Below, one piece after another: positions 1 through 64,000 of a stretch of DNA of 64,000 nucleotides (its first letter is position 1; each line of letters starts with the position of its first letter). The notes under the pieces were generated by a model. That model made no database searches. It saw only the letters and a program-made list of their open reading frames with translations, and was not told where the DNA came from. The DNA is from Martelella sp. HB161492 (GTDB lineage Bacteria > Pseudomonadota > Alphaproteobacteria > Rhizobiales > Rhizobiaceae). The stretch spans positions 1 through 64,000 of the forward strand of contig NZ_JAATVV010000018.1 of NCBI RefSeq assembly GCF_013184775.1, read 5' to 3'. Made by a program: the position numbers and the translations under genes.

Positions 1-153
1 GCCCAGCTGCAGGGGTTTTGGCGTTTCTCCGCCAATGACGAGCCGATCACCAGCGAGCTCAGACCCAGCTTCCGCCCGCGCGCTGAGATGCCTGCCCTCT
101 CTCAGCAGGGTGATTCAGGGCCTGGCTGGTATTCGTTTATGATGCGCCCGCAA
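1..153 (+). CDS. Possible 3' end of an upstream gene (partial)
   Basis: The first forward frame is open from base 1 to a TAG at 151-153. Its first 27 codons strongly prefer G or C at the third position, as real genes here do. The 50-residue tail contains FWRFSANDEPITSEL and matches no family I recognise. The start lies outside the window. It ends about 65 bases before the putative promoter of the fluoride operon and has the same orientation, so it could instead be chance reading of leader DNA. Confidence 0.3.
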
Positions 154-217
154 TAGACCAGGCCGGACAGAAGAGCCTGAGGCTTGCTTTTGCATCTCGA
201 CAGCGGCAAAACTTGTT

Positions 218-246
218 TTGACAGCGCTCTTGCCGAGGGGTATTGG
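218..246 (+). promoter_or_regulatory. Sigma70-like promoter of the fluoride operon
   Basis: A perfect -35 box TTGACA (218-223) is followed by a 17-base spacer and TATTGG (241-246) as a -10-like box. Transcription would begin just before the fluoride aptamer at about 256, the spacing expected for a riboswitch leader. The -10 box is weak. Confidence 0.55.
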
Positions 247-255
247 TTATCAACG

Positions 256-308
256 TGATGGGAATGGAGCTTCCCGATAACCGCCTTGTTGCTGATAGCT
301 CCTGCTGG
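256..308 (+). promoter_or_regulatory. Fluoride riboswitch (crcB motif) aptamer, left copy
   Basis: The sequence fits the crcB-motif aptamer. A first stem GGGAA (260-264)/TTCCC (271-275) encloses TGGAGC. It is followed by ATAACCGCC and then GCTGATAGCTCC. The loop bases GGAGC (266-270) are exactly complementary to GCTCC (298-302), giving the diagnostic pseudoknot. Downstream genes include crcB and enolase, the canonical members of this regulon, so sequence and context agree. By analogy, fluoride binding turns the operon on. Confidence 0.92.
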
Positions 309-328
309 AAACGGACATCGATCCGTCT

Positions 329-368
329 GGCGGGGGTCGTGATTGCCCCCGCCGAGAGCGGGTTTTTT
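329..368 (+). terminator. Riboswitch expression platform: intrinsic terminator and competing hairpin
   Basis: Directly after the aptamer, CCCGC (348-352) pairs with GCGGG (358-362) across CGAGA and runs into TTTTTT (363-368), an intrinsic terminator. An overlapping stem GGCGGGGG (329-336)/CCCCCGCC (346-353) uses the same C-rich strand, so the two are mutually exclusive. A small ACGGA/TCCGT hairpin lies at 311-326. This architecture suggests control at transcription termination, about 90 bases before the first gene. Which fold forms with fluoride is inferred. Confidence 0.75.
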
Positions 369-460
369 GTTGTCCGTATCCAACCACGAAGAGGATGACG
401 GATGATGCCATGCGCTGACCATTTGACGGAAGTGACGGTCTTCTTGATGCGGAGGCTCTC

Positions 461-898
461 ATGAGGGCGCTGCTGCAATCCTGGCAATTCTGGGCCGTGC
501 TTTCCGCAGCCTTCGCGGCGCTTACGGCGATTTTCGCCAAGGTCGGCGTTGAGGAAATCAATTCCGATTTTGCCACACTGATCCGCACGGTGGTGATTCT
601 GGCGGTTACCGCAGCGATCGTCTGGACCACCGGTCAGTGGCAGGCACCGGGGACGATTACGCCGCGCACCTACATATTTCTGATCCTCTCCGGCTGTGCG
701 ACAGGCGCCTCATGGCTCTGCTATTTTCGCGCGCTGAAGATCGGCGAGGCCGCCCGCGTCGCCCCGATCGACAAGCTGAGCGTCGTCATGGTTGCCGTCT
801 TTGCGGTCCTGTTTCTCGGCGAAAGGCTGACGCTGCCCAATTGGCTCGGCGTTGCGATGATCGGGGCGGGAGCGATCCTGATCGCATACAAGGCATGA
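461..898 (+). CDS. Half-size EamA/DMT-family membrane transporter
   Basis: A 145-residue protein with a single EamA unit and four predicted hydrophobic helices. It has the family's typical C-terminal RVAPIDKLSVVMVA and FLGERLTLPNWLGVAMI segments. Most DMT-superfamily transporters carry two such units; single-unit members are thought to work as dimers. The start is set by GGAGG five bases upstream. It is the first gene after the fluoride riboswitch and lies 12 bases from the stress-protein gene, so it is almost certainly in the fluoride operon. Its substrate is unknown; a role in ion or metabolite export under fluoride stress is inference. Confidence 0.85.
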   Translation: MRALLQSWQFWAVLSAAFAALTAIFAKVGVEEINSDFATLIRTVVILAVTAAIVWTTGQWQAPGTITPRTYIFLILSGCATGASWLCYFRALKIGEAARVAPIDKLSVVMVAVFAVLFLGERLTLPNWLGVAMIGAGAILIAYKA

Positions 899-910
899 GA
901 GGAGACCACC

Positions 911-1750
911 ATGAGCAGCATTGAAAGGCCGTCACCACACATCATTGTCGCGCTTCTGCCAGCGCCCGAGACGGTTTCCGCCTGCCTTGATTGTGCCAGG
1001 GCCGCAGCGGTGCCCTTCGACGCGCGGATTTCCGCAATTCATATCGGTTTCGATGCCGCCGCCGCCTTCGCCACACCGGAGGAGGTTGATATCCAGCAGC
1101 TTCGCGCCCTGGAGGAGGGATCGGCGCAAGAGCGTCGCAAGGCGGTGAAGGCCGCTTTGGACAGTTGGGCGGAGGACATAGGCAGCGCGCCTGCCGTCAC
1201 CTGGAAGGACGACGAGGGGAATGTCGGCGTTCTGGTCGCGGAAGAAACGCGTCGTGCCGATCTGGTGGTCATGGCCAATCCCGCCACGCTCGATGGTCGC
1301 GATGCCTTCCACAGTGTGTTGTTTCGCTCCCGGCGCCTGCTTCTGGTCGCACCGTCGTCGGCTTCGCCGCGACATACGGTCGTCGGTCGCAACATCGTCG
1401 TCGGCTGGAAGCCCGGCGCGCCGGTGGAGCGGGCTGCGGAAAACGCCCTGCCATGGCTGGCGAAAGCGGACAAGATATCGGTCGTCTGCGTCGAGACGGC
1501 CGGGCGGCGCGGCTATGCCGACAACGCACGGAACTGGTTCGACAAGGCGGGCCTGCGCGCCGACATTACCACAGTGACCAAGGGTGATGGCAGCGTTGGC
1601 CAGCAGCTCCTTGCCGAAGCCGAAAGGCTGGGCAGCGACAGCCTGCTGATTGGCGCCTTCAAACACGGCGAATTATGGGAAGCCATTCTGGGCGGCGTCA
1701 CACGGGATGTGCTGGCCGCCGCGCAGCTTCCCGTTTTCATGATGTGCTGA
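911..1750 (+). CDS. Universal stress protein, tandem UspA domains
   Basis: A 279-residue soluble protein with two consecutive UspA-like halves (about 10-145 and 155-279). The C-terminal half ends with the family-type LLIGAFKHGELWEAILGG and TRDVLAAAQLPVFMM segments. UspA proteins bind ATP or act as small stress regulators; the biochemical role here is unknown. GAGGAG six bases before ATG sets the start. It sits between the EamA gene and enolase in the fluoride-riboswitch operon. Stress proteins recur in fluoride operons, which fits general protection rather than transport. Confidence 0.88.
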   Translation: MSSIERPSPHIIVALLPAPETVSACLDCARAAAVPFDARISAIHIGFDAAAAFATPEEVDIQQLRALEEGSAQERRKAVKAALDSWAEDIGSAPAVTWKDDEGNVGVLVAEETRRADLVVMANPATLDGRDAFHSVLFRSRRLLLVAPSSASPRHTVVGRNIVVGWKPGAPVERAAENALPWLAKADKISVVCVETAGRRGYADNARNWFDKAGLRADITTVTKGDGSVGQQLLAEAERLGSDSLLIGAFKHGELWEAILGGVTRDVLAAAQLPVFMMC

Positions 1751-3109
<1,359 letters not shown>

Positions 3110-3153
3110 GGGTGTCCGGGCATTTGATCTCTCGCTTTTTCAGGGACAATTTT

Positions 3154-3543
3154 ATGGGCTATCTGCTTGTTTTTATAGGGGCCGGCGTCGGCGGCGCGTT
3201 GCGCCACGGTGTCAACATGGCCGCGACGAAGATGCTGGGCACGGGGCTTCCCTATGGCACGCTTGCCGTCAATATCATCGGCAGTCTGGTCATGGGGCTG
3301 GTCACGGAATACTGGTCGCTGAGAAGCGGCCTGCCTCAACCGGCGCGGCTTTTCATCACCACGGGCATGCTCGGCGGCTTCACCACCTTTTCGACCTTTT
3401 CGCTCGACACGGCAGTGCTTTTGGAGCGCGGCCAGCAACTGACCGCATTCGCCTATGCGGCAACGTCGATTGTGGTGTCGCTTGCCGCCCTGTTTGCCGG
3501 GCTGGCTTTCATGCGCCTGCTGCTGTCGCCGGCAAGTGTCTGA
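3154..3543 (+). CDS. crcB: Fluoride ion channel CrcB/Fluc
   Basis: A 129-residue, four-helix fluoride exporter that works as a dual-topology dimer in the inner membrane. Family motifs are visible: GGALRHG (13-19), the Asn40 and GS (43-44) segment, and GGFTTFSTF (74-82), which includes the Phe residues lining the pore and the central Na+ region. ATG 3154, preceded by AGGGA, gives the canonical start; an in-frame start at 3112 would add a non-conserved leader. It is the last gene of the EamA-Usp-eno-crcB operon and converges on the MutS-like pair with a 42-base gap. Confidence 0.95.
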   Translation: MGYLLVFIGAGVGGALRHGVNMAATKMLGTGLPYGTLAVNIIGSLVMGLVTEYWSLRSGLPQPARLFITTGMLGGFTTFSTFSLDTAVLLERGQQLTAFAYAATSIVVSLAALFAGLAFMRLLLSPASV

Positions 3544-3585
3544 GGTCGGCAAACCGGCCTGTCCGGCAGTGCCGCGCGGTCGGTT

Positions 3586-5115
3586 TCAGGCCGGCTGCGT
3601 ATCTGCATCTTGCGGAAAGATCGCGTCGTAGAGGTCCGCGCCATAGCTGGTCGCCAGCGGCTCGCCTTCCGTCAGGCGGAAGCTGCGGCGACCTTCATCA
3701 TCGCGTTCGGCCCTCAGAAAGATTGCCGGCCGCGGTGGTTCCTGTCGCAGGCTTTCGGCAAGCTCGAACATGTGGGTGACGAAGAAGACTTTCGATACCT
3801 GCTGCAAAAGCGCCTCGACGATCTGCCGGGCGATCTCCGATCCCTCGCGCTCGTTCGTCGAGGCGAAGCTTTCGTTGAAAAGCACCAGCGCGCGCGGCGC
3901 GATCAGATCGATCAGGGTCGACATGCGGGTCAGCTCCTCATCGAACTTGCCGCTGCCCATCTCAGCATCCTCCTCTCGTTTGTAATGGGTGAAGACACCC
4001 GAAACGATGTTTGCGGTAAAATTCTCGGCCGCGACGAACATGCCACTCTGCAGCATCAGCTGCGCCAGCCCGACGCTGCGCAGGAAGGTGGACTTGCCGC
4101 CCTGGTTCGCGCCGGTGATCACGGCCAGACGCTTGCCCAGTGCTTCGATCGTGTTGCCGCCGATGGCCTTTTTCAGCTCGAGGGCGAGACAGACGTCATA
4201 GAGCGCGCGGCATGAAAACGCATCGTCCTCGATTGGGGCAGGATCCGGCTGGCAAACGGCGCAATTAAGCTGCTGCAGGGTTTCCCGAAGATTGAGGCAG
4301 CCGATATAGAAGGCAAGCTCGGCGCGCATGGTTTCGATAAAGCGCATGACATGGGTTACTGCTTCGCCGAGAGCAGCGGCGGCGATGGCAAGGCCGTGAT
4401 CGCGCAGGCGCGAAAGCGCCTGGAAACCGGCATCGTCCCGGGGCGGAAGCTGAAAGCTGTAGGTATCCGCTCCCTTGTCCAGAACCCAGTCCGCCGCCTG
4501 TTTCAGCCAGCCGGGCCGCGGCGGCGGTTTGCGCAATGTATAATTGCTTCCCTTGTTGCCGGCGCCGAGCTCCGCGCTGATCAGAACACCGCCGCGAAAC
4601 CCCAACCGCTTGAGGTGATCCTCGATCACGGCGAAATAGTCGTCGTCGAGTTGCGTGAGCAGGGAAGAAAACGCGGTACTGAAACCTTCCGACACGAAAG
4701 CGTTTCTATTGCTTTCGACGTGCGCGCGCATGCGCTTCAGCACCTCGAGAACGACCTTGAGCACCTCGATCGAGCGGTGAAGGACAGCCTCTGGCGAATC
4801 GCGAAAAATGCCGACATGAATATGCTTTTCCTTTTCAAGCGCCTCGCCCGCCAGCGCAAAGATCTGTCGGATGGCCGACGCGGTCCGGTCGTTGCAGTCG
4901 GCGAGGATTTGCTGGCGATAGCGGATTTCCTCGACCGTTGTCGGCGCGGCGGTCAGGACAACGTGCCGCGCGATATCTTCCACGAAAGGGTCGCCATCTG
5001 CCATGGTCTGAAAAAGCGTTTCGAGCCCCAGATCCTCCGTCAGACTGGCTGCGTTGGCACACAGATCGGCCTTGAAGTTGAAATTCCGGTCTCTGTGCAG
5101 GAGAAAGGCCTTCAT
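3586..5115 (-). CDS. MutS-like ATPase, second of a fluoride-controlled pair
   Basis: A 509-residue protein with a C-terminal MutS domain V ABC-type ATPase and a helical lever/clamp-like N-terminal half, but no mismatch-recognition domain I. The Walker A is GANQGGKST (335-343; MutS consensus is GPNMGGKST). The Walker B region reads VLFNES with Asn414-Glu415 instead of Asp-Glu, followed by FAST. A switch-like FFVTHMFELA comes near 444-453. It overlaps the upstream paralogue by ATGA, implying translational coupling and perhaps a heterodimer. MutS-family genes are a known but unexplained part of crcB-motif regulons. Its length (canonical MutS is about 850) argues against ordinary mismatch repair. 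Confidence 0.85.
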   Translation of the reverse strand: MKAFLLHRDRNFNFKADLCANAASLTEDLGLETLFQTMADGDPFVEDIARHVVLTAAPTTVEEIRYRQQILADCNDRTASAIRQIFALAGEALEKEKHIHVGIFRDSPEAVLHRSIEVLKVVLEVLKRMRAHVESNRNAFVSEGFSTAFSSLLTQLDDDYFAVIEDHLKRLGFRGGVLISAELGAGNKGSNYTLRKPPPRPGWLKQAADWVLDKGADTYSFQLPPRDDAGFQALSRLRDHGLAIAAAALGEAVTHVMRFIETMRAELAFYIGCLNLRETLQQLNCAVCQPDPAPIEDDAFSCRALYDVCLALELKKAIGGNTIEALGKRLAVITGANQGGKSTFLRSVGLAQLMLQSGMFVAAENFTANIVSGVFTHYKREEDAEMGSGKFDEELTRMSTLIDLIAPRALVLFNESFASTNEREGSEIARQIVEALLQQVSKVFFVTHMFELAESLRQEPPRPAIFLRAERDDEGRRSFRLTEGEPLATSYGADLYDAIFPQDADTQPA

Positions 5116-6752
5116 GTCCTCATCCTTTCACGCAGGGCGTTCGGGGTGAGCCGGTGTTTTTCGGCGATCGCCATAGCATAGGCATGACCGTCGGCGGGAC
5201 GACGCAGGATCTTGTATGTGCGTTCGGACGGATCGTCCGGGTCGACGGCGCTGACCATGCTAACGGTCGCCGGTCCGAGCCGCGACAATTCATCGATGAA
5301 GGTGACGCAGACGGCGCGCGCGCCGAGCGCCTCGATCTTTTCAAGAATGCGGGTGCCGAGAAAAAGCGCATCACGCAGCGTGGTTGAGGTGAATATCTCG
5401 TTCATGATGATGATGCTGTCGCCAGTGGCATTGGCGAGAATCTCGTGGATGCGCTCGAGATCGTCCTGGAGCTTGCCTTTGAGGTCGTGAATATCTTCCT
5501 GCCGCTCGAAATGGGTAAAGACGCTGTCGAACCGGGCAAGCCTGGCCCGTTTGCCGGGAACAGGCAGCCCCAGTCCCGCAAGATAATGCAATTGCCCGAA
5601 CATACGGGCGAAGGTTGTCTTACCGCCCTGATTGGGACCGGAGACGACGAAAATACGCTCCGCGCGCTCCAGAAAGAAGTCATTGGCAATGACCGGCCTT
5701 TTGTCTTGCGTCAGCTTGCGTGCCAGCACGATGTCAAAAGCGCCCTCAGCCGAAATCCCTTCGGATCGTTCCGCCAGTTTCGGATAGCAGAAGTCGAGCC
5801 CGGCGCGGCGCAACGGTGCGATATAGTCGATATAGGCGACGTAAAATTGCAATTCGCGTTCGAAGCGGACGAGCATGGGATGCACCAGATCGCGGCGGCT
5901 GGCGAAGAATTGCTCCAGCGCATCGAAGACTGCCGGGTAAAGATGACGCACGCCATCAAGGATGCCGGCTTCAACATGATCCATTTCGAAAGAGTCTTGC
6001 GTGGAAAATTTCGGAACTTCGGCCTCCGCAAGCCGGAACCGTTTGAATATTTCCAGGATTTCGGCGCTGTAATCCTCCTCGTTGGAATACCGGGCCACAG
6101 TGACAGTGTCGCCCCGGATCAGGACGCTGTATCGCACGGCGCCGAGCTGCGCCTGCAAGCTTTCGATATCGGCGCGCAGCTGCCGGAATTCCTCCGAGCC
6201 GGTATAGCCGGCCAGGAAATCGGCGAATGCCGAAAGCCCTTCCGATTGAAGTGTCGCCGCTGAAAGTCCTTTCGCGAGGGCGTCGACCATCCTGCCATAA
6301 ATATCCGCTGTTTCGAGGAACAGCGCTGTCTTTTGATGCAGATAGCGAAGCTTTTCGATACGATCGAACTTGTCGCGAATATTGGTCATCCCGCTCATCA
6401 AGGCCCGTGCAAGGGGCAGGATTTTCTCTCGCTCCAGATCCTTCATCACGCGCTGGCGGAAATATGCCGTCTCGGGTGAAACCGGCCCCGCTCGCAGCAC
6501 CGCATCGAGGTGAAAGCGCATGCGTCCGGATGTCAGACTATGTTCGAACTGGTCGAAATTGATGTCATGAAAGCAGGCCGGCATTGCGGCGGTCACCACC
6601 GCCTCGGAACCATCCGGTTGCAGGATGCTGAGCTTATGGCCCAACCCCTTCTCTGTGCCGGAACCACGCCCAGCGCCCGTCATTTCGCCGGATGGCTGCC
6701 CGTCCTGTTTTCCATCCGACAGCTTGCAGGAAATTCCACTTTCTTCCGCCAT
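5112..6752 (-). CDS. MutS-like ATPase, first gene behind the right fluoride riboswitch
   Basis: A 546-residue paralogue of the downstream gene. The N-terminal half includes a lever-like helical segment (ALMSGMTNIRDKFDRIEKLR). The ATPase follows, with Walker A GPNQGGKTT (about 372-380) and a Walker B-like IIIMNEIFTST in which Asn451 replaces the usual Asp before Glu452. No domain I is seen. The frame remains open to 6821, but that would translate through the aptamer. ATG 6752 has AAGGA nine bases upstream and lies just after the riboswitch, so I use it. It probably works with the overlapping paralogue. Substrate and role in fluoride stress are unknown. Confidence 0.86.
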   Translation of the reverse strand: MAEESGISCKLSDGKQDGQPSGEMTGAGRGSGTEKGLGHKLSILQPDGSEAVVTAAMPACFHDINFDQFEHSLTSGRMRFHLDAVLRAGPVSPETAYFRQRVMKDLEREKILPLARALMSGMTNIRDKFDRIEKLRYLHQKTALFLETADIYGRMVDALAKGLSAATLQSEGLSAFADFLAGYTGSEEFRQLRADIESLQAQLGAVRYSVLIRGDTVTVARYSNEEDYSAEILEIFKRFRLAEAEVPKFSTQDSFEMDHVEAGILDGVRHLYPAVFDALEQFFASRRDLVHPMLVRFERELQFYVAYIDYIAPLRRAGLDFCYPKLAERSEGISAEGAFDIVLARKLTQDKRPVIANDFFLERAERIFVVSGPNQGGKTTFARMFGQLHYLAGLGLPVPGKRARLARFDSVFTHFERQEDIHDLKGKLQDDLERIHEILANATGDSIIIMNEIFTSTTLRDALFLGTRILEKIEALGARAVCVTFIDELSRLGPATVSMVSAVDPDDPSERTYKILRRPADGHAYAMAIAEKHRLTPNALRERMRT

Positions 6753-6778
6753 GACGAATCCTTCTCTCGTGAGAACCA
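6753..6778 (-). promoter_or_regulatory. Translational expression platform of the right riboswitch
   Basis: Read on the minus strand, the aptamer is followed at once by TTCTC-ACGA-GAGAA and then GGATTCGTC-ATG. The hairpin's 3' arm overlaps the Shine-Dalgarno sequence AGAAGGA of the MutS-like gene. No T-run is present. This suggests control of ribosome access, unlike the left riboswitch, which has a terminator. The switching mechanism is inferred. Confidence 0.6.
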
Positions 6779-6826
6779 GAGGAGTCATCAGCCGGTCGTG
6801 GCGGTTAAGGGCGAACTCCATCGCCT
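6779..6826 (-). promoter_or_regulatory. Fluoride riboswitch (crcB motif) aptamer, right copy
   Basis: On the minus strand the sequence reads GGCGATGGAGTTCGCC, then TTAACCGCC, then GGCTGATGACTCC. It is a near-consensus crcB motif: stem GGCG/CGCC, the conserved AACCGCC and CTGATGACTCC blocks, and pseudoknot GGAG/CTCC. It ends about 27 bases before the start of the first MutS-like gene. Together with the left copy it places both halves of the island under fluoride control. Confidence 0.95.
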
Positions 6827-7213
6827 ATAGGTTTTTAGGTAAGCTCTTCGTCTGCGATTTCAATAGTCGGGCTTTATGGATAATCTTTGATTTCCGGTGG
6901 TCCTCTGTGCCAATTGATCAAGCCGTTCTCGCAGCTGCCCACATTTGGCGGCACCAAGCCCCATGCGTCCGCCAAGGGCATGGGGCAACTGCGGCCAGAG
7001 AAGGCTTTCGCGTTCCGCCCCCACTTCCTCGTCATTCTGACGGCCCCGGATGACACGATGCCCAAGAGCAAAGCGTTGCGCTTTCGATCGGGCTGTCGGC
7101 CTGTCATCTGCCAGCAAGGCCTGGCCAGCTGGTGCGCCCCGGCCCCGAAATCGCATGTGCTTTCCGGGCCGGGGCATGATCTGGCGATGCCGCGGCATCA
7201 GCGCCGTTTCGGT
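6827..7213. other. Intergenic stretch without a convincing gene
   Basis: About 390 bases between the right riboswitch and the solute-binding protein gene. It must hold the minus-strand promoter for the MutS-like pair; a weak TTGAAA box lies near 6860 with no good -10. Short overlapping frames are open on both strands but none has a start with a ribosome site or a recognisable product. A strong hairpin lies at 7136-7175. Confidence 0.5.
7136..7175 (-). terminator. Strong hairpin downstream of the solute-binding protein gene
   Basis: Arms GCCCCGGCCC (7136-7145) and GGGCCGGGGC (7166-7175) are perfectly complementary. The stem continues with GAAA/TTTC after one mismatch. It lies 38 bases past the stop codon of the minus-strand binding-protein gene. 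There is no T-run, so it may be a Rho-coupled terminator or an mRNA 3'-end stabiliser. Confidence 0.5.
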
Positions 7214-8806
7214 TCAGCGCGTCTTCTTGACGTCCTCGAAGCGGGAAACCCAGGGATCGATGATCAGGCCCGAAACATCATCCTGATAGGCCGCCGTCAC
7301 CACGCGCTCGGAAAAGGGTTGGATGGCGGTGACTTTCTGATCGATCAGATCCTGAATGTCCTTGTACATCTTGATCTGCTTGTCCTGATCGCGCTCGACC
7401 AGGGCAGCCTCGATCATCGAATTCAGTTCCTCGTCATAATAGCCGGTGCGCCAGCCCTGATAGTTGGTGAGGCCTGCTTCCTGGCTGTTGTCGGGATTAT
7501 AGACCGTGGCGCGCAGGTTGGAATCGGGATGCGGTTCGAGACCGCCGCCGCCGCGACCGACAAGCAGGTTGAACTTGCGCTCGCGCATGGCCCCATAGAT
7601 CTGGCCGCCATCGCCGGTGATGATCTCGGCATTGATGCCGGCCTTGGCCAGCGTGCCCTGGATCGCCGTCGCGCTGTCGAGGAATTCCTGGGTCGAGATC
7701 ACCCGGATCGTCGTGTCGAAGCCGTTCGGATAGCCGCCTTCAGCCAGCAATTGCTTGGCCTTTTCGATGTTGAGCGCATAGCCGGGGTCCGGCAGGGCTG
7801 CAAAGGCAGTGGAATTGACCGGGCGCTGACGTTCGACGCCGAAATAGGGCATGATCGCGCTGTTGATGCCCTTATAGTCGATCAGATAGCGCAGGGCTTC
7901 ACGCACTTTCTGATTGGCGAAATGTTCGTCCCCCATCGACGCAGCGAGATAGTAGAAGCCGGCGCTCGGAACTGTTTCGACGGTGATGCCCTTCTCGGCG
8001 GCAAGCGCCTTCAGATCGGGGGCGGCCAGCGAGAAGCCGACATCAATGTCGCCCTGTTCAAGACCGAGGCGCTGGGTCTGCGATTCCGGCAGATGGCGCA
8101 TGAGGATGCGGGCCATCTGCGGCTTGTCGCCCCAGAAATTATCGTTGCGGGTCAGGATGACATATTCATTGGCACGCCACTGATTGAGCGTATAGGCACC
8201 GGAGCCGGCCGAGTTATTGGTGAGCCAGGCGCGGCCCATATCGCCATCCTTGGCATTTTGTTCGACCAGTTTGGAATCAAGGATCGAGCCGACGCCAGCC
8301 TGTGCCAGATACATCAGGATCAGCTTGGGGTCACCCGCCTCAGGCAGGTTGATGGTGAAGGTGAGATCATCATCGACAACGAATTCCTTGTCGATATTCT
8401 CGGTGGTGAAGCCGCGGCTTTTCAGGCCCGATGCCTGAGCGAGGTTCAGTGTCAGAACGCGCGAAAGACTGTATTTGACGTCATTGGCCGTCAGCGGATT
8501 GCCGGAGGCAAATGTGACGCCGGGCTTGAGCTTCATCGTCACCGACATGTTGTCGTCGGAAATCGTCCAGCTTTCGGCGATGCGCGGTTCCAGCGCCTTG
8601 GTTTCGGGGTTCAGCTCAACCAGTGCATCATAGACATTGTTGAGGATCTGCACCGTTTCACCGCCGGTAATGGCAGCCGGATCCATGGTCAGCACATTGG
8701 TCATATTGAAAGCGGCGACCAGCTGGTTGTCAGGCGTTTCGGCGAAAGCCGGTGCGGCAAGTGTCATCAGGGTCGCAAGTGCGACCCCTGCCAGAAGATG
8801 TCTCAT
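7214..8806 (-). CDS. ABC transporter solute-binding protein, family 5 (dipeptide/oligopeptide type)
   Basis: A 530-residue periplasmic protein. The N-terminus MRHLLAGVALATLMTLAAPAFA is a clear signal peptide cleaved after AFA. The mature part is a family-5 binding protein, with ALEPRIAESW, the LKPGVTFASGNPLTANDVKYS block and a C-terminal ERDQDKQIKMYKDIQDL segment. GGGAGGAGAC right before ATG 8806 fixes the start. The gene follows the enolase-superfamily gene on the same strand. No permease or ATPase is adjacent; the permease/ATPase set at 23350-26870 lacks a binding protein and is the likely partner. Family-5 proteins also bind sugars and opines, so the ligand may be the sugar acid processed by the neighbours. 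Confidence 0.92.
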   Translation of the reverse strand: MRHLLAGVALATLMTLAAPAFAETPDNQLVAAFNMTNVLTMDPAAITGGETVQILNNVYDALVELNPETKALEPRIAESWTISDDNMSVTMKLKPGVTFASGNPLTANDVKYSLSRVLTLNLAQASGLKSRGFTTENIDKEFVVDDDLTFTINLPEAGDPKLILMYLAQAGVGSILDSKLVEQNAKDGDMGRAWLTNNSAGSGAYTLNQWRANEYVILTRNDNFWGDKPQMARILMRHLPESQTQRLGLEQGDIDVGFSLAAPDLKALAAEKGITVETVPSAGFYYLAASMGDEHFANQKVREALRYLIDYKGINSAIMPYFGVERQRPVNSTAFAALPDPGYALNIEKAKQLLAEGGYPNGFDTTIRVISTQEFLDSATAIQGTLAKAGINAEIITGDGGQIYGAMRERKFNLLVGRGGGGLEPHPDSNLRATVYNPDNSQEAGLTNYQGWRTGYYDEELNSMIEAALVERDQDKQIKMYKDIQDLIDQKVTAIQPFSERVVTAAYQDDVSGLIIDPWVSRFEDVKKTR

Positions 8807-8840
8807 GTCTCCTCCCAAAGGTTGTTTGACATCCATTTAC

Positions 8841-8867
8841 AAAAACGGCGCCGCATCAGGCGGCGCC
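8841..8867 (-). terminator. Intercistronic terminator or attenuator
   Basis: On the minus strand GGCGCCGC-CTGAT-GCGGCGCC is followed by GTTTTTG. It lies between the enolase-superfamily gene (stop 8883) and the binding-protein gene (start 8806). It could terminate fully, attenuate, or protect a processed mRNA end so that binding-protein levels differ from enzyme levels. Confidence 0.65.
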
Positions 8868-8882
8868 GGCAGATCTGAAGCG

Positions 8883-10031
8883 TCAGGCGACGCGGTTGTT
8901 CTCGATGACGTCGAAATTGATATCCTCACCAAGGCCGGGTCGATCCGGGACATGGACATAACCGTCTGCATCCATCGGGTCGGACAGGGCATTCAGATAG
9001 TCAAAGCCGTCATCATATTCGAGGAAGGGATGCAGGAGGCCGCGCTCATACCATTTGCTGGCCTTTGATGCCGCGACCACATGGAGGTTCATCGCCGTGT
9101 TGCCATGGACTTCACAGGCAATCCCGAAGCTTTCGGCCAGATGCATGGTTTTCATGGCAGGCGTGATGCCGCCGACATCATTGACCCCGGTCCGCAGGAT
9201 ATCGCATGCCCCGGACGTGATCCATTCTGCGCGGTGCCAGTGCTTGCCGGCCGCACTTTCCGGACCGACAACCGGGATATCGAGATTGTCCGCAAGCCAG
9301 CGATAAGAGGACATCGACTGTTCGTCCATCGGCTCCTCAATCCAGGCAAAGCCGAGTTTTTCGAGGCCCCGGCCAAGCGCCAGCGCATCAACGCGGGAAT
9401 ACCAGTGGAAGGCGTCGATCATCAGTTCGATGTCGGGACCAACCGCCTCGCGCACCGCGGCGCAGGCCTTCAGATCCATCTTCACATCCGGCGCCCAGCT
9501 GACTGGCGGCATCCAGGTGTGCAGCTTGATGCCCTTATAGCCGCGCGCGACCAGTTTTTCGGCGAAACGGCCATAATCTTCCGGCGTGGCGAGCCCGCCC
9601 TCAAGCTCATCGCCGCACATGATCGAGCCATAGGCCAGAACCTTGTCGCGATAGCCGCCAATCAGCTTGTAGACCGGCTGGCCGAGCATCCGGCCGGCCA
9701 GATCCCACAGGGCGCAGTCGACCACGGCAAGCGTGCGATCGGTGAGCTGGGCGGCCGAGCCGCGCTGCCAGTGGGCGAGATCCTGCCACAGCTTTTCGCG
9801 GTTGCGGCAATCCTGGCCGATCAGCACCTTGCGAACGAATTTATCCAGCACATGCGGGCGCACCACTTCCGGCGGGCAGAAGCTGTAGCCGCTATGGCCG
9901 TCCTCGGTGGTGATCGTCACCATGGCCTGCTGGACGAAATGTTCAGGGCCCGGATGGCCGTGCCCGGCGCTGTCACTGTGGCGCCTCGTCTTGTGTTTGA
10001 ATACGCTAACCGAAACATCCGTAATGATCAC
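8883..10031 (-). CDS. Enolase-superfamily (mandelate racemase group) dehydratase or racemase
   Basis: A 382-residue TIM-barrel enzyme acting on an acid sugar by proton abstraction next to a carboxylate. Metal ligands are Asp206 (MIDAFHW), Glu232 (WIEEPMDE) and Glu258 (VVGPES). The base dyad is Asp285 (GVNDVGG) and His309 (EVHGNTAM). The second-strand motif is K-L-H (169-171) rather than the usual KxK. The start is GTG 10031, preceded by GGGAAGGAAC. It is divergent from a FadR-type regulator and upstream of the binding protein. With garL and garR nearby, a sugar-acid dehydratase is likely; the exact substrate cannot be read from the sequence. Confidence 0.88.
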   Translation of the reverse strand: MIITDVSVSVFKHKTRRHSDSAGHGHPGPEHFVQQAMVTITTEDGHSGYSFCPPEVVRPHVLDKFVRKVLIGQDCRNREKLWQDLAHWQRGSAAQLTDRTLAVVDCALWDLAGRMLGQPVYKLIGGYRDKVLAYGSIMCGDELEGGLATPEDYGRFAEKLVARGYKGIKLHTWMPPVSWAPDVKMDLKACAAVREAVGPDIELMIDAFHWYSRVDALALGRGLEKLGFAWIEEPMDEQSMSSYRWLADNLDIPVVGPESAAGKHWHRAEWITSGACDILRTGVNDVGGITPAMKTMHLAESFGIACEVHGNTAMNLHVVAASKASKWYERGLLHPFLEYDDGFDYLNALSDPMDADGYVHVPDRPGLGEDINFDVIENNRVA

Positions 10032-10099
10032 GGCCGGTTCCTTCCCTGGCTTCCTCCGACCGTGAACCCATTCTGATGGAGCTGTCGGTCGCTGATAAT

Positions 10100-10136
10100 C
10101 TGTATAATAACTTTGTATGATAAATATGCTATACAG
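10100..10136. promoter_or_regulatory. Candidate operator for the GntR regulator in the divergent promoter
   Basis: CTGTATA (10100-10106) and TATACAG (10130-10136) form an inverted repeat around an AT-rich centre containing TTGTATGATAAATATG. It lies in the 235-base gap between the enolase-superfamily gene and the regulator. A closely similar CTGTAT...ATACAG arrangement precedes the ABC operon at 26919. Regulation by the adjacent regulator is inferred. Confidence 0.5.
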
Positions 10137-10266
10137 GTCAACAGGCAAAGCGCATGATCTGCGCCAAGCCATGCATAAAAACCAGCATGTTCATCGCGAT
10201 ATGGATTTGTCCGCCGCATCTATGCTAAACAGACATATTACACAGACGGGGTTCACCGAGGCCTGA

Positions 10267-11013
10267 ATGACCGATACCGAGACGCTGAAACCTGCCAAGA
10301 CCGTATCGACACGCACGCGTGTCAGTGAGATTGCCGACGATCTGCGCCGCGGCATCGAGGCCGGACGATTTCGTCCCGGCGACCGGCTGCCAAGCGAATC
10401 GGAGCTGACGCGACAGCATGCCGTCAGCCGCACCGTCGTGCGCGAGGCCTTTGCGCTTCTGCGCACCGAAGGTCTGGTGGAAGCGCGCAAGGGCTCGGGC
10501 GTCTTTGCCCTGGACCCCGCCAAGGCCGAACGCCGCCGTCCCTTTGCCGATCTCGACATGGAGCGGCTGTCTGGCGTGATCGAACTGTTCGAGCTGCGCA
10601 GTGCCTTTGAAATCGCTGCTGCCGGTCTTGCTGCCGGCCGTCGTTCCGCTGCCCAGATCGACGCCATCGTCAAGGCGCATGAGGATGTCGTTCAGTGTTT
10701 CAGGGACGGGCGATCACCGCGCGAAGCGGATTTCGCTTTCCATTATTCCATCGCCCAGGCGTCGCAAAACAAGCGCTTTCCCGAATTCCTGTCGCTGATC
10801 CGCCCCGGCATCGTGCCGCGGGTCGAGCTTGAGGCACATGACGGTGCGCCGCGGCCCTATGTGCCGAACCCGCAAATGGTGGCCGAGCATGAACGGATCG
10901 TTGATGCGATCATCGAGGGCAATGTGGCGGAAGCCGAAGCGGCGATGAAGGTTCATCTTGAGGGCAGTCTCGGGCGCTACCGCGCCATGCTGAAAAGCGG
11001 CCGGCAGAACTGA
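10267..11013 (+). CDS. GntR/FadR-family (FCD) transcriptional regulator
   Basis: A 248-residue DNA-binding protein. An N-terminal winged helix (about 17-85; RLPSESELTRQHAVSRTVVREAF) is followed by the all-helical FCD ligand domain (about 95-235), whose metal-binding His residues include those in FHYSIAQAS and MKVHLEGSL. FCD regulators usually sense acids such as uronates or lactate. GAGG upstream supports ATG 10267. It is divergent from the sugar-acid gene, which it probably controls, and may also act on the ABC operon at 26870. Its 3' end forms part of a convergent terminator with garR. Confidence 0.92.
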   Translation: MTDTETLKPAKTVSTRTRVSEIADDLRRGIEAGRFRPGDRLPSESELTRQHAVSRTVVREAFALLRTEGLVEARKGSGVFALDPAKAERRRPFADLDMERLSGVIELFELRSAFEIAAAGLAAGRRSAAQIDAIVKAHEDVVQCFRDGRSPREADFAFHYSIAQASQNKRFPEFLSLIRPGIVPRVELEAHDGAPRPYVPNPQMVAEHERIVDAIIEGNVAEAEAAMKVHLEGSLGRYRAMLKSGRQN

Positions 11014-11026
11014 ACCCGCCGGCCGC
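10997..11026. terminator. Convergent terminator between gntR and garR
   Basis: A perfect 9-base inverted repeat, GCGGCCGGC (10997-11005) and GCCGGCCGC (11018-11026), spans the end of the regulator gene. On the minus strand it is followed by TTTT, so it can stop garLR transcripts; on the plus strand the T-rich tail is weak. Confidence 0.55.
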
Positions 11027-11040
11027 CCTTGCGCGATGGC

Positions 11041-11931
11041 TCAGTCGTTCTGGCCGATCTCGTAACCTGCCAGCAGCTCCAGTGCCTTGACCATGGCGGA
11101 ATGGTCCCAGCCGCTGCCGCCATGGGCGGCGCAGGCGTTGAACAATTCCTGGCAATTGGCGGTGTTGGGAAGCGAAAGCCCCATCTGCCGCCCGGCGGTC
11201 AGCGCCAGGTTGAGGTCCTTCTGATGCAGATTGATGCGGAAGCCGGGATCAAAGGTCCGCTTGATCATCCGGGCCCCGTGAAGCTCCAGGATTTTCGAAG
11301 AGGCAAAGCCGCCCGAAATCGCCTGGCGCACGCGCTCGGGATCCACACCGGCACGAGCGGCAAACAGCAGCGCTTCAGCCACTGCCTCGATATTCATCGC
11401 CACGATCATCTGGTTGGCCACCTTGGCGGTCTGGCCAGCACCGATATCGCCGACCAGCGTGACATTCTTGCCCATGATTTCAAACAGCGGCCTGACCGTT
11501 TCGAAAATCGCCTCATCGGCGCCGACCATGATGGAAAGCGTTCCATCCCGTGCCCCGACTTCACCGCCCGAGACCGGCGCATCGACATAGGCGCAGCCAA
11601 GGGCGGCGATCTTTTCGGCATATTGCTTGGTCTCAACCGGCGAGATCGAGCTCATGTCGATCACGATCTTGCCGGCACTCAGCCCCTCGGCAGCGCCGTT
11701 CTCGCCGAACAGAACCGCTGCGACATCCGGCGTATCCGGCACGATCGAGATGAAGACCTCGCAGTTTTCCGCCGCCTCCTTCGAGGACCCACAGGCGGTG
11801 ACGCCCTTTGCCATCAGCGTTTCGGCCAGCGGCTTGCGGTCATAGGCGAAGATCTCGTGGCCAGCATCGGCAAGCCGTCCGGCCATCTGCGTGCCCATGA
11901 TCCCGAGGCCGACAAATCCTATTTTCGTCAT
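11041..11931 (-). CDS. garR: 2-hydroxy-3-oxopropionate (tartronate semialdehyde) reductase
   Basis: A 296-residue NAD(P)H-dependent enzyme of the beta-hydroxyacid dehydrogenase family that converts tartronate semialdehyde to D-glycerate. The N-terminal Rossmann motif is GFVGLGIMGTQMAG. The substrate loop is DAPVSGGEVGARDGTLSIMVG, and the catalytic-lysine region is GAGQTAKVANQMIVA. It strongly resembles E. coli GarR, including DMSSISP and FKPGFRI-like FDPGFRINLHQKDL. ATG 11931 is preceded by GGGAG at seven bases. It lies 42 bases after garL on the same strand, so the pair forms an operon. Confidence 0.93.
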   Translation of the reverse strand: MTKIGFVGLGIMGTQMAGRLADAGHEIFAYDRKPLAETLMAKGVTACGSSKEAAENCEVFISIVPDTPDVAAVLFGENGAAEGLSAGKIVIDMSSISPVETKQYAEKIAALGCAYVDAPVSGGEVGARDGTLSIMVGADEAIFETVRPLFEIMGKNVTLVGDIGAGQTAKVANQMIVAMNIEAVAEALLFAARAGVDPERVRQAISGGFASSKILELHGARMIKRTFDPGFRINLHQKDLNLALTAGRQMGLSLPNTANCQELFNACAAHGGSGWDHSAMVKALELLAGYEIGQND

Positions 11932-11973
11932 CACTCAACTCCCTGTAAAATGGTGTTCTGCTTGAGCGCGGCC

Positions 11974-12765
11974 TCAGGCTGCGCCGCTCTTGAACTTGTC
12001 ACAAAGCGCCTGGGTGGCGCCGCGGAATGCGCCGAGATCGGAACCGATCGCGACAAAGCTTGCGCCCATCTCCAGATAGCGGCGCGCATCGGCTTCCACC
12101 GGCGCCAGAATGCCCGACGCCTTGTTGTGGCTGGCGGCAACATCGAAGACATGGCGGATTGCCGCCTGAACCTCCGGATCACCGGCATTGCCGAGATGGC
12201 CATAGCCGGCGGCAAGATCGGAAGGGCCGACAAACAGACCGTCAACGCCATCAACGGCTGCTATGGCATCGGCATTTGCAACCGCAAGCGGGCTTTCGAT
12301 CTGAACCAGCACAGTGATGTTGTCATTCACCTGCTTCATGTAGTCAGCAACCGTGCCGTAGCGGTTGGAGCGCTGCGAAACCGACACGCCACGAACGCCC
12401 TGGGGCGGATAACGCGTGGCGGCCACGGCCTTTTCCGCTTCTTCGGCCGTCTGCACAAACGGAATGAGGAAGTTGTAAAAACCGCTGTCGAGCAGCCGCT
12501 TGATCACCACCGTGTCATTCCATGGCGGGCGGACAACGGGGGCGGAAGGGCTGTCCTTCAGTGCCATCAGCTGCGGAATGAGGCTCAGAACATCATTCGG
12601 CGCATGTTCGCCATCCAGAAGCAGCCAGTCGAAACCGGCACAGCCAAGAACCTCTGCCGTGATCGGGCTTCCCAGTGCCGACCAGCAGCCGATCTGTACC
12701 TTGCGCGCCAGTATGTTCTGGCGAAAGCGGTTTGGAATCCCCTGATAGGGCGTGGTTTCAGACAT
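11974..12765 (-). CDS. garL: 5-keto-4-deoxy-D-glucarate aldolase (HpcH/HpaI family)
   Basis: A 263-residue class II aldolase splitting 5-keto-4-deoxy-D-glucarate into pyruvate and tartronate semialdehyde, which garR then reduces. Family landmarks are present: [23 protein letters not shown], the metal-site region [11 protein letters not shown] and [15 protein letters not shown], and the C-terminal [16 protein letters not shown]. The similarity to E. coli GarL is high over the whole length. The start ATG 12765 follows GGGAGGAAAGGAG. It is divergent from the IclR-SMP-30 gene, across a 183-base promoter region with two IclR-like palindromes. Confidence 0.94.
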
Positions 12766-12853
12766 TGGTTGCTCCTTTCCTCCCGGTAGCCGGATCATGA
12801 TGTCCGGCGCCGGATCTGGAGCGAGGATTTTCTCCGAACGCTTTTCAGGTCAA

Positions 12854-12864
12854 CCACAATGTGG
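12854..12864. promoter_or_regulatory. IclR-type palindrome, site 1
   Basis: CCACA-A-TGTGG is a perfect 11-base palindrome in the garL/IclR-SMP-30 divergent promoter, 41 bases before a second, similar site. A likely operator for the adjacent IclR-type regulator (inferred). Confidence 0.5.
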
Positions 12865-12904
12865 GTTTATATTGAAAATGAAGCCGATTTAGGCGAATTA
12901 TGTT

Positions 12905-12915
12905 TCACATTGTGA
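12905..12915. promoter_or_regulatory. IclR-type palindrome, site 2
   Basis: TCACA-T-TGTGA, flanked by TT and GAA, is a perfect palindrome about 34 bases before the regulator start. It matches site 1 and resembles the site before the second IclR gene at 15953. Position and similarity suggest autoregulation. Confidence 0.55.
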
Positions 12916-12948
12916 GAATCACAACTTTCCTAAATGCGGGAGATCGCG

Positions 12949-14556
12949 ATGAGCCAGAACAGCGCCGTACAAAAACCGGCGATACAGGGCGCCGGGTTGC
13001 TGATGAAGGCCTGCGATATCCTCGATCTTGTCGGCGAGGCGCCGGGCCAGTGGACGGTGAGCGCGCTGGTGGCCGAGACCGGGCTTTCCCGCTCGACGCT
13101 TTACCGCATCGTCTCGGCGCTGGTGACACGCGGTTTCCTGCGCAACGGGGCGGATGGACAGAGCCTGCTGCTGGGTTTCCACTATCTCGATCTGGCGCAG
13201 AATGTCGGCGCCGGGCAGGATCTGGCCGCCCTTGCGGCGGACGAGTTGCGGCGCTTACGCGAGATGACCGGTGAGACGGCCTATCTCGCGGCCCTTGCCG
13301 GCAATCAGATGGTTTCGCTCGCCAAATCCGTCGGCGCCCATGAGAATGCATCGACAGCGGCCATGGGCAAGGCAAAGCCGGTCTATGCCACCAGCCAGGG
13401 AAAGGCGGTACTCGCCTTTCTGCCGGAACGTCAGGCCGAGCAGATTATGGCGACGCTTGCGTTTCAGGCCATCACCCCCTTCACGCTGACGGATATCTCA
13501 AGCCTGAAACGCAATCTCACCCTCGTGCGCCAGCGCGGCTTCGCCATTGATGATCAGGAAAATATCGCTGGAACCCGCTGCATCGGCGTGCCGGTCCTGG
13601 ATGAAAAGGGGGTGCCCGTCGCCGCCATCAGCGTTTCCGGACCGATCTACCGGATGACACCGGAACGGGTTGAACAGCTGGCACCCGAACTGATCGCCGC
13701 TGGCCGCCGGCTGGGGCTCATGGTGCAAAGCCAGACGGCAAAGACGGCCCGGCCGGCACGCAATGATGTTACTGCCACGGGGCCGGCCGCCTTTCACGCG
13801 GACCGGCCATTCTGGCTGCCGCGAGAGAACTGCCTTTACTGGATCGACCGGCTGGCACCGGCCGTTTATGTGCTGCCGGAGGGCGGAGGCGCCGAAACGA
13901 TCGCCCGGCCGCCGGGGCCGATCACCCATGCGCTGCCTGGCAGGTCCGGCGGGCTCGATCTCATTTGCGAGAATGGCTGGTTCAACGTGACCAGAGACGC
14001 CGGCTGCGTCGCCATCGACCGGCCGATTGCCGGCGATGAACACGCCCTTGCCCGTGGCCCGGCCGGGTCACTCTGGGCGGCACGACATCTGGGCGGGGTC
14101 ACGCAGATCGGCCGGCTTTCGGCGCGGGACGGCTTTCAGCCCGCCTGGCGCGTCGGCCATGACATCACCGATATGGCGTTCAGTGAAGACGGCAGCAGCC
14201 TTTTCGCGCTCAGCCCGCATGAAGGCACCATTTACGCATTGCAGACCGGGCGCGAGGTGCCGATGGTCTTGAGCCGGATCCCGCGCGGTTCCGGCATTCC
14301 GACTGCGCTCACGCTTGACCGGCGCGGCCGGCTCTGGGTCGCGCTCAGCGATGGCTGGAGTGTCGTGCGCCTGGATGAGAACGGCGAAATTGCCGAAGCC
14401 GTAGCGCTGCCCGTGCCGCGCCCGACGGGCATAGCCTTTGGCGGCAACGCCGGATCGACACTCTACGTCACCAGCGAACGGATCGGTATTGCGCGCGACA
14501 TTCTCGAAAATGCCCCGCTCTCGGGAAGGCTGCTGATGCTGGCGGTGAAAAGCTGA
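12949..14556 (+). CDS. IclR-type regulator fused to an SMP-30/gluconolactonase-like domain
   Basis: A 535-residue two-part protein. Residues 1-255 are a full IclR regulator: winged helix with VSALVAETGLSRSTLYRIVSA, then a GAF-like effector domain with GTRCIGVPVLDEKGVPVAAISVSG. Residues about 270-535 form a beta-propeller like SMP-30. The propeller reads PTALTLDRRGRLWVA where active enzymes have PDG, and ADRPFW where they have the GEGP metal-ligand region. Catalytic acids therefore seem lost, and it may be a sugar-lactone sensor. ATG 12949 with GGGAG six bases upstream is preferred over ATG 12934. Its probable targets are itself and garLR. Confidence 0.88.
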   Translation: MSQNSAVQKPAIQGAGLLMKACDILDLVGEAPGQWTVSALVAETGLSRSTLYRIVSALVTRGFLRNGADGQSLLLGFHYLDLAQNVGAGQDLAALAADELRRLREMTGETAYLAALAGNQMVSLAKSVGAHENASTAAMGKAKPVYATSQGKAVLAFLPERQAEQIMATLAFQAITPFTLTDISSLKRNLTLVRQRGFAIDDQENIAGTRCIGVPVLDEKGVPVAAISVSGPIYRMTPERVEQLAPELIAAGRRLGLMVQSQTAKTARPARNDVTATGPAAFHADRPFWLPRENCLYWIDRLAPAVYVLPEGGGAETIARPPGPITHALPGRSGGLDLICENGWFNVTRDAGCVAIDRPIAGDEHALARGPAGSLWAARHLGGVTQIGRLSARDGFQPAWRVGHDITDMAFSEDGSSLFALSPHEGTIYALQTGREVPMVLSRIPRGSGIPTALTLDRRGRLWVALSDGWSVVRLDENGEIAEAVALPVPRPTGIAFGGNAGSTLYVTSERIGIARDILENAPLSGRLLMLAVKS

Positions 14557-14560
14557 TCCG

Positions 14561-15016
14561 TCAGCGCGATGGAAACAGGGCGTTGCTGTGGGTCTCATCC
14601 ACCGCCGAACGACCGTCGCCCACGGTGAAGTATCGATCGACATAGCATTGGCGCAGAGTCATGTCGCAGTTGACGCCATCAGCAAAGGTGAAGGAGGTGC
14701 CGGAGAAATGCTCGCTCTTCATGTCCCTCTGCAGCTGGGCCGCGGCGGCCGGTCCGACATATTTGTCGGTCATCTCAACCGAAAGTCCACCCGTACCCGT
14801 AGCGCAGATATACGTGTCGCAAATCGTGCCGGGAACGGGAGAATAGGTGTCCTTGCCAAGCAGTTCGGTGGCGCTGACCGGACGGGCGGCCAGAAGCATT
14901 GTCAGAGCGAACAGACCGGCCGCTACCATCCGTGCGTCAATGGCGCTGTCCGTATGCCTGCATCGAGGCGGTTTCGATCCGTGCAACCGCGTTTTTTGTC
15001 CGTCCTGTCCCATCAT
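14561..15016 (-). CDS. Secreted YcgJ-like small protein of unknown function
   Basis: A protein of up to 151 residues. A hydrophobic segment MVAAGLFALTMLLAARPVSA (30-49) is a signal peptide, so the true start may be ATG 14929. The longer frame is kept because AAGGGGG precedes 15016. The exported part has four Cys (in TICDTYIC and CDMTLRQC) and the pattern of the YcgJ family: CDTYICA, KYVGPAAAAQL, FTFADGVNCD and YFTVGDGRSAVDETHSNALF. Family function is unknown. It converges on the IclR-SMP-30 gene with only four bases between stops. Confidence 0.7.
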   Translation of the reverse strand: MMGQDGQKTRLHGSKPPRCRHTDSAIDARMVAAGLFALTMLLAARPVSATELLGKDTYSPVPGTICDTYICATGTGGLSVEMTDKYVGPAAAAQLQRDMKSEHFSGTSFTFADGVNCDMTLRQCYVDRYFTVGDGRSAVDETHSNALFPSR

Positions 15017-15105
15017 TCCCCCTTTTCTCAGCTTTTGCTGCAGCCAGGACAGAGTGAGCCAGATGGGTGCTCATGACAAAAATTTCCGGAATATATCTCG
15101 CTGCG

Positions 15106-15915
15106 TCAGTCCTTGGCGCAGCCGCCGATCTCCTCTGTCACATGTCCGGCACAGGTCATGATCGTCGCACCGAGTGCGGCGACGCGCTGCTCGGTAATAC
15201 GCGATGCGGGTCCGGCAATGGAAACAGCCGCATAGGCGACGCCGTTTTCGTCGAACACCGGTGCTGCAATGCAGCGCAGACCGAGTGAAAATTCTTCATT
15301 GTCGACGGAATAGCCAAGCTGCTTGATTTTGGCCAGTTCGGCGCGCAGTCCCTCCGGCGTTGTGATCGTGTTCTTGGTGTAGCGCGGCAGGCCGGTGCGT
15401 TCGATCACGGCATCGACATCGCGGTCATCCCCCTGCGCGAGGATCGCCTTTCCGGCAGCGGAACGATGCATCTCCACGCCGCCGCCCGGCCGCGAGATCG
15501 CCCGGATCATCTGCTGGCTCTGCACCTGGGCAATGCACATCACCTCCTCGCCCTCCAGCATGAAGAAATTCACCGTCTCGCCGGTCTCCTTCATCAGGCG
15601 CCGCAGATGCGGAATAGCAAGCGCCACCACATCCCGCGACCGCACGAAGGACGAGCCGACGACAAAGGCCTGAACCCCGATCAGCCAGCACATGGTGGCG
15701 TTTTCGAAGCGCACGAAGCGCTGCCGCTGCAGCGTTGTGAGAATGCGGTGCGCACTAGAGGGCGGCAGGCCGACGGCACGGGCAAGTTCGGTCAGCGTCA
15801 GCCCCTCATCACTTTCGGCCAGCCGATCAAGAATCGAAAGCGCCCGCACGATCGACTGAACGCCGCCTTCGCTCTTGCTTGCCGTTGTCCTGTCCGCCTT
15901 GGCGATCTCATTCAT
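15106..15915 (-). CDS. IclR-family transcriptional regulator
   Basis: A 269-residue regulator with an N-terminal winged helix (about 18-75; LTELARAVGLPPSSAHRILTTL) and a C-terminal effector-binding domain ending in RCIAAPVFDENGVAYAAVSIAGPASRI. An upstream in-frame ATG at 15951 exists, but it overlaps the operator-like sequence. ATG 15915, with GGAG upstream, gives the normal length. It is divergent from the ring-opening amidohydrolase and is the likely controller of the amidohydrolase-transporter-amidase operon, probably in response to the ring compound or a breakdown product. Confidence 0.9.
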   Translation of the reverse strand: MNEIAKADRTTASKSEGGVQSIVRALSILDRLAESDEGLTLTELARAVGLPPSSAHRILTTLQRQRFVRFENATMCWLIGVQAFVVGSSFVRSRDVVALAIPHLRRLMKETGETVNFFMLEGEEVMCIAQVQSQQMIRAISRPGGGVEMHRSAAGKAILAQGDDRDVDAVIERTGLPRYTKNTITTPEGLRAELAKIKQLGYSVDNEEFSLGLRCIAAPVFDENGVAYAAVSIAGPASRITEQRVAALGATIMTCAGHVTEEIGGCAKD

Positions 15916-15950
15916 TGCTGCACCCGCTCCGTGATAAAGAGCCGCCACCA

Positions 15951-15965
15951 TTCCACATCGTGAAA
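15951..15965. promoter_or_regulatory. IclR-type operator-like site before the amidohydrolase
   Basis: TTCCACATCGTGAAA is close to the TTTCACATTGTGAGA site before the other IclR gene. It lies in the divergent promoter, 71 bases before the amidohydrolase start. Binding is inferred. Confidence 0.45.
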
Positions 15966-16036
15966 TTTATTCCAAGATGCATTGCACAAAAAATGCCCCT
16001 GCATAGAGTATAGGCAAAACAGGCATGGAGACGATG

Positions 16037-17134
16037 ATGCGCATTGGTGTTCACAAGCTGTCTATGGGCAATCCTGGCGATGTTTCCGCTCTCGAGGCGT
16101 TGATTGCGGATGGCACCGTCAAGCCGGAGGAGATCACTGCGCTGATCGGCAAGACAGAGGGCAATGGTGGCGCCAATGATTTTACCCGTGGCTTCGCCAC
16201 CCAGTCGCTGGCGCTGGCGCTCTCGGCCCATCTCGGCATCACCCCGGACGCGGTGACAAAGCGGATCGCCTTTGTCTGGTCCGGCGGGACCGAAGGCGTG
16301 CTGAGCCCGCATGCAACATTGTTCACCCGCAGCCCCGACAGCACGCCCCCCTCGGGCAAGCGCCTGTCGATGGGCATCGGAATCACCCGCGATCTTCTGC
16401 CCGAAGAAGTCGGCACCATGGTCGAGGTTGAAGCCGTCGCTGAAGCGGTGAAGGCGGCGCTTGCCGAGGCCGAGATCAGCGATCCGGCCGATGTGCATTA
16501 TGTCCAGGTCAAAGGCCCGCTGCTGACGCCCGCGGCCGTGCAGGACGCAACAAAACGCGGCGCAAAGCTCGTGACAGCCGATCCCAATGGGTCCAAGCCC
16601 TATGCCCGCGGTGCAACCGCGCTCGGCGTGGCGCTGGCGCTGGGCGAGGTGGATGAAGGCGCGCTGAACGATGCTGTCATTGCCAGGGCGATGGATCTTT
16701 ACACCCTCGTCGCCAACACCTCCGCCGGCGGCGAACTGAAAAATTGCGAAGTGCTGCTGTTCGGCAATTCCGACAAGGCGACCGGCGATCTGAAGATCGG
16801 CCACGGGGTGCTGAGAAGTGTGATTGATGCCGCGGGCGTGCGCGCCGCAGTCTGCGATGCGCTCGGCGTTGGCGAGGATGCCAGCATCGACCCGTCGCTG
16901 GTAAAGGCGATTTTTGCCAAGGCCGAAGCCCCGGTCGGCGGCCTGCTGAACGGTCAGCGCACCACCATGCTGTCGGATGCCGATATCAATTACGAGCGTC
17001 ACGCCCGCGCCGCCCTTGGCGCCGTGATCGCCTCGGTCACGGGCGATCCGCGGATCTTCGTTTCCGGCGGGACCGAGCATCAGTGCAAGCCCGGAGAGGC
17101 GCCGATTGCGGCGATCGTTTCGGTCCCGAACTGA
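16037..17134 (+). CDS. Ring-opening amidohydrolase (cyanuric acid amidohydrolase/barbiturase family)
   Basis: A 365-residue enzyme of the small AtzD/TrzD/barbiturase family, which hydrolyses a cyclic amide in cyanuric acid or barbituric acid using three Ser-Lys repeats. Landmarks are IGKTEGNGGANDFTRGFAT (38-56), FVWSGGTEGVLSPH with Ser82, VQVKGPLLTP, NTSAGGE, FAKAEAP, TMLSDADIN, and the third repeat FVSGGTEHQCKPGEAP. GGAG six bases before ATG 16037 selects that start over 16025. It heads an operon with a BMP-type transporter and an amidase. Which ring compound is used is not decided by the motifs I can read. A pyrimidine or barbiturate route fits the nucleoside-type transporter; cyanuric acid is also possible. 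Confidence 0.9.
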   Translation: MRIGVHKLSMGNPGDVSALEALIADGTVKPEEITALIGKTEGNGGANDFTRGFATQSLALALSAHLGITPDAVTKRIAFVWSGGTEGVLSPHATLFTRSPDSTPPSGKRLSMGIGITRDLLPEEVGTMVEVEAVAEAVKAALAEAEISDPADVHYVQVKGPLLTPAAVQDATKRGAKLVTADPNGSKPYARGATALGVALALGEVDEGALNDAVIARAMDLYTLVANTSAGGELKNCEVLLFGNSDKATGDLKIGHGVLRSVIDAAGVRAAVCDALGVGEDASIDPSLVKAIFAKAEAPVGGLLNGQRTTMLSDADINYERHARAALGAVIASVTGDPRIFVSGGTEHQCKPGEAPIAAIVSVPN

Positions 17135-17307
17135 TCCGAAATGGCGCGCCGACGCGCCGCAGCTTCAGGATCGGGAGCACCGGCAGGTCCCGTTCCCACG
17201 ATATGACGCCGGGGCATGCGCGAAACCGGTACAGATCCGCCGGCGCCGCGTAAAGGAATGCGCATCAATATAACTGAAGACTGAACCAACCAGAGGAACA
17301 AATCGCC

Positions 17308-18330
17308 ATGAAGACCCAATCCATCAGCCGTTCGCGGCTGAAGGCAGCCTCCGCTGTTGCCCTCGTTTCGCTCGCTGCCATCGCGGCAACGCCCGCCTTT
17401 GCTGAAGACAAGGCGGCCATCCTGCTGCCCGGCAGCATCAATGACCAGAGCTGGAACGCTCTCGGTTACTCCATCATCCAGAGCCTCGGCACGGATGGCT
17501 TCGAGACCGCCTATTCCGAAAATGTTGCCGATGCCGACGAGGCCGAGGCCCTGCGCGACTATGCCAACCAGGGCTACAAGATCGTGCTTGGCCATTCCGG
17601 CCGCTTCGTTTCCGCCATGGAAGATGTCGCCCCCGATTTCCCGGATACCCAGTTCATTGCCGTCAGCGGCAATGAGGGCATGGATCCGAATGTGATGTCG
17701 ATCGACTACAACAACGCCCAGTTCGGCTGCCAGGTCGGCACGCTGGCCGCGCTGATGAGCAAGAACCACAAGGTCGGCGGCATTTACGGGCTGCAGGGCG
17801 TCTATAACATCACCGCCCAGGCTGGCGGTTTCCGCATCTGCGCCGAAAAGGCGGGCGCCGAAGTGACCATTCTCTATGTCAAGGACATGGAAGATGCCGC
17901 CCAGGCCAAGGAAGCGGCACTGACCATGATCAATCAGGGCGTCGACGTTCTGACCGGCAAGCTCAACGCCGGAGAGGCGGGCCTCGTTCAGGCGGCCAAG
18001 GAGAACAACGTCTATGTCACCGGCCGTGGCTTCGACCAGACAGCCATCGCCCCCGATCTCGTTCTGACCAATATTGTCGAGGACTGGCCGAAGATGATCG
18101 GCTCCACCGCCGACCAGGTGAAGCAGGGCAAGCTGTTCGGCAATTACATGATGTACGGCTACGATACCGAGGGCACGACCGGCGCGACGCTGAAATATAG
18201 CGAAGATGCCGAATTCAACCCGATCGTTCCGGCCGATGTTGTCGCCAAGGTCAACGCGCTGGCGGATGATTTCAAGTCAGGCAAACTGAAGCTCGACCCG
18301 ACGGAAGAGGACGCCCGCAGCGGCAGCTGA
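17308..18330 (+). CDS. BMP-family ABC solute-binding protein
   Basis: A 340-residue periplasmic binding protein with signal peptide ending VSLAAIAATPAFA. The mature region is Bmp/Med/PnrA-like: AAILLPGSINDQSWN, GYKIVLGHSGRF, PDTQFIAVSGNEG, and YGLQGVYNITAQAGGF. Members bind purine or pyrimidine nucleosides or bases. AGAGGAAC precedes the ATG. It sits 173 bases after the amidohydrolase and is followed by the matching ATPase and two permeases, so it delivers the ring substrate or a relative. A hairpin after the gene may raise its share of the operon mRNA. Confidence 0.93.
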   Translation: MKTQSISRSRLKAASAVALVSLAAIAATPAFAEDKAAILLPGSINDQSWNALGYSIIQSLGTDGFETAYSENVADADEAEALRDYANQGYKIVLGHSGRFVSAMEDVAPDFPDTQFIAVSGNEGMDPNVMSIDYNNAQFGCQVGTLAALMSKNHKVGGIYGLQGVYNITAQAGGFRICAEKAGAEVTILYVKDMEDAAQAKEAALTMINQGVDVLTGKLNAGEAGLVQAAKENNVYVTGRGFDQTAIAPDLVLTNIVEDWPKMIGSTADQVKQGKLFGNYMMYGYDTEGTTGATLKYSEDAEFNPIVPADVVAKVNALADDFKSGKLKLDPTEEDARSGS

Positions 18331-18366
18331 TGGCGGAAGCGGGGCATGCCCCTTGAGATCCAGGAT

Positions 18367-18387
18367 TGGCGCGGGTGATCCGCGCCA
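18367..18387 (+). terminator. Intercistronic hairpin after the BMP binding-protein gene
   Basis: TGGCGCGG (18367-18374) and CCGCGCCA (18380-18387) form a perfect 8-base stem with a 5-base loop, followed by CTCTGCCCCTTTTC. Placement between binding-protein and ATPase genes is typical of partial terminators or mRNA-stabilising stems. Confidence 0.5.
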
Positions 18388-18423
18388 CTCTGCCCCTTTT
18401 CTTGAGACTGCGGTGAGGCCTTG

Positions 18424-19911
18424 ATGGCAAGACTTCTGGAAATGCGCGGCATCGTCAAATGCTACGGCCCGCTGCGCGCCAATGACGGTATCGATCTTGA
18501 CGTTCATGAGGGCGAGATCGTCGGCCTTCTCGGTGAGAACGGTTCCGGCAAGAGCACGCTGATGAAGGTCCTGTTCGGCATGGTCACCGCCGATGGCGGC
18601 GGCATTGTCTTTCGCGATCGTGAATTGTCCGGCCACCGGCCGCGCGAGGCCATGGCGGCAGGCATTGCTATGATCCATCAGCATTTCATGCTGGTCGAGG
18701 CCATGACCGTGGTTGAAAATATCATGCTGGGCTGGCCGCGCGCCGGTCGCGTCCTGAACCGGGCGGCAATTGCTGAAGACATTCGTACCGTCAGCCGCAG
18801 GCTTGGGCTTGAGCTCGATCCCGACGCCGTGGTTGCCGATCTGCCGCTCGGCCGCCGTCAGCGCATCGAAATTCTGAAGGCGGTTCTGCGCGAGGCCGAG
18901 CTTTTGGTGCTTGACGAGCCGACCTCAAACCTTGCCCCCGTCGAAGTGCAGGAGCTGCTCGCCATCATGGAACGGCTGCGCGACGAGGGCAAAGGCATCA
19001 TTTTCATTTCCCATAAAATGCCAGAAGTGCTGGCGGTCTGCAGCACTATCGTCGTGCTGCGTGCCGGCCGTGTGACCGGCAGGACCAGCGCCGACAAGGT
19101 CACGCGGGCTGAGCTTTCGGCGATGATGGTCGGCCGCGATATTTCGAGCCCGCACGTGCTGAAGCCCAACCGGCCGGGCGCGGACCGGATCGAACTGTCC
19201 GCGCTTTCGGCCGATGGTCTCGGGCCGCTGACGCTTCATGTCAGAGCCGGCGAAATTCTCGGCATTGCCGGTGTCGACGGCAACGGCCAGCTGGAACTGG
19301 CGGAAGCGATCGCCGGTCTCAGGCCGGTTCGTGCCGGCCATATCACGCTTGATGGCACACCGATCACTGCAATGCCGGTCGCTGCACGCACGCGCGCCGG
19401 TCTTGCCTATATGCCGGCCGATCGCTCGACGACGGCGCTGGTGCCGGGGCTCTCGATTGCCGACAATCTGATGCTGCGCGATAGCCGCCGCAGCCCCTAT
19501 AGCCGCCGCGGCGTGCTGCGCGCCCGCGCGGCCATCGCCAAAGCAAAGGATCTCATGCAGCGTTTCGATATTCGTGCGCCGCAGCCGACGACCCCGGCGC
19601 GCAGCCTTTCCGGCGGCAACCAGCAGAAGATCGTGATCGCCCGCGAGCTTGATCGCCAGCCCTCCGTTCTCGTCGCCCATCAGGCGACATGGGGGCTTGA
19701 TCCCGGCGCAACACGCTTTGTCATGGAGCAGATGATCGCGCTGCGCGATCGCGGCGGCGCTGTCATCTATATTTCCTCCGAGCTGGAGGAAATCATGGCC
19801 ATCAGCGACCGCATCGCCGTGCTGTCGGGCGGCACGATCGCCGGCACGGTCAACCGCGCTGACGCCGACATGACCCAGATCGGCCTGTGGATGTCGGAGC
19901 ATGCGGCATGA
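18424..19911 (+). CDS. ABC transporter ATP-binding protein, tandem domains (nucleoside type)
   Basis: A 495-residue cytoplasmic ATPase with two ABC domains. The first has Walker A GLLGENGSGKST, signature-region LPLGRRQRIEILKAV and Walker B LLVLDEPTSNL. The second has a degenerate Walker A (GVDGNGQLELAEAI), signature LSGGNQQKIVIARE and VLVAHQATWGLDPGA, the usual asymmetry of BMP-system (YufO/NupA-like) ATPases. GTGAGG precedes ATG 18424; a TTG at 18421 is also in frame. It overlaps the permease gene by ATGA, so the two are translationally coupled. Confidence 0.94.
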   Translation: MARLLEMRGIVKCYGPLRANDGIDLDVHEGEIVGLLGENGSGKSTLMKVLFGMVTADGGGIVFRDRELSGHRPREAMAAGIAMIHQHFMLVEAMTVVENIMLGWPRAGRVLNRAAIAEDIRTVSRRLGLELDPDAVVADLPLGRRQRIEILKAVLREAELLVLDEPTSNLAPVEVQELLAIMERLRDEGKGIIFISHKMPEVLAVCSTIVVLRAGRVTGRTSADKVTRAELSAMMVGRDISSPHVLKPNRPGADRIELSALSADGLGPLTLHVRAGEILGIAGVDGNGQLELAEAIAGLRPVRAGHITLDGTPITAMPVAARTRAGLAYMPADRSTTALVPGLSIADNLMLRDSRRSPYSRRGVLRARAAIAKAKDLMQRFDIRAPQPTTPARSLSGGNQQKIVIARELDRQPSVLVAHQATWGLDPGATRFVMEQMIALRDRGGAVIYISSELEEIMAISDRIAVLSGGTIAGTVNRADADMTQIGLWMSEHAA

Positions 19912-20963
19912 GCGAGCAGGAGACCATTCTCACCCCGCAACCGCGCGGTTTCGGTCTGCGTTTCCGCCGCGAGGATTTCTTCGTGCGGATCGTCATCGCA
20001 CTGGCACTCTCAATCCTCTGCGCCGCTGTGCTAGTGGCTCTGGCCGGCAAAAATCCGCTCGTGGCCTTTGGCGCCATCATCAGCGGCGCGTTCGGCTCAC
20101 CGCACCAGATCGGTGTGGCGCTCAACCGCGCCTGTCCCTATCTTCTCGCCGGTTCCGGCCTTGCCATGTGCTTCCGCGCCGGTGTCATCAATATGGGATC
20201 GGACGGACAGATCGCGCTTGGCGGCATTGGCGCAACGGCGACCGTTTTATTCTGGCCGGGCGAGCCCGGGATCCTGACCCTGCTTGCAGCCCTGGCGGCA
20301 GCCGCCCTTCTCGGCGCCGGCTGGGCGGCCCTTGCCACCGGCATTCATCTCTATCGCCGGGTGCATGAAGTGCTGGCAACGCTGCTGCTGAATTTCGTCG
20401 CCGTCCTGCTCGTGCAGCAGGTTCTCTCCGGTCCGATGGGACAGAAGGGGGCGGGGTTCCTGCAGTCGCCGCGCATGCCGCAGCCCGTCTGGCTGACGCG
20501 GATCCCCGAATTCGGCTTCCATATCGGGATTGTCGTCGGCATCGTCATTGCCATCGCACTGTCCTTCATCCTCTGGAAAACGCCCTTCGGCTTTGCACTC
20601 CGCGTTGTCGGCAGGTCGCGCCGCGCCACCGCCTATGCCGGCTTTTCCGTCCCCGCCATCACCTGGAGCGTCATGCTGATTGCCGGAGCGCTGGGCGGGC
20701 TTGCCGGCGGCATGGAAATTCTCGGCCTGCATCACCGCATGATCGAGGGCTTCTCCGAAGGTTTCGGTTTCAAGGCTGTCACGGTGGCACTTCTGGGCGC
20801 AATCGAACCTGCAGCCGTCATTCCGGCAGCCCTCTTTATCGGTCTTCTGGAGACGGGATCGCTGTCGATGCAGCGTCAGATCGGCGTGCCCTCCGCCCTT
20901 GTGGTGGTGATCGAGGGGATCACCATGCTCTTCATCCTCACAGCCACGGTCAGACGCGCATGA
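19908..20963 (+). CDS. ABC transporter permease 1 (nucleoside/BMP type)
   Basis: A 351-residue inner-membrane permease of the BPD_transp_2 family with about nine hydrophobic helices. Characteristic segments are GVALNRACPYLLAGSGLAMCFRAGVINMGSDGQIALGG and the EAA-like GFGFKAVTVALLGAIEPA. The start is ATG 19908, inside the stop of the ATPase gene (ATGA). It overlaps the second permease by another ATGA, so the transporter subunits are made stoichiometrically. Confidence 0.93.
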   Translation: MSEQETILTPQPRGFGLRFRREDFFVRIVIALALSILCAAVLVALAGKNPLVAFGAIISGAFGSPHQIGVALNRACPYLLAGSGLAMCFRAGVINMGSDGQIALGGIGATATVLFWPGEPGILTLLAALAAAALLGAGWAALATGIHLYRRVHEVLATLLLNFVAVLLVQQVLSGPMGQKGAGFLQSPRMPQPVWLTRIPEFGFHIGIVVGIVIAIALSFILWKTPFGFALRVVGRSRRATAYAGFSVPAITWSVMLIAGALGGLAGGMEILGLHHRMIEGFSEGFGFKAVTVALLGAIEPAAVIPAALFIGLLETGSLSMQRQIGVPSALVVVIEGITMLFILTATVRRA

Positions 20964-21859
20964 TTGTTGATTTTGCCTCCGCCGCGATCCGTATCGCCAC
21001 CCCGCTCGCCTTCGCAGCCCTTGGCGGCATATTGTCGGAACGTGCCGGCGTCTTCGCCGTCGGTCTTGAAGGCATGATGCTGATGGGCGCCTTTGCCGCC
21101 ATCGTCGGCACCTGGGCCGGCGGCAGCGCGCTTGCCGGCATTGCCCTTGCGGCCTTCGGCGGCGCCGTGATCGGCCTCATCATCGCCATCGTCACCGTGC
21201 GCTATCGCGCCGACAACATGGTGACGGGACTGACCAGCAATATCCTGACACTCGGGCTCACCACCTATCTGATGCACATCATCGGCGACGGAACGCTGGC
21301 GATCAACCTTGATCCTCTGACCGCCATCCATATTCCCGGCCTGTCTGACCTGCCTGTCGCCGGACCGCTGCTGTTTTCGCTGCCGCCCTTCACCTATGGC
21401 GTCATTTTCGGCTGCATCGTTCTCGCCTTCGTGCTTTACCGCACCCAGGCAGGACTGCTGCTGCGCGCCGTCGGCGAGAACCCTGAAGCCGTCTTTGCCG
21501 CCGGCGCCGATCCGATGCGAACCCGGATGATCGCGGTGATCGCCTGCGGCGCGATTGCCGGCCTTGGCGGTGCGGCGCTGTCGCTTGGCCAGATCGGCAC
21601 CTTCACCGACGGCATGACCGGCGGGCGCGGCTATCTGGCGCTCGCCTCGCTGATCGTCGGCCGCTGGAACCCCTTCGGAGCAGCGCTTGCCTGCCTCGGC
21701 TTTGGTGCCGCAGAGGCGTTTGAGCTTCGGCTTCAGAGCTTCGGCGTGCCGGTCAGTTCCTATATCATCCAGATGGTGCCCTACATCATCGCCATTGCCG
21801 TTCTGGCAGGCATTGGCCGGTCAAGCCGCCTGCCGGCTTCGATCGGCAAGCCCCTTTGA
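20960..21859 (+). CDS. ABC transporter permease 2 (nucleoside/BMP type)
   Basis: A 299-residue partner permease. It begins with the family pattern ATPLAFAALGGILSERAGVFAVGLEGMMLMGAF (seen as IRIATPLAFAALGG and GVFAVGLEGM) and has GGRGYLALASLIVGRWNPFG near residue 225. About eight membrane helices. It starts within the stop codon of permease 1 and is followed after 20 bases by the amidase gene. With the binding protein and ATPase it makes a complete importer. Confidence 0.93.
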   Translation: MIVDFASAAIRIATPLAFAALGGILSERAGVFAVGLEGMMLMGAFAAIVGTWAGGSALAGIALAAFGGAVIGLIIAIVTVRYRADNMVTGLTSNILTLGLTTYLMHIIGDGTLAINLDPLTAIHIPGLSDLPVAGPLLFSLPPFTYGVIFGCIVLAFVLYRTQAGLLLRAVGENPEAVFAAGADPMRTRMIAVIACGAIAGLGGAALSLGQIGTFTDGMTGGRGYLALASLIVGRWNPFGAALACLGFGAAEAFELRLQSFGVPVSSYIIQMVPYIIAIAVLAGIGRSSRLPASIGKPL

Positions 21860-21879
21860 AAATCGTGACGGAGACAGAC

Positions 21880-23313
21880 ATGATGGAGGACATCAGCAGC
21901 CTTTCAGAGGCGCTTGCGAACGGCACGCTTACGGCAGAAGCCTTGCTGGAGCGGAGCCTGGCACGGATCGCAGCCGGTGATCCGGCGCTCAATGCCTTCG
22001 TTGCGATGGACGTCGCCGGCGCCCGCAGGGCTGCGAAAGCCAGCGATGCCCGCCGTCAACGCGGTGCTTTGCTGTCGCCCATTGATGGCATCCCCCTGTC
22101 GATCAAGGACAATATTCTGGTCAAGGACATGCCTGCGACCTGGGGAAGCCGGGCCTTTGCCGATTTCATGCCGGCAACGGACGAACTGCCCGTGGCCCGC
22201 CTGCGTGCCGCCGGTGCCATTATCATCGGCAAGACCAATGTGCCCGAACTGACACTGGACGGTTTTACCAGCAACGATCTTTTCGGCACCACCCGCAATC
22301 CCTGGAACAATGCGCTGACGCCTGGCGGCTCTTCCGGCGGCGCTGCAGCAAGCGTTGCAGCGGGTTTTGTGCCCGCGGCAATGGGGACGGACGGCGGCGG
22401 TTCGACGCGCAGGCCGGCCTGTCACACCGGGCTGGTCGGCTGGAAACCCTCTTCAGGGCATATGCCGCGGCTTGATGGCTTTCCTGCGATCCTGACCGAT
22501 TTCGAGGTCATCGGCCTCCTGACCCGCTCGGTCAGGGATGCCGCAATCCTCGATCAGCTTCTGCGCGCGCCTGATCCCCGCGACCGCCGCTCCATGCTGG
22601 AAACGACAGCACCGCCGATCCCGGCAGCGCCGAGAATTCTGTTCGTGCCGACATTCGGTGATATCCCCGTCGACCCGGAAGTCTCGTCGGCCTGCCGCCG
22701 CTTCGTTGACGGCCTGCGGGAGAGGGGCGCCACGGTGACCGAAAGCGCACTGTTCTTCGACCTCGACAGCGTCAACGAGATCTGGCGGGTGATCTCCCGC
22801 TCCGGCGTTGCCTATATGATGGACTGGCATCACGGCGCGCTCAAATCAGGCGCCTCGCCAAGCGTCAGGGCGCTTGCCGAAGACGGTGCGGCCATTTCCG
22901 GCGCCGACTATATCGGTGCGCTGGAGAAGACGGCTGCCCTGCGCGCCGGTCTCGCCGGGCTTTTTGCGCAATATGATCTGGTGATCACCCCAACCGCCGG
23001 TGCGCTGCCCTGGCCGGTCGAAAAACCCTATCCTGACATGATTGACGGCCGGCCGGCGGGGCCGCGCGATCATGCCGTCTTTACCGGCTGGGTCAATGTC
23101 GGCGGCCTGCCCGCCATCAGCCTGCCGATCGCCATCTCGCGGGAGACGCTGCCGATCGGCATTCAGCTCGTTGCCGCCTTTGGCGCGGATGCAGCGCTGC
23201 TGGACTTCGCCGAGGGGCTCTGGCAGCACTGCATCGCCCTGCCGGATCTGCCGCAAAGCGCGGCCACTCAGCAGAGCGGCCGCGCCCTTCATGGATCATC
23301 AGGCGCCTTTTGA
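21880..23313 (+). CDS. Amidase-signature family hydrolase
   Basis: A 477-residue cytoplasmic amidase with the complete Ser-cisSer-Lys triad: Lys76 (PLSIKDNI), Ser151 (PGGSSGGAAAS) and Ser175 (GTDGGGSTRRPA). The 24-residue spacing between the two serines is standard. ATG 21880 has GGAG six bases upstream. As last gene of the ring-amidohydrolase operon it probably cleaves the opened ring product (for example ureidomalonate from barbiturate, or carboxybiuret from cyanuric acid, the step done by AtzE). No AtzG-like small partner is visible, which weakens the AtzE reading. The substrate is inferred from context only. Confidence 0.9.
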   Translation: MMEDISSLSEALANGTLTAEALLERSLARIAAGDPALNAFVAMDVAGARRAAKASDARRQRGALLSPIDGIPLSIKDNILVKDMPATWGSRAFADFMPATDELPVARLRAAGAIIIGKTNVPELTLDGFTSNDLFGTTRNPWNNALTPGGSSGGAAASVAAGFVPAAMGTDGGGSTRRPACHTGLVGWKPSSGHMPRLDGFPAILTDFEVIGLLTRSVRDAAILDQLLRAPDPRDRRSMLETTAPPIPAAPRILFVPTFGDIPVDPEVSSACRRFVDGLRERGATVTESALFFDLDSVNEIWRVISRSGVAYMMDWHHGALKSGASPSVRALAEDGAAISGADYIGALEKTAALRAGLAGLFAQYDLVITPTAGALPWPVEKPYPDMIDGRPAGPRDHAVFTGWVNVGGLPAISLPIAISRETLPIGIQLVAAFGADAALLDFAEGLWQHCIALPDLPQSAATQQSGRALHGSSGAF

Positions 23314-23349
23314 GGGGAGAGGAGGAGCGCGCCTGACGACGGCAGAACC

Positions 23350-24096
23350 TCACATCGCCTGTTCGTAGGTCAGGCTGGCACCGATCAGCTCCCGCGCGTA
23401 AGGGTCACTCGCGCCATTGCCAAGGATCGCCTCGCGCGGCAGCACCTCGACGATATTGCCGGCCTGCATCACCGCGAAGCGGTCACACATATAGTCGATC
23501 ACGGCGAGATCGTGGCTGACCATCAGATAGGTGAAGCCCTTCTCGGCGCGCAGCCTGACCAGCAGATTGATGATTTCGGCCTGTACCGAAACATCAAGCG
23601 CCGAGGTCGGCTCATCGAGAAACAGTACATCCGGCTCCATGATCAGCGCGCGGGCGATGGCAACGCGCTGGCGCTGGCCGCCGGAAAGCTGGTGCGGATA
23701 GCGATCAAGAAAATCCTCCGGCAGACCGACATCGCTGAGCGCGCGCGCCATCCGCGCCTCGCGATCACCAATGCCGTGGATCTTCAGCGGTTCGCTCAGC
23801 ACCGTGCGGATCGAGTGGCGGGGATGCAGCGAGCCATAAGGATCCTGAAACACCATCTGCACCGTGCGGCAGCGCTCCTCCCGCTTCATCTCACGCACAT
23901 CGCGATCACCGATCAGCACGCGGCCCTGCCATTTTTCCAGCAGCAGCGAGGCACAGCGCAGCACGGTGGATTTGCCCGAGCCGCTTTCACCAACGAGACC
24001 GAAACATTCGCCAGGCTCCACGGTAAAACTCACCTCCGGCAGAACCGTCAGCGCGCCGAAGCGGATCGTCATCTTGTCAACGGTAATCGATTTCAT
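23350..24096 (-). CDS. ABC transporter ATPase, DppF/OppF type
   Basis: A 248-residue single-domain ATPase with Walker [12 protein letters not shown], signature HQLSGGQRQRVAIARAL, Walker B VLFLDEPTSALDVS and switch VSHDLAVI. It lacks the C-terminal oligopeptide-transporter Cys extension usual in DppF proteins and is shorter than average. It is last in the minus-strand permease-permease-ATPase-ATPase operon and overlaps the DppD-type gene by ATGA. Confidence 0.92.
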   Translation of the reverse strand: MKSITVDKMTIRFGALTVLPEVSFTVEPGECFGLVGESGSGKSTVLRCASLLLEKWQGRVLIGDRDVREMKREERCRTVQMVFQDPYGSLHPRHSIRTVLSEPLKIHGIGDREARMARALSDVGLPEDFLDRYPHQLSGGQRQRVAIARALIMEPDVLFLDEPTSALDVSVQAEIINLLVRLRAEKGFTYLMVSHDLAVIDYMCDRFAVMQAGNIVEVLPREAILGNGASDPYARELIGASLTYEQAM

Positions 24097-24941
24097 GGCC
24101 GCATCTCCTCCGCGTCCAGCCAGCTGTTCTGACGATGCAGCACCGGCAGCGGCGTGCGGGCGCCGCCAATGCGCGGCTGGGCGGCAAGCAGCCCGCGCGT
24201 ATAGGGATGCTGTGCCCTGTCGAGATCGGCCGCCGCCAGCGTTTCGACAACGCGGCCGGCATACATGATCAGCACCCGGTCGCAGAAATTGCGCACCAGA
24301 TTGAGGTCATGCGAGATCATGATCAGGCCGATGCCTTTCTCGCGCACCAGATCGTCGAGGATTTTCAGCACTTGCAGCCGCACCGTCACATCAAGTGCCG
24401 AGGTCGGCTCATCGGCGATCACCAAATCCGGATCGGTCAGAAGCATCATCGCGATCATGATACGCTGCCCCATGCCGCCGGATACCTCGTGCGGATAGAG
24501 CTCATAGACCCGTTCCGGATCGCGGATCTGCACTGCTTCCAGCATCGCGATCGCTTTCGCGTGCGCATCGGCCTTTGAGCAATGAACATGGGTCCGGAAG
24601 GCTTCCGCCACCTGATCGCCGCAGCGCTGGATCGGATTGAGCGAGAATTTCGGGTCCTGCAGGATCATCGACATATGGGCGCCGCGGATCTTCAGCATTG
24701 CACGCTCGCTGGCGGCGAGGAGATCCGTCTGCCCGAACCGCATGTGTTTTGCGGTGATGTCGGCGGTTGGCAGCAGCTTCAGCAGCGCGCGGCCGACGGT
24801 GGATTTGCCCGATCCGCTTTCGCCGACAATGCCGAGCCGTTCGCGGCCGAGCGTGAAGCTGACATGGCGCACCGCCGGTTCGGGCGTTCCACGGTAATGG
24901 ATGGAGAGGTCCTCGACCTCAAGCAGTCTGTCGTCGCTCAT
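24093..24941 (-). CDS. ABC transporter ATPase, DppD/OppD type
   Basis: A 282-residue ATPase with Walker [13 protein letters not shown], DppD-type insert ILQDPKFSLNPIQRCGDQVAEA, signature VSGGMGQRIMIAMML, Walker B LVIADEPTSALDVT and switch ISHDLNLV. It starts four bases after the DppC-type permease stop. It pairs with the DppF-type ATPase to energise the importer. Peptide, opine or sugar substrates are all possible for the family; the linked regulatory motif suggests a sugar acid. Confidence 0.93.
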   Translation of the reverse strand: MSDDRLLEVEDLSIHYRGTPEPAVRHVSFTLGRERLGIVGESGSGKSTVGRALLKLLPTADITAKHMRFGQTDLLAASERAMLKIRGAHMSMILQDPKFSLNPIQRCGDQVAEAFRTHVHCSKADAHAKAIAMLEAVQIRDPERVYELYPHEVSGGMGQRIMIAMMLLTDPDLVIADEPTSALDVTVRLQVLKILDDLVREKGIGLIMISHDLNLVRNFCDRVLIMYAGRVVETLAAADLDRAQHPYTRGLLAAQPRIGGARTPLPVLHRQNSWLDAEEMRP

Positions 24942-24945
24942 GGTC

Positions 24946-25851
24946 TCACCGCCTGTTCATCTGTTTCGGATCAAGCGCATCGCGCAGGCCATCGCCCAGG
25001 AGATTGAAGGCGAGGCTGACGCAGAGGATCGCAACGCCGGGGAAGGTGACGAGCCACCAGCTGTCGATCATGTAGCGCCGGCCGGTGGCAATCATCGCCC
25101 CCCACTCCGGCAGCGGCGGCTGGGCGCCAAGGCCGAGAAAGCCGAGGCCAGCCGCCGTCAGGATCACTGTCGCCATGTTCAGCGTCAGCCGGATGATCAC
25201 CGACGGCAGGCACATCGGCACGATCGAGCGCCAGATGATGCGCGCCGATGACGCGCCCTGAAGCCGTGCCGCCGAAATATAGTCGGCACTGCGAAAGGTC
25301 ATGGTCTCGGCACGGGCAAGCCGGGCAATCGGCGGCCAGGCCGTCAGCGAGATGGCGATGATCGCATTGTTGAGGCTCGGGCCGAGGGCTGCGACAAAGG
25401 CCAGCGACAGGATCAGCGAGGGGAAGGAGAGAAAGATATCGGTGATCCGCATCATGATATTGTCAATGCGGCCGCCGAAATAGCCGGCCACCGTGCCAAC
25501 GAGGAGGCCGATCGGCCCAACCACGATCGAAACCAGAAAGATGATCCTCAGCGTGATCCGCGAGCCATAGAGAAGCCGGCTGTAGATGTCGCGGCCGAGT
25601 TCGTCGGTTCCGAAATAATGCGCCGCGCTTGGCGGCTGCAATGTCGCCTGCAGATCCTGCAGATAGGGATCATGGGTTGCCAGCATCGGGCCGAACAGGG
25701 CGCCGATGATCAGGATGGCGAGCACCAGGAGGCCGAAGGCCGAGGTTGGCGATTTCGCCAGAAAGATCAGGATATTCTTGGTCGTGACCAGCGCCTGAGG
25801 CATGGTCCTGGAACGGGTCGCCTTGAGCGGCGTGCTATCGGACATGGTCAT
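24946..25851 (-). CDS. ABC transporter permease, DppC type
   Basis: A 301-residue inner-membrane permease with the N-terminal OppC-like helix and the FGTDELGRDIYSRLLYGSRITL segment diagnostic of DppC/OppC. The C-terminal LGLGAQPPLPEWGAMIATG and LAFNLLGDGLRDALDP blocks are also present. ATG 25851 overlaps the DppB stop (ATGA); a second ATG at 25845 is possible. It forms a heterodimer with the upstream permease. Confidence 0.94.
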   Translation of the reverse strand: MTMSDSTPLKATRSRTMPQALVTTKNILIFLAKSPTSAFGLLVLAILIIGALFGPMLATHDPYLQDLQATLQPPSAAHYFGTDELGRDIYSRLLYGSRITLRIIFLVSIVVGPIGLLVGTVAGYFGGRIDNIMMRITDIFLSFPSLILSLAFVAALGPSLNNAIIAISLTAWPPIARLARAETMTFRSADYISAARLQGASSARIIWRSIVPMCLPSVIIRLTLNMATVILTAAGLGFLGLGAQPPLPEWGAMIATGRRYMIDSWWLVTFPGVAILCVSLAFNLLGDGLRDALDPKQMNRR

Positions 25852-26870
25852 CGGGTCCTCGGATCGAATACGCGGTAGAGAACATCGGAGAGAATGTTGA
25901 GGCCGATGAAGATCAGGCCGACGAGCAGAACGCAGGTCATCACCGCATTCATGTCTCCGATACGCAGGTTGGAGGTGAGATACTGGCCGAAGCCCGGCCA
26001 GGCGAAGACCGTCTCGATCAGCACCGCGCCTTCGAGCAGGCCGCCATAGGCCAGCGCGATGATGGTAACGAGCTGGACGCGGATATTGATGAAAACATGA
26101 AACCAGATGGTCTGGCGCTGGCTCAGTCCCTTGACCCGGGCCGTGGTCACATATTCCTGATTGATCTGATCCAGCATGAAACTGCGGGTCATGCGGGTGA
26201 TGTAGGCCGCAGAGGAATAGCCAAGCAGCGAGGCCGGCAGGATGATGTGATCAATCGCACTCCTGAACACATCCCAGTCGCCGGCAAGGGCACTGTCGAT
26301 CAGAAGGAAATTGGTCCGTTCCGGCACGATGCCGATATAGAACTGGCTCATCCGCCCCGAACCGCCGACCCAGCCAAGCCCGGCATAGAAGATCAAAAGC
26401 CCGATCATGCCGGTCCAGAAGATCGGCATGGAATGGCCGAGCAGGCTGAACACGCGGATCACCTGATCCTGCCAGCGATCCTTCTTGATCGCCGCCAGAA
26501 CGCCAAGCGGAATGCCAAGTCCGGCGCCGACAATGATGGCGAAGGTGGCAAGCTCGATCGTCGCCGGCATGACATGGAGAATATCCTGGATAACCGGCTG
26601 GCCGGTGCGCACCGACGTGCCGAAATTGCCGGTCAGGACATCGCGGATATAGAAGAAGAACTGTTCCCACATCGGCCGGTCGAGACCAAGCTGGTGATAG
26701 ACGTTCTGATAGACTTCCTTGGTCGCATCCTCACCGACAATGGCTCGCACCGGATCCACCGGCATGACGCGCCCGATCACGAAGGTCAGGACAAGAAGGC
26801 CGAAAAGCGTGACCAAAATGGACCCGGCCCGCTCGAACAGCGCACCTGTCCGGCCCTGTTCATCTGTCAT
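25848..26870 (-). CDS. ABC transporter permease, DppB type
   Basis: A 340-residue inner-membrane permease. It has LLVLTFVIGRVMPVDPVRAIVG at the N-terminus, LGLDRPMWEQFFFYIRDVLTGNFGTSVRTGQPV, and the EAA-like RVKGLSQRQTIWFHVFIN segment. AGGAG seven bases before ATG 26870 decides the start. First gene of a four-gene transporter operon that lacks a binding-protein gene. An inverted CTGTAT/ATACAG motif lies 49 bases upstream. The orphan family-5 binding protein at 7214-8806 is the candidate partner. Confidence 0.93.
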   Translation of the reverse strand: MTDEQGRTGALFERAGSILVTLFGLLVLTFVIGRVMPVDPVRAIVGEDATKEVYQNVYHQLGLDRPMWEQFFFYIRDVLTGNFGTSVRTGQPVIQDILHVMPATIELATFAIIVGAGLGIPLGVLAAIKKDRWQDQVIRVFSLLGHSMPIFWTGMIGLLIFYAGLGWVGGSGRMSQFYIGIVPERTNFLLIDSALAGDWDVFRSAIDHIILPASLLGYSSAAYITRMTRSFMLDQINQEYVTTARVKGLSQRQTIWFHVFINIRVQLVTIIALAYGGLLEGAVLIETVFAWPGFGQYLTSNLRIGDMNAVMTCVLLVGLIFIGLNILSDVLYRVFDPRTR

Positions 26871-26918
26871 TGCAACTCCTCCCAAAGTGCCGGAACGGGC
26901 CATTCAGGGCAGCCCATT

Positions 26919-26953
26919 CCTGTATTACATATCCTTATAATCTGTTATACAGG
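26919..26953. promoter_or_regulatory. Candidate GntR operator upstream of the ABC permease operon
   Basis: CCTGTAT (26919-26925) and ATACAGG (26947-26953) are inverted repeats; the right half contains the palindrome CTGT-TAT-ACAG. The element shares TAATCTGT and the outer arms with the site at 10100-10136. It would act on the minus-strand dpp-type operon. Regulator assignment is inferred. Confidence 0.5.
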
Positions 26954-26975
26954 ATTTGGGAAGAGCTGAAATGAA

Positions 26976-27004
26976 CAAGGCCGGCGCTGCTGGCACCGGC
27001 CTTG
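26976..27004 (-). terminator. Terminator-like hairpin downstream of iolG
   Basis: CAAGGCCGG (26976-26984) and CCGGCCTTG (26996-27004) form a perfect 9-base stem. On the minus strand it is followed by TTCATTT, 48 bases past the iolG stop. It separates iolG transcripts from the ABC operon. Confidence 0.6.
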
Positions 27005-27052
27005 GAGTGATGACGGAACAGTCCCGATCGACTGCCTTTGACAAGCGCCGGC

Positions 27053-28051
27053 TCAAATCTCCGACAGCGCCACCCTGCGACCGGAGGCAACGGACAGCAG
27101 CGCCGCTTCGGCAATGATCAGCGCTTTCAGGCCGTCCTCGCCATCCGGCGCGATCGCAGTGCCGTTTTCTATCGCAGCGACAAAATGACTGATCTCGGCG
27201 GCATAGGCCTCGATATAGCGTGTCATGAAGAAATCATGCAGCGGCGGGCGGTGAAAACCCTCGGCATCGGCGATCTCGATGGCAACGGGCCGCTGGTTTT
27301 CGGCCGAAACGGCACCCTTCGAACCCAGCACCTCGATGCGCTGGTCGTAGCCATAGGTGGCGCGGCGCGAATTGGATATCTGGCATTGCCGCCCGTCCGC
27401 TGTCGTCAGGATAATCGAGGCACTGTCAAAATCACCCGCTCTGCCGATTTCAGGATCGACAATGGCCGCAGCGCTGGCCTGCACGGTCTCGACCTCTCCA
27501 CCGAGCAGGAAGCGCGCCATATCGAAATCATGGATGGTCATGTCGCGAAAGATACCGCCCGAAACAGCGGCATAGGCCGGCGGCGGCGGCGCAGGATCAC
27601 GCGACGTGATCTGCACCATTTCAACCGTGCCGATCCGCCCCGCGTCAATCGCCGCTTTCACGGCGCGAAAATGCGGATCGAAGCGGCGGTTGAACCCCAG
27701 CATCAGCTTCGCTTTTTCCGCCCGCACCACCGCAAGGCAGGCCCGCACCCGCGCCACCGACAGGTCGACCGGCTTTTCGCAGAAGATCGCCTTTCCCGCA
27801 CGGGCAAAACGCTCGATCAGATCCGCATGGGTATCCGTCGGCGAGCAGATCACCACCGCCGCCACATCCGCGTCAGCCTCGATCGCGTCAATGGTTTTCA
27901 CTGCGGCATCATACTGTGCGGCGAGACCCGATGCGGCTTCCGCCAGAGCATCTGTCACCGCTACAAGTTTCGCGCCCGGCGTCTGTGCTATGGCGCGTGC
28001 ATGCACCTTGCCGATCCGGCCTGCCCCGATCAGCGCCAATCCGATTGTCAT
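27053..28051 (-). CDS. iolG: Inositol 2-dehydrogenase (Gfo/Idh/MocA family)
   Basis: A 332-residue NAD-dependent enzyme oxidising myo-inositol to scyllo-inosose. The Rossmann motif ALIGAGRIGKVHA is at the N-terminus, the EKPVDLS motif with catalytic Lys near residue 95, and the GGIFRDMTIHDFDMARFL block (Asp-x-x-x-His) near 158-176. ATG 28051 is preceded by GGGAGGATATTC. It is divergent from the RpiR-type regulator and the iolC-B operon, with palindromic operators between. Other family members act on other sugars, but the context makes IolG very likely. Confidence 0.93.
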   Translation of the reverse strand: MTIGLALIGAGRIGKVHARAIAQTPGAKLVAVTDALAEAASGLAAQYDAAVKTIDAIEADADVAAVVICSPTDTHADLIERFARAGKAIFCEKPVDLSVARVRACLAVVRAEKAKLMLGFNRRFDPHFRAVKAAIDAGRIGTVEMVQITSRDPAPPPPAYAAVSGGIFRDMTIHDFDMARFLLGGEVETVQASAAAIVDPEIGRAGDFDSASIILTTADGRQCQISNSRRATYGYDQRIEVLGSKGAVSAENQRPVAIEIADAEGFHRPPLHDFFMTRYIEAYAAEISHFVAAIENGTAIAPDGEDGLKALIIAEAALLSVASGRRVALSEI

Positions 28052-28085
28052 GAATATCCTCCCAGAAATCGCGGACTTGCCACGA

Positions 28086-28101
28086 TAGAATAAAAATTCT
28101 A
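28086..28101. promoter_or_regulatory. Candidate inositol-regulator operator 1
   Basis: TAGAAT-AAAA-ATTCTA is a perfect inverted repeat just upstream of iolG, in the iolG/regulator gap. A related site precedes the iolC operon at 28998, suggesting one regulator controls both. Confidence 0.6.
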
Positions 28102-28110
28102 AAAACACCA

Positions 28111-28120
28111 ATTCTAGAAT
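28111..28120. promoter_or_regulatory. Candidate inositol-regulator operator 2
   Basis: ATTCTAGAAT is a perfect 10-base palindrome with the same half-site as operator 1, spaced without the four-base gap. It lies 20 bases before the regulator start, consistent with autoregulation. Confidence 0.45.
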
Positions 28121-28139
28121 ATGTCAAGGATGAAGCGAA

Positions 28140-28982
28140 ATGGATGTGGCCAGCAACACGCCACCGGAAACAATCGATGTCTTTTTCGACCGCCTGTCGG
28201 AAAAGCTGCCGGGCTTTCCCAAGCGGCTCCGGCAATGCGGTGATTATATCGCCGCCAATCCGGAGCGGGTCGCCGTTTCCACCGTCGCTGAACTGTCGGA
28301 AGCAGCAGGCGTACAGCCCTCGGCCTTCATGCGTTTCTGTCAGGAGCTCGGCTTTTCCGGTTTTTCCGAAATGCAACGCCTGTTCCGCACCGATTTTTCC
28401 CGCCGCTGGCCGGATTATTCCACCCGCATTCAGGCGCTGCGCGATCACGGCAATGGCTCTCCCGCCGCCCTTCTGGCAGAATTCGTCGATGTCGGCCGCA
28501 TGTCTCTGGAAAATCTTCTGACATCGGTGGATCCGGATGCGCTGCAGCAGGCGGTCACGACGCTCGCAAACGCCCAAACCATCCATCTCGCCGGTTTCCG
28601 CCGCGCCTTTCCGATCGCGACCTATCTGGCCTATGCGTTCGAGAAGATGGGGATTGCCTGCCTGTTGCATAGCGGCCTCGCCGATATCGAACTCAGCCAT
28701 ACCATCCGGCCGGGCGATGCGCTGATCGCCATCAGTTTCGCGCCCTATAGCGAGCACACGATTGCCCTTGCCGAAGCGGCGTCCCGACAGGGCGCAACGC
28801 TGGTGAGCATGACCGATTACGTGACCTCACCGCTGGTGAAACCGGCGGCAATCCCGCTTTACGTCGCCGAACTGGATGTCGGCGCGTTCCGCGCGCTTTC
28901 GGCCAGCCTGTCGCTGGCACTGACGCTGGCCGTGGCGGTCGGTTCGCAGCGCGATACGTTAAAAATGGAAAATAAATATTGA
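28140..28982 (+). CDS. iolR: MurR/RpiR-family regulator of inositol catabolism
   Basis: A 280-residue regulator. An N-terminal RpiR helix-turn-helix (about 35-75; STVAELSEAAGVQPSAFMRFCQEL) is followed by a SIS sugar-phosphate-binding domain (about 125-260; IHLAGFRRAFPIATYLAYAFE and LIAISFAPYSEHTI). AAGGA nine bases before the ATG supports the start. In rhizobia an RpiR-type protein represses iol genes, so a repressor relieved by an inositol intermediate is likely. The gene name rests on context. Confidence 0.88.
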   Translation: MDVASNTPPETIDVFFDRLSEKLPGFPKRLRQCGDYIAANPERVAVSTVAELSEAAGVQPSAFMRFCQELGFSGFSEMQRLFRTDFSRRWPDYSTRIQALRDHGNGSPAALLAEFVDVGRMSLENLLTSVDPDALQQAVTTLANAQTIHLAGFRRAFPIATYLAYAFEKMGIACLLHSGLADIELSHTIRPGDALIAISFAPYSEHTIALAEAASRQGATLVSMTDYVTSPLVKPAAIPLYVAELDVGAFRALSASLSLALTLAVAVGSQRDTLKMENKY

Positions 28983-28997
28983 ATTGAGAAAATATTG

Positions 28998-29009
28998 GAA
29001 TATAAATTC
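28998..29009. promoter_or_regulatory. Candidate inositol-regulator operator 3
   Basis: GAAT-ATAA-ATTC repeats the half-sites and four-base spacing of operator 1. It lies 16 bases past the end of the regulator gene, in the iolC leader. Probable control point of the iolC operon (inferred). Confidence 0.45.
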
Positions 29010-29160
29010 TCTTGCGCAGGAGGGAGTGCCTGCCGCACGGGGCACGGGACGAAATGCCGTTCCGGGGGAATGAGGGAGGAGACATGGAACATGATCCGGT
29101 TCATCGCGCCGAAGTGCTGCAATGCAGGACCAGCCAGCACCTAGCGCATCGGCTCAATAA

Positions 29161-29202
29161 GATAGAGCATCCTGCCGCGTCCAAAAGGACGCACGGCGCT
29201 CT
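29161..29202. repeat. Rhizobial-type hairpin repeat, copy 1
   Basis: A 42-base unit starting GATAGAGC and ending GGCGCTCT. It contains GCGTCC-AAAA-GGACGC as an inner hairpin. It differs from the copy at 53605-53646 at only two positions. Here the flanking module seen next to the other copy is mostly missing. Confidence 0.8.
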
Positions 29203-29324
29203 GGATCGCATCCGCTTTTCCCCGAAGAGCGCTTCGTCTCATTGTTCTTATGCGGCTGCGGACGGAACAGCAGCGCCCATTTTTCCCGGAAACGCGCCGG
29301 GCTGAAAATGCATCTTGTGCCTCG

Positions 29325-29347
29325 GCGCCGCTCTGGCGGCGCATTTT
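29325..29347 (+). terminator. Hairpin terminator in the iolC leader
   Basis: GCGCCGC-TCTG-GCGGCGC followed by ATTTT. It can end the regulator transcript or attenuate read-through into iolC, which starts 100 bases on. Confidence 0.55.
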
Positions 29348-29449
29348 CCCGGTCAGCAAGTATCACAAGTCGCCGGCCCATCCGGCGCTCAGGCCCGTTG
29401 ACACCGGGCTGGTGATGAAACCGCGAGCGTGGCGCGGAGGAGATCTTTT

Positions 29450-31390
29450 ATGAATGCTCACGACAAGACACTCGACTGCCTGACGATCGGCCGCTCATCG
29501 GTGGATCTCTATGGCGGTCAGATTGGTGGCCGGCTGGAGGATATGCGTTCCTTCGATAAATATCTCGGCGGCTCGCCAACCAACATGGCGGCGGGCGCTT
29601 CGCGTCTCGGGCTGAAGGCAGGCGTGATCACCAGAGTCGGCGATGAACATATGGGCCGTTTCATCCGCGAGCAGTTGCAGCGCGAAGGGGTCGATGTCAC
29701 CGGCGTCACGACAGACCCTGAACGCCTGACTGCGCTCGTCATTCTCGGCATTCGCGACGAGGATCATTTTCCGCTGATCTTCTATCGCGAAAACTGTGCC
29801 GATATGGCGCTGAGCGAGGATGATATCGATCCGGCACTGATCGCCCGGACCCGCTCGATTGTCGCCACCGGGACGCATCTCAGCCATCCGCGCACCGAAG
29901 CTGCCGTGCTGAAAGCGCTTGGCCTTGCGCGCAAAGGCGGCGCCCGCACCGCCCTTGATATCGACTACCGCCCCAATCTCTGGGGCCTTTCCGGCCATGG
30001 CGATGGCGAAAACCGTTTCATCGCCTCCGAGAAGGTCACGGCGAAGCTGCGCTCGACGCTCAATCTCTTCGACCTGATCGTCGGCACGGAGGAGGAATTT
30101 CATATTGCCGGCGGCACGACGGATACGCTTGAAGCGCTGCGCCAGGTGCGCGCCGTCACCGCCGCAACGCTCGTTCTCAAGCGCGGCGCGAAAGGCGCTT
30201 CCGCCTTTACCGGGGCGATCCCGGACAGTCTCGATGGTGGCATCGCCGGCAAGGGCTTTGCCATCGAGGTGTTCAACGTTCTCGGCGCTGGCGACGGTTT
30301 CATGGCCGGATTGCTGAAGGGCTGGCTGGACGATGCGGGCTGGGCGCAAGCCCTGACCTATGCCAATGCCTGTGGCGCCTTTGCCGTGTCACGGCATGGC
30401 TGCACGCCCGCTTATCCAAGCCTTGAGGAGTTGCGGTTTTTCCTGAAAAATGGCGCCACCACGCCCGCCCTGCGCAAGGATGAGAAGCTGGAACAGGTCC
30501 ACTGGTCGACCAACCGCGCCGGCGACTGGCCGGAGATCCGCATCTTCGCCTTCGATCACCGTATCCAGCTGGAGGACATGGCAGCGGAAACGGGTGCCGA
30601 TGCAGCAGCCATCGCCGCCTTCAAGCGCCTCTGCCTCAAGGCTGCCGTTGCGGTTGCCGGATCAGACGGAGGCTTTGGCATTCTCTGCGACAACCGTCTT
30701 GGCCGCGACGCTCTGTATGAAGCCGCCGATACCGGGCTCTGGATCGGCCGGCCGGCCGAATGGCCGGGCTCCTGCCCGCTGACGCTGGAACAGGAACTCG
30801 GCGCCGATTTCGGCGGGCTTTCGGAATGGCCGGCCGGTCATGTCGTCAAGGTGCTCTGCTTCTATCATCCCGACGATCCCCCCGACCTCAGGCAGCAGCA
30901 GGAGGAAACGCTGCACCGGCTTTTTGTCGCAACCCGCCGCCACCGGCTGGAATTCCTGCTGGAAATCATAGCCTCGAAATCCGGCGATACGGATGATGCG
31001 ACGCTGTCGCAGGTGATCGAGCGGATCTACGCCATCGGCATCTATCCCGACTGGTGGAAGCTCGAGCCGCTGACCTCCGAGAAAGCCTGGGAGAGGGTCT
31101 GCGGTGTGATCGAGCGCCACGACCGCTTCACCCGCGGCATCGTTATCCTCGGCCTTGATCAGCCGGAGGAAACGCTGATCGAAAGTTTCCGCACCGCGAA
31201 AGCCTTCCCGCTGGTCAAGGGCTTCGCCGTCGGCCGCACCATTTTCGGCCAGGCGGCACGGCTGTGGCTTGCCGGCGAGATCAGTGACGATCAGGCCGTA
31301 ACCGTCATGCGCGACAATTTCGAAAGGCTCTGCAGCGCCTGGGACCAGCTCCACCCCGAAATGAGCCATGCTGAGGAGGCCCTGTCATGA
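29450..31390 (+). CDS. iolC: Bifunctional 5-dehydro-2-deoxygluconokinase with DUF2090 aldolase-like domain
   Basis: A 646-residue fusion. Residues 1-320 are a PfkB kinase: GGSPTNMAAGASRLGL near 40 and FNVLGAGDGFMAGL near 280 with the catalytic Asp. It phosphorylates 5-dehydro-2-deoxygluconate. Residues about 335-640 are DUF2090, an aldolase-like barrel (IRIFAFDHRIQLEDM) that may replace IolJ. The start ATG 29450 follows GGAGGAGATC; an in-frame ATG at 29429 is less likely. This fused form is characteristic of rhizobia and relatives. It overlaps iolD by ATGA. Confidence 0.95.
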   Translation: MNAHDKTLDCLTIGRSSVDLYGGQIGGRLEDMRSFDKYLGGSPTNMAAGASRLGLKAGVITRVGDEHMGRFIREQLQREGVDVTGVTTDPERLTALVILGIRDEDHFPLIFYRENCADMALSEDDIDPALIARTRSIVATGTHLSHPRTEAAVLKALGLARKGGARTALDIDYRPNLWGLSGHGDGENRFIASEKVTAKLRSTLNLFDLIVGTEEEFHIAGGTTDTLEALRQVRAVTAATLVLKRGAKGASAFTGAIPDSLDGGIAGKGFAIEVFNVLGAGDGFMAGLLKGWLDDAGWAQALTYANACGAFAVSRHGCTPAYPSLEELRFFLKNGATTPALRKDEKLEQVHWSTNRAGDWPEIRIFAFDHRIQLEDMAAETGADAAAIAAFKRLCLKAAVAVAGSDGGFGILCDNRLGRDALYEAADTGLWIGRPAEWPGSCPLTLEQELGADFGGLSEWPAGHVVKVLCFYHPDDPPDLRQQQEETLHRLFVATRRHRLEFLLEIIASKSGDTDDATLSQVIERIYAIGIYPDWWKLEPLTSEKAWERVCGVIERHDRFTRGIVILGLDQPEETLIESFRTAKAFPLVKGFAVGRTIFGQAARLWLAGEISDDQAVTVMRDNFERLCSAWDQLHPEMSHAEEALS

Positions 31391-33216
31391 CAACATGCCG
31401 TCTGACGGCTGCACAGGCCATGGTGCGCTATCTCTCGCACCAGAAGAATGCCGAGGGTGAACCGCTCATCCCCGGGATCTGGGCGATCTTCGGTCATGGC
31501 AATGTTGCAGGACTTGGCGAGGCCCTCCATGCGGCAGGCGATAGCTTTCCCACCTGGCGCGGCCATAACGAGCAGAGCATGGGCCATGCGGCAATCGCCT
31601 TTGCCAAGGCAAAGGCCCGCCGCCAGCTGATGGCGGTGACCACCTCGATCGGTCCCGGGGCCACCAATCTCGTGACCGCCGCAGCACTCGCCCATGTGAA
31701 CCGCCTGCCGCTGCTGATCATTCCCGGAGATGTCTTTGCCGGGCGCGGCCCGGATCCGGTGCTCCAGCAGCTGGAGGATTTCGACGACGGAACCGTTTCC
31801 GTCAATGACTGCTTCCGCCCTGTCAGCCGCTATTTCGACCGCATCACCCGGCCGGAACAGCTGATGACCGCGCTGCCGCGCGCCATGTCAACGCTAACCG
31901 ACCCCGAGCGCTGCGGCCCCGTCACACTGGCCTTCTGCCAGGATGTGCAGACCGAGGCCTTTGACTATCCCGAGAGCTTCTTCGCTCCGCGCCTTTGGCA
32001 CCGGCGGCGTCCCGCGCCGGACAGTGCCGAACTGGACGCCGCCCTCGCGGCGCTGAAGCACGCAGAAAAGCCGCTGATCATCGCCGGGGGCGGGGTTCAC
32101 TATGCCGGGGCCTGTGACCGGCTCAGGGTCTTTGCTGAACGCCATCAGATCCCCGTTGCCGAAACCCAGGCCGGCAAATCAGCGCTCGCCGCCGGCCATC
32201 CGCTCAACCTCGGTTCCATCGGTGTCACAGGGTCCTCCGCCGCCAACCATGTGGCGGAATCCGCCGATCTGATCATTGGTCTTGGCACACGGTTTCAGGA
32301 TTTCACCACCGGCTCGCGCGCATTGTTCAACCATCCCGGCCGCTCCATCATCTCGGTCAACATCGCCCCTTTCGATACCGTGAAGCATAATGCCATTGCG
32401 GTGACGGGCGACGTGGCGGCCACGCTTGAAGCGCTTGAGGCACGGCTTGCTGATCATCGCTACGCCCTGCCAGATCCGGCGCTGAAAGCAGGCTGGATGG
32501 CCGCGGTTGCCGCCGCGACCGCTGCGCCTGAAGGCAATCAGCTGCCGTCAGACGCTCAGGTCATCGGCGCCGTTCAGCGTCAGAGCGATGAGGACACGGT
32601 CGTCGTCTGTGCCGCAGGCGGGCTGCCGGGCGAACTGCACAAGCTCTGGCAGGCGGCCCGGCCCGGCGGCTACCATGTCGAATATGGCTATTCCTGCATG
32701 GGCTACGAGATTGCCGCAGGCCTTGGCATCAAGATGGCGGAGCCGGACCGCGACGTCGTCGTCATGGTCGGCGACGGCTCCTATATGATGGCCAATTCCG
32801 AGCTCGCCACAGCCGTCATGCTCGGGCTGAAAATCACCGTCGTCCTGCTCGACAATCGCGGCTTTGGCTGCATCAACCGGCTACAGATGGCGACCGGCGG
32901 GGCAAGCTTCAACAATCTGCTTGATACCGCCCGTCACGTTTCACCCTCGGCGATCGATTTTACCGCCCATGCGGCGGCGCTTGGCGCCATGTCGGAAAAG
33001 GTGGATGGCATCGCGGCGCTGGAGGAGGCCCTCTTGCGCGCACGGCAGAGCCAGCAAAGCCATGTCATTGTCATCGACACCGATCCGCTGCCGACAACTA
33101 AGGCCGGTGGCCACTGGTGGGATGTCGCCGTACCGGAGGTCTCAGTACGGCCCGCCGTCAATCAGGCGCGGCAGGCTTATGTCAATGCACGGACAAAACA
33201 ACGCGTGGCCGATTAG
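31387..33216 (+). CDS. iolD: 3D-(3,5/4)-trihydroxycyclohexane-1,2-dione hydrolase
   Basis: A 609-residue thiamine-diphosphate enzyme that opens the inositol-derived ring to 5-deoxyglucuronate. It has the three-domain acetolactate-synthase-like layout: an N-terminal domain with [15 protein letters not shown], a central domain with [16 protein letters not shown], and a C-terminal TPP-binding [15 protein letters not shown]...[11 protein letters not shown] motif. Length is normal. It starts within the iolC stop codon, and iolE follows after 35 bases. Confidence 0.95.
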
Positions 33217-33251
33217 GCGGCCATCGCAGTCTTCTTGGAGGAGGAAGGCAT

Positions 33252-34163
33252 ATGATCCTGTTCGGAACCAATCCGATTGCCTGGTCCAATGATGATGACC
33301 AGAGCCTTGGCGCGGATACCCCGCTTGAGACCTGCCTCGCCGAGGCCGCCGAGATCGGCTTTGATGGCATCGAAAAGGGCCACAAATTCCCGACCGAGCC
33401 TGCAGCCCTGAAACGTGTGCTTGAGGCCTATGGGCTGCGCTTCGTTTCCGGCTGGCATTCGCTCAACCTGCTGACCCGGTCAGTCGAGGCGGAGAGAGCG
33501 GCGATCCGGCCGCATCTTGAACTGCTGAACGCACTCGGCTCGAAAGTCGCGATCGTCTGCGAAACGTCGAACGCCATACACGGCAATGATGCCGTCGGCC
33601 TGAATGACCGGCCGCATTTGGGTGCTTGCCAATGGCCCGATTTCGCCCGCCGCCTGGAAGAGATCGCCGAATATTGCGACACTTTTGGCATCGCGCTGGT
33701 CTATCACCACCATATGGGCACGATCGTGCAGAGTGCCGCCGATATTGACCGGCTGATGGCCGTTGCCGGGCCGAAGACGCAGCTTCTGCTCGATACCGGC
33801 CACGCCACCTTCGCCGGCGCCGATCCCGCCGAACTGGCGAACCGGTATATGGATCGCATCGGCCATATCCACGCCAAGAATATTCGCGCCGAGATCATGG
33901 AACAGGTGCGGTCAGACAATCTGAGCTTCCTCGAGGGTGTCCGGCGCGGCGTCTTCACCGTTCCGGGTGATCCGGACGGCATGGTGGATTTCGCTTCCGT
34001 GCTTTCAATTGCCGCCCGGCACGGCTATGCCGGATGGCTGGTGATCGAGGCGGAGCAGGACCCGGCTGTGCGCAATCCCTTTGCCTATCAGTCGATGGGG
34101 CTGAAGGCGTTGAAGGCACTGGCGGCAAAGGCCGGGCTTACGGCAGCTCTTTCGCCAAGCTGA
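33252..34163 (+). CDS. iolE: Inosose dehydratase
   Basis: A 303-residue TIM-barrel enzyme (xylose isomerase-like family) that dehydrates scyllo-inosose. It begins [15 protein letters not shown], the family's typical N-terminus. It carries the metal-site segments [34 protein letters not shown] and GHIHAKNIR, and ends near [11 protein letters not shown] 33252 is preceded by GGAGGAGGAAGG, which excludes the longer upstream frame. It is the third gene of the iolCDE-x-iolB operon. Confidence 0.95.
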
Positions 34164-34188
34164 GCACGCGCGCGAGGGAGAAAGCGAC

Positions 34189-34431
34189 ATGGCAGACGAC
34201 AAGCGAGACTGGCGAAAGAATTTCGACCTGAAACACCCGATGCTGAAACCGCTCTGGCTGCGCCTTCTGCTGATCGCCGTCTGCTTCGGCTGGGCTGCTG
34301 TCGAGCTGACCATCGGATCGCGCTTCTGGGCCGGCGCCGTCATCGCGGCAGGCCTTTACATGGTCTGGGTCTTCTTTCTGTCGTCGGACAGGCACTATTT
34401 CACAAGAATTGATGACGAGGAGGAAAAATGA
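34189..34431 (+). CDS. Small two-helix membrane protein inside the iol operon
   Basis: An 80-residue protein. A charged N-terminus (DDKRDWRKNFDLKHP) is followed by two hydrophobic helices (about 23-41 and 47-65) and an acidic tail DDEEEK. It resembles small rhizobial proteins annotated DUF3329 (recalled, not searched). GAGGGAG lies nine bases before the ATG. It overlaps iolB by ATGA and must be co-translated with it. No known step of inositol catabolism needs it; a membrane-associated accessory role is possible but unproven. Confidence 0.8.
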   Translation: MADDKRDWRKNFDLKHPMLKPLWLRLLLIAVCFGWAAVELTIGSRFWAGAVIAAGLYMVWVFFLSSDRHYFTRIDDEEEK

Positions 34432-35222
34432 GCACGCTTCTGGTGAAGCCCGCAGGCGATCACGGCAAGGTCCATGAAATTACACCGGCTTCAGCCGGCT
34501 GGGGCTATGTCGGCTTCACCCTCTACCGGCTGAAGGCCGGTGAAACAGCGGCAGAGGAAACCGGCGACCGCGAGGTCATTCTCGTTCTTGTCGAAGGCAA
34601 GGCGGAGATCGCCAACAGCGACCGGACTTTCGGCCTTCTCGGCAGCCGCATGGATGTCTTCGAACGCGACAAACCGGCCTGCGTCTACCTGCCGAATGGT
34701 GATCGCTGGCACGCAAAGGCGGCAACGGATTGCACGCTTGCCGTCTGCTCAGCGCCCGGCCAGGGCGGACACAAGGCGAGCGTGATCGGCGATATCGGTT
34801 CTGAAACCCGCGGCAAGGGCGCCAATACGCGCTATATCCATCCAATCGCCATGGAAGACAGGGATGTCGCCGACAGCCTGCTGGTGACCGAGGTTTTCAC
34901 GCCCGCCGGAAACTGGTCCTCCTATCCGCCGCATCGCCATGACGAGGACAATTTCCCCGATATGACCTATCTGGAAGAGACCTATTATCACCGGCTCAAC
35001 CCGGCCAAGGGTTTCGGCTTCCAGCGGGTTTTCACCGAAGACGGGTCTCTTGACGAGACCATGGCAGTTTCGAACGGCGATGTGGTGCTGGTGCCGAAAG
35101 GCCATCATCCCTGCGGCACGCCCCATGGCTACGACATGTACTATCTCAATGTCATGGCCGGTCCTCTGCGCAAGTGGCGCTTCAAGAACCATCCTGATCA
35201 CGACTGGATCGCCCGGCTCTAA
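34428..35222 (+). CDS. iolB: 5-deoxy-glucuronate isomerase
   Basis: A 264-residue bicupin enzyme converting 5-deoxyglucuronate to 5-dehydro-2-deoxygluconate, the substrate of IolC. Typical blocks are SAGWGYVGFTLYRLKAGE, the metal-binding YPPHRHDEDNFPDMTYLEETYYHRLNPAKGFG (His and Glu ligands) and LVPKGHHPCGTPHGYDMYYLNVMAGP. Starts in the stop of the small membrane protein gene. It ends the operon; no iolA or inositol transporter gene is in the window. Confidence 0.96.
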   Translation: MSTLLVKPAGDHGKVHEITPASAGWGYVGFTLYRLKAGETAAEETGDREVILVLVEGKAEIANSDRTFGLLGSRMDVFERDKPACVYLPNGDRWHAKAATDCTLAVCSAPGQGGHKASVIGDIGSETRGKGANTRYIHPIAMEDRDVADSLLVTEVFTPAGNWSSYPPHRHDEDNFPDMTYLEETYYHRLNPAKGFGFQRVFTEDGSLDETMAVSNGDVVLVPKGHHPCGTPHGYDMYYLNVMAGPLRKWRFKNHPDHDWIARL

Positions 35223-35299
35223 CGCATCGGGCGAAATAGTGGTCGCCGGCTTTTCGATAACCCGATGATCCGGGACAGGCACCAGCGCTGCGGCCCGGC

Positions 35300-36370
35300 C
35301 TAAAAATCCGGGTCGTAATTGAAATAGAGCGGGTTGGACAGGGCCACCTTTTGCGCCGACTGCGCCATGGAATAGGGGATATCGGCATAGATTGCCTGCG
35401 GCCCGTCAATCTCGACGCGATAATAGCTGGTCGCATCCTGGGCCGGGATATCGGAGAAACGGGCAATCCGCGTTTGCGGGTCAATCGCCACGGTGGCGAA
35501 AGGCTGGCGGTTCTTGATGATATGCGCCTGATAGGCCGCACCCGCAATGCCGCCTTCGGACAGCCGGATCTCAAACTGGACGGGCCTGCCGGTGGCGGGC
35601 GCATTGTCGCCCATCATCATCTCCATCGTCCCGTCGCCATCCGCATCGGCAACAAGCGCGACGCGCGGATTGTACGGATTGGCGCAGATACAGGCGCGCC
35701 CGGCGCAAAGCGCCGCAAGGATCGCCGTTTTGGTCCGCTCGGCGGCAAAGACCCAGGTCGTCGGCGTGCCGACATAATTGGCGGTTGCTTCGGGGGTCCA
35801 TGGCGTCGCATCCGCCGGATCTTCCGGCAATCCATGATGGGCATCGGAGCCGCCGCGCGCACCGATCATCCGCCCCGACAGCAGCATGTTGTCCCAGACC
35901 CGGACATTGGCGGCGTTCTTCGGCCAGACACTGGTGTTCCAGATCTCGATGGAATCGGCGATATCGAAGGAAAAGCCGTAGTGATTGCTGGTGACCGGAT
36001 GATTGGCAGACCAGTGAATGCCAAGATCGCGCTTCAGCGTCAGAAGATCCCAGTCGCGGGCATTGCGATGGTCGAAAACCCGCTGGTGGTTATAGGGTTC
36101 AGCGCTCAGGATATTGGCGTGCCCGCGCGGCGCCGTCAGTTCCGCGCCGTAAAACAGCAGCAGTTTTTCCGAGCGATAGGCGGGATCGGCCCATGTATGG
36201 CCGGCGACATCGCCGGCAACATGGACATCATGGTCGGTAATGGCGAGATAGTCGAAACCATGAGCCTCGGCAAAGCCGATGATCTTTTCGACCGGATTAT
36301 GGGATGAATCGCTGCTGTGGCGAGAGTGGAGATGAAAGTCGCCCTTCAGCCAGATGCCTTCGCGCCCCAT
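35300..36370 (-). CDS. PHP-domain metal-dependent hydrolase (CehA/McbA type)
   Basis: A 356-residue protein. The PHP metal centre is visible as KGDFHLHSRHSSDS (11-24), YLAITDHDVH (near 40-49), FYGAELTAPRGHANIL and GARGGSDAHHGLPEDP. The C-terminal part (about 255-356) looks like a beta domain. No signal peptide. PHP proteins hydrolyse phosphoesters or carbamates; the CehA/McbA branch also includes uncharacterised members in glycan loci. It overlaps the GH105-like gene by one base (TGATG) and ends the long minus-strand array. The substrate is unknown. Confidence 0.85.
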   Translation of the reverse strand: MGREGIWLKGDFHLHSRHSSDSSHNPVEKIIGFAEAHGFDYLAITDHDVHVAGDVAGHTWADPAYRSEKLLLFYGAELTAPRGHANILSAEPYNHQRVFDHRNARDWDLLTLKRDLGIHWSANHPVTSNHYGFSFDIADSIEIWNTSVWPKNAANVRVWDNMLLSGRMIGARGGSDAHHGLPEDPADATPWTPEATANYVGTPTTWVFAAERTKTAILAALCAGRACICANPYNPRVALVADADGDGTMEMMMGDNAPATGRPVQFEIRLSEGGIAGAAYQAHIIKNRQPFATVAIDPQTRIARFSDIPAQDATSYYRVEIDGPQAIYADIPYSMAQSAQKVALSNPLYFNYDPDF

Positions 36371-37452
36371 CAGCCCGCCTCACTGCGGGAAATCGCGTCG
36401 ACCAGCATCAGCATGGTCAGCGCCTGGCCGTAGGGTGCCGGAATATCGGGGATCTGCTTGTAGAAATCGAGCGTATGGCCCATCGGCGTGCCGTCGGAAA
36501 CATGGGCGACAATGCCATCATCGCCGATACAGCCGATGACAACGGCGAAAGCCCGCTCGGCCACCGGACGATAGCTTTCGGGCAGAATACCGAGATCAAT
36601 GCCGCGCGAAATGCCATAGGCGATGCCGGCCGTTGCCGATGCCTCGACCGGCGAGGTCGCATCATCAAGCAAGGTGTGAAACAACCCTCCGGCATCCTGC
36701 AGCTTTTCCAGTGCCCGGACCTGTGCCGCCAGCACATTGGCGAGGTAGTCATGGGTTGCCTCGGGCAGATCGCCGACGATGGAGAAAAGCTCCGGGATGG
36801 CGATGGTGATCCAGGAATTGCCCCGCGCCCACAGCGCATTGGCGAAATTATGCCGGCCGTTGAATGTCCAGCCGTGGTACCACAGCCCGGTCTTCGGATC
36901 GGAGAGATAGCGCGCATGGATGAGAAACTGGTAGACGGCCTCCTCGATCCAGTCTGCCCGGTTGAAGCGCTTGCCCGCATTGGCGAGAAACAGGCAGGTC
37001 ATGAACAGCGTGTCATCCCATAACTCGCCGTCATTCATCCGCTCCTTGACCACGTGCTGAAAGCCGCGGTCCTCGGTTCTGGCAAGGCCCGTCACCAGCC
37101 AGTCGGCCCAGTCCTGCACCAGTTCCTCCCAGTCGGGTCGCTCAACCTCGTCAATCAGCATGGAGAGCGCCAGCATCGGCGCCGTCGAATTGACCTGACG
37201 CGGCGGCAGGCCGCGTCCGATCTGCCAGTCATACCAGTTGGCAAGAGCGGCAATCAGAGCCTTGTCGCCGGTCGCACGGGCATGGCGGTAGAGACCGTAA
37301 ACACCGACGCCGATCTCCCAGTCCCATTCATCGAACTGCAGCGAGAAGGCGCCTTCGGCAATCGGCGCGGTCTCATTGATCCCGCGGATCCGCGACAGCC
37401 CGGTGGCGACATTGGAAAGATGGCCGAGAAGTTCCTGTCGTGTCTGATGCAT
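36370..37452 (-). CDS. GH105-like unsaturated uronyl hydrolase
   Basis: A 360-residue cytoplasmic (alpha/alpha)6-barrel of the YteR/YesR/GH88 group, which removes an unsaturated uronic acid from lyase-generated oligosaccharides by hydration. The catalytic-Asp segment is ERMNDGELWDDTLFMTCLFL (about 144-163). The further landmarks GLWYHGWTFNGRHNFANALWARGNSW and TSPVEASATAGIAYGI are family-typical. No signal peptide, so it acts after import. Together with the ABC transporter upstream it suggests uptake of rhamnogalacturonan- or pectin-like fragments. Confidence 0.88.
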   Translation of the reverse strand: MHQTRQELLGHLSNVATGLSRIRGINETAPIAEGAFSLQFDEWDWEIGVGVYGLYRHARATGDKALIAALANWYDWQIGRGLPPRQVNSTAPMLALSMLIDEVERPDWEELVQDWADWLVTGLARTEDRGFQHVVKERMNDGELWDDTLFMTCLFLANAGKRFNRADWIEEAVYQFLIHARYLSDPKTGLWYHGWTFNGRHNFANALWARGNSWITIAIPELFSIVGDLPEATHDYLANVLAAQVRALEKLQDAGGLFHTLLDDATSPVEASATAGIAYGISRGIDLGILPESYRPVAERAFAVVIGCIGDDGIVAHVSDGTPMGHTLDFYKQIPDIPAPYGQALTMLMLVDAISRSEAG

Positions 37453-37464
37453 GATGCTCGTCTT

Positions 37465-39960
37465 TTATGTTTTGGCCGGAAGGGTCGCGGCAGCGTGCCA
37501 GGCGATCTCGGGCAGTTGAGATTGGGTCAGAAAGGGATGCGGACGCCCGTCGACGGAAAGGCCATCGCGATAGTCCAGGGTGAGTTCCGGGCGGCCGGGC
37601 GCAGTGAAGACCAGCCGCAGCGGACCCGTTTCAAGCCGCAATGCACCTGCTTCCGCCAGTTCGGCGACAGGAGCGAGATCGCCATCCGGCAGATCGCCGA
37701 TCATGATCGCCCAGCCCGTCGTCCTGCCCTGAACCCGGTGCTCGATCCCGGCGCCGGGGCCGCTGTTCACCGGCAGGATCGGACCGGTCGCCTTCAGCAG
37801 CACAAAGCCACCGCCGGCTCTGAGCGCCAGCCAGTCAGGCCCGGTCCTGCAATCGTCGAAGACCGAAAGCGGCGCATAGGCATGGGTAAAGGCAAGACGC
37901 GGATTATCGCCGAGATCGCTCAGCACCAGAACGATATTCTCAAACATCGCCACACGCGGCATGATGCCGTTTCCGGCCCAGTACGACGGCCGGTCCTCAC
38001 CCCAGGGATCGTCGGCGCCGGGATGGTTGACCCAGACCCGCGCCATCGGATGACCGGCCGCCTGGACATCAATCAGATGCTGCTGGTGGCCTTTCTTGCC
38101 GGGCGCTGCATCAATGCTGGCGGAAAGCTGCATCGTCGCTGTCTTGTAAAGCGAAAGCTGTGCGGCGCGGCCATAGCCCTGCACATAGCGTGCGGTGACG
38201 GCCTGGCCGTCTTCCGGCCTCACCAGCGCTTCAAGCCCGGCCGGCGGCGCATAGCGACCGGCGCAGAACATCGGCAGCGCCGCAACGCCGCGATTGAGCC
38301 AGCCCCGGCCAAACGCAACGGTGGCGAAAGGCGCCAGCTCGCTTAACGGTCCGGCCCGCAATTCCTTGTCATAGGCACGGCCCATCGTTCCGGCGGCGAC
38401 GCCGTTGATCACATGTAGGGCGATCATGGTGAACAGCCGGTCCAGCACGGTCTTCGCCCGCGCCTTCAGGTTATCGCCGACACAATGTTCAAGCGCCAGC
38501 AGGCCAATGAAATCGATCGGGTAATAGGCGGCGGAATTCCACTCCGCCAGCCCGTGGTCCTCGATCGCGTCGAACCAGCGGGCAAGCCTTCGCTCGGCCA
38601 GCGCGGCGTGTTCACGGCCCAAAAGCCCGGAATTGGTAAAGATCGCGTCAGCAAACAGCCGCCCGGCAATCAGTTCGCTGACATGAAAGCAGAGAACGTG
38701 ATTTTCGCTCCAGAACCACATGGCATCATTGCCCGGCTCATCCATCCAGTAGCGGTAGCCAAGGATCGCCGCATCGATGCGGGCGCGGACATTTGCCGGC
38801 AGTCGATCCGCCCATCTGCTGCGGATCCACAACAGCGGCACCATGACAAAGTCCGAGCAGTCACGCCGGTCCTCGATGGCCGTCAGCGTATCGTCCAGCG
38901 CGGCAAAACAGGCGGGCCCGAGATCAAGGCCAAGGGCGAGGCGCGCCAGAACCCGGCCGGGACGCTGCTCGCCATGTTCGGCGAGATAGGAGAGTGCCAG
39001 CCGCTTGCGTGTTTCCAGCTCGTCGGCAAACGTGGCCGCAGACTGTTCGCGCAACAGGGCAAAGGCAATATCGCGGTGAACCCGGCTTTCCCCCACGGAC
39101 AGCGTGACATCAAGCGCATGATAATCGTCGGGCAGGCTGGCGGGCAGGGCCAGCATCACCCGGTCCGACCCTGCTTTCAGCGTTGCTCTGGCTTCCAGAA
39201 GCGGCGGCAGGTGGCGCATATGAACGCTCTGATGAACCCTGGCCTCCACCACGACATCGCTGCTGGCGGGGCGGTCAAACGCCAGTTCCAGCGGTTCATC
39301 ACCGCCAAAGACGACCTTGGCCGGATGAATCGAGCGCGCCAGCGCCATCAGCGTGGTGAGTGTATCCCTATCGGCATTGCCGGGAATGACGGCGGCAAGC
39401 GTGCCGGGACCGAGAAAGGTGAGTTCGACGAAATAATTGGTATCGCGCTCGGCCATTTCCTCAACCAGCATGACGACATCGCTGCCTTCAGCCTTCAGCG
39501 GCAACGCAATCTCTGTCTCCTGCGCCGCATTGCGGGTATAGGGTTCGAAGGCCGCGACGGCCTTGCCATCAACAAAGATATGCACGCCGCCGCAGGTCGA
39601 AAGCCGGAAGCGAAGGTCGCCGGAAGCCTCGGGCACCAGCCGGGTGCGCACGGCGCGCGACAGCCTTGTCGGCCGATGCCAGAAGCCGGAAAACTCCAGC
39701 CGCCGGTTGAAGCCGGGAAGATTGGTGGCAACGATCTCGAAGTCCGGGACCGGGACAGCACCGCGCGCGGCGATCTCGGCGCGCACAGCCGTGCGGCAGG
39801 GCAATTCGCCAACATCGGTGAAGCCGTTGACGAATTTATAATCGACATTGTCGACGCCACGCCTGACGACACCCGGATAATAGCGCGCTTCCAGCGGACC
39901 AAGCGCAAAGGCGGTGACCGTTTCGCCGGCATGGGAGATGAAGATGGCCTGATCAGTCAT
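37465..39960 (-). CDS. Unrecognised 831-residue protein, possibly a cytoplasmic glycan lyase/hydrolase
   Basis: A large protein without signal peptide. The N-terminal third (about 1-300) is beta-rich and carbohydrate-module-like. The centre (about 320-570) is helical, with AMWFWSENHVLCFHVSELIAG and GLAEWNSAAYYPIDFIGLLAL. The C-terminal part is beta-rich. The helical-then-beta order and the W-ENH/EWNS-Y motifs recall toroid-type polysaccharide lyases and similar enzymes, but I cannot assign a family. ATG 39960 lies within the end of the HAD gene (8-base overlap); GH105 follows after 12 bases. Context suggests glycan breakdown inside the cell. Confidence 0.75.
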   Translation of the reverse strand: MTDQAIFISHAGETVTAFALGPLEARYYPGVVRRGVDNVDYKFVNGFTDVGELPCRTAVRAEIAARGAVPVPDFEIVATNLPGFNRRLEFSGFWHRPTRLSRAVRTRLVPEASGDLRFRLSTCGGVHIFVDGKAVAAFEPYTRNAAQETEIALPLKAEGSDVVMLVEEMAERDTNYFVELTFLGPGTLAAVIPGNADRDTLTTLMALARSIHPAKVVFGGDEPLELAFDRPASSDVVVEARVHQSVHMRHLPPLLEARATLKAGSDRVMLALPASLPDDYHALDVTLSVGESRVHRDIAFALLREQSAATFADELETRKRLALSYLAEHGEQRPGRVLARLALGLDLGPACFAALDDTLTAIEDRRDCSDFVMVPLLWIRSRWADRLPANVRARIDAAILGYRYWMDEPGNDAMWFWSENHVLCFHVSELIAGRLFADAIFTNSGLLGREHAALAERRLARWFDAIEDHGLAEWNSAAYYPIDFIGLLALEHCVGDNLKARAKTVLDRLFTMIALHVINGVAAGTMGRAYDKELRAGPLSELAPFATVAFGRGWLNRGVAALPMFCAGRYAPPAGLEALVRPEDGQAVTARYVQGYGRAAQLSLYKTATMQLSASIDAAPGKKGHQQHLIDVQAAGHPMARVWVNHPGADDPWGEDRPSYWAGNGIMPRVAMFENIVLVLSDLGDNPRLAFTHAYAPLSVFDDCRTGPDWLALRAGGGFVLLKATGPILPVNSGPGAGIEHRVQGRTTGWAIMIGDLPDGDLAPVAELAEAGALRLETGPLRLVFTAPGRPELTLDYRDGLSVDGRPHPFLTQSQLPEIAWHAAATLPAKT

Positions 39961-41215
39961 GGTCCACCTCCCGATCCTCAAGTGCGACCTCGATTGCCTC
40001 GATCATCGGCACCAGCTGGTCGAGGCGCGTGATCGAGAAATCCGGCACTTCGGCGGCGCCGGCCGGTTCATGGCTGCGTTTCTTCGACCAGCCGACAAAC
40101 AGGCTGATCAGGCCGAATTCATTGGCGCCCCTGATATCGCGAGCGAGATTATTGCCCGCCATCACGATCCGCGCGCGGGCATCATCATCAAGACCCATAC
40201 CGGCCATCGCGGCGGCAAACATGGCGGGCGAAGGCTTCAGCGCACCGACATCGCCGGAAATCGCATGGGTTTCCATCAGCGCCCAGATGCCGCGTGGCTT
40301 GAGCAGGTTCTCGAACGTGCCGCGCGGCCCGTCCGCCACCAGGGCCAGCCGGTGCCCGGCAACGCTGAGCGCCCGCACCGCATCCATGGCATCGGGAATT
40401 TCCTCGGCACGCTGGACAATCTCGTCGCCCGCTTCCCGCTCTTCCGTCGTCTCGTCAATCAGCGTGTCACCGCAATCGAGGAAGATCGCGGCAAGATGGG
40501 GCACCTTGGCGGGAAGGGCGGCAATCAATGCGCGCATCCGCCCGCCGATCCAGCGTTCAAGCTCACCCCAGGGCACCAGCACCGGTTCCGTTTCGCCCGC
40601 GCTGAAGCTGAAGGTCGGGGTAAAGGCGGCGCGTTTCATCGCCAGGCGTGCCAGGCGGTGGTCAAGCGCGCGCGCTTCATAGGCGCCGTGCTCGGCGAAG
40701 CGATTGCCGAGATGCACGCCCTCCTGCCCGGCATCCGCCCCGCACATGCGCATAATATTAGCGCGGGCCATGAAGGTCATGGCGCGGGCGCAGGACCAGA
40801 TCGCGTGTTTTCCGGGCTCGACATAGACAACCGGACGCTCCCCCAGCATGTCCGGCAGACCGGAGCCCCGGTCCATCGCCACCCGCAGCCCATGCATCGA
40901 CCCCTCGACACGGCAAACCGCACCGCTGGCATCGATATGAACCCAGACATGTTCAAGATCGTAAAGGTGCTGGATATCCCAGTCGTGCCAGATCGCATAT
41001 TCAATCACCAGGCCGCCACTTTGCGGGTGGATCAGAAATTTCGACGATGGCGAGGGGCCTGCTGCGCGCATCAGCGTGTAACCCAGCACGAGCGGCGGCG
41101 CCGGCTCCGCCGCATCAAGCATCAGAACGGGGCGATGGCGGGCAGCAAGGGCGGCATCGGCATCCTCGGCAACGCCCACGGGCAGGGGGTAATCGTCAGG
41201 TACTGGCAGCGTCAT
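39953..41215 (-). CDS. Unusual fusion: unknown N-terminal domain plus HAD hydrolase
   Basis: A 420-residue protein. Residues 240-410 are a HAD phosphatase-like domain: motif I FLDCGDTLID (Asp247, with Gly249 at the usual second Asp), ALVADGPRGT as motif II, GALKPSPAMF with the Lys of motif III, and VMAGNNLARDIRGAN as motif IV. Residues 1-235 are unlike any HAD cap I know. They include IEYAIWHDWDIQHLYDLEHV and the segment HAIWSCARAM. It overlaps the OppF-type ATPase by ATGA and the next gene by 8 bases, so it is tied to the transporter. A phosphosugar phosphatase role is a guess. Confidence 0.72.
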   Translation of the reverse strand: MTLPVPDDYPLPVGVAEDADAALAARHRPVLMLDAAEPAPPLVLGYTLMRAAGPSPSSKFLIHPQSGGLVIEYAIWHDWDIQHLYDLEHVWVHIDASGAVCRVEGSMHGLRVAMDRGSGLPDMLGERPVVYVEPGKHAIWSCARAMTFMARANIMRMCGADAGQEGVHLGNRFAEHGAYEARALDHRLARLAMKRAAFTPTFSFSAGETEPVLVPWGELERWIGGRMRALIAALPAKVPHLAAIFLDCGDTLIDETTEEREAGDEIVQRAEEIPDAMDAVRALSVAGHRLALVADGPRGTFENLLKPRGIWALMETHAISGDVGALKPSPAMFAAAMAGMGLDDDARARIVMAGNNLARDIRGANEFGLISLFVGWSKKRSHEPAGAAEVPDFSITRLDQLVPMIEAIEVALEDREVDHD

Positions 41216-42255
41216 GCCCCCACCCCATCAAGCGTCAGCGTCTCGGCGTGGTGGCAACGCACCTGCAGGCCATCGACGTCGCGCAGCAACGGCTTTTCCG
41301 CTGCACAGCGATCGCTGGCATAGGCGCAGCGCGGATGGAAAGGACAGCCGGATGGCGGATCGGAAGCATCCGGCACCTCACCCTTCAGCACACCGCGCTT
41401 TTCCGTCGACCGCTGGCGCGGATCGGGCTGCGGCACGGCTTTCAGCAATGCCTCCGTATAGGGATGGCGCGGGCGGGCGAAAAGCCGGTCGGTCTCCCCC
41501 ATTTCAACTATCTGGCCGAGATACATCACGGCAATCCGGTCGGAAATATGCTCAACCATGCCGAGATCATGGGTGATGAACAGATAGGTCAGATGAAACT
41601 GCTCCTGCAGGTCCTGCAGGAGGTTGATATTCTGTGCCGCAACCGAAACGTCGAGCGCCGACACCGCTTCATCGGCCGCGATGAAGGCCGGCGACAGAGC
41701 CAGCGCCCGGGCGATGCCGATCCTCTGACGCTGACCGCCTGAAAAGGCATGCGGGTAACGCATCGCATATTCCGGTCGAAGGCCGACGCAGCTCAGCAGC
41801 TCGGCAACCCGATCGGCGATCTCCGCCTTGGAATAGCCGTGCACCACCATCGGCTCGCCGATGAGGTCCAGCAGTGTCATGCGCGGATTGAGCGAGGAAT
41901 AGGGGTCCTGAAAGATCATCTGCATCTCGCGGCGGACGGGACGCATTTCCTTGTCACCGAGATCGGAAATGTCAATGATGCTTTCATCCTTCTGGCGGAA
42001 CAGAACCCGGCCTTCCGTAAGATTGTAGGCCCTGAGGATCAGCCGCGCCACGGTCGACTTGCCCGAGCCGCTCTCGCCGACAAGGCCGAAGGTCTCGCCC
42101 TTCCTGATATCGAAGCTGACATCATCGACGGCCTTCAGCGTCCGCAGTTCGCGGCCGCGATTTCCCCCCTTGACGGTGAAATGCTTCTTCAGGCCGCGCA
42201 CGGAGATCAGCACATCATCGGGCACAGGCGGGGAAATGGTCTTGTTCATGCTCAT
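41212..42255 (-). CDS. ABC transporter ATPase, OppF/DppF type
   Basis: A 347-residue ATPase. Walker [24 protein letters not shown], signature HAFSGGQRQRIGIARAL, Walker B FIAADEAVSALDVS (Ala-Asp-Glu) and switch ITHDLGMV are in order. It has the oligopeptide-transporter C-terminal Cys cluster (GCPFHPRCAYASDRC) that may hold an Fe-S site. ATG 42255 overlaps the OppD-type stop (ATGA). Part of the complete importer at 41212-47564. Confidence 0.94.
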   Translation of the reverse strand: MSMNKTISPPVPDDVLISVRGLKKHFTVKGGNRGRELRTLKAVDDVSFDIRKGETFGLVGESGSGKSTVARLILRAYNLTEGRVLFRQKDESIIDISDLGDKEMRPVRREMQMIFQDPYSSLNPRMTLLDLIGEPMVVHGYSKAEIADRVAELLSCVGLRPEYAMRYPHAFSGGQRQRIGIARALALSPAFIAADEAVSALDVSVAAQNINLLQDLQEQFHLTYLFITHDLGMVEHISDRIAVMYLGQIVEMGETDRLFARPRHPYTEALLKAVPQPDPRQRSTEKRGVLKGEVPDASDPPSGCPFHPRCAYASDRCAAEKPLLRDVDGLQVRCHHAETLTLDGVGA

Positions 42256-43286
42256 TGGCCGGCCTCCGGCAGTTTTCCGGCAAAGTGGCAGAGTGCTGCC
42301 TGACCGTTTGCAAAGGGAATGTTCGGCGGCGCATCGCGCCCGCAAATGGCCGGATCGGCATAGTCGCAGCGGGTGTGAAACACGCAGCCCGACGGGACGT
42401 TATAGGGATCTGGAACCGAACCGCGGATCACGTTCAGCCGCCTTTGCTTCTGCTGTCCGAGGCGCGGGATCGAGCCGAGCAGCGCCCGGGTATAGGGATG
42501 CTGCGGATGATAGAAGATGTCGTCGACCAGCCCCGTCTCGACGACCCGGCCGAGATACATCACCGCCACCCGATCGGCGATATCGGCGACCACGCCGAAA
42601 TTGTGGGTGATGAAGATGATCGCCATGCCCAATTCCTGCTGCAGCGATTTCAGCAGTTCGAGGATCTGCGCCTCGGTCGTCACGTCGAGCGCCGTGGTCG
42701 GCTCGTCGGCAATCAGCAGCGCCGGATCGCAGGCCAGCGCCAGCGCGATCATCGCCCTTTGGCGCATGCCGCCGGAAAGCTGGTGCGGATAGCTGTCGAC
42801 GAGGCGCTCCGGCTGGGGAAGCTGCACCCGTTTCAGAAGGTCGATGGCCCGCAGCCGGGCCTCTTCCTTGCCGACGTGACGGTGCAGCATCACCGTGCGC
42901 ATGATCTGGGTGCCGATCGAATGCACCGGCGAGAGCGCCGTCATCGGCTCCTGGAACACCATGCCGATCTTGCCGCCGCGCAGACGGCGCATCAGCCGGC
43001 TGTCGCGGGCAACGCCGTCGAGGCGATATTCGGTCTCGCCGTCAGGATTGAAGCGGATCGTGCCATTTCCCTCGCGCGCATTCTTGGCCAGAAGCCGCAT
43101 GATGGCGCGCACCGTCACGGATTTGCCCGAGCCGCTTTCGCCGACAATGCCAAGCACCTCGCCGCGGTTGACGTGATAGTTGACACCGTTGACAGCTGTC
43201 ACCAGCCCGTCGCGGGTCTTGAAGGCAACCTCGACATCATCGAGCTGCAGCAGCCGTTCCGGCGGCATCTTTACTGTGTCCAGCAT
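42252..43286 (-). CDS. ABC transporter ATPase, OppD/DppD type
   Basis: A 344-residue ATPase with Walker [31 protein letters not shown], signature [16 protein letters not shown], Walker [15 protein letters not shown] and switch ITHNFGVV (His-Asn rather than His-Asp). The C-terminal Cys motif [15 protein letters not shown] is present. Starts 7 bases after the permease stop and overlaps OppF by ATGA. Confidence 0.94.
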
Positions 43287-43293
43287 GCGTCAC

Positions 43294-44430
43294 CTATTGT
43301 CCGTAGGGATCGGCCGCATCGCGCAGGCCGTCACCGAGGAAATTGAAAGCCAGCACGACCGCGACCACGGCAAGACCGGGTGCAAGCAGCCATGGGGCAA
43401 GCGAAATCGAGCGAAGGTTCTGCGCGTCCTGCAGCAGCACACCCCAGGAAACGACCGGCGGCCTGAGGCCGAGGCCGAGGAAGGACAGCGCCGTCTCGCC
43501 GAGGATCATCTCCGGTACGGCGAGCGTCATCGCCGCGATGATGTAGGAGGTCATCGCCGGCAACATATGCTTGGTGATGACCCGATATTCCGAGGCACCG
43601 GCAAGCCGCGCTGCCATCACATAGTCTTCGGATTTCAGCGACAGGAACCGACCGCGCACGACACGGGCGAGATGAGTCCAGCCGATCAGTGCGAGGATGA
43701 GGGTGATCAGCACGTAGACGAACAGCGGATTCCATGAGATCGGCAATGCTGCCGCAAGACCCATCCATAGCGGGATGGTCGGCACGGAGCGGATGAACTC
43801 CATCATCCGCTGGATCGCCGTATCGGCAAAGCCGCCGTAATAGCCGGAAATGGAACCGAAGAAGATGCCGAGGACAAAGGAGAAGAACACGCCGACAAGG
43901 CCGGCTGAAAGCGTCACACGGGCGCCATAGACGAGGCGCGAGAACAGGTCGCGGCCAAGTGAATCCGTACCGAGAAGATTGATTTTCTCGCGCTTGGCAT
44001 CGATGCCGAAGAGATGCAGGTCGGATTTCCAGATGCCCCAGAACTTGTATTTCTCGCCATGGACAAAAAACCTGATCGGCTGCGGCTTGCTGGTATTCGC
44101 AACATAGGTGACGCGGGCTGTCTCCGGATCTCGGGTGCGCTTCAGTTCATAGACGAAGGGTCGCATCAGCGAACCATCATGAATGACATGAACCATGCGC
44201 GGCGGCACGAAGGTCTCCAGCCGCTCGATCGAGCTTGGCGCATAGGGCGCGACGATTTCGGCAAAGACCGCTACCAGATAGGCCAGCAACAGAAATGCCA
44301 GCGACACCACCGCCAGCCGGTGCTGGCGGAAACGCCACCACATCAGTTTCCAGGAATTGGCGGTGTAGATGCTGCTCTTGGCGCCGGTGAGCTCGTTTTC
44401 TTCCGCGTAGACGGTCGTTTCGTAGGTCAT
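43294..44430 (-). CDS. ABC transporter permease, OppC/DppC type
   Basis: A 378-residue permease. It has one N-terminal helix (about 40-60), a periplasmic insertion of about 90 residues longer than in DppC, then the core with LLGTDSLGRDLFSRLVYGARVTL and LGLGLRPPVVSWGVLLQDAQN, ending FNFLGDGLRDAADP. The large periplasmic loop is typical of OppC-like subunits for bulky ligands such as oligosaccharides. It lies 7 bases downstream of the partner permease. Confidence 0.94.
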   Translation of the reverse strand: MTYETTVYAEENELTGAKSSIYTANSWKLMWWRFRQHRLAVVSLAFLLLAYLVAVFAEIVAPYAPSSIERLETFVPPRMVHVIHDGSLMRPFVYELKRTRDPETARVTYVANTSKPQPIRFFVHGEKYKFWGIWKSDLHLFGIDAKREKINLLGTDSLGRDLFSRLVYGARVTLSAGLVGVFFSFVLGIFFGSISGYYGGFADTAIQRMMEFIRSVPTIPLWMGLAAALPISWNPLFVYVLITLILALIGWTHLARVVRGRFLSLKSEDYVMAARLAGASEYRVITKHMLPAMTSYIIAAMTLAVPEMILGETALSFLGLGLRPPVVSWGVLLQDAQNLRSISLAPWLLAPGLAVVAVVLAFNFLGDGLRDAADPYGQ

Positions 44431-44437
44431 GATGGCC

Positions 44438-45424
44438 TCACGCGTAACGGATGCGCGGATCGGACCACGCGAGAAGGATGTCTGACAGCAGCGTGCCGAT
44501 AACGGTGAAGACGCTGAGGATCAGGATGAAGGCGCCGGCGAGATACATGTCCTGCATTTTCAGCGCCTGCAGCATCAAGGGCCCGGTGGTCGGCAGGTTG
44601 AGCACGACGGCGGTGATGATATCGCCGGAAAAAAGCGCCGGCAGTGCCCAGCCGACCGTCGAGATGAACGGGTTCAGTGCCACGCGCACCGGATAGCCCC
44701 AGACTACCTGCCGCTCGGAAAGACCCTGGGCATAGGCGGTCTCGACATAGGGCTTGCCGAGTTCATCCAGCATGTTGGCCCGCATGACACGGATGAGACC
44801 TGCCGCACCACCGGTTGCCAGTACCACGATCGGGATCCAGACATGGCTGAGGATGTTCACCACCTTGGCCATGCTGAAGGGCGTTCCCTGGAAACTTGGT
44901 GAGATCAGCCCGCCGACATCGAGATTGAACCAGGCAAAACCGATCCACATCAGGATCAGCGCCAGCAGGAAGTCAGGAATGCCCTTGCCGAGGAAGCCGA
45001 AGACGGTGAACACATAATCAAGCAGCGAGTATTGGCGCTGGGCCGAATAGACGCCGATCGGGATCGCGATGATCCAGGTGAACACCAGCGACAGCGATGA
45101 CAACAGCAGCGTCAGCGCCAGACGGTTCCAGATGAGATCGGAAACCGGTGCATTCCAGTGGAAGGACTGCCCGAAATCACCATGCAGCAGAATATTGCCG
45201 ATCCAGCGGAAATATTGCACCAGGATCGGATCATTGAGCCCGAGCTGGGTTCGGATCAGGTCTTCCTGTGCAGCGGTTATATATTCGCCGCCATTGCGCA
45301 GCTCAGCAGCATAGGCTGTGACATAATCTCCAGGCGGTAGCTGGATGATAATGAAGGAAATGAAGGATACGACGATCAGGGTCGGTATGGCCCACAGAAG
45401 TCGTCGCAATAGAAACTGAGTCAT
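44438..45424 (-). CDS. ABC transporter permease, OppB/DppB type
   Basis: A 328-residue inner-membrane permease: N-terminal FLLRRLLWAIPTLIVVSFIS, IQLPPGDYVTAYAAEL, GDFGQSFHWNAPV and the EAA-like YAQGLSERQVVWGYPVRVALNPF segment. It pairs with the OppC-type gene. A 190-base gap with a long hairpin separates it from the binding-protein gene upstream, as is common when the binding protein is made in excess. Confidence 0.94.
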   Translation of the reverse strand: MTQFLLRRLLWAIPTLIVVSFISFIIIQLPPGDYVTAYAAELRNGGEYITAAQEDLIRTQLGLNDPILVQYFRWIGNILLHGDFGQSFHWNAPVSDLIWNRLALTLLLSSLSLVFTWIIAIPIGVYSAQRQYSLLDYVFTVFGFLGKGIPDFLLALILMWIGFAWFNLDVGGLISPSFQGTPFSMAKVVNILSHVWIPIVVLATGGAAGLIRVMRANMLDELGKPYVETAYAQGLSERQVVWGYPVRVALNPFISTVGWALPALFSGDIITAVVLNLPTTGPLMLQALKMQDMYLAGAFILILSVFTVIGTLLSDILLAWSDPRIRYA

Positions 45425-45533
45425 CGTCTGCTCTCCGCGCTATGCCATCCACCGACCGCCCGATGAGCACGGGCAGCCGGCTGGCTCCTCCTTCCAGAGA
45501 AGCCATCGCTATCGGGGAGGAGGCCCCGGTTCA

Positions 45534-45570
45534 CGCGGCGCCCGCGGGCCAAAATGGCTGCGGCGCCGCG
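45534..45570 (-). terminator. Long intercistronic hairpin between binding protein and permease genes
   Basis: CGCGGCGCC (45534-45542) pairs perfectly with GGCGCCGCG (45562-45570). An inner GCC-AAAAT-GGC stem extends it. It lies 45 bases after the binding-protein stop on the minus strand. No T-run; likely an mRNA-stability element or partial terminator. Confidence 0.55.
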
Positions 45571-45614
45571 CGATGACAAATTTCAGGTATCCGGATGGAT
45601 CGCCGGAGCCTCTG

Positions 45615-47564
45615 TCACTGGCTCTGCTTGATCCAGAACTGCTGCGGCTGGGCGAAGCCAATGCCACGTGTGACATCATCCTGAATGAGGTTGTCGCGCA
45701 CATTCATGAAGTTGTTCTTGACAATCATGGGTGCCTTTTCCTCGCCAACCAGCCCGATGACGAAGCCCTGATCAACAAAGGTGCCGATCATGTCATTGAG
45801 GGCAGCATCGGCATCCGCAACGGAGCCTGCAACCGAAGCCTTGTCCCAATCGGCCCAGATGGTGCGGATCGGATCATCGGCGGGCGGTTCGATACCGCTT
45901 TTGCCTTCGGTCGAATACCAGACGTAGTATTGCTGGGCGTAGCTGTCATTGCCCATGGTGTTGCGCGGGTCAGCGGAAACCACGGTGAGACGGTCGACCG
46001 GCGTATACTGAATCTGGAAGTTGTTGTTGTCGCGGTTGTCGTCCCACTGGGTGCGGTCGATGATGCGCGGCAGCAGTTCGATGCCGATATCCTTGTAGTA
46101 ATCAGCGGCAACTTCCAGGATCGGAGCAGCATAGTCCTGATAGGCTTCGACAACGATCTGCAGGCGCTTGCCGTTCGGCAGCAACCGGTAATCATCGGCA
46201 TCGCGTTCGCTCAGGCCGATCTTGTCGAGAAGCTCGTTGGCAAGATCCGGATCATATTCGGTCCAGTGGGTCTCCCAGTCGGCGTTGAAATAGGGCGAGC
46301 CGGAGACCGGAGACACGGAGCGAGGCTCGGCGAGACCGGCAAAACCAAGCTCATTGATCGTCTCACGATCGATGCCGACGGACAGCGCGTGGCGGAAGTC
46401 GACATTGTTGAACAAGGTGTGGAGCTGTTCGTCCGTCGTGTTCAGGTTCGGAACGAAAGACCAGACATTGGCCGAGATCGAGGTGCCGACATGGTAGTCA
46501 CCCTTGGCTTCATTCTCCTTGAAGAAGGTGAAATCACTGGTGTTGACGTAACGCATCTGCATGTCGATCTGGCCCTGAACGATCATCAGGTTGAACGAGT
46601 CTGCAGCGTCGAACAGGCGATGCTCGATGTGATCGATATAGGGAAGCTGATTGCCCTCCTGATCGACCGCCCAATAATAGGGGTTGCGCACCATGGTCAC
46701 GACATTCGCCGGCGCAGGGGTCTCGATCTTCCAGGCGGTAATGACCGGCAGATCCGGATTCTGCCACCAGGACGTGATCGGCCCCTTGGAGCCCCACAGA
46801 TCAATCCAGCGCTGAACGCCATGATCTGCAGCCGCCTTGGCGAGATCGTCAGCGCTTGCATAATGGTCGTTGAACTGCATCAGATAGTGCTTCGGATACA
46901 GGAAGGACGGGCGGTCAAGGCTCGGCTCACCGGTCGAATCCTTGGCAAGAATGTTGAGGAAATAGACATAGGGCTGGGCGAACTTGATGGTAAAGGTGCG
47001 ATCATCCTTGACCTCCAGCGTCATCGGCACGCCACCCGGCGAAAAGGTCGGGTCGACAGTCGGCGTCAGCGCCTTGTTCATGAAGACGTCATTGTACCAG
47101 AATGCAACGTCTTCCGTGGTCACCGGCTCGCCGTCCGACCATTTCATGCCGTCGAGAAGCGTGAAGGTGAACTCGGTGGAATCGTCATTGACCGAATAGC
47201 TCTCAATATAGGCCGGCACCAGCGAGATGTTGCCGTCGGCATCCGGCACATATTTGAGAACACGCTCTTCCATCAGCTTGGTCGGACCCCAGCGGTCGCC
47301 GGGGCCGGTATAGGCGCGATGCCAGGTGCCGCCATACTGGCCAACCTCGACGGCATTGACGACCATCGGGTGCGTCGGCAGGCGCTGGTCAACCGGCGGC
47401 AGCTTGCCGGCATCAACCTCGGCCTTCAGCATTGGCGCTTCCTGAAAGGCATGCGCGACGCCAGCGAAAGCAACCGTCGCCAAAAGCGCTGTCGCCAGCC
47501 CGGTGCGGAACGTCCTGCCATCGACATGACGGACACGCTGCAAATCAATTGCAAAAAATTTCAT
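45615..47564 (-). CDS. ABC solute-binding protein, family 5, large (probable oligosaccharide binder)
   Basis: A 649-residue periplasmic protein with a long signal peptide ending ALLATVAFAGVAHA. The mature N-terminus has LPPVDQRLPTHPMVV and GQYGGTWHRAYTGPGDRWGP, typical of a large family-5 subgroup often found in plant-glycan loci. Later comes the LDGMKWSDGEPVTTEDVAFWYND block. GGGAGGAG precedes ATG 47564. It lies between a LacI regulator and the permeases. The glycoside-hydrolase neighbours argue for an oligosaccharide ligand rather than peptides (inference). Confidence 0.92.
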   Translation of the reverse strand: MKFFAIDLQRVRHVDGRTFRTGLATALLATVAFAGVAHAFQEAPMLKAEVDAGKLPPVDQRLPTHPMVVNAVEVGQYGGTWHRAYTGPGDRWGPTKLMEERVLKYVPDADGNISLVPAYIESYSVNDDSTEFTFTLLDGMKWSDGEPVTTEDVAFWYNDVFMNKALTPTVDPTFSPGGVPMTLEVKDDRTFTIKFAQPYVYFLNILAKDSTGEPSLDRPSFLYPKHYLMQFNDHYASADDLAKAAADHGVQRWIDLWGSKGPITSWWQNPDLPVITAWKIETPAPANVVTMVRNPYYWAVDQEGNQLPYIDHIEHRLFDAADSFNLMIVQGQIDMQMRYVNTSDFTFFKENEAKGDYHVGTSISANVWSFVPNLNTTDEQLHTLFNNVDFRHALSVGIDRETINELGFAGLAEPRSVSPVSGSPYFNADWETHWTEYDPDLANELLDKIGLSERDADDYRLLPNGKRLQIVVEAYQDYAAPILEVAADYYKDIGIELLPRIIDRTQWDDNRDNNNFQIQYTPVDRLTVVSADPRNTMGNDSYAQQYYVWYSTEGKSGIEPPADDPIRTIWADWDKASVAGSVADADAALNDMIGTFVDQGFVIGLVGEEKAPMIVKNNFMNVRDNLIQDDVTRGIGFAQPQQFWIKQSQ

Positions 47565-47745
47565 GAACTCCTCCCAATTTGAATCCAGATGTGCCGGAAA
47601 TTTCCCAATTTTCCTGCTCAATACAGATTTCGATGCCATCTTTGACGGCTCTACGCATGAAAATCAATAAAAAAATTCTATTTCACGCGATAAGCATTCC
47701 AAAATGTGTCATAATGCAAACAATTTCATTATTGTTACAAGACTG

Positions 47746-48816
47746 TCACTGTCTCCTCGCCCTGACCGCAGCGACACTGGCGCGCTCTATCAGGGCACAG
47801 CCCAGCTCGAGCCGGTGTGCCGCCCGCGTCTCATTACCGGCGCGCGCGCGCTCCTGAAGGAGATTGAGCGCCGCCGGGCCAAACTGTTCCAATGGAATGA
47901 AAATCGTCGTCAGCGGCGGATCATTCAGCGCGCCCAGCGCCACGCCATCAAACCCCATCACCGAGAGGTCATCCGGGACGACAAGCCCCATCCGCTTCAG
48001 CGCCCGCATCGCGCCGAAAGCAAGATTGTCGGCCGCACAGAACACCGCCGTCGCACCGGCCAGATCCGGATAATCGGCAATCCAGCGCGTCATGGCGTCG
48101 TCGCCATGCTGCGGCTCAAACCCTTCGGCAACAACAACGATGGCGTTTTCCCGGTCGATGCCATTTTCGTCAAAGGCATCAAGAAAGCCGTCGAGCCGCC
48201 GCCCCACGGTTTTCCGCCCCTTCCAGGTGAGATGGACAATCCTGCGGTGACCGAGCGCCATCAGCCGCTTCGTCGCCTTCAGCGCGGCAAAGCGATTGCC
48301 GGGGGTCACGCTGTCAATATGCATGTCAGGATCCTCGCCATTGATCAGGACGGCGGGAATGTCCGAACGGCCGATCGCATCCAGAAGGGCGCTGCGATCA
48401 TCATTGATGAGGATGATGCCGTTGGCCTGACTGTCGCGGGCCGCCAGCACCACCGCATTGACGGGCGCATCGCGGCGCAGCGTATGCGGGACGATCTTGA
48501 TGCCCTGCGCATCGCATTCGCGCGTCAGCCCGTTCAGTATGGTCCAGGAGACGAGGTTCACATCGCTGTCCGGCAGGGCGTCTTCTGGCACCGCCAGCAA
48601 TATCCGGCTCAGCGAGGCGAGCGAGGCCTTGGCCGAGCGACGGGCCAGATAGCCAAGATCGCGCGCCGCCTCCAGCACCCGTGCACGCACCTCCTCCGAT
48701 ATCGGCGCTGTGCCGTTCAGCACATGTGATACCGTGGAAATTGCCACGCCGGCGCGCTCGGAGACCTCCCGCATACCGATCTTGCTTCCCGTGCCTTTAT
48801 CTGATTGCCGTGCCAT
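47746..48816 (-). CDS. LacI-family transcriptional regulator
   Basis: A 356-residue regulator. The N-terminal helix-turn-helix and hinge (about 14-70; MREVSERAGVAISTVSHVLNG) are followed by a periplasmic-binding-protein-like sugar domain (about 75-345; NGIILINDDRS, FDAFDENGIDRENA, VMGFDGVALGALNDPPLTTI). It sits between the mannosidase and the transporter genes on the same strand and probably represses the glycan array until the imported sugar is present. I found no clear LacI operator palindrome shared by the two likely promoters. Confidence 0.93.
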   Translation of the reverse strand: MARQSDKGTGSKIGMREVSERAGVAISTVSHVLNGTAPISEEVRARVLEAARDLGYLARRSAKASLASLSRILLAVPEDALPDSDVNLVSWTILNGLTRECDAQGIKIVPHTLRRDAPVNAVVLAARDSQANGIILINDDRSALLDAIGRSDIPAVLINGEDPDMHIDSVTPGNRFAALKATKRLMALGHRRIVHLTWKGRKTVGRRLDGFLDAFDENGIDRENAIVVVAEGFEPQHGDDAMTRWIADYPDLAGATAVFCAADNLAFGAMRALKRMGLVVPDDLSVMGFDGVALGALNDPPLTTIFIPLEQFGPAALNLLQERARAGNETRAAHRLELGCALIERASVAAVRARRQ

Positions 48817-48841
48817 TTTGCCTGCTTCACCATCCTGTCAT

Positions 48842-48862
48842 GCATCCGCCGAAAGCGGATGC
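48842..48862 (-). terminator. Hairpin between alpha-mannosidase and lacI-type genes
   Basis: GCATCCGC-CGAAA-GCGGATGC is a perfect 8-base stem with 5-base loop, 43 bases after the mannosidase stop on the minus strand. It lacks a T-run, so partial termination or mRNA protection is more likely than full termination. Confidence 0.45.
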
Positions 48863-48905
48863 GTCGCCATCCGAAACACATGGTGCGCCCCCGCCGCCTG
48901 GCTAC

Positions 48906-51900
48906 TCAATCGCCTTTCCTGCCGCGCAGCGCAATCGTCTTGATCTCGAACGGCCTGAAGGAAAGCTGCACCCTGCCCCCTTCCAGCGGCAAGGCCCTCG
49001 CCTGTTCCTCAAGCAGATCGGTTTCATGCACTGTGGCGATATCCGCACCGAGCGCAAGGACCGCCTGCTGGCGGGCGCCGTGGCGCTCCCAGAGCCTGAT
49101 GATCACGGCCTCACTGTCCTCGGCCCGTTTCATCGCTTCGATGGCAATGGCCGGGTTATCGACACTTATGGGTGCCGAAAGGTCCACTTTCGTGCCGGGA
49201 CCGAGCCCGCCAATGGCCGTGAGCGGTTGATTGAAAGCCTCCGCCCGGGCCGGAATCTGCGAGGCGGCGATGCCGCGATGGAGCATAATGCCATAACGGA
49301 AGCGGTGTACGCCCTGATCCGCCCCGTCAAAGGGCCAGGTGGGCGAGCGCAGAAGCGTCAGGCGCAGGGTCGTGCCCCTGGCGTCGTAGCCATATTTGCT
49401 ATCGGTCAGGAAGGCGGCGCCGAAACCCGGCTCACTCATCGAGACCCATCGCTGCATCGGGCATTCAAACCGGGCGACATCCCAGCTGGTATTGGCATGG
49501 CTTGGCCGCGACACATGGCCGAACTGGATTTCGGCCTCGGTTTCGGCGGCGGCAATCTCCAGCGGAAATGCGGCCTTGACCAGCGTGTTTTTCTCATGCC
49601 AGTCGATGAAGCTATCAAACTGCAAGACGTCATCATCGGCTTCCAGCGCAACAATCTGCACCAGCGTTGATGACTCGTAGCGCCATTCAAAGCGGATCGC
49701 CGCGCGATAGGGTCCGCGCTCGACCACCTCGGCTTCGACCAGCCCGTCAATCTCGAAAAGCTGATCCTCGAAGGTGCGGTCGATATCCCAGGCATCATAT
49801 TCAGCCGGCAGATCGCGATAGGCCTGAAGCCGGTTACCGGTCATTCCCGCCACCAGCGCGTCGCGACCACTGGCCTTGTCGATCAGGCAGCAGAGACGGC
49901 CGCTGGCGTCGAAGCGCGCCAAAAGATGTGCATTCTCCAGACGATCCGGCGCAACCTTAAGACCGCCGCTGCCGGAAGCCGGGGCCGGCGCCGGTCCCAC
50001 CGGCAGGCGACTGGCGGAGAGGCCGGGAACTGGCGCGACCGGCGCCGCCTCGGCTTTTGTCCCATCTGCGCAATAGACCGTCTGGCTTGCCTTGTCCGCG
50101 AGCATCTGCGGTCCAGAGCCCGGCAATCTGACAAGGCCGCCCGTAGCCTGTGCGAAAGGATTGACGACAAGCACCGTGTCACCGCCGGCAAGCCTTTCAG
50201 CAAGGCCCTGCCGCAAGACCGCAGCATCCGCGAAAAAGGCGGCATAGTCGCGCGCACTGTCCTCGTAGACCAGGCCAATGGAGGACCCCGGCAGGATATC
50301 GTGAAACTGGTTAAGCAAGGCGATATCCCAGAGTGCTGACAGCGCCTCTGCCGGGTAATCGGCAACGCCGCCACGCCATGCAAGTGTGGCAAGCACTTCC
50401 AGTTCGCGCAGCGTCGCTTCTGCACGGCGATTGTTGCGCTTGACCTCGCCGACCGAGGTGAAGGTTCCGCGATGGAACTCGAGGTATAGCTCCCCGACCC
50501 AGACCGGGTAATCGCTCGGGCTTTGGCGTATGCGTTCGACGATCCGGTTCAGAACCGGGCCCATGAAACCCTGCTCCACTTTCGGGCAGCCCGGAATGCC
50601 GCGTTCCATGCGGCGGATATGTTCCAGCATTTCGCGGGTCGGCCCGCCGCCGCCATCGCCGAAACCATAGACGAGAAACAATTCGTCATTGGTCTCCTTC
50701 TGGGCATAGCGCTTCCAGGTTCCCATCACGTGGCTGGCTTTGAGATCGGGGCAATAGGTGGTGCCGATCGAGGTGCTCTCCATCGGCTGGGTGGTGAGGA
50801 AATAGGTCGGCGCCTGGCTGCCATCAATCCCCTGCCAGAAGAAGGTCTCGTTCGGCATCCGGTTGGTGTCGTTCCACGACATCTTGTGGGTGACAAAGAC
50901 GTCCAGCCCGGAAAGCTTCATGAGCTGCGGAAAGGCGGCACTGTAGCCGAATGTATCCGGCAGCCAGAGCACATGCGGGCGGACGCCGAACTTCTCGCCA
51001 TGATAGCGCACACCGCGCAGGATGTGGCGCACCAGCGATTCTCCGCCGGTCATGTTGGCATCGGGCTCCAGCCACAGGGCGCCCTCGATTTCGAACTGCC
51101 CGTCCTTCTGCCGCGCGCTGATTTCGTCAAAGAGCGCCGGATAGTCCTGCTCGAGATAGTCAAGCAGCAGGCCCTGATTATACATGAAACGGTACTCGGG
51201 ATATTGCGCCATCAGCGCCAGTGCCGTTGCCATGGAGCGCGCCATTTTCTGTCGTGTCTCGCGCACCCGCCACAGCCAGGCGACGTCAATATGGGTATGA
51301 CCGGTGACGGTGATCCGGGGCGCGATGTCACTGTCGCGGGCGGCATAGATCCGCGCGGCGATCACGCTGGCACGCTCAAGGCTTGCGGCAAAGCGCGCCG
51401 GATCGCCGGGCCGCAGATCCACGGCATTCAGCGCCTCATAGATCGATTTCAGCAGGAAATCGCGGCGATGGTCATTCTGATCGAGATGTTTTGCGACGTC
51501 GAGAGGTGTCCGAAGATCATAATAGAGCGCTTCGGCGGCAAGGTCATGGACCAAAAGCCGGGCACCGAAGCCGAGCTGGCGCCGGTCCTCGATCGTTCCG
51601 GCTTCGATCATGATGTCAAAGCAATCGCCGGCCTGCGCCGTCTCCGTCAGCAGGATCTCGCGGTGGTTATAGTCCGCCCCTTGCGCGATCCTGCCGTTGA
51701 TGCGCACCAGGCATTGCGGGTCCGATCGGCCCATGACCCGCCCGAAGGCGGCTTCAATGCCGAGATAGAGCCGCTTGCCCGCAAGCGCGGCCGGCACGCT
51801 CACCCGGCCGGCAAACCAGAAATAGCGTTGCGGCTCACCCCAGACCGTGTCCCGCGTCACGGCTGTCCAGTCCGCATGCGGTCCCGCCAGCATGTGATCG

Positions 51901-52091
51901 CGCTGCTCCGGCACGGCCTCGGCAAATTGAAAGGCAACGCTATGTTCGGTTGTCGTGAATATGCGCTGCGCAAGCACATCAAGCAGATGTGCGACCTTGG
52001 AAAACTGAGCCAGCTTGCCCTCCCTGAACAAACATATGCGAAATTCATAAAATTTTTTGCACCATCTGATCTGAAAACCAGATCCCTCCAA
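48906..52091 (-). CDS. Alpha-mannosidase, glycoside hydrolase family 38
   Basis: A protein of about 1040-1061 residues without signal peptide. GH38 catalytic features include TVTGHTHIDVAWLWRVRET near residue 260 (His-x-Asp zinc ligands), LWLPDTFGYSAAFPQL with the nucleophile Asp, and FVTHKMSWND. The C-terminal two-thirds carry the usual central and beta-sandwich domains. The start is unclear: the frame opens with TTG 52091, has no in-frame ATG until about residue 67, and an out-of-frame ATG at 52065 would join it if the A6 run at 52053-52058 were one base shorter. It is first in the minus-strand array and divergent from the GH28-like gene. Confidence 0.9.
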   Translation of the reverse strand: MEGSGFQIRWCKKFYEFRICLFREGKLAQFSKVAHLLDVLAQRIFTTTEHSVAFQFAEAVPEQRDHMLAGPHADWTAVTRDTVWGEPQRYFWFAGRVSVPAALAGKRLYLGIEAAFGRVMGRSDPQCLVRINGRIAQGADYNHREILLTETAQAGDCFDIMIEAGTIEDRRQLGFGARLLVHDLAAEALYYDLRTPLDVAKHLDQNDHRRDFLLKSIYEALNAVDLRPGDPARFAASLERASVIAARIYAARDSDIAPRITVTGHTHIDVAWLWRVRETRQKMARSMATALALMAQYPEYRFMYNQGLLLDYLEQDYPALFDEISARQKDGQFEIEGALWLEPDANMTGGESLVRHILRGVRYHGEKFGVRPHVLWLPDTFGYSAAFPQLMKLSGLDVFVTHKMSWNDTNRMPNETFFWQGIDGSQAPTYFLTTQPMESTSIGTTYCPDLKASHVMGTWKRYAQKETNDELFLVYGFGDGGGGPTREMLEHIRRMERGIPGCPKVEQGFMGPVLNRIVERIRQSPSDYPVWVGELYLEFHRGTFTSVGEVKRNNRRAEATLRELEVLATLAWRGGVADYPAEALSALWDIALLNQFHDILPGSSIGLVYEDSARDYAAFFADAAVLRQGLAERLAGGDTVLVVNPFAQATGGLVRLPGSGPQMLADKASQTVYCADGTKAEAAPVAPVPGLSASRLPVGPAPAPASGSGGLKVAPDRLENAHLLARFDASGRLCCLIDKASGRDALVAGMTGNRLQAYRDLPAEYDAWDIDRTFEDQLFEIDGLVEAEVVERGPYRAAIRFEWRYESSTLVQIVALEADDDVLQFDSFIDWHEKNTLVKAAFPLEIAAAETEAEIQFGHVSRPSHANTSWDVARFECPMQRWVSMSEPGFGAAFLTDSKYGYDARGTTLRLTLLRSPTWPFDGADQGVHRFRYGIMLHRGIAASQIPARAEAFNQPLTAIGGLGPGTKVDLSAPISVDNPAIAIEAMKRAEDSEAVIIRLWERHGARQQAVLALGADIATVHETDLLEEQARALPLEGGRVQLSFRPFEIKTIALRGRKGD

Positions 52092-52208
52092 AGATGGTTG
52101 AATTTAGCGCACTATTGCAAATCATTGCGGATCAGTCTAGTGACCGCTGGTGCTTATGTTGTCCAGAATGGACGGAATTATAAAAATTTTTTTATGATCG
52201 GAGGAGAC

Positions 52209-53546
52209 ATGGCGCAGCCACGGGAGATCCGGATCGCAAGCAGTGCGAGCCCTGCGACCCAGCGCATACAAAACGCGATAGACAGCGCCGTTGACGGCCC
52301 TGTCCGCATCGTTCTGGAACCGGGACCGCATCATTGCGACGGCTTGCAGCTGCGCTCCGGCGTCACGTTGCATCTGAAAGCCGCGGCCGAGCTGATTTTT
52401 GCCGACAGCTATGACGCCTATGCGGGAAACACGGTCGACATCATCGCCGAGGAGAGCGACCGGGCGATGCTGGTTGCCGCAGGCGCGCGCGATATCGCGA
52501 TTACCGGCGAGGGCCGGATCTTATGCAATTCCGGTGCCTTTGCCAGCGATGACGACCCGGAGATGGGGACGCTGGTCCCGGCAATGCATCGCCCCCGGCT
52601 TCTGGTGCTCGACAGCTGCAGCGCCATCACCATAACGGACATCACCATTGTCCATTCGCCGATGTGGACCCTGCATTTCGTCGACTGCAGCGCGGTTGTG
52701 ATCCGCGGCGTCACCATCGACAATGACTGCCGCATGCCCAATACGGACGGCATCGTCATTGATGGCTGCCACGACGTGACGATCAGCGATTGCGACATCG
52801 CCACCGCCGATGATGGCGTGGTGCTGAAGACGACACGGCGGCGCGACGGCAGCCTTGCCGCAAGCTGCGAACGGATCCATGTCCATCACTGCCGGGTCTC
52901 GTCGCAGTCCTGTGCGCTGAAGATCGGGACCGAGAGCTTTTCGCCCTTCCGCAACATCGTCTTTGAACATTGCGAGATCGTCGGCTCCAATCGCGGGCTC
53001 GGCATCTTTTCCCGTGATGGCGGCACGGTGGAGCGGATCCGCTTCTGCGAAATCCGGCTGGACTGCCGCGAGACGCCGGATGGTTTCTGGGGGTCCGGCG
53101 AGGCCCTGACAATCAACGTCATCAGTCGCAGACCGCAAGAGCGGCGGGCCGGCTGGGTCCGTGATGTCGAGGTCAGCAATATTTCGGGCACCATGGAAGG
53201 GGCTATCAACATCTGCGCCGAACAGAGCGGCGATATCACCGGCGTCAACCTGAAGAACATCGCGTTGCAGCAGCGTCAGGGCTTCCATGGAACGGCGCGA
53301 AGCTATGACCTCAGGCCAACGCCCGCCGATCTTGGCGGCGCACCCGAAGGAGGTGGGCGCATGAATGCCTGGCGGAAAGGCAGCGATGGACGGGTGATTG
53401 GGCTGATCGATTATCCGGGCGGCATGCCCGGCATATTCAGTGCCAATGTCGGCGATCTTGCGCTCGCCGAAATCGTGATTTCCCGTCCGGACCCGCTGCC
53501 CGACGGCTTCAACCAGCAGGCCGTCGTCGCCGTGGGCCCGGCCTAG
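52209..53546 (+). CDS. GH28-like (polygalacturonase-fold) right-handed beta-helix protein
   Basis: A 445-residue protein without signal peptide. The beta-helix repeats resemble GH28 pectinases. The acid motifs MPNTDG (177-181) and TADDGVVLKT (Asp201-Asp202) are present. The usual GHG motif is replaced by SSQSCALKIG (231-240), and the RIK motif is not seen, so the substrate may differ from polygalacturonan. GGAGGAGAC before ATG 52209 decides the start. The long open frame upstream is antisense to the mannosidase gene. A cytoplasmic exo-type uronidase or related glycosidase is the best guess. Confidence 0.83.
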   Translation: MAQPREIRIASSASPATQRIQNAIDSAVDGPVRIVLEPGPHHCDGLQLRSGVTLHLKAAAELIFADSYDAYAGNTVDIIAEESDRAMLVAAGARDIAITGEGRILCNSGAFASDDDPEMGTLVPAMHRPRLLVLDSCSAITITDITIVHSPMWTLHFVDCSAVVIRGVTIDNDCRMPNTDGIVIDGCHDVTISDCDIATADDGVVLKTTRRRDGSLAASCERIHVHHCRVSSQSCALKIGTESFSPFRNIVFEHCEIVGSNRGLGIFSRDGGTVERIRFCEIRLDCRETPDGFWGSGEALTINVISRRPQERRAGWVRDVEVSNISGTMEGAINICAEQSGDITGVNLKNIALQQRQGFHGTARSYDLRPTPADLGGAPEGGGRMNAWRKGSDGRVIGLIDYPGGMPGIFSANVGDLALAEIVISRPDPLPDGFNQQAVVAVGPA

Positions 53547-53650
53547 CGCACCGGCTCGAAAATCGGACTCGATTTTCAAAAAGAACGATGCGTAGATTCA
53601 ACACGATAGAGCGTCCTGCTGCGTCCAAAAGGACGCACGGCGCTCTAGCA
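53547..53650. repeat. Rhizobial composite repeat, copy 2 (full)
   Basis: This element directly follows the GH28-like gene. A left module GCACCGGCTCGAAAATCG with a GAAAATCG/CGATTTTC hairpin and GAACGATGCGTAGATTC is followed at 53605-53646 by the same 42-base GATAGAGC...GGCGCTCT unit as at 29161. The inner hairpin GCGTCC-AAAA-GGACGC and outer AGAGCG/CGCTCT pairing are intact. Such units are scattered through rhizobial genomes (recalled). It may also act as a transcript end for the GH28-like gene. Confidence 0.75.
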
Positions 53651-53671
53651 CGGCACACTGGCGCCCGGCCC

Positions 53672-54889
53672 TCACCGGCCGGCGAGCACCGCGACCGTAT
53701 CGCCCGTCATCAGCTTGAGCTTGCCGTTGCTGCTGATATCGAAAGCGGTGACCGCGACCAGCGTGTCGAGAAAGGCCTTTTCCTGTGACATCGTGCCGGC
53801 GGCGCACATCTTTTCCGTGACGGCGAGCGGACCGATCTTGACGGCGCCCTCGCCATCGATCACGAAAGCGCCGCTGAACTGGTTGCAGCCGGCAAAGCCC
53901 GAAACCGTGCCGTCGTCCATCACGGTGAGTGTCGGCGGGTTGTCGACGGCAAGCGCATGGCCGCCGATTTCCTCAACCGTCCATGCCTTGCCGGACAGCA
54001 GGCTCAGCGTGTTGCCGCCGCAGCCCTTCAGCGTTTCTGTCAAAGTCTTCAATGTAATCGTCTGGGGATAGATCCGCCCGCTCATATCGTCACGGCAGAT
54101 CCCGTCGCTGACCGCAAAATCCAGACCGAGCTGCGGGAAACCATAATGATAGGCGCCGCTTTCGATTTCCGGTTCGGGCAGATCGAGATCAAGCCGGTCT
54201 GCGCCGTAATTGAGATCCAGCGTCAGGCGCTGGTCATCAATCCGGGCCATCCAGCCCGGCTCATTGCCCTGCGCAGACCAGACCTTGCGGGCAATCGGCT
54301 TCAGCGTGCAATCGGCCGGATCGCGGCCCTCAAGTGTCAGGGTGCCGGACTTTCCATTGCCGCTGAAGATGGTCTTGCCATCAAGGCTCTGGTAGCGCAC
54401 GCCGCTCACCACCACCGTGGGCGCAAGTTCTTCGGCGACACCGTTGCGCTCGAGCACTGCGCCGTCCTGATTGAAGCCGATGCGCATGGTCTCGTCACCA
54501 CAGATCAGCAGATCCGAATAGCCGGTGTCGACATAGCCATGCAGCATGACGGTGCCAAGATCGAGCGCCCCGGAACCGGCGGCAATATGAACCGGATCGC
54601 TGATCCAGCGCACCTGCCCCTCAACGGTGAAGGCAACCCGCAGAAGGCCCTGCATCTTGTCGGGAATATCGACGCTGAAATCGACCGGCACCTGCTTGCC
54701 GTCGGTCGGTTCCGTCGTCAGGCCGAGTTCGGCATCCTGAAATCCGGTGACCTCGACCACAAGCTCGGCATCCTTTGGCAGGATGACGCGTTCGCGATAG
54801 GCCGCCTTGCCTGAAATGCTGCGCATCTCGTCAGCCAGCGCTGGCGTCACCGCTGCCATGGCCAACAAAACCATCAAAAAGCGCAACAT
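53672..54889 (-). CDS. Exported META-domain (HslJ-like) envelope protein with YbaY-like N-terminus
   Basis: A 405-residue protein with signal peptide MLRFLMVLLAMAAVTPALA. Residues about 20-110 resemble YbaY (SGKAAYRERVILPKDAELVVEV). A middle region (about 210-285) resembles COG3650-type domains (WSAQGNEPGWMARIDDQRLTLDL). The C-terminal 110 residues are a META/HslJ domain (GKAWTVEEIGG, DDGTVSGFAGCNQFSGAF, TEKMCAAGTMSQEKAFLDTL). GGGAG six bases before ATG 54889 sets the start. HslJ-like proteins are linked to envelope stress and antibiotic tolerance; the role here is unknown. Confidence 0.85.
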   Translation of the reverse strand: MLRFLMVLLAMAAVTPALADEMRSISGKAAYRERVILPKDAELVVEVTGFQDAELGLTTEPTDGKQVPVDFSVDIPDKMQGLLRVAFTVEGQVRWISDPVHIAAGSGALDLGTVMLHGYVDTGYSDLLICGDETMRIGFNQDGAVLERNGVAEELAPTVVVSGVRYQSLDGKTIFSGNGKSGTLTLEGRDPADCTLKPIARKVWSAQGNEPGWMARIDDQRLTLDLNYGADRLDLDLPEPEIESGAYHYGFPQLGLDFAVSDGICRDDMSGRIYPQTITLKTLTETLKGCGGNTLSLLSGKAWTVEEIGGHALAVDNPPTLTVMDDGTVSGFAGCNQFSGAFVIDGEGAVKIGPLAVTEKMCAAGTMSQEKAFLDTLVAVTAFDISSNGKLKLMTGDTVAVLAGR

Positions 54890-54976
54890 TTTCATCTCCC
54901 TTGCTGATTTGCCTGTCGCGACAATGTTGTCTGTCACGCACAGAAAGACAACTCTCAGCGCAAAAGAATATGCCTC

Positions 54977-55747
54977 TCAGACCGTTTTTATGTCCGTATT
55001 GTCAGCGCATACGGACGTTTCGGCCATCGCCTTCCTGAGCGCACGCACCGCGCCCGCATCGGTTTCACGCGGGCGCGGTGCGGTAAAACCGGCAAGCGGC
55101 AGAGGCTCTGTCGCGGCAGCCCGGCTGCAGGAGCTGTGCAGCTCGACGATGCCGGGAATGGCCAGAAAGGATGCGGCATTTTCAGCGGTGACGCCACCAC
55201 CCGGCATCAGCGACACCCGACCTTCCGCACGCGCTGCAAGCCGCGCGATCAGCGCGATCCCGGCAGGCGCCGTCGGTGCCTGGCCAGATGTCAGGATCCG
55301 GCCGATGCCGAGCGCCATCGCCATGTCCATCGCCGCATCGGGGTCTGTTGTCAGATCGAAAGCACGATGCAGCGTGATGTCGAGATCGCCGGCGGCGGCA
55401 ACAAGCCGCGCCATTGCCGTCCGGTCAAGCCGTCGGCCAGCATCAAGCGCCCCGATCACCACACCGGCAGCGCCGGCAGCCCGGCAAAAGGCAATGTCGT
55501 CGCACATGATCGCCAGCTCGTTCGCGTCGTAACAGAAACCGCCGGCGCGCGGACGGATCAGAACATTGACCGGCAACCTTGTCTTGGCGGCCAGGGTGAT
55601 GAAACCCGGCGAGGGCGTCAGCCCGCCGCAATCCAGAGCGGCGCAGAGCTCGATCCGGTCAGCCCCGCTGCGGATGGCCACATCCAGTCCCGCAGCATTT
55701 TCCACACAGACTTCCAGCCGGAAAGGATCGTTGGGTCTCTCTGTCAT
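54977..55747 (-). CDS. cutC: CutC family protein
   Basis: A 256-residue TIM-barrel protein with LEVCVENAAGLDVAIRSGADRIELCAALDCGGLTPS at the N-terminus (key run RIELCAALDCGGLTPS), VNVLIRPRAGGFCY, LHRAFDLTTDPDAAM and MPGGGVTAENA. CutC was named for copper homeostasis, but that role is doubtful; in rhizobia it often sits in amino-sugar clusters (recalled). Its ATG overlaps the TGA of a truncated upstream gene, which shows it was once translationally coupled to a gene now missing. Confidence 0.93.
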   Translation of the reverse strand: MTERPNDPFRLEVCVENAAGLDVAIRSGADRIELCAALDCGGLTPSPGFITLAAKTRLPVNVLIRPRAGGFCYDANELAIMCDDIAFCRAAGAAGVVIGALDAGRRLDRTAMARLVAAAGDLDITLHRAFDLTTDPDAAMDMAMALGIGRILTSGQAPTAPAGIALIARLAARAEGRVSLMPGGGVTAENAASFLAIPGIVELHSSCSRAAATEPLPLAGFTAPRPRETDAGAVRALRKAMAETSVCADNTDIKTV

Positions 55748-55824
55748 GGATGCCTCCGAAAACCGTCGAGATAAAGAACCAGCAGCGCTCCGGCAAGGCC
55801 CGCCGCAGCGGCAAGGATCGCTGC
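55744..55824 (-). pseudogene. 3' remnant of a gene formerly upstream of cutC
   Basis: Twenty-six codons (AAILAAAAGLAGALLVLYLD, then GFRRHP) end at a TGA overlapping the cutC start (ATGA). An in-frame TAG at 55825-55827 cuts off anything upstream, and the DNA turns AT-rich there. It reads as the C-terminal tail of a lost gene, perhaps a membrane protein or sugar kinase. The family cannot be named from so short a piece. Confidence 0.5.
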
Positions 55825-56076
55825 CTAATTCGCTAATCTCTCCCGAGCAACCGTTTCACTGAATAGCTTCTCAAATGGGTACATTATCATCGGTCTCACT
55901 TTTGCAGCCAGATAACATGAAATGTTCTGTCGGTATTTCGTAACCACATAAAGTTGGTTGATGAAAAAAGATGTGAAAAATCGAAAAATAAATATTTAAT
56001 TCCAGTCTACATATGCAAAAGCAGATTAATTTGAGGCTATATTCCCGACATAAATTCGCTAAATCGGGTTCGTATT
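55825..56076. other. AT-rich leader of the inserted segment
   Basis: About 250 bases, much richer in A and T than the surroundings, with runs such as AATAAATATTTAATTC near 55988. It probably holds the promoter for the two small membrane-protein genes. No gene seen. Confidence 0.5.
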
Positions 56077-56421
56077 TTGGGTCTCATCCGCACTGCGTTT
56101 CGCGTGATAAAATACACAGTTGGCTTCCTTATAACGTGCGGTACGGTCGCAGCCATCATCAATGGCGATCCTAGACTGAAGCAGGATAACCACGCCCTAT
56201 GGCTTCTCGACAAAATCTCGCTTCTTTTTCAAACTATCAGTTTTTTGATATTCAATTACCCATTCGGGGTTATCATCGCTCTTGTCTGCACTGTTGTTTT
56301 GGTCCATTTGTTCTTCTATATACCCGTGGACAAAGAGCGCTCTGAGTACAATGATAAACTCGAAGCATCTAGGGCAAAAAGAAAGAAGAAACCCAAGAAA
56401 GGTAGGAGACGAAATCGATGA
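56077..56421 (+). CDS. Small membrane protein A of an AT-rich two-gene unit
   Basis: A 114-residue protein starting at a TTG (a downstream GTG at codon 10 is an alternative). It has two hydrophobic helices (about 10-27 and 62-82) and an extremely basic tail (SRAKRKKKPKKGRRRNR). I do not recognise a family. Codon use and base composition are AT-richer than the neighbours, consistent with recent transfer. It overlaps the next gene by ATGA, so the two are coupled. Two small membrane proteins in a foreign-looking pair could be a defence, toxin or phage-derived unit, but nothing seen proves that. Confidence 0.65.
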   Translation: MGLIRTAFRVIKYTVGFLITCGTVAAIINGDPRLKQDNHALWLLDKISLLFQTISFLIFNYPFGVIIALVCTVVLVHLFFYIPVDKERSEYNDKLEASRAKRKKKPKKGRRRNR

Positions 56422-56927
56422 CCTGGTACGTGCCGCTCATCTGGTCTCTGATTATCGTGGTCACATATGCCTACGCCGGACGGCGATTATCTGGATTTTT
56501 CCATCCAGTTAAGATGGAGCTTGTCGACCGCGCTGAAGAACTGCTCAATCATCCCAGGATGAAGGAGCAAGACCGTAATGGGATCGAGATGATATTAGAC
56601 TGCCTATACAGCAACCGTGCTGCATGGGGTTTTGCGTTTGCGACCATTATCTTCTCTTTTTCTGCTGCAATCATGAAGCTGAAAAATTTTAGCCGCAAAC
56701 AGCAAACGATAGATCCGCCCTATAAACGCCAGCTTCTCCAGTTTCTGCGGCTCGCCACTCTATCGATCCTGTCAAATAGCCTTGGTGCGTTCATTCTGTT
56801 TTTTGTATGGATGGCACTGGCAATCGTGATCACTTTGCCGGTCAAGGAAGCAGCGAAAAAAGCGGCTTTTGCATCAACAAAACACCATACAAAATCCGTT
56901 CATCATCATTTCGAGAAAGCTGCATAA
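56418..56927 (+). CDS. Small membrane protein B of an AT-rich two-gene unit
   Basis: A 169-residue protein. An N-terminal helix (about 3-20) is followed by a soluble segment (VKMELVDRAEELLNHPRM), then helices at about 69-88 and 113-141. The C-terminus is rich in His and Lys (TKHHTKSVHHHFEKAA). No recognised family. It starts within the stop codon of protein A and is followed by a clear terminator, so the pair forms one compact transcription unit. Confidence 0.72.
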   Translation: MTWYVPLIWSLIIVVTYAYAGRRLSGFFHPVKMELVDRAEELLNHPRMKEQDRNGIEMILDCLYSNRAAWGFAFATIIFSFSAAIMKLKNFSRKQQTIDPPYKRQLLQFLRLATLSILSNSLGAFILFFVWMALAIVITLPVKEAAKKAAFASTKHHTKSVHHHFEKAA

Positions 56928-57273
56928 CAAACTTTCTCATTTGGGAAGACAAACCCGCTATCATTCCCATTGGCGGGTTTTGTTTAGGGTAGCCTCAACG
57001 CATGCCGCATCGGTTGCACAATCAACTGCACCACGGCATCTCTGGTCTACGCTAGCACTGCACCGGAAAAAACGGAGAATGCTCTGAGGAAAGGCTGCTT
57101 TGCCGCAAGGTCAAGCCTTTCTTCCAACTCCTTCAGCGCGATTGCGAACAAAAATCACCCCACCGTTGGAATACGGATGGCAGGTGTGCTCCGCACGAGC
57201 GGGAACATGGCCGACATTGAAGAGGCAGGCGCAACCCCATCAATATAGCCCTCACAAGGCGTTTTGGTCACGC
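56928..57273. other. Intergenic stretch after the AT-rich pair
   Basis: About 345 bases holding the terminator at 56951-56985. The rest has short open frames on both strands (for example a 35-codon minus-strand frame with KELEERLDLAAKQPFLRAF) with no start signal or family I can name. It may be remains of insertion-boundary DNA. Confidence 0.45.
56951..56985 (+). terminator. Intrinsic terminator of the two-gene membrane-protein unit
   Basis: AAACCCGC (56951-56958) pairs with GCGGGTTT (56973-56980), followed by TGTTT. It lies 23 bases after the stop codon of protein B. The A-rich 5' arm also gives T-run character on the minus strand, so it may work both ways. Confidence 0.85.
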
Positions 57274-58737
57274 TTAACAGTCCTCGCCATCCGCCGCGGC
57301 CCAGCGCGCCGAGCAGCGGACCTGCGGCGCAAAATCAAAGCCCTTCTCGAACGGATAGGTCGGCTTGATCCGGCGTGCATTCGGCAGGGCTTCGATGTCC
57401 TGATTGATCGCGCCATCCGTCAGCGCCATCAGGTTGGGCCGTGCAATCGGCGCCAGTTCCGGCGACAGATAGCCGGATTTTACCACCAGAAGCCGCCATG
57501 TCTCGGGATCGAAGCCGAAACGGGTGAAATCGGCAATGTTGTGATAGGGACGGCGGCGCGCCGAAAGCACCACCGTGATGCCGCCCGTGGCGACAACGGC
57601 CTGCCGCTCGTCCGCGTCACCCGGATCATCAAGCTGCAGCACGTCCACGGCCAGCGTGATGGACGGACTTTTGGGATCGAGCCTGCCGCCGATCGAAAGC
57701 GCCATGCGCGCACCGGTCCCGGACGCGAAGCAGGCCTCTACCGCCGCACGGTCGGCGATACCGGCGATCAGAGCGCCGTCGAAATCGCGCTCCACAAGCG
57801 CTTTCAGCACATCCGCCCGGTCGCCGACGCCGCCGCCGGTCGGGTTGTCGCCGGAATCGGCCAGAATGACCGGGCGGGTCCGGGCTTTTTCCGCCAGATC
57901 CAGCATGTCCTCAAGCGGTCCGGTCACCGGACCGAAGGCAAAGTCGTTGCGCGCATTCCAGTAGGAAAGGGCAATCGCAGCCGCAGCTTTTGCTGCCGCG
58001 CCGTGATCGCTCGCCGTCACCACGGCGCAGGCCGTCGCCCGGGGCTCATCCGCCCAGACATAGCCGATCATCAGATTGGCATCCCAGATGCCGTCCATCG
58101 CGTCATAGTCCGCCAGCTGGCGATAAAGCGACGCCGCCGGCTCGTCTTCCGTCGACGTGCGTTCGCCCGGCAGCAGCACCGGAACCCTTGCCCAGGCGAC
58201 ACCGGGACGGATCCCGGTTTCAAGCGATTTCACCAGCATCGTGTAGGCCCGCGTCATGGTCTCGCGCACATCGATATGCGGCGCGGTGCGGTAGGCGGCG
58301 AAGATATCGATCTGGTCGATGATCGTCTGGCTGACATTGCCATGCAGATCATAGCTGACAGCAAGCGGGCAATCCGGGCCGATAACCGCCCGCGCAGCTG
58401 AAATCCAGTCGGCCTCGGCATCGTCCATGCCCTCGACATTCATGGCGCCATGCATGGCGAGGTAGAGCCCGTCGATCGGCAGGCTTTGTTGCAGCCGCAT
58501 CAGAAAATCCGCCTTGAATGCCTGATAGGCTTGCGCCGAAACCGGACCGCCGGGAACCGCCCTTGCGTGGAGAAGGGGCGCGATCGCAACATTTTCCGCG
58601 TTTTTCAGAAAGCCGAAATAATCGGACTCGATCAGGCCGGAGCCGGAAACAACGCGGAAATGTTCCATCTCCATGAGCGCCGGATTTCCCGTCGAACATT
58701 CGGTATGGATACCGCCAACTGCAATCCTGAAGGTCAT
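57274..58737 (-). CDS. M81-family metallopeptidase-like protein (MlrC type), copy 1
   Basis: A 487-residue protein like MlrC, a metalloenzyme known from microcystin breakdown. Landmarks are RIAVGGIHTECSTGNP at the N-terminus, LYLAMHGAMNVEGMDDAEADW, AVSYDLHGNVSQTIID, AYRTAPHIDVRETMTRA and VILADSGDNPTGGGVGDRADV. These contain the conserved His, Asp and Glu residues of the family. GGGGAAGGGG precedes ATG 58737. It lies 11 bases after the GH20 gene and is probably in its operon. The real substrate in proteobacteria is unknown; an amide of an amino-sugar derivative would fit the neighbours. Confidence 0.88.
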   Translation of the reverse strand: MTFRIAVGGIHTECSTGNPALMEMEHFRVVSGSGLIESDYFGFLKNAENVAIAPLLHARAVPGGPVSAQAYQAFKADFLMRLQQSLPIDGLYLAMHGAMNVEGMDDAEADWISAARAVIGPDCPLAVSYDLHGNVSQTIIDQIDIFAAYRTAPHIDVRETMTRAYTMLVKSLETGIRPGVAWARVPVLLPGERTSTEDEPAASLYRQLADYDAMDGIWDANLMIGYVWADEPRATACAVVTASDHGAAAKAAAAIALSYWNARNDFAFGPVTGPLEDMLDLAEKARTRPVILADSGDNPTGGGVGDRADVLKALVERDFDGALIAGIADRAAVEACFASGTGARMALSIGGRLDPKSPSITLAVDVLQLDDPGDADERQAVVATGGITVVLSARRRPYHNIADFTRFGFDPETWRLLVVKSGYLSPELAPIARPNLMALTDGAINQDIEALPNARRIKPTYPFEKGFDFAPQVRCSARWAAADGEDC

Positions 58738-58748
58738 CCCCTTCCCCC

Positions 58749-60671
58749 TCAAAGCTTCGGACCAAGCGGCGCGATGGCGGCAAAACGCTGCCAGTCCTTC
58801 GCCGCTTTCGGCGTCCAGGCCGCTTCCGCAACGGCATAAAGCCGCGGAAAGACCAGATGGTTGAAATAATCCCGGTTGAGAAAATGTTCGCCCCAGATAC
58901 AGGCCTGCACACCGCGCAGGCGGTGCTGCAGCGCATCGGGAAAATCGCCCGCAGCCTCGTAACTGTAGCTGTGCGCGGGCGGAACGGTGCCTGCCCAGCT
59001 GGCGCCCGGCTCCTGAAAGGCCTCATCCTGTACCATGTCGAGATAATAGGCCTGTCCCGGCGTCATCACCACATCATAACCATCTTCGGCCAGTGCGATG
59101 CCGACTTCCGGCTTCTGCCAGGCCATCAAAAGCGCGCCTTCGCGCGCAACGCCGCCGCCATGGGAGACTTCATCCCAGCCGGCCAGCAGCCGGCCGCGCG
59201 CCGTCAGCATGGTCTGGATCCGCTTCATGAAAAAGGATTGCAGGCCGAATGTGCCCTCCAGCCCGTTCTCGTCCATCAGCCTGCGCGCCAGCGGCGAGGC
59301 CATCCAGGTATTGGCCGCCACCTCGTCGCCACCGACATGGATATAGCGGCCGGGGAAAAGCGCGACCATCTCGTCAAACACCCTGCCGAGAAAAACATAG
59401 GTTTCCTCAATCGCCGGGTTGAGCGCATTGTTGGGAAAGCCCTGCACCGAGTGGTAGCTTTCCGGTGCTTCCTGACCGTCCGTCAGTTCAGGCAAGGCCG
59501 CCAGGATCGCAGTCGAATGACCGGGAATATCGATTTCCGGCACGATTTCAATGCCGAGTGCTGACGCATGGGCAACGATGTCACGCACATCATCCTGGCT
59601 GTAGAACCCTTGAGCAGCTTCCGCGCCATCACCAAGCTGCGGCAGCATGACGGTACCAGGCGCACGGGTTGCGCCGATGCCGGTCAGCGCCGGATAGGCC
59701 TTGATCTCCAGCCGCCAGGCCTCATCATCGGTGAGGTGCCAGTGGAAGATGTTCATGCGGTGCCAGGCGAGAATATCGATGAGACGCAGGATATCGCCCT
59801 TCGGATAGAAATGCCGCGACACATCGAGGTGGGTGCCGCGCCAGCCATAGCGCGGCTGGTCCGAAATCGTACCCGCCGCGGGAAAGCGGAATTTCGAACC
59901 CGTGATGCGGGCGGCATCGAGCATCTGCGCCAGCGCGGTCAGACCATATTGAAAGCCCGCATCCGATGACGCCTTCAGGAGGATCACCGGATCATTGAAA
60001 TCAAGCGCATAGGCCTCTGCGGCAAGCGTAGCATCGCTAACAAGCGAGACGGCACGTCCGCCATCGACCGGTTTCAGGCTGAGCGGCGCGTGGCCAGCGG
60101 GAAACAGCCGGGCAAACAGACCGGCAACATTATCGACAGCGCGAAGACCTGCAAGCGTGGTTCCAGCGACCGGAAACAGCGCCACCGGCGGCTGATCGGC
60201 AGGCGTCAGTTCGAGGAATGCCGGGTAAGGCAGGAGCGCATAGGGTTCGCTGAGCCTGCCCTCCGGCAGGCCCGCTGGCGGGCGGCGGGAGGGGGAACCG
60301 GCCAGCATCAGGTCGTCAACCGAAACATCGGCATAACGACCGCCGGCCAGAATGAGAAATGCGGACTTGGCCCCGTCGGTGCGATGAACGGCAGGCCGCC
60401 ACAGCCCCTGAACGGCAAAGTCCCAACGCTCGCCCGGCGCCAGCGAAAAACCCTCCGGCGCGGCAAATTCATGATAATTGGCATTGCGCCGGACAAAGAC
60501 CGCATTGTCACATTGCGGAGCGCCAATGGTGCGCGTCAGCGATGTGTAGACGAGCGAAAACCCGCTCAACGTCTCGTCGGAGAGATTGACCAGCGAAAAA
60601 TCGAAACACCCGCCGCGATCACCCTCGACGGGGCGCCAGCTGTTTTCAAGACGGTACACGGATTTGGTCAT
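58749..60671 (-). CDS. Beta-N-acetylhexosaminidase, glycoside hydrolase family 20
   Basis: A 640-residue protein without signal peptide, so probably cytoplasmic. The N-terminal 150 residues form a carbohydrate-module-like beta domain, followed by the GH20b domain and the catalytic barrel (about 275-630). Motifs are YGWRGTHLDVSRHFYP (275-290), FHWHLTDDEAWRLEI, PEIDIPGHS and YIHVGGDEVAANTW with catalytic Asp449-Glu450. It releases terminal GlcNAc or GalNAc. It precedes an M81 gene and follows an RpiR regulator on the same strand. Confidence 0.93.
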   Translation of the reverse strand: MTKSVYRLENSWRPVEGDRGGCFDFSLVNLSDETLSGFSLVYTSLTRTIGAPQCDNAVFVRRNANYHEFAAPEGFSLAPGERWDFAVQGLWRPAVHRTDGAKSAFLILAGGRYADVSVDDLMLAGSPSRRPPAGLPEGRLSEPYALLPYPAFLELTPADQPPVALFPVAGTTLAGLRAVDNVAGLFARLFPAGHAPLSLKPVDGGRAVSLVSDATLAAEAYALDFNDPVILLKASSDAGFQYGLTALAQMLDAARITGSKFRFPAAGTISDQPRYGWRGTHLDVSRHFYPKGDILRLIDILAWHRMNIFHWHLTDDEAWRLEIKAYPALTGIGATRAPGTVMLPQLGDGAEAAQGFYSQDDVRDIVAHASALGIEIVPEIDIPGHSTAILAALPELTDGQEAPESYHSVQGFPNNALNPAIEETYVFLGRVFDEMVALFPGRYIHVGGDEVAANTWMASPLARRLMDENGLEGTFGLQSFFMKRIQTMLTARGRLLAGWDEVSHGGGVAREGALLMAWQKPEVGIALAEDGYDVVMTPGQAYYLDMVQDEAFQEPGASWAGTVPPAHSYSYEAAGDFPDALQHRLRGVQACIWGEHFLNRDYFNHLVFPRLYAVAEAAWTPKAAKDWQRFAAIAPLGPKL

Positions 60672-60724
60672 GGGACCCCTCTTTTTTTAAAAATGCCTTT
60701 GCGGCTTGGACGTTGTGCGGAAGC

Positions 60725-61588
60725 TCAGTCGCCCAGCAACTGGCTGTCGTCCTTGTCGCGATGCAGGACCAGCTGTTTCTTGATATTGCGCAATGTCGGC
60801 GCCGAGAGCGCACGCGTCTTGTAGGCCACCATATTGGCAATGATGTCCGTAACGGCCAGATAGGCAAACCGCGTCGAGGTGGGGCGGAAAATATTCTGGC
60901 CTTCAGGCAGATCAATGCCGATCACCAGATCGGCGGCCCGCGCCACCGGACTGTCGCTCTGGGTCAGCGCGATGGTCCTGATGCCGGCATTTTGCGCGGT
61001 CTCCAGCGTATGTGCCAGTTCATGGTTGCGGCCGGAAAAGGAAGAGGCGATCAGCACGTCATCGGCCGTGGCGGATGCGGTCAGCATCAACTGCATGGTC
61101 TGATCGGAACTGGCGGTGATGCGCTTGCCCAGACGAAACAGCCGGTTCTGCACCTCAGACGCGATCATCGAGGAATTGCCGCCGGATCCAAAGGCATAGA
61201 TCATGGCCGCAGCGGCAAGCCATTCAGCCGCCTGCTCCACCTTCGCCGCATCGAGCGAACGATGCATCAGGAACAGCGCATTCTGCGCCTTGGTCACGAC
61301 ATCAGCGGCCACATCGTCAGCGCCGGAGCTGGGAGCATCCGGGTTAAGGTAGCGCACGCCCACATAGGCGGTCTTGGCCAGCTTCACCTTGAAATCGGCA
61401 AAGTTCAGGCAGTTGAGACGACGGCAGAAGCGCGTCACGGTCGGCGCCGAAACACCGGCGCGCCCGGCCAGCTCGACGATCGATGCATTGACAGCAAAGT
61501 CGAAATCATTCAGCAAAATCTCGGCAATGCGCTTCTCGGCCTGCGAAAATGCAACCTGCTCTTCCTGAATGACCGCGAATATATCCAT
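60725..61588 (-). CDS. MurR/RpiR-family regulator (amino-sugar type)
   Basis: A 287-residue regulator with an N-terminal RpiR helix-turn-helix (about 1-77; NASIVELAGRAGVSAPTVTRFCRRL) and a SIS domain (about 125-255; IYAFGSGGNSSMIASEV, VLIASSFSGRNHEL). SIS domains bind phosphosugars such as GlcNAc-6-P. It is divergent from the NTF2-like/M81 genes. A perfect 13-base inverted repeat in between is a strong operator candidate. It is followed on the same strand by GH20 and M81 copy 1. Confidence 0.92.
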   Translation of the reverse strand: MDIFAVIQEEQVAFSQAEKRIAEILLNDFDFAVNASIVELAGRAGVSAPTVTRFCRRLNCLNFADFKVKLAKTAYVGVRYLNPDAPSSGADDVAADVVTKAQNALFLMHRSLDAAKVEQAAEWLAAAAMIYAFGSGGNSSMIASEVQNRLFRLGKRITASSDQTMQLMLTASATADDVLIASSFSGRNHELAHTLETAQNAGIRTIALTQSDSPVARAADLVIGIDLPEGQNIFRPTSTRFAYLAVTDIIANMVAYKTRALSAPTLRNIKKQLVLHRDKDDSQLLGD

Positions 61589-61670
61589 GCGCCTTGCCGC
61601 CCCTCGTCAAGGCTCCCGAACGATCCGCTGTCCGGTCCGGCCGGCCACGCGATGGAAAAGAGCCGATTGT

Positions 61671-61756
61671 CTAAATTATTTTCTTTGTTCGTTGACATGG
61701 CAGCACAAAAGCGCTCATTTGACTAGAGAAAAACCCGATTTACGAAAATAATTTAG
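61671..61756. promoter_or_regulatory. RpiR-type paired operator
   Basis: CTAAATTATTTTC (61671-61683) and GAAAATAATTTAG (61744-61756) are perfect reverse complements, 60 bases apart, in the gap between the RpiR gene and the divergent NTF2-like gene. Two oppositely oriented sites on a divergent promoter suggest cooperative binding or looping by the regulator. Confidence 0.7.
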
Positions 61757-61768
61757 ATGAAGGGCAGG

Positions 61769-62257
61769 ATGCGCGATCCTTTCACCAATCCGTTTCCCGA
61801 AGCGGACACCGATCGCCGGGCGATCTGGAACATGCTTGTCGATCGCGATATTGCCGCCTTTCTTGCCGCCGACTGGACCATGGTCGAAGATGATTTCGTC
61901 TCGATCGGTTTCTTTGCGCTCAATGCCGGCGGCAAGCCCGATCCCGATGACTGGAAACTCGGTTTCCCCGATCTTGCCCATTACCGCGATGAATGGCTGC
62001 GTCAGGCGAAAGACTTCGCCCGGGGCGCCTACAAGGATGACCCGCGCCAGGCGATTTTCAGCGCCACCACGCTGGAGGAGATCGAGATTGCCGGGCCGAG
62101 CGCTCTGGTGCGCAAGAAATTCAGTGGCGGCATCACACGCTCCGATGGCGGCTTTGATGCAATGAACTGGCAAACCTTATATTACTGCCGCTTTGAAGAG
62201 GGGCGCTGGAAGATCGCCGGCTTTACCGGCTACCTGCCCTTCCCCTTTCCGGCATAG
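61769..62257 (+). CDS. NTF2/SnoaL-like fold protein of unknown function
   Basis: A 162-residue protein of the NTF2-like superfamily. The cone-shaped fold is suggested by DIAAFLAADWTMVEDDF near the N-terminus and the C-terminal strand pattern FSGGITRSDGGFDAMNWQTLYYCRFEEGRWKIAGFTGYL (key end RWKIAGFTGYLPF). ATG 61769 has AAGG five bases upstream and lies clear of the operator; ATG 61757 abuts the operator. It is followed after 14 bases by M81 copy 2 and is probably co-transcribed. An enzyme or binding role with amino-sugar derivatives is possible. Confidence 0.75.
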   Translation: MRDPFTNPFPEADTDRRAIWNMLVDRDIAAFLAADWTMVEDDFVSIGFFALNAGGKPDPDDWKLGFPDLAHYRDEWLRQAKDFARGAYKDDPRQAIFSATTLEEIEIAGPSALVRKKFSGGITRSDGGFDAMNWQTLYYCRFEEGRWKIAGFTGYLPFPFPA

Positions 62258-62271
62258 GAGAGGAACAAAGG

Positions 62272-63732
62272 GTGCGCATCTTCACCGCAGCACTGGCAAC
62301 CGAGACCAACACATTCTCGCCGATCGCAATTGATCGCAGCGCCTTCGAGGCCTCCTTTTATGCCGGACCCGGCGCGCATCCCGAGACGCCGACGCTCTGC
62401 ACGGCGCCGGTCACGGTCGGACGCGACGTCTGTCGAAAGAAGGGCTGGACGCTGATCGAAGGCACAGCCGCCTGGGCCGATCCGGCAGGTCTCGTCAACC
62501 GCACGGCCTATGAGGGCCTGCGCGACGAGATCCTCGATCAGCTCAAGGCGGCAATGCCGGTCGATGCTGTCGTGCTCGGCCTGCACGGTGCCATGGTCGC
62601 CGCCGGCTATCTCGATCCGGAAGGCGATTTTCTGGGCCGGATTCGCGACATCGTCGGGCCTGGTGTGCTTGTCTGCGCCGAGCTCGACCCCCACAGCCAC
62701 CTGACGGCAAAGCGCGTCGCGGCGGCTGATTTCTTCATCGCCTTCAAGGAATTTCCCCACACCGATTTTGTCGACCGGGCGCGGGACCTCTGGCGCATTG
62801 CCGTTGATACGCTCGAAGGCCGGGTAAGGCCGGTCATGTCGGTCTTTGACTGCCGCATGATCGATGTGTTTCCGACCTCGCGCGCGCCGATGCGCGCCTT
62901 TGTCGATCAGCTGATCAGCCGCGAACAGGCCGACCCGGATATTCTCTCGCTCTCGGTCATTCACGGCTTCATGGCCGGTGATGTGCCGGAAATGGGCACC
63001 AGGACGATTGCCGTTACCAATGGCAATGCAGCAAAGGGTGCCGCCATCGCCCGCGAGATGGGGCAATGGCTTTTTGAACGGCGCGGCACGTTCCGCATGC
63101 CGGAGGTTGACGAGAAAGAGGCCATCCACCAGGCGCTCGGCATTCCGGAAAAGCCGGTCGTGATTGCCGATATGTGGGACAATCCCGGCGGCGGTACGGC
63201 GGGGGATGCAACGGTGGTGCTGGCCGAGATGCTGGCTGCAGGCGTGCGCGATGTCGCCGTCGGCACCATCTGGGATCCGGTCGCCGTCTCGATCTGCCGC
63301 GCGGCAGGCGAAGGGGCAGAAATTCCCTTGCGCTTTGGCGCCAAGTCAGCGCCTGGAACCGGCAATCCGATTGATGGCACCGTGCGTGTCCTGAAGGTCA
63401 ACGACACGGCGGAGATGCGGTTCGGCGAAAGCATCGTGCCGTTTGGCCCCGCCGTCACGGTGGCGCTGAACGGCATTGAGATCATCCTCAATACCGTGCG
63501 GGCGCAAAGCTATGACCCGTCCCTGTTTTCGGTGATGGGGATCGATCCGTCGCAGAAAAAAATCCTGCTGATCAAGTCGACCAACCACTTCCACGCAGCG
63601 TTCTCGAAGATCGCCGCCGAGATCATCTATTGCGCCGCCGGCTCCCCCTATCCGAACCAGCCGGCGAAAACCGCCTACCGCCACGTGCGCAAGGATATCT
63701 GGCCGATGGTGGAAAACCCGTTCGAAAGCTGA
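62272..63732 (+). CDS. M81-family metallopeptidase-like protein (MlrC type), copy 2
   Basis: A 486-residue MlrC-like protein starting at GTG 62272, with AGGAGAGGAAC upstream. The family blocks are RIFTAALATETNTFSPIAI, VLGLHGAMVAAGYLDPEGDF, CAELDPHSHLTAKRV, FKEFPHTDFVDRA and VIADMWDNPGGGTAGDATVV. It is clearly divergent from copy 1, so not a recent duplicate. Two MlrC proteins in one small locus suggest two related amide or peptide-like substrates. Confidence 0.9.
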   Translation: MRIFTAALATETNTFSPIAIDRSAFEASFYAGPGAHPETPTLCTAPVTVGRDVCRKKGWTLIEGTAAWADPAGLVNRTAYEGLRDEILDQLKAAMPVDAVVLGLHGAMVAAGYLDPEGDFLGRIRDIVGPGVLVCAELDPHSHLTAKRVAAADFFIAFKEFPHTDFVDRARDLWRIAVDTLEGRVRPVMSVFDCRMIDVFPTSRAPMRAFVDQLISREQADPDILSLSVIHGFMAGDVPEMGTRTIAVTNGNAAKGAAIAREMGQWLFERRGTFRMPEVDEKEAIHQALGIPEKPVVIADMWDNPGGGTAGDATVVLAEMLAAGVRDVAVGTIWDPVAVSICRAAGEGAEIPLRFGAKSAPGTGNPIDGTVRVLKVNDTAEMRFGESIVPFGPAVTVALNGIEIILNTVRAQSYDPSLFSVMGIDPSQKKILLIKSTNHFHAAFSKIAAEIIYCAAGSPYPNQPAKTAYRHVRKDIWPMVENPFES

Positions 63733-63748
63733 AGGACGGACGTGCGCC

Positions 63749-64000
63749 TCACCCCGCCTCGGGGGCGAGGACCGTCTCGAAATCGAAGGCCGTCAGTTCG
63801 ACCTTGCGCTCCAGCGCATAGCCGGCCGGATCAAACAGATGGCAGTCACCGGCATTGATGCCGATGGTGATCTCCTCATCGACTTTCACCGGCGCGGAAC
63901 CGGCACTCAGCGAGCAGAACGTCGTCTCATCATCCAGCGCCGCATAGGCAATCGTGTTGATACCGAGGCGTTCGATCACGTTGGGGGCGATGGTAACGGA
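63749..64000 (-). CDS. C-terminal end of a sugar ABC transporter ATPase (UgpC/MalK type), partial
   Basis: Eighty-three codons running off the right edge of the window. The reading VTIAPNVIERLGINTIAYAA, then KVDEEITIGINAGDCHLFDPAGYALE, matches the regulatory TOBE/OB domain at the C-terminus of UgpC/MsmK-type ATPases, where HLFD is typical. The ATPase core lies outside. It implies a type-I sugar importer next to the amino-sugar module. It converges on M81 copy 2 with a 16-base gap. Confidence 0.82.
   Translation of the reverse strand, partial: SVTIAPNVIERLGINTIAYAALDDETTFCSLSAGSAPVKVDEEITIGINAGDCHLFDPAGYALERKVELTAFDFETVLAPEAG

Follow-up and report, generated by a model that had tools for sequence, protein, structure and literature searches.

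Here, we found that positions 3586 to 6752 of the window (the whole 64,000-nucleotide stretch of Martelella sp. HB161492 DNA that was analysed) carry two overlapping MutS-like ATPase genes downstream of a fluoride riboswitch, and that the encoded proteins form clades of their own outside the sampled MutS1 and MutS2 proteins. We tentatively read the pair, at somewhat under an even chance, as an obligate asymmetric MutS-fold heterodimer, which would act as an accessory fluoride-tolerance machine remodelling fluoride-jammed complexes and not in mismatch repair. The following features were located in the window:

251 to 311, forward strand: second fluoride riboswitch, upstream of the EamA/Usp/enolase/CrcB operon (Rfam, 43.5 bits)
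348 to 362, forward strand: terminator-like hairpin with T-run, 3' of the second aptamer (pattern scan)
461 to 898, forward strand: EamA-domain membrane protein (Pfam match)
911 to 1750, forward strand: universal stress protein, Usp (Pfam match)
1838 to 3109, forward strand: enolase, eno (644 bits, above cut-off)
3112 to 3543, forward strand: CrcB/Fluc fluoride exporter (above cut-off)
3586 to 5115, reverse strand: gene 2, MutS-like ATPase subunit 2, 509 amino acids (ORF, MutS_V, AF2 model)
3772 to 3774, reverse strand: gene 2 H-loop His448, retained (alignment column)
3871 to 3876, reverse strand: gene 2 Walker B Asn414-Glu415, FNESFAST (motif and alignment)
4090 to 4113, reverse strand: gene 2 Walker A motif GANQGGKS, residues 335-342 (positions derived from the reading frame)
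5112 to 5115, reverse strand: ATGA overlap of gene 1 and gene 2 (ORFs)
5112 to 6752, reverse strand: gene 1, MutS-like ATPase subunit 1, 546 amino acids, ATG at 6752 (ORF, MutS_V, AF2 model)
5298 to 5300, reverse strand: gene 1 Phe485, at the position of the H-loop (switch) histidine (alignment column)
5397 to 5402, reverse strand: gene 1 Walker B Asn451-Glu452, MNEIFTST (motif and alignment)
5616 to 5639, reverse strand: gene 1 Walker A motif GPNQGGKT, residues 372-379 (positions derived from the reading frame)
6752 to 6790, reverse strand: candidate translational switch at the aptamer 3' end, gene 1 leader (minimum-energy fold)
6772 to 6834, reverse strand: fluoride riboswitch aptamer RF01734, upstream of the pair (Rfam, 52.1 bits)

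The gene coordinates, the ATGA overlap and the Walker A and B motifs had been described in an earlier note on this DNA and were confirmed from the open reading frames. The EamA/Usp/enolase/CrcB tolerance operon runs on the forward strand, convergent with the pair. The gathering score of RF01734 is 34, and the pair-side aptamer, which ends 19 nt upstream of the gene 1 ATG, makes the pair a member of the fluoride-riboswitch regulon (crcB, eno, ppaC, gpmA, usp), with which it shares neighbours and control. With the purpose-built model R1 this aptamer reached 62.5 bits, the same sequence being among the training set of R1. In the minimum-energy fold of the leader, two segments of the aptamer 3' end, UGAUGA and UCCU, are able to pair with UCGUCA and AGGA, which would sequester the ribosome-binding site together with the first start-codon base. 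The fold points to a possible translational switch at the gene 1 leader. The 6752 to 6790 piece alone was no more stable than its shuffles (z 0.13, 104/200), and the signal for the whole leader was weak (z -1.68, 11/200). The second aptamer and its hairpin may form a transcriptional switch, although the pattern scan for terminator-like hairpins (10 sites versus 7.6 expected in 7.3 kb) is weak evidence alone. We infer that expression of the pair depends on fluoride.

A fluoride riboswitch was present in 71/88 pair loci examined, from many phyla, and at 34 bits or more in 65/88; the genome loci were the best 80 of at least 535 relatives, many of them metagenome bins, so that the sample leans to close relatives of gene 2. 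Outside the training set of R1, 58 of 75 pair loci carried a riboswitch. These data bear out the proposal of a dedicated pair linked to fluoride riboswitches. No riboswitch was detected in 17/88 pair loci, six of which span at least 9 kb, nor in 3 of the 14 pair-carrying genomes of one sample. Two pairs (L230, L231) had neither a riboswitch nor a recognisable fluoride gene within 10 kb. As controls, 32 short MutS loci without the pair, adding up to 124 kb compared with 1.45 Mb for the pair loci, gave no riboswitch above 11.4 bits, and 14 overlapping loci of relatives (L134, L177, L210-L221) gave none above 12.0 bits. Genome-level co-occurrence of pair and riboswitch has little power. The pair occurred in two of 299 sampled Pseudomonadota, the present genome among them, and each of the two has riboswitches; riboswitches above cut-off occurred in 41 of the 299. 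Of 37 genomes from the Thermoanaerobacter class, 36 have riboswitches (35 above cut-off) and 14 have gene 2, so that the signal lies in position and not in presence. Exact 4-nt overlap of the genes was seen in 81/85 complete pairs; one locus (L030) encodes both subunits in a single ORF of 1059 amino acids, and in another (L106) gene 2 is present and gene 1 was not detected. The pair is also carried on plasmids of human-associated bacteria.

The neighbours in the 88 pair loci were enolase (26), MFS (21), dynamin (20), DUF190 (20), CrcB (19), Usp (15) and Na+/H+ exchanger (13). Since this is mostly the usual fluoride regulon, no partner is identified by these genes. The pair might instead be a general stress remodeller that was captured by fluoride islands and whose real substrate is unrelated to fluoride. 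This would fit those pairs and the many related proteins without a fluoride riboswitch, some of which adjoin glycosidase-like genes, but the riboswitch stands directly before gene 1 on the same strand, within 600 nt, in 45/88 loci examined, and it was present in 7/7 plasmid loci. We therefore consider such a capture very unlikely.

Of the MutS domains, both proteins retain only the core/lever and the ATPase part. MutS_V (domain V) was the sole Pfam family above cut-off in each (E-values 4e-16 and 2e-23; the two scores, 83.6 and 59.9 bits, compare with a cut-off of 30.2), and neither protein gave a Pfam match to the mismatch-recognition domain I or the connector domain II, in agreement with the earlier claim that the mismatch-binding domain is missing. 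The AF2 models (pLDDT 82.6 for gene 1, with residues 1-41 below 50, and 84.3 for gene 2) both begin with the core/lever helices, and the top 50 Foldseek matches listed for each model were all MutS, MSH or MutS2 chains. Thus, the pair shares the domain V ATPase and the lever fold with MutS1/MSH proteins but lacks domains I and II, and scores about 78 bits with the MutS1 equivalog model, against a cut-off of 480. A search with PADLOC for a defence system matched gene 2 only weakly, through its P-loop, and did not match gene 1 at all; this assignment was rejected.

In the trees, gene 1 and gene 2 each formed one clade with support 100/100, and their group was separate from the MutS1, MutS2, KamC and roughly 600-residue MutS-like proteins sampled. 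For a joint clade of gene 1 and gene 2, the AU p value was 0.49. The relative L134/L177 is missing from the first tree and present in the two later ones, which omit two long-branch relatives (a second L216 protein and L218). With regard to a possible origin of the pair before its fluoride role, gene 2 of L230 and of L231 (rows L198, L199) splits off ahead of the remaining gene 2 rows, whereas gene 1 of these loci is nested inside the gene 1 clade, so that the two subunits disagree on branching order. The tree and the fluoride co-occurrence analysis, which had been named as possible refutations of a separate system, did not refute it. Some nearer relatives within the pair's own group do, however, have Asp-Glu (L210, L211, L212, L215, L219).

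The crcB-motif regulon described in 2010 already included 'mutS', which was taken as DNA repair (PMC2864571), in line with the earlier statement that MutS homologues occur there. According to this guess made at the discovery of the motif, DNA or RNA would be damaged or stalled under fluoride, and a reduced MutS clamp would mark the site for other proteins. The fold fits such a clamp, and so does the basic arm-tip region of gene 2 (motif GVLISAxLGxGNxGxxYxLRK), with a mean charge of +4.8 (standard deviation 2.9) compared with +2.0 for MutS1 and +2.3 for MutS2. A basic tip, which would also suit DNA, RNA or ribosomes, counts against the remodelling reading. So does the conservation of the gene 2 tip hairpin (0.68), which is no better than the average of whole gene 2 (0.67) and lower than in its second lever (0.75) or its first ATPase part (0.83); the gene 1 tip hairpin reached 0.59. 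The missing recognition and connector domains, the placement away from MutS1 and MutS2, and the lack of mutL or nuclease genes among the named neighbour clusters (of 28 recurrent clusters, 10 were scanned through a representative, and 8 of these gave a family) make a repair clamp unlikely.

Fluoride-metal complexes may trap translation GTPases, and the pair might split ribosomes jammed in this way, as MutS2 splits collided ribosomes. MutS2 has the same core-lever-ATPase part, likewise without mismatch and connector domains, and requires ATP hydrolysis for disome splitting (PMC10897456). Solved MutS2 cores were among the best fold matches of both models, the basic gene 2 tip is compatible with ribosomes, and no MutS2 was found in this genome in a search with gene 1, so that the pair could fill its place here. 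On the other hand, the KOW and SMR domains, which recruit MutS2 (PMC10897456), are lacking in the pair, whose proteins end about 175 residues after the Walker A motif compared with a median of 455 in 13 MutS2 rows, and a MutS2-sized protein, judged by frame length, occurs in 18/28 pair-carrying genomes. The pair also differs from MutS2 in its two genes, its Asn-Glu Walker B, its mostly Gln (MutS2 Thr) in Walker A, the missing H-loop His of gene 1 and its clade, and it scored 57-68 bits with the MutS2 equivalog model (cut-off 400). Taken together, ribosome rescue appears rather unlikely.

The ATP sites were compared in an alignment from which incomplete sequences had been dropped; its 194 rows comprise 184 distinct sequences because five loci had been fetched twice. 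Where MutS1/MSH proteins have Met, Asp-Glu and His, the pair has Gln, Asn-Glu and, at the H-loop position, Phe in gene 1 and His in gene 2. Walker B Asn-Glu was found in 193/194 rows (183/184 distinct), the sole exception being gene 2 of one locus with Asp-Glu (L032). The reported exchange of Met for Gln in Walker A applies to both Martelella proteins but is less strict across the rows (173/194; 164/184 distinct). We also observed a difference between the subunits that the earlier note had overlooked. The H-loop His is replaced by Phe or Leu in 94/94 gene 1 rows and kept in 100/100 gene 2 rows. For this final count, rows were labelled gene 1 or gene 2 from the H-loop column itself. Four of them with odd Walker A motifs (L050, L068, L109, L201) were assigned in this way, and L050, L068 and L109 by their profile scores as well. 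Such a loss in one subunit predicts that the dimer is asymmetric and has no more than one complete ATP site. MSH heterodimers with unequal ATP sites are known. Judged by its motifs, gene 1 would be the more degenerate subunit, and gene 2, in which Walker B Glu and H-loop His are both present, may hydrolyse ATP. The label of slow-hydrolysing proteins likewise derives from motifs and should be read as a prediction.

The Walker B Asn could also mean that the pair is a fluoride-proof ATPase, in which weakened magnesium binding would keep ADP-Mg-fluoride complexes from trapping the enzyme and which would replace a housekeeping function lost to fluoride. E. coli MutS D693N reportedly binds metal more weakly, and the title of a solved structure with this same change (3k0s) appears among the Foldseek matches; the near-invariance of Asn-Glu would fit as well. 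However, several relatives whose loci gave no fluoride riboswitch above 12 bits likewise have Asn-Glu (L134/L177, L212, L213, L214, L216, L217, L218, L221), so that it is not fluoride-specific. This weakens Asn-Glu as a fluoride adaptation, and its use as a mark of the fluoride system, as first suggested, was not upheld; the pairs L230 and L231, which have no riboswitch, also speak against it. Moreover, we know of no housekeeping protein of this architecture that the pair would replace. We regard a fluoride-proof replacement as decidedly improbable.

Returning to the remodelling heterodimer, fluoride would stabilise the leader riboswitch and thereby allow both subunits to be made. The assembled dimer would carry two lever arms on a shared two-site ATPase, in which the nearly complete gene 2 site would drive the ATP cycle and the degenerate gene 1 site, which has Asn in Walker B and lacks the H-loop His, would be structural or regulatory. 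Through ATP binding and release, the arms would open and close around a target gripped by the gene 2 arm tip. Its most likely work would be prying apart or remodelling protein or ribonucleoprotein complexes jammed by fluoride-metal-phosphate. Alternatively, the asymmetric heterodimer might be a fluoride reactivase that grips enzymes poisoned by fluoride-magnesium-phosphate and expels the inhibitor using ATP, with enolase, pyrophosphatase, phosphoglycerate mutase or trapped NTPases as candidate clients. We judge this to be doubtful, and to our knowledge no such repair activity has been described for fluoride. If true, the MutS fold would be used on proteins rather than on nucleic acid.

KamC (NF052383, NCBIfam), which is named lysine 5,6-aminomutase reactivase ATPase, is like the pair a MutS-fold ATPase of about 500 amino acids. 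It was the best NCBIfam match of gene 2 (84.8 bits; 40 for the other subunit), against a cut-off of 300. Membership in KamC was rejected, as the sole true KamC seen (L110) has Asp-Glu and groups with MutS2 on a long branch. As a precedent, KamC is therefore no more than an analogy. The ORF that precedes the L110 gene shows no MutS motif and is presumably KamB.

Our literature search, which covered sources outside subscription journals, returned no paper naming both 'fluoride riboswitch' and 'MutS' and none describing the pair. The operon of Enterobacter cloacae FRM GI3 has been shown to confer resistance; its Table 1 stretch contains no MutS gene, and the accessible part of that study gives no role for a MutS pair (PMC5533749).

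The 'mutS' of the fluoride regulon, unexplained since 2010 as far as the accessible part of PMC2864571 goes, now has a defined identity as a MutS-like pair. In the loci studied it belongs neither to MutS1 nor to MutS2 and forms a branch of two genes whose ATP sites carry changes of their own, and the label 'DNA mismatch repair protein MutS' on pair-carrying plasmids is probably misleading. If the target is poisoned enzymes or ribosomes, fluoride tolerance would extend beyond export and enzyme overproduction to active repair, and the MutS fold would have another job away from DNA.

The pair of MutS-like ATPase genes overlaps by ATGA, as the earlier note had stated, and is preceded by a fluoride riboswitch. 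The features of the locus are as follows.

251-311, plus strand: second fluoride riboswitch, 43.5 bits
3586-5115, minus strand: gene 2 (509 aa), overlapping gene 1 by ATGA
5112-6752, minus strand: gene 1 (546 aa), ATG at 6752
6772-6834: fluoride riboswitch in the leader of the pair (RF01734, 52.1 bits), ending 19 nt 5' of the gene-1 ATG

A genome search reported only these two fluoride riboswitches for the Martelella genome. The second one is followed by a terminator-like hairpin and by genes for EamA, a universal stress protein, enolase and CrcB, which point at the pair. Our own riboswitch model (R1, trained on 36 sites including two from the window) also matched 55257-55331 on the minus strand, but this weak hit (23.5 bits) was absent from the Rfam output and is probably due to chance. 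In the minimum-energy fold of the pair leader, UGAUGA and UCCU of the aptamer 3' end pair with UCGUCA and AGGA, and this predicted pairing occupies the ribosome-binding site as well as the A of the AUG. Comparison with shuffled sequences (z -1.68, 11/200 for 108 nt; z 0.13, 104/200 for the 56-nt piece with the pairing) lends the modeled structure no strong backing. If it forms, fluoride binding at the aptamer would release the ribosome-binding site and the AUG and thus permit translation of the pair.

To quantify the riboswitch linkage, we analyzed 88 pair loci, namely the window, 7 plasmid loci and the best 80 of at least 535 stretches of species genomes encoding a relative, which come from many phyla and in many cases from metagenome bins. 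R1 scored at least 22 bits in 71 of these 88 loci and at least 34 bits in 65; the corresponding numbers were 58 and 52 for the 75 loci that contributed no sequence to R1, and 63 and 58 for the 69 loci of at least 9 kb. In 45 of the 88 the riboswitch was located directly 5' of gene 1. The Rfam model detected it in all 7 plasmid loci and in 7/7 of the closest genome loci among the matches listed. For control purposes, we searched 32 non-pair MutS loci (124 kb) and 14 overlapping loci of relatives, and here R1 reached maxima of 11.4 and 12.0 bits. When an even sample of 299 genomes of the Thermoanaerobacter phylum was searched with a relative (L177), both gene types were found in 14 genomes, and the riboswitch scored at least 35 bits in 9 of these loci, was weak (22-25 bits) in 2 and was not found in 3. 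In the Thermoanaerobacter class, 14 of 37 genomes carried gene 2, and coordinates placed a riboswitch just 5' of gene 1 in 12 of the 14, one of them under the Rfam cut-off.

Neighboring genes were counted by BLAST over the same 88 loci (genome loci again the best 80 of at least 535) with queries drawn from some of them. We found eno in 26 loci (10 within 300 nt), MFS transporters in 21, DUF190 in 20, CrcB in 19, Usp in 15, hydrogenase/complex-I-like subunits in 12-15, a gpm-type phosphatase in 14, a Na+/H+ exchanger in 13 and ppa in 6. A dynamin-family GTPase occurred in 20 of the 88 (8 within 300 nt; e.g. L105:8050-9402, L027:12326-14443), and the parts of the fluoride literature consulted do not name it as a neighbor. 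Examples of DUF190 (COG1993) are L062:1997-2413 and L027:6160-6480. Outside the 88 loci, L229:53-1903 looked dynamin-like by eye alone.

Of 85 complete loci, 81 show the exact 4-nt overlap (as ATGA in 74, GTGA in 6 and TTGA in 1), and in Pannonibacter carbonis (L030:9143-12322) both genes are fused to a single open frame of 1059 aa. Because of these two observations an obligate heterodimer is supported, although not proven. At L106:9170-10723 gene 2 lies near riboswitches, with no gene 1 detected within 9 kb upstream. The replacement of Asp-Glu by Asn-Glu in Walker B proved general to the pair family (193/194 aligned rows, 183/184 distinct sequences), whereas the Gln after GxN of Walker A, also noted earlier, is present in most rows but less strictly so (173/194 and 164/184). 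In ABC ATPases the H-loop histidine touches the gamma-phosphate. This column holds Phe or Leu in 94/94 gene-1 rows and His in 100/100 gene-2 rows, with four rows of odd Walker A assigned to gene 1 or 2 by the H-loop column itself and profile scores concurring for three. With the histidine lost in gene 1 and kept in gene 2, we predict a dimer of one degraded and one nearly complete ATP site.

MutS_V was the sole Pfam family above cut-off in each protein, and matches to the NCBIfam models of MutS1, MutS2 and KamC were all far under the cut-offs. The proposed lack of a mismatch-binding domain agrees with this Pfam result. That the pair acts in DNA repair is a rival explanation. This function was assigned in 2010 to a 'mutS' of the crcB regulon, as far as the consulted part of that paper goes (PMC2864571), and we infer that this 'mutS' is the present pair. 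AlphaFold models (pLDDT 82.6 for gene 1, 84.3 for gene 2) retrieved only MutS, MSH and MutS2 chains among 50 listed matches each, with alignments spanning nearly the entire model. The moderate query TM-scores (0.38-0.61) and large rmsd (8-19 A) of these matches can be explained by hinged molecules.

After the trait columns of the Walker motifs and the H-loop had been taken out, the tree showed each subunit as one clade (100/100; 28 rows for gene 1 and 28 for gene 2) within a 69-row group (100/99) that excluded MutS1, MutS2, KamC and MutS-like proteins of about 600 aa. Two more trees (68 and 71 rows) gave the same result (100/100), but the split that separates the pair group from the others is flanked by long branches, and the bootstraps are not fully settled. 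The suggestion of one fluoride-linked Asn-Glu clade was borne out for the monophyly of each subunit and for the riboswitch (71/88 loci, best 80 of at least 535 genome stretches included), but Asn-Glu also occurs in relatives whose examined DNA showed no fluoride riboswitch and is not a fluoride mark. Other group members (Clostridia-like genomes, a spirochaete bin) carry Asn-Glu or Asp-Glu, and some of them are pairs with glycosidase-like genes as neighbors. The locus DNA examined for these members yielded no fluoride riboswitch. A separate, mostly paired MutS-like branch likewise lacks a fluoride riboswitch (L213:2693-5769, L216:8148-11221, L217:125-1648, L221:3656-6720). Its neighbors in L213, L216 and L217 are a protein of about 1035 aa, which in L216 weakly resembles a rhamnosidase, and genes judged by eye to be fucosidase-like. 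Two true pairs of Clostridia-like origin (L230:3369-6384, L231:3474-6508) showed neither a riboswitch nor a recognizable fluoride gene at their loci. Among 29 gene-2 rows, their genes 2 are the first to branch off, but their genes 1 are nested inside 30 gene-1 rows; these pairs may be ancestral or may have departed from the fluoride setting.

Among 101 genomes (Martelella plus 100 related ones, reaching as far as the same order), 96 matched gene 1 at E ≤1e-8, but only the Martelella genome has the pair. Since the remaining matches were to long frames of MutS type (E never better than 1e-15), most of which measure about 900-1000 aa, the pair was probably acquired. In 72,556 plasmid records at least 80% of gene 1 was covered in 44 and of gene 2 in 46; any match was seen in 86 and 106 records, 20 and 22 of them from Klebsiella. 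Six of the 7 plasmid loci examined were annotated and have some of crcB, eno, gpmA, ppaC, ppa, usp, Na+/H+ antiporter, MFS and DUF190 near the pair. Enterobacteriaceae plasmids with the pair include H5, H21, others and the Klebsiella plasmid NZ_CP084857.1 (L023), which is typed conjugative, has a ppaC-usp-eno-gpm-crcB block close to the pair and annotates both genes as 'DNA mismatch repair protein MutS'. When 5426 complete E. coli genomes were searched by megablast with the Klebsiella pair, close DNA relatives turned up in 1 of them; its RefSeq record names each of the two genes 'MutS-related protein'. A search of 50,697 phage records gave partial gene-2 matches in 24, none of them covering more than 80% of the gene.

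The hairpin at the end of the gene-2 arm (GVLISAxLGxGNxGxxYxLRK) has a conservation of 0.68, compared with 0.62-0.64 for first lever and N-core, 0.67 overall, 0.75 for the second lever and 0.83 for the first ATPase part. The tip region of this arm is basic (+4.8 vs +2.0 in MutS1 and +2.3 in MutS2), and the equivalent gene-1 tip is almost neutral (-0.8), its hairpin having a conservation of 0.59. A gene-2 tip conserved like the remainder of the protein weakly hints at a specific target. According to the parts of the sources consulted, MutS2 splits ribosomes in an ATP-dependent manner (PMC10897456), fluoride inhibits enolase and pyrophosphatase (PMC11139923) and E. cloacae FRM becomes less tolerant when eno-uspA-ppaC is removed (PMC5533749); KamC is named by NCBIfam as reactivase for an enzyme. 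Because of these data and the gene-2 tip, we favor the idea that the pair may use ATP to remodel complexes jammed by fluoride, the putative targets being poisoned enzymes or ribosomes. In the open-access literature searched we found no paper on the pair, which we regard as a variant of the MutS-fold ATPases whose regulatory context is clear.
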